Assembly (NCBI GenBank): GCA_903813345.2
Contig: CAIIXF020000007.1
Location: 2,483,730 to 2,547,729 of the forward strand
Origin: Owenia fusiformis
Lineage: Eukaryota; Annelida; Polychaeta; Sabellida; Oweniidae
Length of the DNA: 64,000 nt
Reading direction: 5' to 3'
The position numbers and the translations under genes are program-made. The stretch's first letter is position 1, and every line of letters begins with the position of its first letter. This document shows, piece by piece, positions 1-64,000 of the stretch. The notes under the pieces are model-generated. The model was not told where the DNA came from. It saw only the letters and a program-made list of their open reading frames with translations, and searched no databases.

Positions 1-396
1 AAAATAAACATGACTAGACTTTCAGTAAAATCAAGGTTTCAGGAGAACAACGAGCAAAATTATTGAAAGTTGAAATTTTTAACATAGACACACTTTTATT
101 TTAATTTGAAAGGAATAGCAACAATGAAACGGGGCTTATTTGAATATAATATAATAGGGGGTTGCAATTGACAGGAAAAAGACAGGGAAGTCGAAAGTTT
201 TTTCTAACCTGGAAAGACCAGATTTGGCTCAAAATGACTAAACTAGCCAGGGAATTTTAGAATTCTATAACACTTATTAAATATGAACAATATTTAAATT
301 ATCATTGTTTTCAGCAAAAAATAATCAGCTGAAATAATATTATACATGTAAAATATTTCTAAGTTAGTATTGTACATGGGTAACAATGTGTTTCAG
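1..396 (+). other. Upstream sequence, probable intron of the zinc-finger gene
   Basis: AT-rich sequence without a convincing reading frame. It ends in TTTCAG at 391-396, which looks like a splice acceptor for the first visible coding exon. I see nothing else in it. Confidence 0.5.
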
Positions 397-3300
397 CCTG
401 TATATAACCAGCAGCAGCCAGGATCCGTGTACCATCAAAGAGATAGTTATAATCCCAGGCTACCTCAACAACAGTGGAACCATAGTAATAGAGGACCAAA
501 TATTCCAAGACAGAGTAGGCCTACTTTAAGGCCATCTGGTCCACTTCGACCATCAGGCCCATTACCAACACAAAATTCATCACCTTTGAGGCCATCTGGG
601 CCATTGCCAACACAAAATGCATCACCTTTAAGGCCATCTGGTCCATTGCCAACACAAGATGCACCAAGGTTAAGGCCTTCTGGTCCACTTCGACCATCAG
701 GCCCATTACCAACACAAAATTCATCACCTTTGAGGCCATCTGGTCCATTGCCAACACAAGATGCACCAAGGTTAAGGCCTTCTGGCCCACTCCGACCATC
801 AGGGCCTCTACCAACTATACGACAGACTACCCCCCAGTTAAGACCATCTGGTCCTTTAAGGCCATCCGGTCCTTTAAGGCCATCCGGTCCTTTAAGGCCA
901 TCCGGTCCAAATGTTCCCAGAGGAACTACCCCAAATATTGAAAAATCGCAAAATACCCAAACAGAGCCGAAAACTACTGAATTACTTAAAAACTCTAATG
1001 AATCAAGCATAGAAGATCAATCTGTTAAGAAAGAGGATACAGAGGTGAAAGGAGGGGAAAATAAATGTGGATTATGCAATGTCGATTTTAAGGATGAGGC
1101 AGTAAGTGTATTAGTGTAATCACTGTTTCAAATCAAGTAACAGACACTTTATCCATAAGGTTAGATATCAGTTGAGAAAGATAAATGAGCAACACCACAA
1201 ACGAGTGTTCGATTTGCTAAATGATATACCTTACCCTTTAAGCACTTATACCTTTGCGCTCAATCCAATCTTTTATCTCAAATGTTGAAACTAGAGAGTG
1301 TAAAATGTTGAAAGCAATCTCGAAAGAGCATTCCAATATTTACATTTCACTTTTAATCTCAGAAAAGATTGAAATATTGCAATTTTTGTATTTTTTCGAA
1401 ACTTATTCTCAACTCATCTTTAGACTTTGGTGCTCTTTGAATAACTATTTTCTAATCATAGGACTAATAACTGATGTGTATACAATCATTGATAGTAAAG
1501 CTAGAACTATATATCATAATGTGATTGTTTTCAGGGCTATAACCTACACATTAAGGGTGTTCTTCATACACAAAGAGCTGCTGATGAGGAAAAAAGCAGG
1601 AACAGCCCTGAAGAGGAAAAGGACAAAAACAGCCATGGATCTAGTCTCCAATCAAATGTAAGTTTGGCTTCTATACATCTGTGTTTTCAATTACGCCGTG
1701 CAAGCATTGAAAAAACGCAAAGAAAAAATGTTGGACCCGGAAATAAAATGAACTGCGTTTTTTGGACGCAGTGCAAGTCATATGCACAAAATCAACTTTG
1801 GATGAATGATTTGATAAAGATCTGATAAAGATCTTATCTTCAGTCTCTTTATTTCATCAGAATCCACTAGATAATTGAAGGAAATAAAAGAAATAAAATT
1901 TTATTTCGAAGTTTCCTTCCCGGAAATTGATTTCTGATGGAAATAGTATGAGGCATGTGACAAATAGTTATCCTAGATTCGATTTCCAAGCAGTAAGCAG
2001 TACGAGTCCTACGATTGGCCACTAGCTGAAGACATGATATAAACAAAACATTTTTTATTATTGGTCAAGTGTGATTATGTGATCATTATTTAAGAATGTG
2101 CATACGCAAGAGACCGAATCAATAAATGGAACCTTGCACAGATTGCCCCTAAAGCAAGATATTTCCAAGCAATCAAAATCAATAGCAAATTGCTTCGAAA
2201 TACGCGAAGAAAATGTGGTTTTAATGGTCGAATATAAGTTATACCTCACGAGTGATGGTTTTTGTATCATTCAATGACATACTAGATTGCTAGAACGCTG
2301 ATTTAGACCGATAGATAGCAAAAGCAATACAAAACATCAATTTTATTTCGTCCGGTGTAAAAACGTGACTTTGAATTCCTGGGAACATTTTTTCAAGGAC
2401 AAACCTACTGAAAACACTGATACATGTATGTTAATATTTATATGTTGTTGAAAGCTGGGTTGCTTTAAGTTTTTCTTACATGAGACTAAATTAGATAAAG
2501 ATGTAAACAAAATCAGTAGGACAGGTATGTAGGGTAAATCAACTGCAACAATTACTGCACTGCCATCTATACAAGTCCTTAGATTAACACCACTGCTAAA
2601 TATGTTTGGGCCAACATATCAATAATATCTAGGATCTATGATATTTTTTATCAACACAACTACAGCGCTTGCATTAGGTTAGAAAATTTGTGAGTCCCAA
2701 GGACGCAATTTTTTTTTAAAAGTGTGTCCTTTGGAAAAAAAGAGTGTCCCCTATTTTTCAGTTTTTGATTTCTTGCCGCGAATTTAAAACGGAAGTAAAC
2801 ATTAAGTACGGACTGAATAAATGCATGTTCGTTCATTCGACAATGAATACATTTTATTTCATGAATAACCTAATATTTGTTTCTGAATAGGAAAAACTTT
2901 GGCGTGTCATGGTTTCAAATCTAAAAATAAACAAAGTCGAAAAAATTCGAGAGAATCATGATTATTTGTAAATATTCAACATGTTGAGCCTTATTTACGA
3001 TTCAAATGAAGGTGAGAGATCATAATTATTTGTTTTTGTTAGGTATCGTTGTAAACACATTGTAGTATTGACCTAAAAAAATTTTGCGTCCAAAAAACGG
3101 AAATATTTTCAATTTTTGCGTCCTCCAAATTATTTTTGAGTCCTTAACATGTACGGGACGCCGTTAATGTAAGCCCTGCAACTATGAAATAACGTTTTAT
3201 ATGAGAAATAGATTAAAATTACTAATTAAAGAAATAAAAGTATTTATAAATAAAAATTTAAGAAAAATGAAATAATTTTTTTAGATTGATCCTAGCAGTG

Positions 3301-6300
3301 ATTCTTGTGACAAGGAACCTACAAAGACTGTTTCTGAGTCTACTGATAGTAAAGAGAAGGGGAAAGAAGCAGAAAAGAATGGAGCAGGTGATGAGAAACA
3401 AGAGGAAGATGATGACTGGAAGTGCTGTACTGTCTGTAATGTGGACTTCACCACTAAAGGAGTAAGTTAAGCTAGCCCAGTTTAAAAATGAATTTTTATG
3501 AGCTCCTCCTTTTATTATTGGTCATTATCTGAAAGAAATTTTTTTTTAAAATTTTTTAAAATCAACACCTATACAGTTTTTTATCATACCATCGGTGGGA
3601 TATAGTCGTCATAGTCATCGTGATCGTTATTGTTGTAGTGATCGTCCCACTTTTTTGTCATCGCAATTTTCAGGAAAACCACTCATCAGATTTTCTCGAA
3701 ATTTGCACATAGTTTTGAGTAAGGATACTAGCAGTTACCATTGGTTATTTGGTTTCCTGTTTAAAAAACTTTTTCTCATTTTCTGGCGCGTCACAGCGCC
3801 ATCTAGTGTTTGATAAATGAATCAAGGTTTATTCTCAATAGGGTAAGTACTAATCTATCAGGAAACATTTACAATTTAGGTTAGAAACAGAATTTTTAGA
3901 GATGGCGGAATGATTTTGGAGACTATGTAGAGCAAAACAATTTTCTGAAACAGGTAGCTTTACAGTGTTAGCTCTCTCCAGTTTCAGTTATCTCACAAAT
4001 TCGCACACATGATAGAGGGTGATCTCGTTCACATCATGTGCCTTGTTTGGTGAAAATACAAGTATATGAAAAAAGTAAGGAGGCTGGATGGGTTTTGAAG
4101 CCAGAAACAGAGGTTTTTATTTCAGGATAAAAATTGTATATTACTCGGATAAGATTTATATCTTCTTTGCTTTAATAAGAAAGAAAGAAGGCTAAAATCA
4201 TATATTACTTGAATAAACATTGTATATTCTTTGTTGTAATAATCTGTCTACTAATTTTAAGTAAGACACATAGTGTCCCCTTAGTGTCAAAAAGATAAAA
4301 TCGAGTTAGTGCTTTTTATGTCACCTCCAAAAAGTGGTGACACATGTTGTTATGGTCTCTATTTTTGTGATTGCAATCTGTGGGGGATGTTTGGTGGTTG
4401 GCGTCTGTAACAAATTCTTACAACTTCCAATGACTTAACAAATACTGTTTAGACTGACTTCAATTTTTTTCAAAATCATCTACAAGTTCTCAAAAGCTCA
4501 AATCTGACTATAGATCTGTGATTTGACCTTCTCATGAAAGAATTGACCTGAAATGAGCTTCTCAAGATTTGACCTCCAATAACCATCTAAAGGTAAAATG
4601 AGGTTGAAAAGGTAAAAAAGGTTTTTTCTCATCTTGCTTCAAATTGACCAATTTCTTTTCAAAATCATCTACAAGTTCTCAAAAGTTCAAATCTAACTAT
4701 AGATTTGAGATTTGACCTTTTGAGATTTGACCTTCTCAAGGTCAAAAAGATTCATAATATTGTGAGCAACTAGGTGGTGACATTTTGTCATGTTAATGCC
4801 TTGTTTATTTCATGTTATGGTGTTGTCTTGTTTTTCAGAATTATCACATCCATATGCGAGGAATCCTGCACATGCAGAGGGTACTAGAAAACGACAAGAA
4901 GGAAAATCCAAAGAATTATGAAGAAGTTCCAGAAGAACCTCAAACAATGGTACAGCTCCTGTTTTTAAAATACAATAGCATGAATCTACCCTGTACAAGA
5001 CCTTGACTTCATCTACACTCTGATTTAGAGAACACGTTTTAATAAGTAATATATTATCTGCCACTTAAAGCTTCTATCGAGATCATTTAGATCATGTTTA
5101 AATCTTAGGTAGAATGGATTGGCCCTTTATACAATGTGAACGTCTCGGAGTTGAGTCTCAGTTGAGTGTCAGTTGAGTTCATGATTCAGTGTTATCCTGG
5201 AGAACAATTCATTGTTGATTTAATAATATTATATATAATTATAGCCTGTTGCCATAAAGAACAAAAATTGGGAATCGGCTCAGTCCCGTAATCTGACCCC
5301 GAAAGATTTCTCCAGTAGCAGCTGTGAATTTTACTGTGAGGTGAGTACAAAACATATTTTATTACAGCAATACTTAGAAAGTGAACTCCTTGAAAAAAGT
5401 GAAAAATGGTGAAATGAAAATCGAGATTTCAGGTGTTCAATTTTGTGGGATTGCACTTTCTATAATTCTTGTTGAAAAATATATATGTCATGTGATGTAC
5501 GTATATATGCTGGTAAATATATGTATACTGTTGTTAGTGTTTAGAAGGTCTAAAGGTATGTAAATTAAGGAAGAAATCTCATCTTCGAAATCCAATATAG
5601 TAAAATCTGTTACAGGTGTTTTAGTTGAATTAATTCCTCATTTCACTGAATGCATTTACTACCAATCACAGAAACTTTGTGAGTGCACAGGCTGTGAAAT
5701 CAATTTAATGGGTTTGGAGTGTGTTCTGAACCATTGGGTACTTCGAATTTAAAATTATATATTTTTTTAAAACGTTGTGTTCGAAGACACACTCGATTCT
5801 GTCAGCCTAGATCATGTGAAATTTTGTTAGAGTAAGCATATTGTTTAATATGCTGATGACTGTTGTCACGCGAAGAAAACAATGTACTATGTTATAACTA
5901 CATATACAACAATCTGATTATACAATTATAATAGGTCAAAGAGAGTCAGCTGTTTTGGCAATTGACCATTGGTTGTATCGCTGGTTAATAGTATTTGGAG
6001 ATTCCCTTAAAATTACGTCGAAATGAAACAGACAGAAAAATTATGAAGTATGAAGCCAAACAATTGTTTGAATTCAGTTATTGTTGTAGATTAGTCTAAT
6101 ACTTTAGATTTTCCCCAGAGTAACAATTATAGACCTCTCCAAATAGTAGACCTTCTTATGGTCATAGTTCCCAGTGGACAATGGTGGAGGGATATAATTA
6201 AAATAGTCAACTTCAGGGAGGTCAAGAATTGTTCATGCTTACTTTATCTCCATTCTTTGTGCATGAATAACTTCAAAACCTCTATATGTCTTGGAGTTGA

Positions 6301-9300
6301 AACAATTAAAATGTGTGAACTTGATTGAAACAGAGAATAGATTAGAATGACTAAATTGAAATAAATCAAACAATCAAAATGTTTTTTTTAAGAAATTCAA
6401 AGTGTCACAGTGTAAAAGTTTCATAAATTAATAACTTCATTGAAGTAAGTATTCTTTAGTGTGTATGTATTTATAAGGTATTAAGAAACACATTCATTGA
6501 AGCATATTTTTCTCTTAGTGTGACAACTTTCAAATATCAATAAGCAATGCTAAAGTGGAGTTTTGACACCCAAGTGATTTGTCAGCGGACTTCTGCATTT
6601 ATACAAAGTGTTATGCCAATGGATTATAATGATTCTACATTATGCATGCATGATATGCGACTTGATAAAGTCAAAGGAATTTGCTGACTCTCAAGAAAAG
6701 TTTAGTCTTGTTTTGGAGAACAAAGTTCATCAGTCTACTGCATGTTACGCCTGCTTTGGACAATTCTTGATATTTCTATATTTTTCATAAAAAAATTATT
6801 AGCGCAGTACACTGATTAATTTCTTTCTCCAACTATACACATGTCTTTTATTGACTCTGTCTACTGCATGCTATGCCTACTTCGAACAATTATGATATTA
6901 TTACATCTTGTAGATTTAAATGTCCTCCTTTAAATATTCATAATTTCATTTGGGTTTTTCATAAAAACATTATTAGCCCAGGAGACTGTTCTCCAAACCT
7001 AGATTTGTCCTTTCCCATTGATATTACCATTGAAAGGGGAAGTTAGTAACATGACCAAAGGAAATATACCATATATCATACTGGCATGGGATTAGAATTA
7101 AATGAATGATATTCATGAGGATATAGAATGATGATAATGAGAGGAATTTATACCATTTGATTAAACCATCTCCGCAGATCTCTGTTTCGTCTCATGGACG
7201 TGTGACCACATATAAATCATCATTCTCCCTTGTAGTGCTAGTCTTCAATATAGCACTGCAGCGGGTAGATCTTTCACCGTAACCATTGTAACCTCATTAA
7301 TGAATACATTTTTTATAAGTGATAACAAAATTGAATAAATCTGTGATGAAAACAAGGGGCATTTTTTGATTATTTTTTCATCTGCACACTGCATTGTCTA
7401 TTCTGATACATTACAAGGGGGTTTGTTAATCATGTTAAACTAAGTTACTCTTAATTCATTTCATTGTTATTAGACATGTCAGACAAAAGCCACACATATA
7501 ACTGCATGAGTTCTCCTCAATTCACTGAGTCCATCAAGTCAAAATACATCATTAATGGAACTATGTAAAAATCTTTGGAGATCCTATCCAAACGATGAAT
7601 TATTCAGCGCCCCAGATCCCCATCCCTGAAATATATTTTCACAACAGTTCAGGGTTCACAAACAGTCAGGTGTATCCTCTGGATGAATGCAGAGCTCAGA
7701 ACCTCACATTATCTTTAGTTGGAGTACCATATTTATTCAAGATATCAGTTTGAATATTGATAAGTGTTTCATAGCCTTAACAACATGTAATTGATGAGTC
7801 CATAATTGTTTGTTACAAAGAGCATGTGTGACTTCTCTTTTATAGTTTATACTATAATATTGTGCTCAAATGTACTTAACAAATCCTTAAATGCAGGATG
7901 TCCAGTTATTTGTTCTGCTTTCTCTTGCCAAATATAGAATGTCCTAATTTTCTACTCATTACTTTTGAAGTGTGTTAAGTATGCAATACCTGAACTTCAG
8001 GACCTTCAAGACCTGGGTCCAGCAGGATGATATGGTCAGGAGTTAAGATTGTAGACAACATTTGTTTGATATTAATAAACCTTTAACCTTAACCAAACCA
8101 AGTAAAATCTGAAATGTTCAACATTTCATCATCCAAACTATAAGGTTTGATCATAATCAAGCCCAAAGAAATCAAATATCTTCAAAATTGGAGAAATGTC
8201 ATGAGCTCCTGGTAGGATAATATCAACTGAATGGGACGATGATACTAACCTATAATTGTATTCAACATCAATAAAATTAACTCAGTATTTGTATTCTTCT
8301 GATATGGTTGGGTTAGTATCACTGCCAAAAAATGGAATTTTAGTTTTTAGTCAGTGATTTAAAAACTAGAATTAAACAAATGACTTTAAACTAACCTACT
8401 ACAGTACATAATTCATTTAGTGCCAAAAGAACAATCCGGTACAAGATAACAAAATTCCATTATGATAAAGTTCAAGCAACAGGGTTTGCTCATTTTTATA
8501 ACTCATTTGTTATTTTCACGATTCATGATTAATGATTCGTGTTAATAACGATTTGTCCATAGCAAATTAGCTTTGAGAAAGAGGCCTCGTGCATCACAGC
8601 TAGTTGCATTCTTTGTTTTCAAATGTAACTTTCTAGGTGATCAGTGTCTACAATGACTCAATTCACATTTTAAAACTGTTAATGCGCTGCATGACATCAG
8701 GGTAACAAGCCTACATTTAAAAGGTTCAATGTAAATACTGTAATCACTGTATCAAGCACCCACCCTCTAATAAATGCCTACCCCACTTTATAAAGCTCAA
8801 GAAGTATCAAGGAATGACCAAGTAAAAGATACATCAAATAAAATAGAATTTCCAAGGTAATCAAGTGGGTGATAATAGAGTGCTCACACTAAAATGCAGT
8901 CAATGACTCTTGGTCCATTTTAGCATTAGTCATTCTTGGCAAAACAAATTGCCATACATGAAACTCCCTGGGATTTTTTTCATATATGGGCGTTTATCAG
9001 AATGGGCAGGCGCTAATTACAGAGAATATGGTAAGATAATTATAGTCTTATTCTGTTTGCCTTACTGGATGTGTCATGAGATTCATAAACATGTTCTTCA
9101 TGTTTGTTATCAAATCACACAAGTTTTTTTCTATTCACAACCTTTCTTTTCATGGGACATAAAGGGACAAAATCAGACAACATCAGACAATGTCCAAGTG
9201 ACAACATTGGACAAAAAGGGACAATGAGGGGCAATGTCCCCTGATGTCCCATAGGAATTCCAAACTTGTCCCTTCATGTCCCATGAAAATATTTTACTCA

Positions 9301-12300
9301 ATACCTCCCTTGATGTCCCAATATGTCCCATTGGTGTACAGCTAGCTTTACAAACCTGGAGTTGTTATATAGAGTTTTTTATGAGATCATCATGTGGTTT
9401 TTCAATTTTTATAGTTAACAATGACACAACTTTAATCTCTCAATATGATGATATTAAACACTTGTTTGATATCTCGGTTAATATGGTGTCTGTTGTGGTT
9501 CCTTCATTCAGGAAGAACATTGGCCTTCTGTATAAAACCCATATACAGTATAATATATATATGTGACCATACAGGGCAGCATGTCTGTTGCACACTATCG
9601 GTCTGTACTTTCAATGCCATATTTGAATTTAGTGATGTTAGTAGGTTTTTCAAAGTGCCACAGTATTGAACTATGTTTAAAAATGATTTATTTTAGTTAA
9701 TATCACACATTACTTATTCAGTACTAATGTTGGTTTACATTGGATTATCTTGACACATACTAGGTAGCCCTCTATCTGTCACAAACAATATATACAGACT
9801 GAGAACAAGGACCATGTTGATGAATATATCCTGATGACATTGATATGTAGACTGCCTTGTGTAGTTTAAAATAAAAGTGGAGAGGGGAATGTCTTCAAAC
9901 AGCTGTGACCTTTACTGAGGTCCATGTTATGATTTTAACACAAACATGAATAAAAGAGATACATACAATTTGAAATTCAAATATGAAATAAGATGACGTC
10001 ACAGTAAAAAATATGTTAAATATGTTGTAACTTGGTAGTAGGGGTCTCATGGGTCAGATCTTTTTCGGGTCAGGTCATGCCAGAAAAAGTGTGCGAGTCT
10101 GGTAATTTCGGGTCGAGTCAGAAGGAAACAGAAAAATGATTTTGACTTGACCATCTAAGTAAATACACAATGCATTGTTTAAGCCTGGATTAATGCATAT
10201 TATGATTTGATAAAAGAAAATGATAGAAACCTACCATTTTATCATTGGGGAAGAGCTGCAAATAAGCCAGCTGGAAATTTTTCTCAGGAATACAAAGCAT
10301 TTAACGATAATTTATGATATTCCTGAGTGTTCTGACCTGACCCAAAATTGGTAAGCAGTTCTTTGTGACCTGACTTGAGCCTTCTAAACTTAGATTCGGG
10401 TTGATGTTGGATTGATGTGACACCTCTACTTCATAATGTCACTTTTTTACTGAGGCAGTATGAATTCGTAATGAGAGGTTTAAAGAGGTTTCATTGTAAT
10501 ATCTAAAACATGAAAAATACAGATAAAATATATATCCAAATACTATTTTTTGTGATATAAATAATATGTGATAAAAGCTATCATAAACATGAAAAATATA
10601 GATAAAATATTTATCTAAATACTATTTTTTGTTATATAGATAATATGCAATAAAAACTATCAATAACTGAATAAATAATTTTATGTACTAAATTTCTGAC
10701 AAATTTCTTGTATGTACTTGCATTTTCACTTACTATTTCCTTCCACGTAGAACTGTTGCAAAGTTTCATGCCTGGTATGCCTGTCATTCAGGGCTGATTT
10801 TATATCTTCAGAGACTTCCATGGCTTCAAACCATATCACAATTCCTTTCTGATGATAAGCTTGCCACTTTTTAAGGGCAGATTCCATACTTATGAAAGGT
10901 CTTTCCAACAATCTGAAAGATGCCGAAACTACATGCTTCCTGATTGTGCCTATCTCATGTATATTTTACAATCGTTTTTTGATGCAGGTCTCTCTGCAAC
11001 TATGAAATGATTGGCATCATTTGTAATGCGATGATGGACCTTCCCGCTGCTTTAAAGGGTGCCATCACATGTAATAACCACACTATTCTTATTCTTTGGA
11101 AGATAACAGCATCACTCTTTTTTGAGATACCAAGTCCTAAATCTCAGATTCAGATGTCGGGCTTTCTTTGGGATCAGCACAAACACTATTGTCCTGCCTC
11201 AAGTCAGACACCTTTCTTTGTAATGAGCATGCACTATTGTGATTCTTCTCATCCCTCCTCAGTGATGAATTTTTCACTTGGTTGTTCGAGGAACTAAAAG
11301 TATTAACCTGTTAACCTCGCTTGTTATATTTGCCAGAAGGTGACAGAGTATGGCTGTCATATGTAACTGTGGCCCAATAAATGTACTATATTCTGTTTAC
11401 AGATCCCGGATTAAAAATTTAAACCATTCTTGTAACTTGTTCTGAGTGCTGTGGACAGTTTATCTCAATTATATGATATTACACTTAAAAGAAATTCGAT
11501 TGAAATCTGGAATTCGATTTGGACTTGGCAAAAACATCGCGACTGTGCGAAGGAAAAAATAAAGCAATGTTGAGGAATGTTTAACAATTATTGATAATGA
11601 CAAAACTTCACAAAATTGGACCAATTAAAAATATGAACGAACGGAAAAGTTCATCCTTTACTCTCTACAATAATCAAAGCGTATTGCAGGGATAAAGAAT
11701 GAATTTGCTAAACAGAATTTCGTTGGATCGTGAATAATGCAGCCACCATGGGAAGTTTGATATTATTGCTATGTAGCCCACTACTAACTTATTAAAGGGG
11801 CAATGGCACTCTCTGCCCTAACATATCAGTAGTGTTACACAGCAGGTTCACCTGCATCATTATGAAGCATTTTTACCAATAAAGCTAATGAAGAATTTTT
11901 GAGGTTTAACACGAGCACAAAATCTTTTGGCCAAAATGAAGCAGTTAAAGCTGCTGTGTAATATATGAATTGCAGATATATTTATTTTATAAAAATGCAA
12001 GAGTCATAATGGATCATCATTGTAGTGAAAGGATGAATAGAAAAGTATTTAAATTTCTATAAAAAGATTTACAGTATTTAATTTGTTTTCTTGAATTTTA
12101 CTTTAGATTTGCAACATACCCTGTTCAAGTTTGGTGGTATACAATGATCATATTGCTGGACAGAAGCATCAAAAGGTAAGTGATGCATTTCATTGACATA
12201 TATTTCAATCAACATGACAACAGTAATGTCATATGCCTCTGTCACTCTATAGCATGTCTAATTTCACCACAACAAATACTACTGCCAGATAGGATAGGAT

Positions 12301-15300
12301 CAGATAGGGATATACCCTAGGGCAACCATGAGACAACCGCAGATACCGTCGTTATCTCTCACTGAATCTTTGCTGTAGAACAAATATGACTGGTATTATA
12401 CTAATGAACATCAAGGTTGCAGTTAAATCCCACGCTAAGCTTTCTGCTAATGATATAAGATAAGTATCTTTGAACCTTTCATCCTTTATTGAAGTAATTT
12501 TTTTATTTTTTCAGAAACTGAAGCTGAATGATGTCAATGGTAAGAAAGGGATGATCACACTTGTTTACACGCAAACTACTCTCAACCGCAGAGTGTAATA
12601 GAAGAGTGTGATCTACGACAAATAGAAGTATAGCTAAGCAATACCCAGGTCATGGTTGGTTGCTATGCTAGCAACGAAAAATACCTGGATAATGAATGCT
12701 ATAAAACTTCACGATATACTGTCTCATTCTAGAACAGGCAAAGGCCTGTTTTACACTATTTCGATTTGTTTTACTCACATGATGTGGTTCTGACCATAAA
12801 ACAGTTGTTTGAAATCTCTTGTTTGTTATAGTGCATTTATATGAGTGAGTTCATACCAACATACATGTATTCTGTAACTATCCGAAGTTAGATACTCCAA
12901 TTTTTACTTCACTTATTAGCTACTTCATTGACATTTTAGGAACCATCAAATAATAACAACTCTTGTAGCATCTAAGATCCCAACCAGACACAAAGAAAAC
13001 AAACCTATGTACAGATAAGCAATAACTGATCTGATTACTTCCGTAATTCTCCTCCATGTTCTGAAAATACAATTTATTCCTGAGGTTTCTCTTATAATTT
13101 AGAGGAAGATGATGATGTCCATACATCTGTAACACCCTGTATAATGAAACGTAGTTTGTTTATTGTTAGGCAAAAGCACAATAATTGTCCAATGAAGATG
13201 TATGATGTACCTCATCAATACAATAGTTGATATATGATTTCAGTTCAATCTGTTCAAGACGCTGATGATGGAAGAGGAAAATCCAAAAAGAGGTCACTTA
13301 GGATCCAAAAGGAAATTGATCGTTCAAAAGAGGCTTTGATTGGTAAATCTGTCAATTCCTGTACATAAAGACTGTTGTTAGGGATCAAGGGTGTACAAAA
13401 ATCCTGTTACTTGTAAATAATGCTGAAAATTCCCTTGAAGTGTTTACTACATTTTTGAATAAAAATTTTATACCATTGGAAGAAAAATTTCCATAACACT
13501 GATATGATATGTAATACTTAGAACATATGGTAAGCATTAGTAGATAACCATTTAATTTCTTTTAAATTAAATTTCTTGTTTTAAAATGGTGATGTAATAT
13601 CTTTTAGATATTTCCCGAAATAATGTTTTTGAAACAATGTGTCACAAAATATGCCCTACACTATTATACTGAAAAAATTAAAAACAATGATACTTAAGAT
13701 ATTTCTATTACTTGCCATTTATTTCTTCCGGTCATCATTAGCCTTAACAGTTAGCTTTCAAACACCGTTGCTGGAAATTTATCAGTGCAAATTTTGTTTT
13801 ATATAAACTCAGGATTCTTCAGTGAGATACATTACCCACAGTTGTGAGGGGAGAGGGTCGCAGATTAACTGTTCAAATTCCTACATTGACATTTCATATT
13901 ATAACACACTGACGCATATCAACATATCTAACACTGAGTTATGAGGGGTTCACAGATTAACTGTTTAAATACAATAACTTAGTAATTCTTCATTGGACTT
14001 TTGAGATCCTCCCTAGTATGTCACATTCTTAGAAAATTGAATTCTCCTTCCAATGGTATTAAATAGACTTTTGCTGTATGTTTTGATAAATCAAATGGAA
14101 CATTTTTAGTCAAGCCTGTATGTATTTCTGTTGAAAGTTCTTTTTGTTAGAATTGTGTATTTGATATTGTATTTCATTGTTTGTATTCATTATGTGTTTG
14201 TTTATTATTTAGTCTTAAGTAAATGTGTATTTGTCTAAATGTATATTCTTATATCTTTTATTTTCAGGACTTGATTATATTGTTGAATTCCAACGTGAGT
14301 CATTGGATGAAGAGGCTAGATATGTTTGTGAGCTTTGTCAGTCAAAGATGGACCCACGCCAGGTCCTGATGCATGTCACAGGATTAAGGCATAGACAGAA
14401 ATACATGGTGAGATGCATATGACAATCCTCTAATGATAGTAAAATTACCTTTCACATTGTTTTTTTCATGAAGTTGATATACGTTGATACTTCTAGTAAA
14501 CTCTGCAATTAGTACATGGTCTGTTGATATGATCAACAATTATAAGGATCCAAAATTGAAATACTATTGGAAATGTAAACGTCATGAATTTTCTGTTCTA
14601 GAAATATCACTATGTAAAATACTATGATAAGTTGGTCAGTGCGAGTGAGAAGAAATCTATCAGAACCAGAATTGTAGAGGGATATTCTAAGATTATAGAA
14701 GAAGATGAAGGGCGACAATATGTTAGACTTCGCCTAGAAATTAATCCATTTAAATCCAAACCTTCCGATCAACCAAGTGAAATAACATGGGAAGAAGTCA
14801 GTGATAACCGAAAGAGAAGTGAGTTGAGTAATTTTTATTTGTTCATTTCAAAATCATGGCAAAAAAAATATATAGTTGGAGTCAATAAAAGTTTTGCATT
14901 AGTTATTAGCATAATGTAAACTGAACTTAATTATTAAACATGCTATGAACATTGGTACAGTTGCTTTTTTCACTTTGTTGCTTATTTCAGATCTCCCTGG
15001 CATCAAACAGGTGAGTGAGTATGAAGAAGAAACTGATCCTAACCTAACGGATGAGGAGAGATTTTTACAGAAGAAACGTGAAGAGCAGGAAAGAATGGAT
15101 AAACAAGAGGAGAAAGAATTAAGGTAGAAGTCAAATTTACCTGATAATGTATTATCTAATACCATAGGTAAAAAGATTGTTTATCCATGATTCCATTCAT
15201 GTATGTGATTCCAACTAGTACAGAGACCAATCATATTTTCACATTTTGTGATATTTCCTTATTATTATATCATTGGTAGGGATCGTTTTGTGATATACAG

Positions 15301-18300
15301 CAGGCATAAGGATGAAACTAGGGCTGAGTATGAGTTGAGATATCAACAGTGGCTAGACAAAAGGCCACGGCCTCTTCCTGGTGAGACTAGAATGGGCCAT
15401 GATAGAAGGTATTTACTAAATGTTTTTCTTTTAAAATTAAAATGTTCTTATCTAATGTGTAGTTGTGGAATCAAAATTATGATTAACAAAACTGAGATAT
15501 ATTTTAGCAGATTAACTTTTGGGCTGCCATCTTGTGTTTTTAGAAGTTTGGAAGTTTTTGTGATTAATATTGTCATCGCAATTCCAGAAAAAACGCTCAT
15601 TGGATTTTCTTCAAATTCCTACACTTCATATAAGATACCAAATTCTAGACCTGATTTTCGGCCAACAATTTGTTTTCTGTTGTCCATTTGGATGTTTTTC
15701 AATAAATCCAACCAGGTAGTGACATTTTTTTCATGTTAATGCCTTGTATGTTTGTTTGGTGGTGTTTCATTCATTGTACCTTTATAATGCTTCTATAAAA
15801 GTTGTTATATTAAATGATCTATGTTGACTAAAACTCAATTTCTTAATTGTATAAAACTGCGTTGATGAATTCACTATGAAAATATAAATTTCCTTTACAG
15901 ACATCGTTTATGGCTACGCGATCGACCATTCCCATATCTTGAGGCAAGGGATCTCTTCATTGCCTGGTACAGGAAGAGGGGTAGACCTGTTCCACAAATA
16001 CCTGGAGAAGATCCCATAGAAAGTACTCCACCCCTGAGAGCTAGATCTCCACTTCCCCAAAGAGCTAGATCCCCATCTCCAAGAGGGAGATCCTCTCCTC
16101 CTAGGGGCCCACCTCCAACAATGAGAGGAAGATCCCCTCCGCTAAAATATCCACAAACAAGGCCGAGATCCCCGGGCTATCCACAAAGGTCAAGGTCACC
16201 TGGTTATCCACCAAGAGGAAGGTCAAGATCACCAGGTTATCCACCAAGAGGAAGGTCAAGGTCACCTGGCTATCCTCCAAGAGGCAGATCTCCAGGTTAT
16301 CCCCCAAGAGGTCGCTCACGATCACCACACAGAGGGCCTTCACCGAGAGGAATCACTCCTGGATACCCACGTGGTAGATCACCAGATGGTGGATATGACC
16401 CAAGAGTAATATCATATCAAAGATCAGGTTCACCAGGATATCCCCCTAGAGGAAGATCACCTAACAGAGGATATGCCCGAAGAGGAAGGTCACCTGACAT
16501 AGGATATCCACCAAGAGGAAGGTCACCTGAAAGGGGATATCCACCCAGAAGAAGGTCACCAGACCCTAGACCAAGAGGATACCCCCCTAGAGATTTTTCA
16601 CCTGGCTATCGAGATAGAATGGAAACGCCTGAAGGAGGGTATGATTTAGAAATTAGGTCACGATCACCAGGTTATCCACCAAGGGAACGCCCTATTGAAA
16701 GAGGTGGGTCACTATCCCATTCTAGAACAAGGTCAAGATCACCCCCTAGGCCTCCCTTTGAAGACTCCAGACGCCCACGTTATGACAGTCCAAAAGAAGA
16801 CCATACAAATAGGCAAAGGTCTCGATCTCCCCACAGGCGCTCATATCGCTCTTCAAGTTCATCAAGTGATAGTTCAGATAGTAGTACAACTTTAATGGAT
16901 GGCGATCACTTTTTGAAACTTGACAAATCAAAGAAGCTGTCTAAGGCAGAACAGAAAAATTTAGAGAATTTGAAACGAGCAATTGCCAAAAGAAGCCAGG
17001 AAGAGATGGAGCCTCCAAAGAAATTAAAACCTCCGAAACCAGTTGCTTTTAAATTAAACACTAAACTCGCTGACAAAAAACAATTGATTAATAAAAACAA
17101 GAAAGATGACGTTCTGCATAAACTTGATATGGGTGATTCAGATAGTGATGATGATGTATTGGCACCACCCTCTGTGAATCCTCAGAACATTCGACAACTT
17201 TCTTCTTCACAGGCAGATACATCTATTCCTAAATCAAGCCAGGCTCCCCTGACAAGTCAACCTAATCCCCAATCAAGTCATACCAAGGTTGAACCCCCAG
17301 CCCCAAAGGTGACCACTGATGATTGGCAGTTGGATCCCATTCCTGGTCTTGGCGATGAAAAATCAAAGCTTTCAAAGTTTGATTTAATGGGTACGACTTG
17401 TAGTATTTGTTTCAGCAAATGCATAACTCAACTTTTGTGATGGCTGTAAACTGGTATTTATGCTTTATGCATGTAAGAGGTATATTAAACAGCTTTTTCA
17501 AAATCAGTTGTATATTCAAGATCGCTGCTCAATAGACCATTTCAATAATTCCTGCCACCCTTTTGTACATCGAACAAGCTACTATGTATTGACTAAACTT
17601 ATGATGCCATATGTTGTGCTTTTACAAAAATAGCAGTAAGTTAATCTTACTTTCGCCCTGACCCAGATTGCCACTTCAAAGAAGATATATGATTTTTACA
17701 TGAATATCGTTCTGAATTTGAGCCCGTAAAGAGTTGTTATTTTTCATTATTTTAGATGAAGTTGGTTGGGAACATCTTAGACAAACATGTTATTTTTAGT
17801 TGGAAATGGGGGCATTTATGAATATCTTGCCACCTTTAAGTTGCATCAAAGAAACTATTCTAGTCTGTCCAGTTTGATGATGTCCTAACTTGTGCTTTTC
17901 TTTTTCAATATTAGCAAAAGGCCTTAAATAATCCTATTTTTTCTTTGACAGGTAACTGTCTACAATCTATGACATCATCAAAATATTAAACTATCATGAT
18001 ATATCAGGCAATAATATTTTTACAAAAGAGTCACTTCTACTAACTGGTTTCCATCATGAAATGTTCAAATTGAATGAATTGGCCAAATATTTTTTGTTCA
18101 ATGGAATTTGCTACTTCATGGTGCTGCTGATTTATATATTTTATTTATTCATACAAATAATAAATAAGGTACATCTCCAATCGCAAAAGCATTATAAAAG
18201 AAAAGATTGCATGAGTTGCATACTCGAAAGGCTGGAAATCACGTTCACTTTCAAAAATAGACTTATAAGTTACAAGTTCTTACGTATATGTTAACAGATA

Positions 18301-21300
18301 AGTTTAGTGTCCATTGTTTTATGAATAATGAAAAATCTGTATACAAGGATAGATATTTCTTTTTGTTGGTTAGATTCTGATCCAGTTTGTTGCTACTTGG
18401 ACTTGGACAGCATGATTGGACTGCCGATTCGTCTGATCAGTATATATTTTTTTGCTATATATCTTCCTCTCACATTCTTGATTTACAGCCTGACACAACA
18501 TCATCAACTGAGAAACTGCCAACTGGTTGATAATCTTTGAGCCAATGTCTTGTATTATGAAGTAATAGCTTTCACAATTTTGTCCACATGGACCTCTGCA
18601 GTCCTCAACATCTTCTTTAATGTGTGTCTCATTTTCACGGATATCTTGATACAAAGTCTCTGTTATCTTAAATTTGCATTCACCATTTTTGCTTCTTGAG
18701 GCAACTCAGTCAGCACTCCTTTTGTGTTACATATGCGGATCAATTGTTACCGCTTTATTGTATGAAAAGAACATCTGTGACATTGCAATCCTTGTTCTGA
18801 ATGTAATAAGGTCAATGTCCAGTTAATGTATATAATACAGGGTGATCATTAAGTTCTGGGAATTGGTCTGCCATTTCAAGATTTCTCAACCATTTGAGTT
18901 GAAATTTTCAGCAGGTGTACATTGTATAATTCTGAATTGACAAGCAATGTTTCATATACATATCACATCTACAATTTATTTTATTGTAATTACAAAAAAA
19001 GTAAAAGTGGTCCGCGGGTCAGCAAATTTTGACTGATGCTAATCTGAAAATTTCCTGCCAAAACATAGTCATCTTGCCTAGATGGCTGCTTCAAACTACT
19101 TGTACTAGAGGCAGAACAGTACTCTTGGAGTCATTTATTCAGAAGTATTCTTCATTGCTGAGAGTATCATTTCATTTATAATTGTTTCCATTAGCCTGGA
19201 CACACATGCGTTGTTAACAAACTAAGTCCATAAAGATGTGTTCCAGTCCTCGCTTTGGTATCCCTTGAAGATTTGCTCAAGTCGTTGAAATCAGTCCCTT
19301 ATCGGAATCAAACTTATGACCTCTCATATAATGCTTTAGCACCCAAAATGTAGTGAAGCCTAATGGTGCTTCATCTGGTGAATATTGTCTGGTAAATATG
19401 GGGCAGTAATAACTTGTGTGAACCCCAATTCTTCAAGAGTACTATGGGCAGCTTAAGTAATGGGAAGGAGCATAGTCATAATGGAAGATAATTCCCTGCT
19501 ATTTTGAGTCATGATTGTGACTTTGAGATGCCGATGAATGATACAAAAATAGAGCAAAGTACACTCTTATATAACAATACAGATGTTACTTTAGAAACTA
19601 AAGTTAAAAGTATTTGAAAATATGAAAAATCACAGAAATATGTCCACCAAATAGGTATTTATTAACCATACTTTTGGATCAAGCAAAATTTGAATTCATT
19701 TTTATTTTACTTGACCCGCTACGCCACTTGTCATGTTGCTATAGTAACAACAATTATCCATTGTGACATCAGATGACAATGATACTGTTTTATCCAACCC
19801 AAAATTATATTCCCCATTTACCTTGAAAATTTCAAGTAAATTGGTTGAAAAATAATGAAATAACAGATAAATTCCCAGAACTTAGTGATCACCCTGTATG
19901 TATAAAAAATTACCCAACTTGAATGTTTATTGATTATGCATATAAAGATATCATTGCATGTGCAATTACGGTAAAATTATGGGCAGCTACGATTGCCCAT
20001 TCCTCCAATTGTTATGACCAAATTTTTTTTGCCATATATGGTAATGGGGTCAAATTATATGGTATCAAAAAAATGCGGAATACAACACTGCTTGTTTGTA
20101 CCAAATTCAAATTGAAATGAACAAATATAAAAGAAAATAAAGCAAAAAGTAGTGATTGTATTGATAGGCCCTTGTACAAACACAATTAGAAATACTTATA
20201 ACATGTATCATTAGTGAATTGACATATTGAGTAAATATACATTTAGATACAGATGCCCTACTAGAAAGAGCGAAGGTAGCCCAACAGCTTGCTATGATTC
20301 AGAAGATGAAAGATAATGAACTTAAACCTAACCCAGACCCAGCTAAGGCCATGACTGGATTTTTATCAGGACTGGTAGGAAAACCTAATTAATACAATAC
20401 ACACGATAATAATTCAGCATTTAGTGATTCACAAACCAAGATCCTCTTCTGGTCATTTAACAATATCATTTCACAGGCTGTATCGGAGATATTATAGTAC
20501 AGATGTACAGATAAATATGTAATACACATGGAAACTTAAGTAAATCATGAATTTTCAAAATATTATATTTGATGTGTAAGCATTTACATAACCTGTGTTA
20601 TTATGGTTTGCTTCAGTCTAATTCCTCTATTGCCAACGAGACAGATGCTGCAATTGCAATGGATGTATCCAAACAACTATCGGACGCACTTTTGAAATAC
20701 AGACTAGAGAATGTAACAGAACTTGTAAGCTAGCATCTTTTTTAAATTAAAATTGACTTTTCCACATGTGTCCTCGCAGATTGATTTAATTATCTGAGTA
20801 TTGATAATTGAATCATTTTATTTAAAACTTGGCATATTGCGAATTGAAATGTCGGTTGAAATGAAATTCACTTGATTTCTAAGTTATTCACTTTTCATAT
20901 TAAATAGGCCTGGTTATTTTGGTAAAATGGAATGTTGAAATAAAATCATTGTTGATTTACGCCATATTTAGTTGTATAGTTTAAAACGTGTTTTCTCTAT
21001 TTCTAGCATGCTGGCCTAACAAGTGGCCTCCCAACAAATCAGCCTATCTACCAGACCCCTTTTGCAAATGAGTCTAGACCGGCCACCTCAATCCCTGCCT
21101 CTATATCAGTTCCAGACGATATTTTATCCAAGGCTAAGCTAGCAGTTGCTAATATATTTGGAAGTAATCCCCTAAGTCTCCCGCCACAACCAGGACCAGC
21201 TGGATATGAGATTGATGGAGGGCCACATGGTGATGTTGATATCAGAAAGCCTGACACAGATATCAGACCATATGATCCATTCTTAGATAATTCTCAGTCA

Positions 21301-22152
21301 TCAGGCAACTACGGTGGTACAGAGATACGTATGGTTACAAGTTCAGCAAATGATAGATATGGTGCCCCATGTAGTAATTATAATGCTCCAGTGAACTATA
21401 GTTCCTCTCTGCCAAGTGGCAATTATACGCAACAGCGCCAGGCACCTTACAATCGTATAGTTGGACAGCAGGTTGGTCAAAGACCATTGCAGTCATCGGG
21501 TGTGTTTGTGACTCCAGGTCCAGCACCTACCAGTGCATATACGGAGCAAAGTCCTCAGTTGCCCCCATCCAACAGAAATCGAGAGAATGCAATGACTGAT
21601 AACTCTGGATCATCACATAGATCTCCCCAAGCGAATCTGGCTACTGATGATGATACACTAGGCATGGCGCCTGACCAATACCAGGAGGCATTAGACCAGT
21701 TGAAGGAGACGCTGGCTGCTCAGGGTCAAACTGGATTTAGTCAAGAGGATTTGAAAGGAGCCCTTAAGGCAGCAATGCATCTAAAAAATAGTGAAGCTTC
21801 AGAATCTAATGAAAAATCAGGAGGTCGACAAAGTCAATCAGTAAATCAAATGAGAGATGGTAAAATGAATACTCCAATACAGCCACCTCAGAAGAACACT
21901 AAAAAAGAGACAGTTATTGCCCGAAACCCTAGCCCTCCTCCATATGGCATTAACAATCCTAGTTTTGCTGCACCACGACCACAAAGGCCAGTGTTGATGC
22001 CAGTACAACAACAACCTGTGCAGTTAGTTCCAGTTGTTCAACAATTTGCACCTACTAATCCTATGATGCAAATCAGACCTCTTATCCCCCATATCCCCCA
22101 GCCCAGACCTCTGGGATATAATCCCATGATGAGAGGGCCATATCCAAGATGA
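397..22152 (+). CDS. Multi U1/matrin-type zinc-finger, RS-rich nuclear protein (5' partial)
   Basis: Sixteen exons join in frame: 397-1101, 1535-1657, 3285-3461, 4839-4949, 5245-5340, 12107-12175, 12515-12539, 13244-13342, 14268-14407, 14602-14818, 14991-15123, 15280-15408, 15901-17390, 20247-20374, 20617-20724, 21007-22152. They total 4,896 nt (1,631 aa plus stop). The first exon follows TTTCAG, so earlier exons probably lie outside; an in-frame ATG at 376 is an alternative start. Seen: a proline-rich LRPSGPLPTQN repeat region; C-x2-C...H-x5-H fingers near residues 223-250, 322-350 and 404-427; a fourth (YVCELCQSK...HVTGLRHRQKY) near 486-513; an acidic and charged stretch; an RS/GYPPRGRSRSP repeat region near 710-925; and a Q/P-rich tail. 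Such fingers and RS tracts are typical of RNA-binding or splicing-associated nuclear proteins, so that role is inferred. ZNF318-like is one possibility; the ortholog was not identified with certainty. Confidence 0.85.
535..920 (+). repeat. In-exon repeat coding for (L)RPSGPLPTQ(N/D) units
   Basis: About a dozen degenerate in-frame copies of a coding repeat for RPSGPL, some extended by PTQN-S/A-SP or PTQDAPR. The four copies at 840-908 are short units (TTTAAGGCCATCCGGTCC type) and almost identical. The frame is kept throughout, so the repeat is translated as a low-complexity proline-rich segment. Confidence 0.85.
2663..3178. mobile_element. hAT-like MITE, 516 bp, with 6-bp target-site duplication
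   Basis: The left end reads CAGCGCTTGCATTAGG and the right end, in reverse complement, CAGGGCTTACATTAAC. Further in, both sides carry matching GAGTCC...GACGCAA blocks. The element is flanked by perfect CAACTA duplications at 2657-2662 and 3179-3184. CAG...CTG ends suit hAT-type elements, although those usually make 8-bp duplications. No transposase frame is present. It sits in intron 2 of the zinc-finger gene. Confidence 0.7.
3595..3815 (+). repeat. Dispersed repeat fragment
   Basis: The stretch TCATCGCAATTTTCAGGAAAA...CTCATCAGATTTTCTCGAAATT resembles 15573-15620 (GTCATCGCAATTCCAGAAAAAACGCTCATTGGATTTTCTTC). Both are therefore copies of one interspersed family. The short frame across it is not treated as a gene. 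Confidence 0.5.
4318..4803 (+). repeat. Interspersed repeat of the GGTGACA family (near full copy)
   Basis: It starts near TGTCACCTCCAAAAAGTGGTGACA and ends AGGTGGTGACATTTTGTCATGTTAATGCC. An internal direct repeat of about 70 bp (TTCAAAATCATCTACAAG...) occurs at about 4468 and 4658. Related pieces occur at 15700-15745, 27605-27723, 36548-36637, 49550-49675 and 50595-50735. It ends just before exon 4 of the zinc-finger gene. Confidence 0.65.
9146..9299. repeat. Foldback repeat rich in GGGACA/TGTCCC
   Basis: Left arm TTTTCATGGGACATAAAGGGACA (9146-9172) pairs with right arm TGTCCCTTCATGTCCCATGAAAA (about 9268-9292). The loop is packed with further GGGACA and TGTCCC words. It could fold into a long imperfect hairpin and resembles a short MITE. 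Confidence 0.6.
10037..10430. mobile_element. Probable short inverted-repeat (hAT-like) element
   Basis: Left end AGTAGGGGTCTCATGGGTC resembles the reverse complement of the right end, AGTAGAGGTGTCACATCAA. Inner words CGGGTCAGGTCATG and GTTCTGACCTGACCC are also inverted. No clear target-site duplication was found and no transposase is present. Confidence 0.45.
10507..10668. repeat. Two-copy tandem duplication, period about 79-80 bp
   Basis: CATGAAAAATACAGATAAAAT at 10509 recurs as CATGAAAAATATAGATAAAAT at 10588, and each is followed by matching ATCTAAATACTATTTTTTGT and AATATG...ATAAAA words. Copies differ by scattered substitutions. Intronic. Confidence 0.7.
10734..10912 (-). other. Candidate orphan exon or pseudogene fragment on the minus strand
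   Basis: On the minus strand an open stretch of about 59 codons (contains FISMESALKKWQAYHQK and SEDIKSALNDRHTRHE) is bounded by CTTTCAG and A|GTAAGT, an acceptor and a donor. The composition looks protein-like, but I recognise no family. Minus-strand DNA just upstream (10920-11300) is broken by stops. It may be one exon of a nested gene, or a relic of a retrocopy or transposon. Confidence 0.3.
15480..15745 (+). repeat. Interspersed repeat copy, 3' part of the GGTGACA family
   Basis: It ends with CCAGGTAGTGACATTTTTTTCATGTTAATGCCTTG, closely matching the end of the copy at 4765-4803. It lies in the intron between exons 12 and 13 of the zinc-finger gene. Confidence 0.55.
16170..16760 (+). repeat. 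In-exon repeat coding for GYPPRGRS(RS)P units (RS domain)
   Basis: Inside exon 13 about twenty degenerate in-frame copies of a 24-36 bp unit encode GYPPRGRSRSP and variants (NRGYARRGRSP, ERGYPPRRRSP). The array is followed by a serine run (about 16850-16890) and an acidic DSDSDDD patch (17136-17160). RS tracts are known targets of SR-protein kinases and act in splicing complexes; that role is inferred here. Confidence 0.85.
17391..20246 (+). other. Intron 13 of the zinc-finger gene
   Basis: A 2.9-kb intron from G|GTACGA to ATTTAG. Apart from the mariner relic at 18838-19896 I see only AT-rich sequence and short chance frames. Confidence 0.7.
18838..19896 (-). mobile_element. Degenerate mariner-like transposon, 1,059 bp
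   Basis: The ends CAGGGTGATCATTAAGTTCTGGGAA and, in reverse complement, CAGGGTGATCACTAAGTTCTGGGAA form inverted repeats that continue imperfectly for about 80 bp. TA dinucleotides flank both ends (18836-18837, 19897-19898). Minus-strand DNA at about 19380-19170 still reads PDEAPLGFTTFWVLKHYMRG, then a GLEHIF...RMCVQANGNNY-like tail with stops between. This resembles the C-terminal half of mariner transposases, including the proline-aspartate motif and the final CVxxxGxYF-like segment. Stops and frameshifts mark it as inactive. Confidence 0.85.
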
Positions 22153-22407
22153 ACAATGTTAACTTGATGTACTTGTTCAATAGGACCTAGGCGACATATA
22201 AATAGTTACCCAAGATGCTTACATCACATTTCTGTTTTTCACTTCCGTTAGAATTGCACTGTATTTCTGTATTGTTCATTACCAAGTGAACTTACTTTTA
22301 ATCCGTTTAATACCAGATCATTTAACATCGTTGTCCATGACCGTGATAGGAGATATAAAAGATCTGAGAAGTCATTGTATTTATTACGAGATATTGAAAC
22401 ATGGTTA

Positions 22408-22413
22408 AATAAA
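22408..22413 (+). terminator. Polyadenylation signal of the zinc-finger gene
   Basis: AATAAA lies 256 bp after the stop codon. A second AATAAA at about 23531 could serve a longer 3' UTR. Confidence 0.6.
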
Positions 22414-23946
22414 GTTCATGGACAATCCCAAACATATTTTGAATTAAAGGCCCCGTATAAAGTTTTAAATATAGTTTAATCTTTCAAATATCACTTTTCA
22501 TAACATGAAAAACCATTGGAGACGTTTTTTTGAAACATGAGTTTTGAAAAAAGTTATTCATCTTATGATTTTCAATTATATTAGAATTTGGTATTTAGGA
22601 AACGTAAAGTTTAGATTTTAAGCTGACACAACACTAAATATTGTAAAACTGGGTAGGACTACAATATATGCCAAAGTGGTTTAAACTTTATATAGGGCCT
22701 TGAAAATATTTTACTATGTGTACAGTGTGTGTTACTTTAGTCGAAATTCAATGTGGTATTTATCAGGACAAGCAAGTATAACGTTTGATTCAAGTTACCT
22801 AAAGAAAGTATGAGTGAATGAAAGGCTTATCAAAGTACTTTCTTAAATACTTAAAAACTCGATAAGGCTAAGTATCAAAAGATTTTTAGGAATAAGGAAT
22901 GATGAATTAGGAATATGTCAAAATAATGTCTGTTTTATTACTTATGATGTAAAATCATGTTCTGTTACAGTTTCAACTTATTACGTTTAACACGCTGGTA
23001 TATATATATCGGAGTTTATGAGTAGTCGTTACCATTCGTATATTTTATGGAATTTAGGATATTCCCTTGTACTTGAACTTTTTAAAAATCGTTTGTTAAA
23101 TGATCTCTGCTAAATGGATTCCTGGTTAAATTAATCATTATTCTGGTATTCGCCGAAAAGACAGGGTTTTCTCACAGGAATATACTGAAATCGGGATATT
23201 AAAGGTATTCCTCACATGTCCCATCCCGTGATATAAGTGTACAAGTACGTTAATGTTACATTGGAGGCCTACATCGCACTATGGCAAAAAAGGAAAGATG
23301 ACATATAAATGGCTTTGATGTAGGTTATTATATTTATAAATAAAATCATTAAAGCACTATCAAGGTGGCAGTATGTCCAAACATTGATAAATTGTACAGT
23401 GATCACATAAAATGTGGAAATGTAAGATATGCATTGGCAAGTCTCGTGGATGCATATAATAAAAATGTATGACATTTGTAGTATAGTATAAGTTAGACAA
23501 TGTTAGATGTTGTATAGAATAAGTCGAGAAATAAAGTTTTCATCGTATAAACAATTGTCCAGTTCTTTTAGCAATTGCGATTCTTTTTATTTTAGTTAGG
23601 CTATCAAAGTCCTCATATTATGTTCATTTTCTGATATGTTACATCCTTTAGGAAACTTAACGTTCCATGGAACATAAAGACATAAATCTATCAGAAATTC
23701 CATTGGGGAAATATAGAGAGCTTGACCTCAGCAACATTTCTTGAGCAGTTCAATCATTTCTCTTGCTATAACTTGTTTGCTCATTCATCTTTCTTGGTGT
23801 CCTCGGGACAGGAGAGAAACAGCTGCTGGAGAAATAGTGAAACTCTGTCTGAAATGCAAAACAACATTCTGTCAGATGATCCTGCCTGTAGCCCGAATTG
23901 TAAATGTGTTTTGTTCTTGTCGCCCTTTATAATCACAACGAACAAC
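22414..23946. other. Convergent intergenic region / 3' UTRs
   Basis: Space between the zinc-finger gene (+) and the SLC7 gene (-). It holds AT-rich DNA, AATAAA on the plus strand near 23531 and TTTATT (AATAAA on the minus strand) near 23587, which may end the SLC7 transcript. No protein-like reading frame is seen. Confidence 0.55.
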
Positions 23947-26900
23947 TCACTTAAATTCTTTCTCTCTTAAAGGCGCACTGAGCGCTCCTGAAAATTAATA
24001 TGAAATCTAGGTTAGTTGGATCTGGATTATTTTTTTCTTCGTTTCCACTATTGGTGCAACGATCAAGCATTACTATATCTAAAAGCTTACCAACGACGCT
24101 CATGTATCCAGTACAAAACGTCTTGTGGCACATGTTTCTCAAAAAGTAGACTGGTACCGATGTACAGAAGACAGCGAGTCCTATTGCACTTGGGACAGGG
24201 TTGCTGATGAATGACATAATTATCAATGCGATCATCACCACATACACAAATATCACCAGTATCAAATTTACCTGTAATACAAATGCATATAAATTAGCTA
24301 CAAAAGTTTTATTTAATATTTCAATTGAAATGTAATCCGACGGCTCAACACAATACGGGGGAGGGGGTATTTGACTGACAGTTTTCTCTGCAGTACAGTC
24401 GTAAGGTTTGTTTTTCAGAAAATGGGATCTTTCATTGAACGAGGTATTTTTGAAAAGGAAGCCCAAAGGCCCCATTTATAGGTTCAAAAATAAAAAAATA
24501 CCCTGGTGGCGTAGAGTGTCTGCTCTCGCATCCATAACCTTTCCACTGTTTAGTTTAAGAGGTAAACTATTACTGAGAGTCTACCTTTATTGGTCTTTCA
24601 ATGTCTGGTTTCTTCCATCTAAGGAACAACAGAACTGAAACCGACATGACGTAGCGTATCTGCCTCACCACCATTAGATATTGCATTATTGCACTTATGT
24701 CCGAGACAAAGCAATATGCGAGCACTAGTACAGCCTATATAATAAGGATAAACAACATAAAGTAGGGATTTAAAATAGAGAATATCACAAGGATGATATC
24801 ATTAATATTGATATCATCCGAGGGATATTACCCATTTCTTCACGACAGGTGAATAACGATCTTATACCATGGTCAAGAGCAAAGATGAAAAATTTTGAAA
24901 AATGAATTTTTTTGAATAAATAAAGTATGGGGGGAATATACCCAGGGTGATATCAATATCATCCCTGATATCACCCCTCTAATCCCGATATGATCCCTGA
25001 TATCGTCCCTGTCCCAAATATGTGATCTGTCACTTGCTATTATATACTGTACCTGATATTGCTCCGACCACGGTATAAAAACAGATACTAACTGAGAAAT
25101 ATCTTAATATTATTATGCATGTTATATTACCTTTAATGATATGTAATTGATGTAAAATATTAGAATCGAAACAAAGACCTCGATTTTATGATTTATAGCA
25201 TATATGCATATATATGACCTTTGATTTCATTCTACCCATCGACAAAGACCTCGATCATTGTCAATCGTTCTGCAATAAAAGGTTTAGTAATGATCAGATG
25301 AAACACTGGTTATGTATTGCGTCATGAATTATATCCTTGCCTTTATCGTTTATTCGTAAAGCATATTTTGCAAAAATATTTCAGTATTAGAATATGAATG
25401 TGAATGTTAGTATTGTACGAAAGCTTGTGTCTTGACGTCATGTTATGTCGAAGTGCTCTTATTGTTACCCAAAATTATTCAACGTGCAACTATTCACGTC
25501 CAGATGTTAAAACATAAAATGCATTAGTTTGGTACCTGGCCAGCTACTCCTAACATCGGTGTGGAATACTTAACATTCACCATGGCAAAAACTGTGGGGA
25601 ATTGACCTTCTCTGCCCCCTGCAAAGATATATCTGAAAAAATGAATAGACCGTCAAATACATGAAATATAGTTGTTTAAAGTAACATATGGATTTTGCCT
25701 ACCCCCAATAGTTCAATTCATTTTGTTTTCGAAACGTTCATCAGTTCAAATATATATTTACAATGACTTATTTACAATGAAAAGTTAGGCCTTTTCCTTT
25801 TTATTCAAACATTTCTGCCAAGACATGAGGTATATCTGAAATAAAAAAATGGAGATGAGAATCTTCTAGGAATGAAACACATTTACTTGAAATGTACAAC
25901 TAGAACACGTACCTTGCGAAGAGGAATACCCACGAGTTCGTAGATGAATCTACCTCTATATAAATACATATCTCGACGTTCATGTTTACATATAACATGT
26001 ATAATAGAGGTTATTCATCTATGAGTTCTGGGGTATCCTTACCTTGCGTTACTAAGTATAGCTCCGTTTATTGAACCAAAGCATGAAGCTGCGACAAAGA
26101 GTGACATGATCCATGCTGCCCCGCTCAATGTTCTTTGAGCAAATGTCTGAAAAATAAGGCTGCGTTAGATTGCTGATATGGCTGTATGGCTGAAAACAGG
26201 GATGGAATTGGCAACACAGAAATGCACAGAAATCATTAAACCTACCAGCGCGACTGCATTGGAGGACACTAGTTCTTGTGGGGTCATTACAGTAAAGTAA
26301 GAGACGTTACTTAGGACGTAGACCCCTGTTACTGTTATCATGGAAATCCAAACTGCTTTTGGTAAGTTTCTGAAATTAGAAAATTTTTCAATAGACCTTG
26401 ATAGGATGGCCACATGTTATCGTTATCACAACTACAGTGTGATAGCAGGTATTCACACAGCAGCCAAGGCGCGTCCGATTCCAGCCAATTCAAGACAGTA
26501 TTTCCTATAACTGCATTGCATTATATTACCAATTAACCACCCAATGTCATCCGTTGAATGGTTGTTAAGGTGAAAACAAATTGAAATGAAATTGATACTT
26601 TGCCAACTTGACCTTTGTAAAAAGTGATTTCGTAGAAATATCTTGCAAACTGTGAACATAATATAGCCAGACGTGATACATTGTGGCTGATTCATTCCAC
26701 CCAGGCGTTGTTTCTTAAATTTCACACTCGATGTTGCGCATCTCGTGCAAAAGTTAAAATAACAATGCACTAAGTCCAGGCCTTAAATCCTTAAATATTG
26801 ATGTCTGGTTGGGCAAACTTAGTGTTTGTATACATAATTTACACTTCATGAAAATCATCTCAAGTCCAACCCATTATCCTTCGGAGGGATAAAGGGAACA

Positions 26901-29900
26901 CCTCCGTACGTACGTATGTGGAAGCCCAAGTATACTTGGCTACCCAACTATTCCGACTCTTGCCGAAGTGTTCTTACCTGACCCAAGTATTCCGAGTTTG
27001 CTAATTTTTTCAAATGCACTCGATAGATGTCTTGTTTTTTATTGTGGTTTGTAACTTTGCACAATCAGCCTCTCATCGGTCTTGCTTTTCAGCACAGGTT
27101 TCTCATATTACACATGACCCTAGATCTTGTGTCTCATGTTTCCAGTTGCAAAAAATCTTGATCTATTAAACAGACGTAAACATGTTTTCAACTATGTTTT
27201 AGAAGTGTTAATGTACTAGATTATAGTATTACTTTTAATCTCGGCATGTTTGTGTTTACAGACTAATTAAGAGACTTCTAACATAGATACAGACGAATTC
27301 ATTGGGTGTATTGAAAAATCTGAACTACATAAAGAGCGCTGAGCAGGCTGATATAGTGGCCAAGATTTAGATATTGAAAATTCATGTAGCTACTTTTACT
27401 GAAATTCAAACATATTTTATCTGATAAATGATTAATTTTTTTGTCGACTCTGACCTCAGGTTTGATGTTTTTGACAAGCTCAGCCGATTTCTCTTAGAAA
27501 TACAGATCCATTTTGTCACGAGAAAGTTTACGAATTATTCGCTAAATGCCAGCGAATATGTGCACGTTATGGTTAAAGGTTTAATTGATACGCATCAAGG
27601 AGTGGGAGTCTACAAGTGGTGACATATTGTTATAGTCTCCAACGTTTTGTGGACGGTGTTCTGTGGTTGGCGTTCGGCATCTGTAACAAATGCCAGTGAC
27701 GACATTTTGAATGTTAATGCCTAGATAAAATATGTTGCTATCACTGTCACTAGCAAAGATGTCATAAAATAATAACGAGGAAATCATTTAATTACTATTG
27801 GATTTTTGTTTTCAGGAATACACTCATGTTTTTTACACGAATAGAAGATCTAGTGCGCCCTCCATTATGATCTCCCCATGAACAAAAATAAATAAATTCA
27901 TCTGATTTTTAAAATTAATATACTGCTATTATTATTGTACACTAGTATCCTGTTGACCTATATGCAGCACTGTATTGATGAATGGGCCACTTATAAGGGC
28001 CAATACTGTATTCAATCATAAAGTGTACAGGGGTAGAGATGCCAAATCAGGAAGTATTTTTGTGTTTGTCAAAATCCATTTGCATCCTACACATCCCTAC
28101 ATCTTATCCAAATATGTTATGAATTAATGAAACATAACAGTATAATCTTTGGATTTACTAAGTTATATGGTATTTCATAAGTGTAAAAGTTGCTTTTGAA
28201 GCATTTTTCTATAGCCATATTGTAGGGAAATAATGATGAAAAAATGTATAATCTTTTGATTTGAAGTATGACCTGAATCGATTGCAAACTTTATATTTGC
28301 ACATCTGATGTGATATACCAGTTGTGTCATATTGTGAAATTATTTAATTTGCAATCGATTCAGGTCATAGTGTATTTTCGGTATATTTGTGAAAATCAAT
28401 AGAAACCAATGGCCTCCATTGGAATCTGATGATATCCACATGTTAAGTCAATGGAACACATCCACTGTCAAGTCAATACACCCTTGCTGAACTCAATGTC
28501 TTCAACCTCAGCCCATGTGGGTCCAAATGCTTAGATATTTTCCAAAGTATTATGTAACATTGTATTCTTTATGTTACACCTAAAAATGATTCATTTTGTT
28601 CATGGGGAAATCATAATGGAGAGTGCACTGGATCCTTTTGGTCCAAATTTACATGAAAAGTAAAAAAGCACAGAAGATATACAGTGGCTGTAAAAATACT
28701 TACATTCCAGGGGCGGATCTGAAAATCAAGAGTAGGGGGTCCTAAATCTGGAAATTTGAACCCTGTTTATAAGAACAGGCTCAAAATTAAAATAAATCAT
28801 GCCCAGTAATGCCGAGTTGTTACCTTAATTGCTCAATTTATGTGGATAGAAGAACATTTTTTGCCCTATACGTTTTTTGGCCCTCACTTTTTGGGGCTCT
28901 CCTTTTAAGAAAAATATTGAAGAAGTGGAGGGTTGCATTTTTGGGGGTTACCCTGTATATCATTTATAAAAACATGAATGGTTTCCAAATTAATTTCAGG
29001 AGCCATCTTTTAAATATACGTGGAATCCATCGACAAATGATTAAAAAACTAACGCGGACATCTATCGAGTGTATTCGAAAAAATAAGTAAACCCAGAATA
29101 CTTGGGTCAGGTCAGTATACTTCGGCAAGAATCAGAATAGATGGGTAGCCAAGAATACCTGGGCCTTCACATACGTACGTCTGATGTTGGCCTGATGTTG
29201 TTCATATTTTGTACACATGTGCCCTATGTGGGTAGACATAGGGCACAAAATTGGTAGAAGTTCTGCTTGAAAGCCGATTTTCAAAATGGCCACTCGTTTT
29301 AAAACGGCGTTTTAGTGCCGATTTTATAGTATTATTTATTTACAATACATAAAACTGTAATAGCAATGTGTTTTAAATGTAAAAAGTGAAACAAGACATT
29401 AATAAATAAAAGCTAGAAATGTAGACATTTTACTGTAACTTAAAAAGTAGTGAAGCGATTTTGTTCACATATGGCACACTGTTTTATGGCACTTTGGCTA
29501 GAAGGCGGCCATTTTGAAAATGGCCGCCATTTTCAGGTCTGTTAATTTACGTTTTTCATGCCAGTAGCCAGGTTTTGGTTAGGGGGCTCGAACCCCCCCC
29601 CCCCCTATCCACACACAAAAATGTTTTCATGCTTAACCAACTTCACATTGTGACCACAAGGGTGTTATAAACAAGACACCAGGGGTGGCCACGAAAACGA
29701 GGGAACCTAAAAATTTCCGCGCTTGTTCAGAAAAAAATAAGGGCCCAATGTTTTTAAAATGCCCAGTAATCCCCTAATGTTGTTAAAAGTGACTAATTAG
29801 TTGATTTAGACGGAACAAAATTCGAGCCAAATTATCATGGCTTGTTATCCACCCCTGAATTTTTAGGCTTATTTGGCGCATTCTGGGCAATTCTGGTGCA

Positions 29901-32900
29901 TTCTGAGCGATTCTAGATCAAAATATATGATTTACGTATTTAAAAAACTGAATTTTTAAGCTATTTTAGCGCATTCTGGGCGATTCTGATGCGTTCTGAT
30001 CGTTCTCGGGATCAAAATATATGATTTACGTATTTTAAAAAACCGAATTTTTAGTGTTATTTGACACGTTCTGGGCGATTCTAGGATCAAAATATATGAT
30101 TTATTAAAAAATCAGGGGCATGCTCCCCTGAAAAAGTTTGGGCTGATTTAGTGCGTTCTGGGCAGTTCGAGGATCAAAATATATGATTTGTGTATTTAAA
30201 TAAAAATTGAATATTTAGGCTTATTTGACACCTTCTGAGCGATTAAAGGATCAAAATATATGATTAATTTCCGAATTATCTAGTTGCCTCGCTATTCTAG
30301 TCAATATAGAATTTTATAAAAAGAAAGTGGCAATCACATCAAAATACACCGTACATATGTCACCAAATGTTACCTTCTACTTCGAAATGTCAGAAAATTC
30401 TTCAAGAAAGCAAAAAAGGTAGGTCCACATTATTTTAGGAGATATCTAGGGGGCTCCCCCTGGCTACGGGCCTGTTTTTTTTACTGTAACTCAAAAAGTA
30501 ATAGAGCGATTTTGCTCATATTTGATATGTGAATACTCATAAGCATGACACACTCTAGCACTCCCTAAAAGTAAGGGATACATATTACATTATAATAACA
30601 CATGAGCTCGGCCGGTGTCGACCTTTGAGGGACTATATCTTTTCAATATTATTTCTAAAGATATTTATGAAAAAGTTACCCGTCTTGCATATTTTCCAGC
30701 ATAACCAAAGGGACTTACTTCTCTGGCTCAATGATCTCCTCTGCGAGTGATGTGACAGCTTCCCATCCTGCATATGCGTAGAAGGCAGCGTATATACCAA
30801 GTGCCAGAGAACCAACATCATACCTACTGCCTTCAAACGCATTGACGAAGTTCGCGTTATTTCCTGAAGACAACATGTATGGTCGTGATAATAGAATGCC
30901 ATTATTCTGGGATGTTTCGATTAGACATGTTAGATGGGCTAATGATATCTATGACTACACAACGAATGTCAGACTGTTAACTATTTATTTTTGCATTTGG
31001 TGACATTTTTTAAAAACCTTTGAGTGCATAAGCGGTACCTGTATTTCATATTAATGGTGAATTCCTATTAAAATTGACACTTGCTCTTTACTAATGATTT
31101 AGTGATATGAAAGGCTCAATTCCTGTACATCCATAATGATTAAGTTGTTTGCCTTTGTAGAATTTATTTGACATATTGCATTGGCCGTAGCAGTAATCGT
31201 ATGGAAATGTAACATTTCAAATGTAATTTGATGCAGAAACTTGGATTGATCCATTAGTTGAAAACTACTTGATGAATATTTTAATTCACCCACTGAGTTT
31301 ACATAACATGGACGTTTATTTGCAAGCCCTCGAAAAAACGCTCATGGGTATTTATTAAGAGGAATATATTGATTTTCAATGTGGGCTTTTATATTGAGGG
31401 ACATATCATAAAATTGACACTGATGACTCCATTATCAAGTTTACCCTAATTCTCTATGTTTATCATTTCCATCACATATTTGTATGCACTATAGCCACAT
31501 ACTCCGTTCATTTTGTCTGATCGCTGGGCGTGATAGCTTCTACCAACGGAAAGTGACGTCTCTATGTATAATGTAGCGATTGACTTAGATTATAGTTGTT
31601 TATGACACAAATATGCTTTTCTCGAATGCTTTGTCTTTAATTTCAATACTTTCCTTTGTGTTTTTTTCAATTTGCCCTGTTTGCACAAGTCAAAGGAGCA
31701 AACAGTGGTATACACTGTAGTTATATTGCTATGATCTAGACATTTAGAGAATTGATTTTGGATCACCCTATACAACAAATGCAAGAATTTGGATACCTGT
31801 AGAATATGTAGGAGTGCAAACCTAGGCTAGCTTCTGCTTATTTTCTTGAATTGTAAGACTTAGCAAATATGTTATTCTATTGTGGTCAATTTTGCTGTAT
31901 ATATCATGTATATTGCCCGCAAGAATCATTGAAAGTGCAACAGTTATTGCCCGAACATAGGATGAAATATTTGTTTCATTATATCTTGCTAGACATTCTC
32001 TACGATCACTTTGCATTTAAAGAAATATAGAATACTTGTTTTAACCTGTGAACATTTATTTAATCAATAAATTTTAATATATAGAATGAACTATTTGCTT
32101 AATATTCATATGGTAATAAGCGGTTCACGATTGATTCGAGACTGAACCGTTTGACAATGTTTAGCATGTTTACAAATGTGTATGAGTTGATTGATTGTAC
32201 TGTTTAATTCATCAAAGTATGTTTCGCATTGGTTTTACTATTGATTACATTTTAGACATACTAACATACAGGGTTCCTTGACATCAGGGTGTCCATAGGG
32301 TTTCTTTACAATTACAATACAAAGTATTTGTAAAGTATAAATACTTCATGCACATCATGCATGCTATCCGCTCTCAATAAACAATTTTACTACCAAACGT
32401 TGTTCAGTTGTTTTCTAGACCCCAGAGAAAATACATGGTGCAGATAAAAAGAATGTATAGTCAGTCCGATAGCCTATACTAAGAAAGGGACTAGATTTGT
32501 ACCATGTGGAACATATACCTTATCTGTTTATAGGTTGTAACTACTAACAAATGATAAATAAATCATTTGTTTTTGCAAATGATGCGTCATGAACATGTTT
32601 GTAGTAAACATATTCATAATTAAATGTATGATATCAATTATTAATTTTACTAATAATTTTTCATATACAAGAGTTATTGAACTTTATGTAGGCCTATATA
32701 TCACACCTGACAAGTCTGATTCCGTTGTCACAAATGGCGGACATAACCGTCCCTTCAATTAGATTTTCATGAACTGTACGTTTAATAGAGCACTTAGACT
32801 AAATTTCTTTGGAACAACAATCAAGCAAAGTGTATTTATACTCATTGTACAGTAATAATGTTTTACCATCGAAATAAAGTCTTTAATTTAACCGATCAAA

Positions 32901-34982
32901 ATTAGATGCGGGACAACGTACATTGTAAATTATTTCAAATTCAGATCCCGTTGTCATTGACGATATCAAAGACGCTATATTGTGGCGATGATCGGACTTT
33001 GAATTGCATATGATACATCATCACAACAGCTTAATACATGCACAGAATTGTCGATAAAGTCCCCTGAAATGAGAGCGACGGCTATGTCCGTCATTTGTGA
33101 CAAAGGTAAAGTCAGATATTCCGGTGTGATATATAATTGTATTTTATATATGAGTTAACATTTGCTCTTATGGCGGCCGCAGCTTCAAAAAATCTATATA
33201 TTTTTTTGCGATCCTGACATTTTAATAGTACACATAGTAGCCAAGAGTATATGATAATGGTCTCAGCCATTAGTCGTCGGGACGTATTTCATGTATTTTG
33301 ACACAGATTTGTCAGATGTGTCCAAAAAGTAGATCAGCTCAAATCTTCTTATTTAATCTTCGAATAAAATGACATTACAGTGTAGTATTCTATTGTCTTT
33401 TAACATGTTTAAAGGCAAAATGGTCAGATAACTCCACTAGGTTTTCATGAGTTTGAGTATACAAATCTACCTTTAAGAAGTAAAATGTAGGTCAATTAAA
33501 AAGGGAGTCTTAACTTGAACTCTATTTGATGTCAATAATCATCAGTCTAGTTATACTCACCCCTTCCCAATTCTACGAAACCAGTAACAATGATGATGGC
33601 GAGAGCTAGCAGCTTAAACAATGTGAACAGCGATTGAACCCTAGCAGCCAATTTTACGTTGTAGGCATTCACGAATGACAGTGTTACTGGAATTTAAAGA
33701 AACAGATTTTCAAGCTTTATTGTTCTTTATCAACTGTTCGTTGCTCCTCTTAATGTCAAGTGGCGGGGAACGCTTGTGCTATTAGTGTTTTTTGTTGACC
33801 CGTATGTTCATTAGCCTATATTTGGGCATGTTCATTAGCCTATATTTGGGCATCTACTGCATCTTGTCTCTCTCCTAGTTCCATAGCAAGAGTGTCCACT
33901 TATATACTATTCTAGTATGTATTTATGTACAGTATACTTCTGAATTAAAAATTAAAGACAATATTCCCACGAACATTTCTTCCTGAGTCGCTGGAAATCT
34001 AGGGTTCATTTAAAACATACATACAGAAACATTTCTGTAGCCATCTGTTCATGTTATGAGGCATTTTACATGCTTTAGGATTCACCAACAGTGTCATGTT
34101 TTATATAGAATGCTACTGATAAGACTGCATAGACATTTACTCATGATCATTTAATTGTTATCAATTACCTTTATCTTCACGTTCCCACCAAATATGAGTA
34201 CCTGTTATCGGATTTGCTCCAATCTTTATAGGCTAACTTCGTTTGGATACCTTCACTTTGAAATAATTCTCAATATGGTCGCTACAAATTAACCATTTTT
34301 TATTTGATGTAATATATTTAGTTCAGTGCAATTTGCTGGGGAGTTGCTGTTTTTCTAACTGCTAGATTAAACAGTGTTAAATATGTTAATTGAGATTTAT
34401 TTTGATGCATGCATATGGATTATACTCACATGCTGACCAAAGTGCTACTAGAGTGACGATAACACCTGGAGAACCACAATCGTTGAAGAATAACTGAATG
34501 AGATAGGTTCCCACAGTCCTTGACAATATTGCCAGAGAAGCAGTCCGAACGATGACAATGTTTGCCCAAAGACTCATAAATCCTAATAGAGGACCAAAAA
34601 CATCATATACGTAGTAATAATCGCCGCCAGTCTTTGGTATGATTGTTCCGAGTTCTGCATAACATAGTGCAGCAAGGATGTTAATAAGTCCTCCTATTGT
34701 CCAGATGATGAGGGAAACACCGACTGATCCAACGTTCCTTGTGACTCCTTTCGGGCTGATGAAGATCCCTGATCCTATTACAGTGCCTACTATTACAGCC
34801 ACAGTGTGCATCAATGTCAGCTGGCGTTTCATTCCAACACGCTCATCATCCCCGAGCTTTTTAACAACATCATTTTCTTTTCCTTGGACGGTATCTCCAT
34901 GGATGCCATTTGAGTTTGTGTCATTCATATGAGCTTTTCCCGTGATTTTAGTTTGTGAGAGAGCACTCTCTTCTATACTCAT
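23947..34982 (-). CDS. SLC7-family amino-acid transporter (heteromeric light chain type)
   Basis: Nine minus-strand exons join in frame: 34982-34430, 33686-33561, 30863-30719, 26369-26246, 26146-26043, 25632-25536, 24734-24585, 24271-24091, 23987-23947; total 506 aa, the usual length for these light chains. The start is the ATG opening MSIEESAL. Seen: a hydrophilic N-terminus, the GSGIFISPKG motif in the first membrane segment (residues 69-78), GGDYYYVYDVFG, a cysteine at 169 (NDCGSP) where light chains are disulfide-linked to an SLC3 heavy chain, and later AYAGWEAVTSLAEE and FLRWKKPDIERPIK. The protein should exchange or carry amino acids across the plasma membrane with an SLC3 partner; the substrate cannot be told. 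The last small exon (GALSAPLREKEFK) is the least certain; without that splice, exon 8 would read on to a nearby stop. Confidence 0.9.
24770..25085. repeat. TGATATCAT-rich imperfect inverted repeat
   Basis: Dense copies of GATATCAT/ATGATATC (GGATGATATCATTAATATTGATATCATCC; GGGTGATATCAATATCATCC). Outer words CTTATACCATGGTCAAG and GACCACGGTATAAAA are also inverted. It looks like a palindromic MITE remnant in SLC7 intron 6. Confidence 0.5.
25922..26038. repeat. 117-bp hairpin element touching an SLC7 exon boundary
   Basis: Left arm GGAATACCCACGAGTTCGTAGATGAAT...ACCTCTATATAAATACAT pairs with right arm ATGTATAATAGAGGTTATTCATCTATGAGTTCTGGGGTATCC over about 42 bp. The right end stops a few bases from the donor of the exon at 26043-26146. 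Confidence 0.7.
27605..27723 (+). repeat. Interspersed GGTGACA-family repeat copy
   Basis: AGTGGTGACATATTGTTATAGTCTCCAAC...GGACGGTGTTCTGTGGTTGGCGTT...CATTTTGAATGTTAATGCC aligns with both ends of the copy at 4318-4803 with the centre missing. Confidence 0.65.
27846..28634. mobile_element. Nested MITE-like foldback, about 790 bp
   Basis: Left AGATCTAGTGCGCCCTCCATTATGATCTCCCCATGAACAAAA and right TTTTGTTCATGGGGAAATCATAATGGAGAGTGCACTGGATCC are inverted repeats. A second, inner inverted pair is GACCTGAATCGATTGCAAA (28271-28289) with TTTGCAATCGATTCAGGTC (about 28349-28367). It sits inside the 26907-29181 element. Confidence 0.65.
29561..30474. mobile_element. Inverted-repeat element with internal tandem repeats
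   Basis: It starts CCAGTAGCCAGGTTTTGGTTAGGGGG and ends GGGGGCTCCCCCTGGCTACGGGCCTG. These termini match the short element at 63475-63672, so they belong to one family. The middle (29860-30265) holds about five degenerate copies of an 80-105 bp unit with the core GGATCAAAATATATGATTT and CATTCTGGGCGATTCT. No transposase frame is present. Confidence 0.6.
30864..33560 (-). other. Intron 2 of the SLC7 gene
   Basis: A 2.7-kb intron. AT-rich, with only short chance frames; I see no further coding exon or recognisable element in it. Confidence 0.6.
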
Positions 34983-35498
34983 CTTGTAAGCCTAGCTTTA
35001 TATTTTGGATTCAAATGTATAAGTGCTGTCCGAATCCAAAAAGACTTCGATCGCTGACTAAGTTTCGAATTTACTATATGATATTTGATTATGCAAGTTA
35101 ATCATTAAATAGAATAGAGTCAAGATCCTGTACATAGATGAAATAAGTGGATCCCAGAGTGTGCGTAGCATTTACCAAGTCGATTCGCTGTATTAACATG
35201 ACCAACGTCACAGTATTGGTGTTTTAGCGTTTAAATATGGGCAGTTTGCAAACAGTACCTAATGAAAATTAATCTGCTGATAAAATCATTTCTCAGGCTA
35301 CTCAGAATCCCGCTCCGAATCCATGCCATTGGTACGGTAGGTTTCATGACTAAGCATGTTTTAGGATTTATTTTGTAAAACCATGGTCAACCACTTCAAT
35401 GATGTCACCTCAGTGTGATAAGAATTATATATACCTTGCAATACTGTACAGTGTAGACGAACTAAAAAATTAAAACGCTTATCTGAAATTAACTTTCT

Positions 35499-37553
35499 AA
35501 TTCTCCATTTCGCTGTTCGCTCTTTGAATCAGAACGTTCGCATATATGGTGCATATATGTACTCAAAAAGGACAAAATTTGATTGGTCAATATTTTTCAA
35601 CGATGCATTTCGTGTAGCTATTTGTGAGACCCGAAAGTTCTAAATCAAATTAATTACGCAATTTTGTTTTTACACCCGCAAGCTAAATAAAAAAATGACA
35701 CCATCGGAATTCTTCTTCTTTGTCATTGAATTAATAGTCAGTATACCAGATTTAATCAATAAAAGATTATACAATTAACAACAAAATTCGGAAACGAGTA
35801 TGTAAGATTTGCTTTCGAACCACTAAACTTGACCTAGATAATAGCGACGTGTCTTCTTTGGTCAAATGCTCAGTTGTTTGTGGGTTTTCAACGTAACTCT
35901 ATAATGTAATATGAAGATGAGTACTTTTATTCAGTTGTTGCATCGATGTTACAGTTTGTAGTGCGGTAATATTGGCATGAACGTGTTGAAAGTCGAATGG
36001 AATTGCTTTTTCCAATATGGCGACTAGTCACGTGACTTCTTCTCTTCCGGAATATACTCCCATTTTCAATCATTGTTTTCACCCCGTTAGGAGCCAATAA
36101 AATGAAAAAAAATATATGTTATATAAAGATTATTAAAAGACTAATTGTTTCTGATAGTTTGTTTTCTCCGATCGCATGGAGATTCGATCGAAAATATCGC
36201 TTGAAAAATGGGTATGAAAATCCCCATGTTAAACCAACGGGGAAAAACAAGGTAGAAAAATTTTGTTCCCCCGCGAACTGCATCATGGGAAATATTTTGA
36301 CCTTATAAGGAAAAACTTTCGCGCCATCTTTATTAGAGATTCAATACTACCGAATCCGCGATTTTAAGAATTGCATTCTCATAATCTGATGACTGTGAAA
36401 GGTAAATGGTGTTTATTACATCACACCAGACTTAATATTTTGAATAACAGTTTCCTTTCTTTGGATTTTCCAGTAGATCAAGGTCACATTTTGTTTCATT
36501 ATTTGCAACTGAAGTGCACCCTGAGAGTCATTTCCATGCTGTACTAGTTATGTCACCATCAGAAATGGTGACATAATAATTGTTAATAGTCAGATGTTAT
36601 AGTCTCCAACTTTTTTTGTGGACGGTGTTCGGGTAAGGGAAATAGGTCACAATATAAAACAATGGAGAAACCATAAATTAATTCTTAAAATCGCGGATTC
36701 GGTAGTATTGAATCTCTAATAAAGATGGCGCGAAAGTTTTTCCTTATAAGGTCAAAATATTTCCCATGATGCAGTTCGCGGGGGAACAAAATTTTTCTAC
36801 CTTGTTTTTCCCCGTTGGTTTAACATGGGGATTTTCATACCCATTTTTCAAGCGATATTTTCGATCGAATCTCCATGCGATCGGAGAAAACAAACTATCA
36901 GAAACAATTAGTCTTTTAATAATCTTTATATAACATATATTTTTTTTCATTTTATTGGCTCCTAACGGGGTGAAAACAATGATTGAAAATGGGAGTATAT
37001 TCCGGAAGAGAAGAAGTCACGTGACTAGTCGCCATATTGGAAAAAGCAATTCCATTCGACTTTCAACACGTTCATGCCAATATTACCGCACTACAAACTG
37101 TAACATCGATGCAACAACTGAATAAAAGTACTCATCTTCATATTACATTATAGAGTTACGTTGAAAACCCACAAACAACTGAGCATTTGACCAAAGAAGA
37201 CACGTCGCTATTATCTAGGTCAAGTTTAGTGGTTCGAAAGCAAATCTTACATACTCGTTTCCGAATTTTGTTGTTAATTGTATAATCTTTTATTGATTAA
37301 ATCTGGTATACTGACTATTAATTCAATGACAAAGAAGAAGAATTCCGATGGTGTCATTTTTTTATTTAGCTTGCGGGTGTAAAAACAAAATTGCGTAATT
37401 AATTTGATTTAGAACTTTCGGGTCTCACAAATAGCTACACGAAATGCATCGTTGAAAAATATTGACCAATCAAATTTTGTCCTTTTTGAGTACATCTATG
37501 CACCATATATGCGAACGTTCTGATTCAAAGAGCGAACAGCGAAATGGAGAATT
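35499..37553. repeat. Near-perfect inverted repeat, 874-bp arms and 307-bp spacer
   Basis: Left arm 35499-36372 is the reverse complement of right arm 36680-37553. Paired coordinates sum to 73,052 at every point checked, so there is no net insertion or deletion. The only mismatch I noticed is 35556 T against 37496 C. Each arm contains the same 68-codon frame (36102-36308 and 36744-36950), plus TCACGTGAC, CTTCCGG and AAGATGGCGCG words. The spacer (36373-36679) carries a GGTGACA-family fragment. No target-site duplication is evident. It may be a foldback-type element, a recent inverted duplication, or an assembly artefact. Confidence 0.9.
36548..36637 (+). repeat. GGTGACA-family fragment in the inverted-repeat spacer
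   Basis: TGTCACCATCAGAAATGGTGACA...TGTTATAGTCTCCAAC...GTGGACGGTGTTCGG matches the 5' part of the copies at 4318 and 27605. Confidence 0.6.
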
Positions 37554-37785
37554 GACAGTTTACACCGGTACCGTTGGCGATTGGCTGTGTACACATGAAA
37601 CCCTGGTGCACTCAATATACAGATATAGCTTGTATCAAATAATTTGTAGGTCAATACCAAAATCATAATTTACATTACAGCAATTTACATTTCACTCTGT
37701 GATCGATTTTATGGCTCATTTCTGCAAGAAAACTGAACAAATCTGCAAGAATTATATTTTCATGAGAAAGTTAAGTATTAAACAT

Positions 37786-37880
37786 AGTCTTGCTTCAAGA
37801 CTGTGGACCCCCTCCCCCTTATCTACTTCTCCAACACATTAGAAAAGAGAAAGGGGGGTCCAGGGTCTTGACGCAAGACT
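37786..37880. repeat. 95-bp hairpin repeat
   Basis: AGTCTTGCTTCAAGACTGTGGACCCCCTCCCCC pairs with GGGGGGTCCAGGGTCTTGACGCAAGACT. The stem is about 35 bp with few mismatches; the loop is about 25-30 bp. Confidence 0.7.
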
Positions 37881-39100
37881 ATATTAGAGAGGATAAATCG
37901 CTAAATAAGTGCACGATGTGGTAGAATATGTAAGGCGTCCTATGATTTTTGTCGCTTCTATTTAACAGGCGCAACGTCAACATGCAAAAATCAATCGTTT
38001 TTTGTTGCTCTAAATCGAGTAGTGGGTGTGTACACGACCTGTACAAAATGCAAAACCTGATAGACGTTATCACAAAACTGTATGTTTTTGTATTTCTATA
38101 ACTGTATAATGAGCCGCAACACATTATGAGATGGTCAAAATAATATAATGAGTAGAGGGCGGAGAGAGTTAGCTATATAAAAAAACTCCCCCACTTCAAC
38201 CACTGCATGCATATTTTTGATAATACACGTTTTTATAACGTTCTCTACTCTTGAATTGAACTAATTAATGTATCCTGACATAATATTAGATATTAAATCC
38301 TTTGCAGGACTTGTGCATTTATGCCCGAGACACTATTTTTGTGCGAGACAGGTCAGAAGGCTGTGTTGCTGCATATTCTTCCTTACAACAGTCGGAGATG
38401 GATCAAGTATCATCAAGTTGGATTGAAAGTATATATGATTCTAAGAAACGTGCTAGGATTGTGTATCAAACTAGTTCTGGCATTGTTTGGCTGAGTCAAA
38501 CCATGCAACTTCATAAACAAATATGGGGCTCATTTATCTCACCTGATTGTCCTGCTATTAACGGGTGCCTGTATAATCATATAGCGAGTGACGATATGTT
38601 GATACTGTAGACAGGCAGAGATTCCATGATATTTTCCTAAAATTGTAAACCGTATGATATTGGGCTAAGTCAACTTCTGAAATGTTTAGCCCGATCACCA
38701 CATCACCACTCAGTAACCATGATAACCTGTTTTGGGCATCCACTACCGCGATGCCATCTTTAAATCAAGAGGCCGTATTGACAACAGAAACATTAATTCG
38801 TCACTGTGACGGTCACTCCATCAAGAATTACGAGTGTTAAAACAAGATTATTCCGCCTTCCCAGACTATTCTGTCTGTCTGGCAATCGAAAATGTACACA
38901 GTCACGAATAACAGCAGAGAGCACAAAATTGGTTCATTTCGATCTTTTTGTGATAAAAGTAGTACACTTTTACTAATCTAGTATGTGGTATGTTCTTTTC
39001 ACTCGTATATGATCGAATGATCTACACGTAGTTGGCTACAAACTCATGTAATAGTAATTTGAAAATGATTTTCAAACACAGCTTATCTCATGCATATTTT

Positions 39101-39106
39101 TTTATT
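39101..39106 (-). terminator. Polyadenylation signal of the SGK-like gene
   Basis: TTTATT on the plus strand is AATAAA on the minus strand, about 210 bp after the kinase stop codon. Confidence 0.55.
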
Positions 39107-39315
39107 TAGATATCTAATACAATAAAACAAATAATATTATGACTGTTTTGAAAACAAGCATAACTGTTTAAAAATGTTTAGGAACATCGCCAAAGTATTT
39201 CTGTGCGTTTTAAAATCAACGATCGCGATCCATTCGTAAATATCCTATTGGCTGAATTCAACATCAGATCCGAAGGTTTTGATGGCACATCAGTGTTATT
39301 ACGCATCCACTATGG

Positions 39316-40785
39316 TCAGTCATCGTGATCAAATACGGGAGGGACGTATGAGAAGCCTTCAAAAACCCCATCAGCCTCTAATACGCTCGCACTAATCTGA
39401 TTATTGTTGGTTGACTTACCAACAGACGCTGGTACTGGTTCTCGCACGAACTCAGGGTCAAAATGTTTTAGGTCCATTTGTCCTGCTACGTTTGGATTAT
39501 ATGGAGTCCTCAGCTTTCTTTCATCGAGATCCTTCCAATCGATGTTGAGAAAAAACGCGTGGTTTTTTATCTCGTTAAAGTCGTCTTTAGCACCCATTCT
39601 CATTCCTTTTTCTTTTTGTAAAAGTCCTTCTAATAAAGCCCTGGCTGGCACGGAAATGTTCGTTCTAAGACGCAGGGGCTTGTAAAGAATATTATCATAC
39701 ATTTCAGCCGTATCTCTACTATAAAATGGAGGTAAGCCATACATCATTTCATAAAGGACCGCCCCAAGACACCACCAGTCTACGGTTCGATCGTACGCCT
39801 GTTTGCGCAGGACTTCCGGGGCGAGATATTCAGGCGTACCACAGAAAGTAGAGGTCGTGCCTAACCCTTCTATATCTTCCTTACACAATCCAAAGTCTGT
39901 GAGCACTATATGACCTTGTGAATCAAGGAGAATATTCTCAGGTTTTAAGTCCCTGTAGATTATATTAAGACCATGGAGGTACCCGATTGCACTAGCCATC
40001 TCCGCTGCATAGAATCTAGCACGAGGCTCTGGAAAATATCGCTCTCTTTGTAAATGAAAGAACAGCTCTCCTCCATTTACGTAATCCAGCACAAAATAGA
40101 GCTTGTCTTGGGTCTGGAATGAGTAATGCAGGCCAACAAGAAACGGATGTTTGATATTTTTCAGCAATACGTTTCGCTCAGCCATGATATGTTTCACTTC
40201 ATTGCGTTTCATAATGGCTTGTTTGTTGAGTACTTTGATAGCGTAAACCTTGCCCTCTAGCTTATGTTTGGCAAGAAGCACCTTGCCAAAACTGCCCTTA
40301 CCAATGACCTTGAGAAATTCGAAGTCACTCGGTTTGGCATGCGTCTTTTCAGTAGGGCCCAAATTCACTGGGGCGCTCTCGTTACTATTAGTTACAGACT
40401 CAGTCTCATCCTCGTCCACTAGACTTCTCCTGGGGTTATTGATACCAAGGAATAACTGAATCTCCGGTAGTCTCAATATTGCCTGCGTATTCACAATTGT
40501 CTGAATGAATTCATGCAGGCCGGTTCTCCTTTCTTTTATGAAATCGGGATCAAGATTCCCAAAGAGTCGTTTTCCTGGTAGACGTAGATTAGCGTCCGGG
40601 AAGGCCTTTTTTAACTTCTCGTATACACTATGGAATTCATTATAGCGTCGAAATATGAACCACGACTTCCCTGCATGTGTCACTACAACTTTGTATACTG
40701 TGAATCGTTTGGATTTCTCCCAAGTTTCTGTGTCTGAGATTTGAACACTTGGTTTAGTATTTGTTGGCCTGGTAGGCGTAGCCAT
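39316..40785 (-). CDS. SGK3-like: PX-domain serine/threonine kinase, SGK3-type, intronless
   Basis: A single open frame of 489 aa, close to the length of vertebrate SGK3. A PX domain (about residues 12-120) carries the RRYNEF and RLPGKRLFG segments used to bind phosphatidylinositol 3-phosphate on endosomes. The AGC kinase domain (about 155-412) has GKGSFGKV (glycine loop), K184, [14 protein letters not shown] (D279), DFG (D297), [12 protein letters not shown] with activation-loop T313, and DVW-like [12 protein letters not shown]. The C-terminal tail ends with the hydrophobic motif FEGFSY (S479). PDK1 and TORC2 are the known kinases for these two sites in the family. All key residues are present, so the enzyme should be active. 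The coding sequence has no intron, unlike every other gene of comparable size here, which suggests retroposition or intron loss. The start ATG directly precedes the PX domain. Confidence 0.95.
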
Positions 40786-42505
40786 TGTCTGTTATCGTCA
40801 ATATTTACACTTGCTATTCAAATTAAGTTTTCTTAACTCTGTAGTTTCTAGCCTGTGTTGTTAACATGATCACACTAGCTGCATCAAATTATATCTGTTA
40901 CATTTCTTGGCCTTTCTTATACGTATGTATTTGTATGTCCGGGTTCAAGGTTCATGTGTACACCCCTAGTATGTGGTGTCTCATGACTATTTACTTAACA
41001 CCAATAAAGCGAACGCATATATGCAGTAAGCTTATATTTATGTTCGAGATAAGACTTTAATATTTCTGTTGAGCCCTTTTCATCTTTGATTGGTATGAAA
41101 ATCAAACTCGTTACTGATAAGCACCATAGACTTGGTCCAAGGGTATTTTCAATCTATTTCATATGAGCTGGGACAGTAATGTCCGATCTTGAAGGATGGG
41201 GAAGTAAGGCATATGAGCCATTTCATACCATATAAATTATAAACACAGTTTGAGTATTGTTATTGAATACGGCACTACAATTGTATAGTTTCTAAATAGC
41301 TGAATAACGCTGACATAATAGATGTCACCCTTGTTTGTCTTTGATTTTCTTGGGCCACACCTCCATTCAGTTCAATGCTAGAAACTTGCAATAGTCACTT
41401 AATTTCATGATTTGTCAAAAAGTGTTGGTTGAATCTGTCTGAAACTCGAATGGCATACTATCGGATGATACTGTTAATGTACATATTGTGATTAAACATG
41501 AAAATGTTGGTTGTCATACGAATAAGACAAGGTTTTAATGAATCTTAGCATTGCACCAATGGATATTTGGCCCAAGTTTTTTTAAATGTCATGGAAAATG
41601 ATTTAAATGACATAACTGTATAAATCAAACTTATTATTGGAGAAAACTTGTCACTGAATTCAAATATGCTATCAAAAATAAAGAAAAGTAAGTCATTAGA
41701 GGTAAAAAGTACAAATCTCTAAAAACCTCATGAAAAAAGAGATTTAGCGAGATTTTAAAGCTATTTAGAAACTACTCTATTGTAAAAATAATATGATATT
41801 ATAAAAGGCGAATTAGATGATCCACCACTGGTAAACTGAGCGCTTAGCCTATAATGTCAGTAAGGCGATTGGCAAACTATTATGTATGAAAATATTTATA
41901 TGATGAAATAAATTATTAATCTATAAACAAAACTGAGTAGGCCTAAAACTACGGACATGCATAGTCCCATAGAATTAATTAGAACACTACACAGAAATAT
42001 TGAAATATAATCCCTTCGGATCCCTAGGTTTAAATAATAACAAAGAAAATACAGCGCTGCCATCTTTATATTGGCGGAATATAATGATTCTTCTTGAACC
42101 CAGATTCTTGATAATAGTTAGAGTTGAAGATAATACAAACAATTGTTATAGCCTTGAATTCGTTATCTCCCTAGTGCAAAACACAGTGTGTGTACAGGTG
42201 TATCACATGTTTCATACGAGACGAGTTCAATAAACGTAGGTGACACTTCACCATCTTCTGATCTTCGACTTCCTGATGAACATAAGATTGGTTGGCAAAA
42301 ATGACACTTCACAATATTTACCAATAATGGAAAAGAATAATTTCGTTCGCTGAAGACTATATTCAATCAAGTAAATTGGGTACAATAGTTCACCTTTTCT
42401 CACTGAGATCAACCCTCACATAACAACGCTGTCAACAATGGGATAACATATAACAGAACGACAAACAAGACTACGGTTTCAACTTACGCGTTTTATTCAA
42501 AAGAA
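40786..42505. other. Divergent intergenic region, SGK-like (-) and SLC46-like (+)
   Basis: 1.7 kb between two divergent start codons, so it should hold both promoters and 5' UTRs. I see AT-rich sequence and no further gene or clear TATA box at a defined start. Confidence 0.55.
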
Positions 42506-45500
42506 ATGACGGAGAGGAACCGTGAACGCGACCCACTTCTTCTTTCTACAACTATAGATAAAACAGAGGAGGAAGCATTTGTAAAATCGGCTCCAAGGAG
42601 TCGTAGACCAGGTCCAATAAGTAAGCGAACAATAATAGTGGAACCTACAATATTTTTATATTTTCTCGCCTCTACTCCAACTGTAACGCTAACAGAGCAA
42701 TTTGTTTATCATATGGTTGGAAAGGAGTATCACGGTGATGACGACGCCACACATGAGGAGACGCAGTGTAGTGCTGCCAATGAATCAGCATCAGAAGCTG
42801 AACTCAGAGCCACAATACAAGCACAGGCCTCCCGTTGGATGCTGTATTTGAATGCATCTATTCTTGTCCCCCAGTTCTTCATGGTGCTCATATTAGGTGC
42901 TTACTCTGACATAGGGGGTAGAAAGTGTGTTATCTTAATATCAATAGCAGGAACGTGTTTGCATTGTATTTCCAATGTTATCATAATGTATTTAGACTTG
43001 GGTATCGAGTATTTGATAATAGGATGCGTGCTTGAGGGATTAAGTGGCGGTGGATCTGCCCTCACGAGCGCAAGTTTTGCCTACATTGCAGACATTACAG
43101 TACTAGATGATAGATCGTTTAGAATGACCGCACTTAACGCAGTGCTGGGTATATCGGGTGCAGCTGCCCAATTGGGTATTGGGTACTGGATAAACATTGC
43201 AGGATACCTACCCCCTTTCTGGTTTGTGTCCGGCGTTCACATTGTCAACATTTTCTATGTTATACTCTTTGTACCTGAATTAAATCAACAGAAAAACAAA
43301 AATGGTAATTTCAATCCATGTCGGGATATTAAAAATGCCACTTCTTTGTATTATAAAACAGATACGTCTGGAAGGAACTGGAAGCTTTTGGTACTCCTCA
43401 TAAGCTTCGCTTTAGTCGCAATGCTCGCCAATGGCAGGGATGACGTACTTACCCTTTTTATGCTTAACAGGCCCCTGTGCTGGAATTCAATTTTCATTGG
43501 ATACTTCACCGCGACATGGACCTTATTGATGAATTTAGGAGGCATGGTCGGAGTTAAACTTTTCGATAGATGTTTTACTGATGGGGGAATGATAATGATT
43601 GCGTCCGTTCTTGGTACAGCGACGCAGGTTATCCAAGCCTTTGCAAGAAACATAATTATGATGTTCATTGGTATATATAGCTAACATTCTTACGCATAGC
43701 CTTCATTACAACCTATTTTCTATTTTGCTGTTTTTTGTCTCTTCACTCTTGAATTTGTGCTGCACTTGCTGTTTTTATCGGTTCACTCATCACTCTTGGT
43801 TTGTGCTGCATTCACTGTTTTATCATTTATATTCACTCTTGATCTGGTGCTGCGTTTGCTGTTTTTGCCAATTCACATCTCTCAATTTTGTAGGACCAGT
43901 ACTTGGAATGTTTGCATCGATGTTCCTGCCACTAATTCGAGCTATCATGTCTAAGACTGTCATGGACGATGAACAGGGTGCATTGTTTGCTGGAATAGGG
44001 TGCGTAGAAACTGCATGCGTGCTTGGTGGCAGCTCCTTCTTCAACATGATATATGCAGTCACAGTCCACTGGTTTGGTGGCTTCGTATTTCTAGTTATGG
44101 GAGGGATCTCCCTGCTCAGTATGGTAACGTTTGGGTAAGTTTCACATGATAACATCTTAATTCACAAGGTTTCAGTTGCTTCACCATATATCAACATCTT
44201 GGAAGTCGAATATTACGTGATAATGTACGAACAGGGTGTCGATGCATAATCAACGCCACCCATGGGGGCTCTCTCTTTGTTCAGATCATCTATTGTACAT
44301 TGAGATCAAGAATTTCATGGACAAGAAATTAGCTTAAAAAGTTGTGGTAATTCAAAGCATGGGACATCTATAATTAAGCAACTTCAATATTTTCCTCAAA
44401 AATACCGACGTGATTGTGTCCGTGGTGAAGGGATATTTTGTAATTTAAAAATGTCATGTATGACTGACGATTCAATTCAAAAAGTTTTATTAAGTTTTAT
44501 TTAATTTTAAAGACAAAAATTCTTTAAGTAGCCTTTCATTAATCATTTTTAATTTCCATGTTTGGTGTCCCCCCTCAAAAAATTGTACCGACACAAACAT
44601 AAAATAATCCCGTGTGTGACAAATGGAATATTCTTCAACTTCGAACATCTGCAGACTATTCACTGAAATAAAGTTTGTTTTAGTCGTCATGATCACCCAT
44701 TTTCAACATTTGGGATGACATTCAGGTCTGATTGACCTGAATTTCTCCGTTAGCAATTTACTAATTTCTAAGAATTTTTAACTTGCAAAGCTAACTGGAA
44801 AATTGTTTTCTTTACGATCATGTGCAAAGCTCAGCCTTTTCGAAGAAAGAAAAACAGCACTTTGGGGTTTATTTTGGTACGATTCTTTGACTCGGAGTAC
44901 ACCGAATATGTATAGTATAGAAATTATTTATTCACATTTAATTGCACATACTAACACGAGGCATGTGATTTTAAAATATTGAATTACTGCATCCCTGGGC
45001 CTCGGTGTTAATCCAAATGCTATCATTTGAATACTATAATTCAGTAGAAACTATTTATTTTAGAATAACACAATTTGTAAAAAGACATTTTCTATGCGGC
45101 CTCCTGAAATTGAATTGTTAAACGAAAATACGCTGCAGCACATGGCGCAGAACCAGAACTTTAATGGCAGCTATTAGGCGCAAGAGGAATATTCCATCAT
45201 ATCCCAGAAGTACTTTTCCCTTCTGATCCAAACTGCGAAAATATTAATATTGGTATTTTTGATGTTTTCTTATTCTTGCTGTGCTCTGCTACAATTTTTG
45301 GTCCTTTCTCTTTGGCACTTGTGCATACATTGTATAAATATATACGGGGTAACCAGTATTAATTAACGTATAACCAACACAGTACACAAGGCAACATTTT
45401 AAGGAGCTAGGGATTAACAGCTATTCGTGAATTGTCATTTTGCTGAGTAAGCATTAACGTTTGTAAAATATTACATCAAGCCCTTCATTATCCTTGGGTT

Positions 45501-47500
45501 GTCCTGTCATCCACTTCTTCTCTGACACAAGACCCCATTCTTTATATCCAAGCTTTGTGAAAAAGTCTCGCAAATCTCGCAGTTTTGACAAAGTGTTTAT
45601 CCCATCTCTGTATTCAATAGAAAAAACTCTCACAGAAATCTTAGTGAAGTCAATTGTTTTTAACACCTGCATTTCTGCACCTTCTACGTCCAATGAGAAA
45701 TAATCAATAAATGTGAAATTGAGGGCCGCGGCGACAGAATGGAACGGAAAACATTGTACAGTGATCGTACCAATATCGTATTCCTTCATTCGATTACCAT
45801 TTAGTTTATTCAAACTGTCTAGATTGCCACTAAAAGTGCCGAAGTTCGCAAATTTAATTTTCTCCATTTTGTTGTTAGAACTAAGGCAGGAGTTCAGGTG
45901 CCAAGCCTGCCTCCTCCAGCCTATGAGTTTGTTATACATCCCGGGGATCGGTTCTACCAAGACCCCCGTCCAATTACGGAATTTTTCAAAGAATATTGTG
46001 TTGGACGAGATGCCATCAGCTGCTCCACTTTCAACATAAACTCCATTCGTCTTACCTGCAATATGATAACAGATACAATAGACAATTAACATTTTTTGCA
46101 TTCGTTTGACTTAGCTTCTTCGTTTGACATAGCTTCTTCAAGTTCTACTCATAAGCATTTCTTATACTAGCATATCTCAGATATATATAAATATATTGGT
46201 TGCAGTATTTATAGATGCCCCCACCCATCTGACGAAATTCAAAGTTATAGGAAACATCATAGATGGTGCCACTTGTGGAAAAGACTGATGAATCCTGCAA
46301 ATTACAAACTTTATGCATAACCAACTATACCTTTCAGTATTTGATCAACTACACCAGCTTGACCTGCCTGGCCATAATATCTGTCTTTGGCTTCTTCCCC
46401 ACCATAGACTCTCTTTGTAGGTGGCACTAACCAATATTTCCGTAAGAATCTGAGCAATTTGGGGTCTTCAACGTAGGAGCCGATTAGATACTTTTCCAGT
46501 TCATTATATGTTTCGTTGTAACTGAGCCTTTTATTGTCATCCTTTGATTTTAGAATGTCTGTTACAACATGATTCTCTTTGCGTTTATATGTAATGCAGT
46601 TTTTGTGAGCTACAAATGATGCACCATCGTTACTCAAATTATTTTCTGATCTTTTATTGAGCGCAATCTTAAGCAGCCAGCGAGGAAGAAATACCGAAAC
46701 ATTTGCTGAACAAAATATGACTAAAATCCACAACAATTTTCCCAATGTTCGCATTTTTATTTTTCAACTGTGTACTATTTTTAAATCATTTACACATGTT
46801 AGACTAGTCTACAATAAATATGAGTACAAGATATTTTGACTGGACTAAACTGGCCATTAATAGATACCAATGTTTACAAAAAGATTAATTGGGATTTTCA
46901 AAATAATCATCTGATGATTTGTTTTTTTCATCCTAAAAACTTGGAGCTCTAAATACATTAAACAAGCACGATTTTACGAAACATCATACGCACATGTTCA
47001 ATGATTGCAATTCGTCTGAAATACTAGTTCAAACATGACCGTGCTCTAATTGAATTTCTTAACCAATCGGAATGCCAATAACCAATAATGAACGTTGGGC
47101 AGAATGTCGTACAAAGCACGAACCGAAGGTGATTGCATTTGCAATGACATTCTGTCCAACTCGTGCTGAATGTCACCATATTGAATGACCTATCATTATT
47201 TATTTCTTAAATAATTGTTAAGTCAAGATGGGCTAAATGACAGAGTATAGCCTACTCAGTGTTCAAATGTTTGATCCTAGTACATATTCAGATATTGCGA
47301 AATGCATCGAAACGTTTTACACACCGATAATAAAATAAGCCATTATATTTTGTAATAGTATAAATAGTTGTCTCGATACCAACAGTAATTTCTTTTCTTT
47401 TTCCAGGATTTACATGAAAATGTCAGGTATGCATTTATTAGTGTTCAAACAGAGAGAGAAAATCCGATCGACTCTTTCCTCGGATGAATCCAAAGTGTAA
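42506..47500 (+). CDS. SLC46-family major facilitator transporter
   Basis: Three exons join in frame: 42506-43670, 43894-44134 and 47407-47500; 499 aa plus stop. After a charged N-terminus (TERNRERDPLLL) comes EPTIFLYFLASTPTVTLTEQ, typical of the first membrane segment of the SLC46 group (folate/heme transporter PCFT, SLC46A2, SLC46A3). A long acidic loop follows, then LGAYSDIGGRKCVILIS, which contains the MFS loop 2-3 motif, and about twelve hydrophobic segments in all. The last exon encodes a short cytosolic tail ending in SDESKV. Family members move small solutes with protons across plasma or lysosomal membranes; the substrate is not deducible. Intron 2 holds another gene on the opposite strand. 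Confidence 0.88.
43687..43890 (+). repeat. Degenerate tandem repeat filling SLC46-like intron 1
   Basis: Three to four copies of about 55 bp (CACTCTTGAATTTGTGCTGCACTTGCTGTTTTT and variants) occupy nearly all of the 223-bp intron. Confidence 0.65.
45454..46754 (-). CDS. FkbM-type methyltransferase-domain protein, membrane-anchored
   Basis: Two minus-strand exons (46754-46331, 46055-45454) join in frame to 341 aa. Residues 5-30 form a hydrophobic segment after a short basic start, as in a type II membrane protein or uncleaved signal anchor. The C-terminal half has the SAM-binding GVYVESGAADGISSNT motif, then WTGVLVEPIPGMYNKL and YFSLDVEGAEMQVLKTIDF, all typical of the FkbM methyltransferase fold (Methyltransf_21). 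Animal members of this kind are poorly characterised, so acceptor and product are unknown. The whole gene lies inside intron 2 of the SLC46-like gene on the opposite strand. Confidence 0.85.
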
Positions 47501-47513
47501 ACATTGTAACTCA

Positions 47514-47790
47514 CTACACGAGAACAGCGTGTACTGATGAACATTCAACACGCCAACATAGTTCAGCATGTACGAGGTGGACATAATTACACAGCACTAT
47601 AAGAGAACAGCATGTACATGTACCATATGAAAATCGAATGCATTGATATAGTGCAGCATGTACAAGGTGAATATTGAAACACTTCACAAAAGCATCATAC
47701 GCGAGGCGAATATCTAACACACTAATAGAGTGCAGCATGTACCTGGTGGACATCCAGTACAAAAACAGCGTAGACATTCACTCAGCACAC
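47514..47790. repeat. Degenerate tandem repeat in the SLC46-like 3' UTR
   Basis: About four loosely conserved 55-65 bp units with the core AGTGCAGCATGTACAAGGTGGACAT. The minus-strand frame through it is rich in Cys, Leu and Tyr but simply reflects the repeat. Confidence 0.6.
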
Positions 47791-48081
47791 CAAATAATAT
47801 GTGATATGCATTTTTGCAAATGAGATGTGACATTCCATGGAGAGAAATGTACAAAAACAACTGCATTCTATTTAATAGATATAAGCTGCTTGCAGTATTT
47901 ATGTATTGTAAATTCAATGCTTGGAAAAAAAGAAATTTCTTTTCGTTCTGCCCCTACCCAATATCTTAATTTCTCCTTTGTTCTTTCACAATAGTTAAAC
48001 AATTTTAAACCATATCTAAATATTTTGTAATTGAATATAAAACATGAATAACTGATATACATCTATATACAAGAGATCAAC

Positions 48082-48087
48082 TTTATT
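48082..48087 (-). terminator. Polyadenylation signal of the GABP beta gene
   Basis: TTTATT on the plus strand (AATAAA on the minus strand), about 1.1 kb after the GABP beta stop. The sequence from 48088 to 49223 would then be 3' UTR; I see no gene there. Confidence 0.5.
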
Positions 48088-49223
48088 GAGTTTATAATAC
48101 AAGTACCCTATCTACAACTATACAGTTTGTACATGTAATACACAGGTAACACATTTCAAAAGTAAGATATCACAAAAACAACATATCATCCAAAACATAT
48201 TATAACTAATATGAGCAATACATATATTGTGAATTCAGAAAAGTGCCTTATCAATGCAGTCTTACATTCTATGTATAATCAGAGTTTATAACATTTAATG
48301 TGAATCTAAGCCATAAAATGCAAACACAATGTACCATTTTGTCTCAATTTGTTTGTCTGATTTTTCCATAGCAAATCCATAAAACCAAAAGAAGCAAATA
48401 TACATGTATATCATATTTTGAGGTAACTCCAAAATATGATCCAGAAAATATCATTTGTACAAATGTGGATTTTAAAATGTGTGAAGTGCCATACAGTAGA
48501 ATCTGGGTGTGGTGTAACACCTCAAAATTTGAGTATATAAAGCACTCACCTGGACTATGCCTAATATTGACATTATTCTAAACTGGATGAATCTTGGGAT
48601 GAATGATATTTCGCCTATGGTATCATACTAGGATGCCCACTCTTCTTGATTCATTTTTTCTTTATTTGTCCTCAAACAGGTTGGCTCAAGACTTATAATT
48701 CATGCATTTAATTCAACATCACAAAACATTTATGTATAGATAGTAGATTATGTTAGTTCAGAAATCAAACCACAGATCTTCTACTGACAAATAATTAATA
48801 CTTTCAAAGTCGTGTAAAAAACATGCAAATATGTCATATATTATCTGACACTCTTTTGGCCTACTACATCATATAAATATAAGTTCCATGTCTCGAATGT
48901 TTTGTTCACTTGCTACCAGGAACCGGTATTAATTACTAAAAATGAGTTTCTGAAGTGATGAACTGCATATATCAGTATTGTTCTACCTTCATCAAGCGTG
49001 TAATGTAACATAGCTCCCGTGAACAGTTTTATGCTGAAAGAACCATGACTGATGATTTTCATTGAAATTCCCACCATATTACATGTAATCCTTACAATTC
49101 AAACATCTCAGGGTGGATTCTCTACACGAGAGGGTACATACTATGTAAACCATGATTTAAATTCATGGTTTTACATATTCTGATATTATTTTGATGGACG
49201 TCTGGATTTCTATTAAACATGTT

Positions 49224-52200
49224 TCATTTAGATTTTCTCAATTGTCTTCTGTATGTGTCTGCCTCCAATTGTTTCTGTTTTAACTGGTTCTTTAGATCTT
49301 CTACCTGACTTTGAAGGTCACTATTCTGAAAAGAATAAAACACAGACAATTAAAAAAATAATCTTGCTAAGTTCCTAGGATGATAAATCTAAAATGGCTA
49401 CCTTGAAATTCACCTGGATCATGTCCTTAAACGAATCAATTCTAAGAACGAATAGACAAGGTTCAGGGACTGAACTCCTCCCACGAGACCCACCGAGTAA
49501 GCCAGCAAACTGATCACAACATATCACCCAAGGATGTGATCAAAATAAACCAAGGCATTAACATGCAAAATGTCACCACCTTCAATTTATTAGACCCCAA
49601 ACGCAGAATGCAGAACACCATACACAAAAAGTTGGTATTATAACAATATGTCACCAATTCTGGTGGTGACATAACTGGAACAGGTTACAACCTAACGGTT
49701 GAAATGAGTTGCTCCATCCTCATGTAACTACAGCTCTTACTTGGACTAATACTGGTTCAGATTCACTAGAGGTTCGCGCCCGCTTTGCACCAGGTTCATC
49801 ATCACTTTCTTGAATAGCAACATGGAATTCCTGTGTGCCATCATCTTCTGATGCCATAGCAACAACCAATGGCATTGAGGAGTCTACAGATGTCTCTACA
49901 GTAACATCGTTTTCTGTATTTTCAGTGCTCACTTCTCCTGGTATTATCTGGTGAAGGACTTTCTAAAATATACATCAACAAGGAGCAAATAAATACCCAT
50001 GGTAAAAGCTCACCATATTTATTCATCAAATTAAAGATAATTCTTTGCTCCAGACTATATCCAAACAGAATATTAGTCAAAATATGATGATTCCACATTT
50101 TTTGGATCCATAGCTACTAGTCGTTTACCATTCAAAGTTCTATATAAAAGATACTATCAGAATGAAGATTGGAAAATCATATACAATACTAATAGTGGGT
50201 ACTCTGCCTATCCAAACAGAATTCAGGGTTATAATGAAAGATAATTTACAAATTTATCAGGATAATCTGTGTTTTCCCTATTAAAGGTATAATAGATTTA
50301 TCTTCAAGCATACTTGGCCATTAATATCGGTGACCTGTAGTGTACTATTCTCTCCTATATTTTCTCCTGTGTGTTTAACATGATTTAGTGCAAGTTTCCC
50401 TGCTTCTGAAAAACAAAATATCACATATTATTAAGTCTCCATTTTACAGTTCTGACTGAAAATTTACAAAACTGGACAAAACATATGTATGGGGGGCAGC
50501 TCCTGCTTGCTTCTATTTTTAGATCATTGCGACATGAATGTATACACACATACCAAACATAACTTATACAAGATTAACCTCCAAAATAAAAATCAACAAG
50601 GCATTTACTTGCATGCAAAATGTCACAACCTGCCATTTGTTACAGACACCGACCATCTAACACCAACTGCCTAACACCATCCACAAAAAAGTTAGAGACT
50701 ATAACAATATGTCACAACTTGTGATGGTGGCATAAAAACCTAACTTACCAGTAAGAGTAAAAGTTGGTCCAGAATCTGATGATGGAACCGCAGTAGAATC
50801 ACTATCTGCTGTAGTAACTACTGTTGCCTGATTTTCTAACCATGAGGTATCAACTGAAGACATATAAATATGATCAATAATTCAGGATTGCATTTCCAAG
50901 TCACCATAATACATGAAATATGAAACATGATGTTTGTAATGGGAAACTATGGCAGAAGTACATACATACACACTGTGGGAGATATAACACATATGCCACA
51001 CTTTTGAAAGTCTAAACAAGCAACCATATAAAGGCAACTCTTTATTTTCAACTACACAGAAACATGCCTTAAAAAGTGATATCATTTGAATAGTAGGTCC
51101 TCTTTCAACCACACAAACCACTTCAAAGGAAGAGTTTTCTCTTAAGGACTGCCTGCTTACCTGTTGTTGAGGTTCCTAGTGGTGCAGTAGCTTCAGCAAG
51201 AGCTGCCAATGTAGCAAGAACAGCTGTACTACTATTGTCCTCATTCTGTTCATCAGTGCCTACAAGATAACAGAAAACCTGAGGCTAGGCCAAATAGCAT
51301 ATTATTTATAGATCATATTTTGATGATTTTAAAAAGCTTTATCCAACAAAAAAATAGCAAAAGATAGGCAAGGATGACTCTCTTAATAAACAAGACAAAG
51401 TATAAAAGATAAATAGAATCTGAAGGGAAAGGTTTTTTAAATTGGTCACATTTTGAAATCTTTTTGACTCATCATTTTTACATGCCTGTTTTATAATGAT
51501 CATACAAAATGCTAATGTTGTGTTTTCTTTTTTCTACAATTATTTTAATTAAACAACTGCCTCACACTTTTGATGAAAAGGATCACAAAAAGCCATACCT
51601 GAATTTAACCTGTTATTAGCTGCAGTACTTGGACTAAGATCTGTTGTTATGTCATCCATTGTGGTTTTAACAACCATTTCAGGATTAGAATCAACTAGCT
51701 GGGCAAACTGACCATTCTAAATTAATTAAAACATATGAAAAGTCATTAACCAGGGTGTGCTATTTTGAAAGTATGATGAGATAAATTTCAACTGTCTTCT
51801 AAAAATGACACTATTTTAAGAAACTAACGATTACATTATTGTAACACAATAAAATATCATAAATCATACTTCTCAACATTTTTAAGAAATGTCATTTAGG
51901 GGGTACATTTTCAGAACAATCTTAGCAAGCGATCCTGATGTTAGGGAATTGTTTTTAATACATTTTTAATATTATATTCAATTTCGATAGTGTCTTTTTG
52001 TATTCTAAATATTGTAACATTAACAAGTACAGTACAACAACCTTGTTATATTGTCAATATATGTACATTAACCTAAAATGTCAAAGGAAAGTCACCCAGG
52101 TTCAGGCCATGTCCAGCCAGTACAGTGCAGTCCAATACAGTACAGTGCAGTCTTATACAGTACAGTGCAGTCTAATACAGTACAGTGCAGTCTAATACAG

Positions 52201-55200
52201 TACATTGCAGTCTAATACAGTACAGTGCAGTCTAATACAGTACAGTGCAGTCTAATACAGTACAGTACAGTCTAATACAGTACATTGCAGTCTTATACAA
52301 TACAGCGCAGTCTAATACAGTACAGTGCAGTCTAATACAGTACAGTGCAGTCTAATACAGTACAGTGCAGTCTAATACAGTACAGTGCAGTCTAATACAG
52401 TACAGTGCAGTCTAATACAGTACAGTACAGTCTAATACAGTACATTGCAGTCTAATACAATACAGTGCAGTCTAATACAGTACAGTGCAGTCTAATACAG
52501 TACATTGCAGTCTAATACAGTACAGTGCAGTCTAATACAGTACAGTACAGTCTAATACAGTACATTGCAGTCTAATACAATACAGTGCAGTCTAATACAG
52601 TACAGTGCAGTCTAATACAGTACAGTGCAGTCTAATACAATACAGTGCAGTCTAATACAGTACAGTGCAGTCTAATACAGTACAGTGCAGTCTAATACAG
52701 TACATTGCAGTCTAATACAGTACAGTGCAGTCTAATACAGTACAGTACAGTCTAATACAGTACATTGCAGTCTAATACAATACAGTGCAGTCTAATACAG
52801 TACAGTGCAGTCTAATACAGTACAGTGCAGTCTAATACAATACAGTGCAGTCTAATACAGTACAGTGCAGTCTAATACAGTACAGTGCAGTCTAATACAG
52901 TACATTGCAGTCTAATACAGTACAGTGCAGTCTAATACAGTACAGTGCAGTCTAATACAATACAGTGCAGTCTAATACAGTACAGTGCAGTCTAATACAG
53001 TACAGTGCAGTCTAATACAGTACATTGCAGTCTAATACAGTACAGTGCAGTCTAATACAGTACAGTGCAGTCTAATACAGTACAGTGCAGTCTAATACAG
53101 TACAGTGCAGTCTAATACAGTACAGTGCAGTCTAAAACAGTACAGTATAGTACAAACAGGTAAATAATGCAGTGTTTATGCTTTGTCAGTTAAACTTTGA
53201 TTTATTCATTTCTCACCTTTGCTAGCTGCAGAACTGATACAATATCAAGCCGACCATTAAATGTGGCAATGTCTATGGCATTTTGGTCAAACTGAAATAA
53301 AATACATCATCATGTACAGCCAACTAACATTTCAAGTAATTTCCCAGAACGAACAACAAATACATGTACATGTAGAGACATAAAGTCTGAAAAACATTTA
53401 GTAGCTGTACTGTTCAGTAGATTTCTATCAACGATCCATTATGTGGATTTTTGAGAGAAGATAAGAGACCTCATAATATAGACCAAGAAATTTTGAAAAG
53501 AGCATTTTCCCACAATTAGGCTTATATGAATGACTTCATGAAGAAAGGCTTCTGGATAAATTTTCTGAGAAATTCTAACACTATACAACAGGTAATTTTA
53601 TCAGATTTTTGGAAAAGAAAATTTTTTAGAGGGATGCGCGCCCCCAGGCACTTCCCCTAGATCCGCTAGTGCAACTGACCTTGTTTTCACATGTGGTATC
53701 CGCTCCATGCCTCAGTAATGTATTCATGACATTTATATGTCCTTTTTCTACAGACCATTGGAGAGGTGTCATCTTCAGCTGAGAAAATATAAAAAATATT
53801 TCAATCACAGACATAATTAAGATAATGGGGTACATGTACATCAATCCATTCATTCATAAAGAGATTTCTTGGGTCTTTGGCAAAATTTATAGAGGCTCGA
53901 CAACAGTCCATGTGCTGAAAGTGACATTTGCCTGAACGTGAGAGAGGTTTACTGAATGACGATTCAAGATTTATTGCAAAACTTCTTAAATGGAAAACAG
54001 AAAGCAAGATGATCACCCTAATGTTAATCAGCTGAAGAACTTGGTAATCTGTAATATGTGTAGGAATTTGAAGATCATTTGGTGTAAATCTGAATGGCAG
54101 TCAGAAAAAAATAGCCACCCCAAAAGTTATTCATTCATAGGATGTAACCAATTTCCTGAAAACTGACATACATTGAAGCACTAATGTTGATGGGTGGACT
54201 GATACCTATATTCCATCCCATAAGGATCACTGTGTCACTTTGTTCATCAGCTTGAGAAACTTTGAATATATAAGTAAGTTTTTTATATGCCTAAGATCCA
54301 GTGAATCTACTTATAGTTAGGGTATATGCTTTTTTAAGATCAATTTTAAATTTAATGGAATTTTTCAAGTTTCAATTTCAATTATATTTAGTCAACATAA
54401 ATATTGAATATTAAATTAAAAGATAACTATCAAAAAATATTATACCATATCTTTAGCTTCAATATCAGCCCCTTGTTTGACAAGTAATTCCACAATATCA
54501 GAGTGACCCTCCTGACTGGCAATATGAAGTGGAGTTCTGTCTACTTTAGTTCTTGCATCCCGACTTATTCCAGCACGTAGCAATACCTCTGCTGTTTTTA
54601 TATGTCCAAATCTTGCAGCAAAATGTAACGGTGATGTTCCCAACTGGAAAATGTACAATAAAAATAGGATTTTTGAAGGGTAATTTTCAAATATCATAAA
54701 TTGTCAAAATGGTAGATGTGTCCATCATTATACAGACTTGCTAACCTAAAATGAAAAAATTTTCAAAATCCGGAAGTTTTTGCGGGAGATTTTTGAAAAA
54801 AACGTTAGTTTTTATGGGAGATTTAAAATACGGGAGTTTTTGCGGTAAATTTTGAAAAAAAAAACGGGAGTTTTTACGGGAGATTTTGAAAAAACGGGGG
54901 TATTACGGGAGATTTTTTTAAAAAGGTATTTTTCGAGGTAACTTTTAAAAAACGTGACTTTTTTTACGGAAAATTTCTGAAAAAACAGAGTTTTAACGGT
55001 AGATTTCGGAAAAACTGGAGTTTTTACGGTAGTTTTCTGAAAAAAACAGGAGTTTTTACGGTAGATTTGGGAAAAAACAGGAGTTTTTACGGTAGATTTC
55101 GGAAAAACGGGAGTTCTTACGGTAGGTTTCTGAAAAAACGGGTGTTTTTACGGTAGATTTTGAAAAAAACGGGAGTTTTTACGGTAGATTTATGAAAAAA

Positions 55201-56219
55201 CTGGAGTTTTTACTATAGATTTTGAAAAAACTGGAGTTTTTACGGTATGCTTAGGGCAATCTGCGTGAGGTTCCATTTTTAGGTTCGGTTTTTCGTGCAT
55301 GAGCATTAAATCCAGCGATTTAATTGGTTGAAATTATTATGACGCATGCGCAGTTAATAAATTAATTAGGACTTATAATCTAAGATAGATGTCACTTACG
55401 TTCATTATTTCACAGCAGTCTCTACCCATAATGCGCCTTATATTGCGGGAATATTTTGTTTAGCGCCAAATAAAAATAAAATGTATTCTCCCGACAGAAG
55501 TATGACAGAATATGAACTGGCCCCCGTTTGTGAACATTTGGTGTGCAAACTTATACCGAACTGATCGCAGAAAAGCAATTTGAATCATGGGAATGTACTT
55601 TTAAGTTATTTATAAAAGTATCGATAGTGAACCATGGGAGCCAATCCTTTTTGGAGTAAAAGAAAGAAGCGTGCCTGCAATAATCAAGGTCACAAATTTG
55701 TCAAATTCCTTTTAAATACGGTAGATTTCGACAGCAAAAAACGAAGATTTTACGGGAGTTATACCAAGAATACGGGAGATTTTACGGGAGTTATACCAGA
55801 AAACAGGAGATTTTACAGATTTTACGGGAGTTATGCCAGAATACGGGAGATTTTACGGGAGATTTCAGCAAAAATACGGGAGATTTTACGGCCATATTTT
55901 TAAAAAAATTACGGGAGATTTTAGTAGAAATACTGTACGGGAGTTTTTACGGGAGAAAACGGTCGGGAGTTTGGTATTTTTTACGGAAAAACAAAAAATT
56001 TACGGGAGATTCCCGTAAAAAAACGGGAGGTTGGCAAGTCTGTTATAAATATTTGGGTGATTTAATATCAGAATAACAGAGACTACTGTATAAACAATCT
56101 TGGCATCCTACCCAGTCTGTAGTAAAGGGGGCTCCATTTGCCATCAGAGATCGCACATCATCTGTATCACCAATCTTTGCAGACTCCAGGAGTCTCTTCC
56201 CTAAATCAACCAATGACAT
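49224..56219 (-). CDS. GABPB: GA-binding protein subunit beta (ETS partner, ankyrin protein)
   Basis: Ten minus-strand exons join in frame: 56219-56112, 54643-54446, 53778-53680, 53291-53217, 51716-51599, 51259-51161, 50853-50749, 50405-50314, 49962-49741, 49325-49224; 405 aa, near the vertebrate size. The N-terminus ([18 protein letters not shown]) and residues about 5-130 form the ankyrin repeats that contact GABP alpha ([45 protein letters not shown]). A middle acidic/Thr-rich part holds the conserved [19 protein letters not shown] activation segment and an AKRAR putative nuclear signal. The last exon is a leucine-zipper coiled coil ([14 protein letters not shown]...) used for dimerisation. 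It should be a nuclear transcription factor subunit that binds DNA only through GABP alpha. Splice sites are canonical throughout. Confidence 0.97.
49550..49675 (-). repeat. GGTGACA-family repeat copy, minus orientation
   Basis: GGCATTAACATGCAAAATGTCACCACC...CACAAAAAGTTGGTATTATAACAATATGTCACCA is the reverse complement of the family ends seen at 27605-27723. It lies in the last GABP beta intron. Confidence 0.65.
50595..50735 (-). repeat. GGTGACA-family repeat copy, minus orientation
   Basis: AAGGCATTTACTTGCATGCAAAATGTCACAACC...CCATCCACAAAAAAGTTAGAGACTATAACAATATGTCACAAC matches the copy at 49550-49675. It sits between GABP beta exons 7 and 8. Confidence 0.65.
52103..53153. repeat. 20-bp minisatellite, about 50 copies, with higher-order structure
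   Basis: The unit is TACAGTGCAG TCTAATACAG. From 52141 it keeps exact 20-bp phase for about 1 kb. Variants are TACATTGCAG, TACAGTACAG and units ending TACAA. The TACAGTACAG variant is followed every time (4 of 4) by TACATTGCAG ending TACAA. The ten-unit pattern at 52501-52700 recurs at 52701-52900, giving a 200-bp higher-order repeat. It lies in the GABP beta intron between exons 4 and 5. Confidence 0.95.
54733..56042. mobile_element. hAT-like element, 1,310 bp, with TTATA duplication
   Basis: The left end CAGACTTGCTAACC and the right end GGTTGGCAAGTCTG are 14-bp inverted repeats with one mismatch, flanked by TTATA at 54728-54732 and 56043-56047. Large blocks of ACGGGAGTTTTTACGGTAGATTT-like tandem repeats occupy both subterminal parts (about 54770-55250 and 55740-56030). 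The unique centre (55255-55690) has an NRF1-like ACGCATGCGCAGTT and a short frame ([14 protein letters not shown]...) that runs into the repeats. No transposase is present, so it is non-autonomous. It fills most of GABP beta intron 1 (54644-56111). Confidence 0.85.
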
Positions 56220-56408
56220 CTGAAAGAATATTCAATCCTGATTAAAGTCTGACCTTTCTATAAAACACAATATTTGAACATATATTATTTTTACATTTTC
56301 ATGCAACTGAGAAGATTATTAATGCTTCGTTATACACTTGATGTATTTATAATGTGTTTTTCTGCAAAATATCAAAGCACAAACAAGCACCCATTGAGTT
56401 AAAAAGAA

Positions 56409-56479
56409 TGCACAACGCCGGATTCGAACAGTGGTTGACCGTGCGTGGCCAGCTAGAATTTTACCACTAACTCATCTCA
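56409..56479 (-). ncRNA. tRNA-Gly-like sequence (tRNA-derived SINE head or tRNA pseudogene)
   Basis: The minus strand reads GTTAGTGGTAAAATTCTAG, like the A box of glycine tRNA, then GCCACGC (GCC anticodon region) and GTTCGAATCC (B box). Stem pairing in the anticodon and acceptor parts is degraded, so a working tRNA is unlikely. Confidence 0.55.
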
Positions 56480-56654
56480 GTTTATCATATTCCTGCCTGA
56501 AATTTAATGCAGCCTATTCTTAACATTCTAATCTATTAGTTAGTCACGTGATGTTCAATTTCGATTTAATAAAAAATTTTTATTGCATGGTTTAAAAATA
56601 TTTGCTTATTGATAACTTTCACAAAAGAGAATTATTTTTGAGTTTGGAGATTAT

Positions 56655-56890
56655 TAATTGTTGGATTTACACTAGCGCGCTAAGACGTCTTAGCTAAAAC
56701 GTTTTAGGGTTAAAACCTTTTACAAGTGTAATGTAAATCCAGATTTACTCAAGAGCTCTCAGCTAACAGCGCTTAGCTATAAAGTTTTAGGACCTTAGTC
56801 ATAGCCAAGTCTTAGCGTTAAATCGTTTTACAAGCAAATGTAAATCCATCGGTTTTGGCTAAGAGTTCTTAACCCGTTTTTTTGCGTTGC
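56655..56890. repeat. Degenerate inverted/direct repeat around TGTAAATCCA and CTTAGC words
   Basis: TGGATTTACACTAGCGCGCTAAGACGTCTTAGCTAAAACG is followed by TACAAGTGTAATGTAAATCCA, then a second similar block ending ACAAGCAAATGTAAATCCA. It resembles a small MITE with two related halves. Confidence 0.45.
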
Positions 56891-57567
56891 GCCGAACGAA
56901 ACATTTGAAACTTTCCATTTACATATGTAGCATGGTCCTTTATTTTGTCTTATCCCTTTTTCCCAATATCATCCCATAATTATTGAGAAGAACTTATTTG
57001 CCTGGCGATTTATCATAATCCTAATTTATGCATAAAATCTTCCTGGTCTCTTTCATGCTTTTAACAATGCTGTCTTTTGACACATTTTCAGACAAAAATC
57101 AAAAGATTGTTCATTGACCTTTACTGAGCACCTACTTTTAGCTATTTTTCGGTCACATTTTCAGAGGGCTGAAAAGGTTATTTCATCATGTTATAGTCAT
57201 TCTGACCATTTCCAGTAATGTAATTGATATGTGGAACTAGTTAAACTGACTGGAGGTCCAAACAGAACTCTGTTATCTTGGTTCAAAAAATTTTCAAAAT
57301 CGGGCATGGTTTTGTTACTTTTTGTTTTGTCATTTCCTGTTCACTTCCATGGCACCTTAACTTAAGTGCGAACATGCACGATGTGTGCCATGTTTTTTTC
57401 TAGTCATTTCGTTTAGTTCCATGGAGTTTGTGTTTCAGTGTAACTTGCGCAAAAATGGCGGACCAATGACAGAATTAACAGGTAAAATCACTTTAGAGAA
57501 CTTTTTTACCTATAATAGCCAAACTTTTGTTTTATTTGTGCATTTTATCTATCAGATAAGAGTCTCA

Positions 57568-57735
57568 GGGCTATATAGGCAAATCCTTATCCCGTACAAG
57601 GACTATAGTCCTGAGAACGTCTCAATCTTTTGCCTGTACAAGAAGCGTAGAAAATTCTCCTATGTTGTAATCGTACAGGCAAAAGATTGCGCTCGGTCCA
57701 GGACTATAGTTCTGGAATAGGATAAGGCAAATCCA
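57568..57735. repeat. Foldback repeat, arms about 65 bp
   Basis: GGCAAATCCTTATCCCGTACAAGGACTATAGTCCTG...CAATCTTTTGCCTGTAC is inverted as GTACAGGCAAAAGATTG...CAGGACTATAGTTCTGGAATAGGATAAGGCAAATCC. The spacer is about 30 bp. The frame through it is not a gene. Confidence 0.75.
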
Positions 57736-57963
57736 TATTGGTAGGAGTACTCTCTTTAGTTTGAAAACTCATCCTTCATTATTTTGTATCAGCACTATAG
57801 ATCAACTTTTGAAAAAATATTCGAAATAAAATTAAAAAAGTAAAAATGCCAAGCGGAAGTTGTTTGTAGTTCAATGTTTTTTATAATTTACTAAATTATT
57901 AGGTCCTGAACCAACATATAAAAGTATCAGGTAGAATCTCATGTATCTGTTTTATTTTCTTAC

Positions 57964-58410
57964 CTTTTGATGACGCTGAATAAGTCTACATTTACACGGA
58001 AAAGCGATATAAAAGTCAAAATTTTAGCATCCGGAAGTACCAATGTTTTTCCGGAAGCATGTGCCCGAATATTTACTACGCGCATAGAAGTGACTTTGAT
58101 GTCATTTTGCAAGATAAAATATATAGAACTGCTCATTATATAATTTTTTGTAAAATAAAGCTAGAAACTTGTATTATCTGGACATCTTAAACACGATAAA
58201 AGGACAACTGGCAACAAACTAATTTATGTACTCGCAATAATAATTTGTAAACAGGCTGACCTCACGCGAGAAACCGCGATAAGTTTCGACCTACGCATGC
58301 GCAGTTCAATAGAGTTTATTTTGACCACACCTTTCCGGTTGATTTTCTCTCTGCATTTTCACTATTATTCCACAAATGAAGCATGCGATTTTCACATGTG
58401 TATAACAGAG
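57964..58410. promoter_or_regulatory. Shared head-to-head promoter region of GABPB and TLNRD1
   Basis: On the minus strand TCATCAAAAG|GTAAGA puts a donor at 57963/57964, a likely 5'-UTR exon for GABP beta whose acceptor abuts the ATG at 56219. On the plus strand AACAGAG|GTAAGG at 58410/58411, with an acceptor at 58641-58642, suggests a 5'-UTR exon for TLNRD1. Between them are CCGGAAGT (58031-58038), CCGGAAGC (58051-58058), CTTTCCGG (58331-58338) and ACGCATGCGCA (58293-58303), matching ETS/GABP and NRF1 site patterns. No TATA box is evident. Exon ends are inferred. Confidence 0.5.
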
Positions 58411-58731
58411 GTAAGGGCCAATATACCAAGTATGTATATATATTTTTCTAAGAGCACCGTCACTTGTTTAGGTACCTTATGCAGTGATTGAAATTGTGTC
58501 GTCTGTATTTTCTGTATTGAATTGCATTGAAACACAGTATGAATGTGAATGTATTATTCACAGCTGATCATGATTTAGTGGTTTGTGAAGTTGACACCCT
58601 ATTCATTATTATATGATTCAAATGTAAATATTTCATTTGTAGTTGTTCCCAAGGGCAGGACTCAATACGCCCCTTTGTAGCAGGATCACTCATGTTGGAT
58701 CACAACAGTTGACATCGATGAGACTCTTGTT

Positions 58732-60381
58732 ATGGTGTGTTCTACAACGGAGCCTGTGCCTGACAGCCTCATGTCCACCCCAAAAACACGAGAGGTGGCA
58801 CTGACATGTAATTGGTGCCAGGCAAAAATACAATCAGTTGCTGACTTCTTACTGCTTTCAAACGATCTACGACCAGTCATGAGAGAAAGTGTTGCTGTTT
58901 GTGGTGACTCGTATTCAAAATGCCGGGACACAATTATCGCAAGAACAAAAGGATTATCAGTTTTAATTAGCTCCATGAATGCTCAACTACACAGTGTTAC
59001 CACACGTTGGCATGACATCAGGGATTGTTTAAAAGAAATCACTGAGCTTGTGATAAGCATCATAGAATGTTGCGCCCATGCAACTCTTATAATAAGTGTA
59101 CAAAAATACCAGTGCTTGCAATCTCAGCCAGGGGTCATAGACAAATACACAATGGTACGTGCCAATATAGACATTGAACTGTGCTGTAGGAGAATACAGC
59201 AATCAAACCCAGTCATTGAGGAACTTTCACCGCAGCTCTTAGTAGATATTTGCTCAGAAATTTCCCATAATTTATCCGTAATGACGGAGTGTTGTCATCG
59301 TGCTATAGCGTGCACAGATGACTGTAACCAAGAGCAGTATAAACTATGTGTAAAGTGCCTCACAGCAAGCGCGAGTTGCTTAATCAACAGTATTAAACTT
59401 TACAAGGCTAGTCCTACACCGACACATCATCACCGCTGTGTTACATTTGCAGAGCCGTTAATAGCAGCAGCCAAGGCTCTAGTGACATTTTCCACTGAGG
59501 AAGAATTTACGGGTATACCTGGAAGTACAACCTCTGCTGGCAGAGAGGCACAAACCGCAATACTTGGTAATTATCTTCGTTTATTTGTTTGTTCTTCACA
59601 CTTGACTATTGCTTTTATGGTCATTTTATGATTGCCACAATTGCAGGGTTATTATGACGATACTCTATACCTCATGCACATTTTAAAGATTGTAGAATCA
59701 GTCAATCAATAACCAGACCAAATCAGAATGGGATAATGTCAACAATTTTGATTTTGTTGCTTTTATTTAAATCATCATTTATAAAGGATATTGTGGTATT
59801 GAAGAAATCATCTCCTTTACTTTACACTCTGCTACATTGATATTTGGTGGATTTATTATATTGTATGCACATAACATGTAATGAATGTATGACATTGACT
59901 AAATGGTTCTAAATGCTCATTCAAATGAACCGAAATGGTGAAGTTCATGTAATTTGTCATCATCAATACAAGACTGGGTGCTATCCCTGTGAAATTTGAA
60001 ATTGCCAATATCATTCTGAAAATATCTCATCCTCCATTGCCTCAACATTTTTTTTCAATCCTACAATATATACATGAGATATGCATGATACATTGAAGGG
60101 AAATTCAAATTAATAAGGCAGGTATGTACAAGCTGTTTGTATGTACAAGCTGTTATCATATGGTACAGTAAGATTGTTTTCTTTGCATTACAGGTTCTAC
60201 AATGGGTATCACATCTTCATGTACATCCTTTATTAAAGCTATTCGGGATATAGCATATGACAATACAAATGAACGGCATCGTCAACGAGTACCAATATGT
60301 AGTCAGTCCATATCTAAATCCATAGGGCAACTTGCTGAGGTGTTAGTCAGATTTCAAATGGAAGACATGAGTTTGAATTAG
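58732..60381 (+). CDS. TLNRD1: Talin rod domain-containing protein 1 (TLNRD1/MESDC1)
   Basis: Two exons join in frame (58732-59566, 60194-60381), giving 340 aa; the human protein is about 362 aa. Diagnostic matches to the family include CNWCQAKIQSVADFLLLS, CRDTIIARTKGLSVLISS, ECCAHA, QYKLCVKCLTASASCLI and the REAQTAILG segment at the splice junction. The protein is all-helical, related to talin rod bundles R7-R8, and in vertebrates it dimerises and bundles F-actin. It should be a cytosolic actin-binding adaptor. The vertebrate gene is, to my knowledge, intronless in its coding part, whereas here a 627-bp intron splits the conserved ILG-S junction. The tail after residue 300 is shorter and more diverged. 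Confidence 0.95.
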
Positions 60382-60465
60382 ATGTATGTATACACTCATA
60401 AATATGTTGCCAGCCTCCTCAAGCCGTCCATCAGAATAGCCAAGAACTAAATACAGATACAGAAA

Positions 60466-60471
60466 AATAAA
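60466..60471 (+). terminator. Polyadenylation signal of TLNRD1
   Basis: AATAAA 85 bp after the stop codon. Confidence 0.6.
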
Positions 60472-60664
60472 GGATTGAAACGGGATGACTTTTGGATATA
60501 TTTTCGCAAGATATCAATATGCAAAAGTTGACAAAAAAGTGTGACGAGCTAATGAATCATATTATTCATTTTACTTGGCCAACCTTAAGTATATAGATGT
60601 CAGTGATGGTAATCTACATGTATATGATTTATGTTATTATGAATGGATTATAGTGTAGTAGTAT

Positions 60665-60836
60665 AGTGAAACCTGCAAAGTGTAACACCTGTAGAAGTGG
60701 AACACCTCATTAGTGGAACACTTCGGAGCCCCAGGACCAATTGTCTTCATGTTAAATGTACCTCTTTAAGTTGAACACCTCCCAAGTGGAACACCTTTTA
60801 GAGGTACCAAGGTGTTCCACTTTGACAGGTTTTACT
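60665..60836. mobile_element. Short MITE with GTGAAACCTG-type inverted repeats
   Basis: AGTGAAACCTGCAAAGTGTAACACCT at the left is matched by AGGTGTTCCACTTTGACAGGTTTTACTT at the right. Internal GTGGAACACCT words repeat four to five times. The termini resemble Tc1/pogo-type elements (GTGAAACC), and T/A-rich flanks are present. Confidence 0.6.
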
Positions 60837-63800
60837 TTATTGATATTTAAAAAGTGATTTCCCACTCTCCCCAACATTAACACAAATTGCTAAAATTACA
60901 AAAAGTCAGCATTTGACATGTCTTAATGTAAGTCTACTGCAAAAGTAACCAATCGATAAGTGATTCTTCTGATGATAATCAGAGAAAACTACTTGAAACT
61001 CAAGAGTGTCACATGAATGTCACCTTGAACCAACCGGTAGTTACTATGTACAAGTGATTCAAATGGGTGTCTGTGACTGTGAAAATGTATAGGGTTTGAG
61101 GGGGTTAGTTTTCTCCAGTATGTAGTGCCAATTTGGCTGTCTTTCAACAAGAGTCTGAATTGCTCTTCTTCTATTAAAGACCAAGTCAATCTCACAACAT
61201 TGTTTTTCAAAACATAATAATAATTACATTTCAGATTAACCCCTTCTCTTAAATATGGAATCAAACATTTCCTTATTTTTCAAATCAAAATTATTTTAAT
61301 ATAATTTGTTGTAGACTACATAATCACACATTGAGTTAATGACATTTACAATAGCACAAGGAAAAATAGCAATTGCAATCATAATTCACAATGATCTTTT
61401 GGTTTAGGAATTCGATAATCTGAATCATGGAGAGATCTCAGCGTAAGGATTGACACAAGACTTCAAAATCATACTTTCATTTTGTATAGATAAAATTCTG
61501 ATCCATATACCAGTCTATTATGATAATGGATGATCAAATATTTGAAATATTGAAACGGTGTTGTACTGCATTCAGCAAGCCTTGGTTGGCAACATCGTCT
61601 TTTCTGGATTATCCTTGAGAATTTGTTCCAGAGAGTGCTTTTTGATCATGTATTGACTTTGTTATGGCTGTATACAGTTGCTGCTGTATGTAAAAGTAAC
61701 ACAATCAAAATAATGTACAATTGCTTAGGTATGCCTATATCCATCACCATGGCAATTTGATATCACAAATGTAAATTAAAATGAGAAAGGATCAAATATC
61801 AAGTACACATATGCATAAATGTACATTTACATGTAATCACTTTTAACATACAGAATATCTATTGATGAGAAATTATCTGTGCAATTAAAATTGTAAAAGT
61901 GCCATAAGTCTGAGATTATTTAGATAGATGCTATTTGTTCATTTGAACATAAATAGACAATAGACATCTTGCATAAAGTCTTTATGTGCCCCCTCCCCCA
62001 CTTTGTCCTTAACACAGTTTGGGGAAATACTGAAATTATAGATGCTTTGGGACTATTATATGGCATAGACTTGCCGTCTATAGAGAATAAGACTTATATA
62101 GATAGATTTTAGTGTTCTGACCAAGAATACTGCGTGTGGCTGATGGGCTGGTGTCATGAGAAAAGTTTGAAAAGGCATACACACCTTTTTATTTTATGGG
62201 CAAATTCTTTCAAACTGAGGACAGAAATGAAGTATTGTATCAAGATCTGTCAATGCTGCAAGTTTTAGGTTATTTTGAATCTTTTTAATTTTGATTTAGC
62301 TTAGAATCAGAGTTAGGCACTGAGCATATTTGCCTTTTTTGAATGACTGGCACATCATTAATTTGATTGATGATAATTTGATATTTTTAATTTGATATAT
62401 TTCTGTACTAAAAGTACGAGAATATTATTGGTGCTTTTATATTTACAATGTATAGTAGTATGATAAATATGCATTGTAGTACTGTATTATTATATGAGTG
62501 GCATTACAGGAAAATCAGTCTTATAAATGGATTGGAATTTATAATTAAAATAAATACTTCCACTTTGTGAATTTTCTACAGAAAATAGAGTATTTCAAAC
62601 AGGTTTTTAGTTGTATTATATTAAACAGAGAATAAAACTTAAAATGATGTGTGTTAAGGCTAATTTTCTTGTGACCTGGCTCAGTTATTGATGTATGATT
62701 ATAACAATGCATTCTGATATACCCTTCTTATCTACCTACCTATGAAGTAGTAGAAGGTGGGGTATCTCAATGATTACAATGGCTTTAACCTCTTACTGAA
62801 GGAACACTTTGAACTGTATTGTAACACATTATATGCCATGTCCAGATCGTACATGCTTTTGCACAACTACTTTGCAAATGCACAACATTTACATAAATTA
62901 TACAAAAGAACCGATGTGTTAAGGCTTCATTTGTGTGAACTAAGTGAAAAATACATCAATATTTTCATTTTGACCAAAGCCACCTTAACAGTTAGGGGCC
63001 TGTGTTATTTTTCATGAAAAAACTGTTTGGGTGTGGCGTAAGGTGAATTCAAAGGTTCTTATTTTATTCATTAGACTTATCACTTCTGTTATCTCCTATA
63101 AGACAGGTCACTTGTTAATCTTTGGTTACTGTGACCTGACAATTTGTATATTGAGTTTCATTTCATCAATAGAATATTTTGTCTCTTATTATGGCTTAAT
63201 AGCCAATCAGTTGAATGTATTTGTGTCTGGGGTAAACTTTATTTTAAGATTTCATGTAAAGCTTTCTTTGTTGGTGATTGAATGAGGGACTCAGTACCAT
63301 TTCCAGTGGTTCAAAGAGGGCATTATCCAATTACAAGAATCTGGTACTCTTGGTAGTGGTTCAATATCGGGTTCAATATGAACCTACAATGCATTTGATA
63401 GAAATACAGAAAGCTCAGTAGAGGTCTGCCATCTATATGAGTAATTTTATGCCACTACCTTTAGTTTATTTCGGCAGGCCTGTAGCCAGGATTTGCTAAG
63501 GGGGGATGGGGGGTTTTCAGTTTTCGAAAATTTCCAGGGGGGATTCACATTTGACAATTTTGGCCCAAATATGGCTAAAATCACTTGAGAAGTGCTCAAA
63601 ATGGTGAAAAACTGCATGATTTTGAAAGGTCAGGGGGGGGGTTGCAAATCCCCCCCTCTGGCTACAGGCCTGTTAGGTTTTGTATTGTGATTTATTTTTA
63701 TTATGTTGTTTTTGTTGTTGTTTGGCTTTAGACCAGAATGGTTCATTATTGATTTCATTTTATTCATTAGCTATTTTCGTGGCATCCTGTAAATTACATT

Positions 63801-64000
63801 AAGATATCTGCTATATTCAAGCAGTTTCTGATATTTAAGATAATTATACACACATACATTTAAATCTTTGTATTTGAAGTCTTCTTAAATGTGGACACCT
63901 CAAACTGTTTTCCATCCTCATTGGATATCCCATTGAGTATCATATTGTCAAAACCTCAAATGTGAACAGTTTTAGCCAGGCCCAATAGTATTCAAATGAG
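60837..64000. other. Intergenic DNA without a recognised gene
   Basis: AT-rich sequence with only chance reading frames (for example 62757-63285). Apart from the element at 63475-63672 I see no gene, RNA or clear repeat. Confidence 0.6.
63475..63672. mobile_element. 198-bp MITE with CAGGCCTGTAGCCAG termini
   Basis: A perfect 15-bp inverted repeat CAGGCCTGTAGCCAG...CTGGCTACAGGCCTG is followed inwards by G-rich and C-rich tracts that also pair. It is a short relative of the element at 29561-30474. No clear target-site duplication was seen. Confidence 0.75.

Follow-up and report, generated by a model that had tools for sequence, protein, structure and literature searches.

The window analysed here is a 64,000-nucleotide stretch of the genome of the annelid Owenia fusiformis and lies on contig C7 of the host assembly (498 Mb in 525 contigs, 12 of them chromosome-sized). 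Self-comparison of the window revealed two 874-nt arms in opposite orientation that pair without a gap around a 307-nt spacer, and that differ at a lone position where T at 35556 meets a partner at 37496 that reads G on the reverse strand (Table 1). An earlier note, made from the letters of the sequence, had described these arms with the same coordinates, single mismatch and spacer, all of which we recovered. Its placement of the repeat 0.5-2.6 kb before the start of an SLC7 gene also fits, as both arms lie about that far upstream of an open frame that matches AA_permease_2. Chance cannot explain an arm match of 874 nt. Similarity ends abruptly beyond the arm edges, the outer flanks differ from each other, and the spacer itself is non-palindromic. 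Among the best 40 matches scored in the host genome, the spacer has a full-length match at its own place only, and a part of it at about 36545-36632 (spacer positions 173-260) resembles a small dispersed repeat. As to structured RNA, the stretch 35400-37700 had no Rfam match with an E of 1 or below, and a single arm folded alone had a z of -1.5, with 2 of 20 shuffles folding equally well.

Several other genes are found in the window. On the minus strand, 39319-40791 holds a 491-aa open frame with a PX domain, a protein kinase domain and a kinase C-terminal domain, whose closest match in the PDB is SGK1; it is possibly a retrocopy or a single-exon SGK3-like gene. An open frame at 42407-43681 (plus strand) matches the major facilitator family, its sole PDB match being the proton-coupled folate transporter, and one at 45457-46110 (minus strand) carries a Methyltransf_21 (FkbM) domain. 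A Talin domain was also matched among the window genes; like the SGK1-like kinase, it points to an animal.

Table 1. Features of the inverted repeat and the gene nearest to it (window positions).
Feature	Position	Strand	Remarks
SLC7-like amino-acid permease, N-terminal part (nearest gene)	34389..34991	-	open frame; AA_permease_2, E 6e-16
Element copy 1	35499..36372	+	equals the majority sequence of 88 aligned copies; target-derived AAT and ATT ends included
AAT, 5' end of copy 1	35499..35501	+	outer A plus putative AT target duplication; based on the end/flank table and on empty sites of other copies
ATT, counterpart end of copy 1	36370-36372		matches AAT at 35499..35501
Spacer	36373..36679	.	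host DNA between both insertion sites
Element copy 2	36680..37553	-	opposite orientation to copy 1; one private substitution at 37496
Inner (3') end of copy 2	36680..36682	-	AAT when read on the plus strand
Outer end of copy 2	37551-37553		ATT when read on the plus strand

A homogeneous family of 874-bp elements

Each arm is a copy of an element that is dispersed through the host genome. With one arm as the query, 37 of the best 40 among 645 first-look candidates were 100% identical over positions 1-874, arm 1 being one of them; any two places among the best 40 lie at least 50 kb apart, and arm 2 is absent from that set. The 24-mer of the left end has 81 exact places in the host genome and 232 with at most two mismatches (100 listed), while the 26-mer of the right end has 88 places with at most three mismatches, all listed, 84 of which are exact. 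A genome search for other arm copies, which the earlier note had proposed as a check, thus counted 88 with both window arms included, and these are spread over the 12 chromosome-sized contigs. In the first four copies compared the ends are identical and the flanks different, and flanks vary from copy to copy throughout.

Two sets of copies underlie the figures that follow, and both contain the two window arms. The table of ends and flanks holds 84 copies, leaving out L037 (no exact right end), L005, L006 and L086 (not of the same subfamily) and L100-L102. The alignment holds 88, with L037, L100, L101 and L102 included and the older sister copies L086 and L103 left out. Length is exactly 874 bp in 68 of the 84 copies with both ends scored and 871-875 bp in the other 16. 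One common sequence, that of arm 1, is present in 37 of the 88 aligned copies; zero substitutions were counted in 43, copies carry 0.85 substitutions on average, and the median difference between two copies is 1 substitution, which is also the difference between the window arms. If neutral substitutions accrue at 1e-9 to 1e-8 per site and year, which is our own assumption, the divergence of 0.001 per site corresponds to roughly 0.1 to 1 million years.

The longest open reading frame wholly inside the element, in unspliced frames, encodes 68 aa, and the element must be moved in trans. Its ends, read inward, are TCTCC and TCTTA, and it has short, imperfect terminal inverted repeats. These are clearer in an older sister subfamily (CTC...), of which nine copies were sampled; the left end there reads AATTCTCC[C/T]TTTCGCGG and the right end mostly CGAGAATT. 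These sister copies are mostly 870-890 bp long (one ends short and one has about 1.1 kb extra), and are 2-7% diverged among themselves and 13-16% from the 874-bp element. Remoter relatives (L096, L099) are about 70-78% similar. Together, the older sister subfamily and the remote relatives indicate that this lineage gave successive bursts of non-coding copies. At L098 (201-459) a relative of about 260 bp is internally deleted with both ends kept. The older sister copy at L087 contains, at about 838-1946 in reverse-complement orientation, an insert of about 1.1 kb with inverted ends GGGGTCAAAATAT...ATATTTTGACCCC, which looks like another transposon.

In being non-coding and uniform in length, with many dispersed near-identical copies, defined ends and a target preference, the element resembles MITEs, although its terminal inverted repeats are weak. 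Most MITEs are also shorter than 870 bp. A solo-LTR origin was rejected, as no same-strand pair a few kb apart occurs among the 88 copies.

A target of the AATT type and the empty sites of three further copies

In the 84 copies the left end is NATT (first base A in 80, T in 3 and G in 1) and the right end AATT, so that the AT core is constant in all 84 and the outer first base varies in four. One of four additional copies, L101, deviates at both ends, with AACT on the left and AATA on the right. Just outside AATT, the left flank has T or C in 61 of the 84 copies and A in seven, and the right flank has G or A in 73.

Empty sites come from three other element copies, and it is from these that we infer the target of both window copies. 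At the L015 copy, which lies in an array repeat, the empty site is a single AATT in four matches to that repeat, namely two neighbouring units of the array, window 4567-4748 and L024. The tandem-array repeat unit is common to window 4464-4748, L015 and L024. A single AATT is also the empty site in the L016 duplication (97.4% identity, no gap). The L085 copy occupies a site with GATT on the left and AATT on the right. Its paralogous empty sites, 12 loci taken from the best 40 of 66 candidates (two of the 40 being halves of L085), read GATT in seven of nine readable cases (L109-L115), AATT in L117 and GATA in L118; L116, L119 and L120, without the search word, are not among the nine. Judging from its coding look, the repeat that holds the L085 copy may be LINE-like. 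Empty-site matches for L022 and L038, at 70-76% identity, have TATG and AGTT instead of AATT, and we hold these alignments to be too diverged to decide the target.

Our first reading, a 4-bp AATT duplication, was dropped. Such a duplication would leave the same four bases on both sides, yet four of the 84 copies have T or G as the first base with AATT on the right, and GATT occurs at empty sites. To the question of flanking duplications raised in the earlier note, the AATT or GATT empty sites at other copies therefore answer that a duplication of 4 bp is disfavoured. A later A-to-G change at the L085 copy is still conceivable, given the AATT in L117. The ends agree with N|AT|T and a duplicated AT of 2 bp, and would agree as well with blunt insertion at the centre of AATT, because this palindrome makes the two indistinguishable. 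Judged by title or the start of the abstract, none of the few papers returned in searches for such a target treats AATT as a transposon target.

Probable affiliation with ISL2EU transposons

The PHIS superfamily comprises PIF/Harbinger, ISL2EU and Spy. ISL2EU elements are described as follows: they cut A|AT|T and duplicate AT, their autonomous members encode two proteins (a DDE/HTH/THAP transposase and YqaJ), their terminal inverted repeats usually start with GG, and they are known from animals only (PMC4482050). For Spy, the target is given as AAATTT with no duplication (PMC4482050, PMC11304231).

Loci of the ISL2EU type are present in the host genome. PF09588 (YqaJ) has 40 matches among 46 candidates scored, and PF13359 (DDE_Tnp_4) at least 150, counted in the best 150 of 269 candidates. 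Pairing the two lists by eye shows many YqaJ and DDE_Tnp_4 matches side by side in opposite orientation, and many of the matches fall in long open frames. Other YqaJ/DDE_Tnp_4 loci have equal scores and frame lengths, which suggests that further groups are young and perhaps active. One ISL2EU-type coding locus spans about 8.2 kb (C2:11164900-11173139) and is directly followed, head-to-tail, by a further copy.

One ISL2EU-type group, group B, with copies on contigs C2 and C1, has ends AAT|AGACATATTC... or AAT|AGTCCTATTC..., and at its C2 locus the other end, ...CTCT|ATT, lies about 8.2 kb away; judged from occupied loci, these ends appear to fit the same A|AT|T rule. About 40 bp inside the YqaJ-side end of group B lies AAATATTTCCCATGATGCA; these 19 bp recur exactly in the 874-bp element, 75 bp from the right end of the latter, and could be a common promoter motif. 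The terminal inverted repeats of group B and of the element match only loosely, and the coding locus on C2 starts with AG versus TC in the element. Across the flanks of eight ISL2EU-type groups, as grouped by us, the end motif and the 19-mer occur together in group B only; in addition, we covered further copies and right sides of group B, two stretches at C8:37708352, and three more loci on their YqaJ side. Other groups gave short, weak matches to the element family (best E 0.007), and group D matched one older relative (E 6e-10), a match driven by repeats. A one-mismatch end pattern also matched L142, L143 and L145, which we judged to be chance.

No autonomous copy with the element's own ends was found in end-pattern searches of the host genome and on inspection of L096-L099 and L104-L108. 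One end-pattern search returned a single place (C10:23928639, which is L099), another returned 85 places, all among the 88 right-end copies, and a further one returned 13, five of which were inspected. L107 was rejected as an autonomous partner: its open reading frames do not exceed 106 aa, and it shows no similarity with the element family.

On this sequence evidence we consider the 874-bp element to be probably a non-autonomous, ISL2EU-like transposon. The likeness lies in the A|AT|T insertion and in the presence of YqaJ and DDE_Tnp_4 loci in the same genome, one of them with fitting ends and the subterminal 19-mer. The element differs from ISL2EU in being without coding capacity and in having short, imperfect terminal repeats that start with TC rather than GG. 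Those TC ends, the autonomous copy sought without success and the palindromic target, which leaves the duplication length ambiguous, give some room to a less likely alternative, namely that the element is a non-autonomous member of another group, whether Spy-like without target duplication or of another superfamily with an AT-rich target. Spy is a relative within PHIS and has an AT-rich palindromic target, and blunt insertion at A/T is possible for our element too. Against this, the bases outside AATT make the target mostly YAATTR and not the AAATTT of Spy, and A|AT|T fits ISL2EU. Either affiliation is compatible with two insertions at the window locus.

Origin of the pair

All four junctions of the window arms sit exactly at the termini of solo copies, and the host bases outside them are all different. 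We regard the inverted repeat, with high confidence, as two independent and recent insertions of one element in opposite orientation, 307 bp apart. On this reading the element is a MITE-like, non-autonomous cut-and-paste DNA transposon of about 870 bp, with no coding capacity seen, that was inserted twice, probably with an ISL2EU-group transposase of the PHIS superfamily supplied in trans, cutting A|AT|T and duplicating AT. The arms would be alike through the very recent spread of the whole family.

Among the 88 copies (older sister copies were left out of these counts), the window pair is the only pair within 2.1 kb. Random placement on the 12 large contigs gave a mean of 0.03 such pairs in 5000 simulations, with at least one in 3%, so that the close pair may owe something to local hopping or to a preferred site. 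At larger distances the copies are not clustered: two pairs were observed within 60 kb against 0.95 expected, three within 300 kb against 4.8, and 16 within 1 Mb against 15.9. The pairing looks accidental.

The rarity of close pairs under random placement, together with the adjacency and near-identity of the arms, speaks for a local event in which a single insertion gave rise to an inverted duplicate, by foldback or replication template switch, or in which the arms were homogenised by local gene conversion. We consider this very improbable, since a local duplication would be expected to carry host flank with it, whereas the arms end at element termini with four different host junctions, and since two copies picked at random are as similar as the arms. 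The earlier note had offered recent origin or gene conversion as the reason for their similarity; recency is borne out by the young family and its median difference of one substitution, which the arms share, and neither gene conversion nor an inverted duplication at the locus is needed.

A still smaller chance falls to an assembly foldback artefact, which the earlier note had named as the main alternative. The arms stop at the termini of solo copies, the spacer is non-palindromic and the outer flanks differ, and 88 copies on 12 chromosome-sized contigs mark the element as a genuine dispersed repeat. Foldback (FB) elements likewise have a large inverted repeat around a spacer, and it is in shape that the whole 2055-bp structure resembles a foldback transposon with long terminal inverted repeats; that it is one mobile unit is extremely unlikely, however, because the spacer has one full-length place among the 40 matches scored and no other pair within 2.1 kb occurs among the 88 copies, so that each arm moves alone and there is no sign that the foldback ever moved whole.

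Two independent insertions thus remove a striking hairpin from the candidate regulatory structures and put a simple transposition history in its place, the inverted repeat being most likely the ordinary outcome of a recent burst of transposition. Nothing observed here speaks either for or against the long hairpin RNA that the earlier note proposed as a possible Dicer substrate. In maize, the Mu killer locus silences Mutator via a hairpin RNA. By analogy, read-through from a nearby promoter could produce a hairpin RNA of 870 bp with a match to each of the 88 copies of this perhaps still mobile element, which would make the window pair a natural silencing locus; we give this idea very little weight, though if the pair is transcribed, it would offer a natural experiment on whether a whole transposon family can be silenced by one inverted pair. 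More generally, a very young non-autonomous family beside coding ISL2EU-type loci makes the genome of O. fusiformis a good place to seek ongoing transposition.
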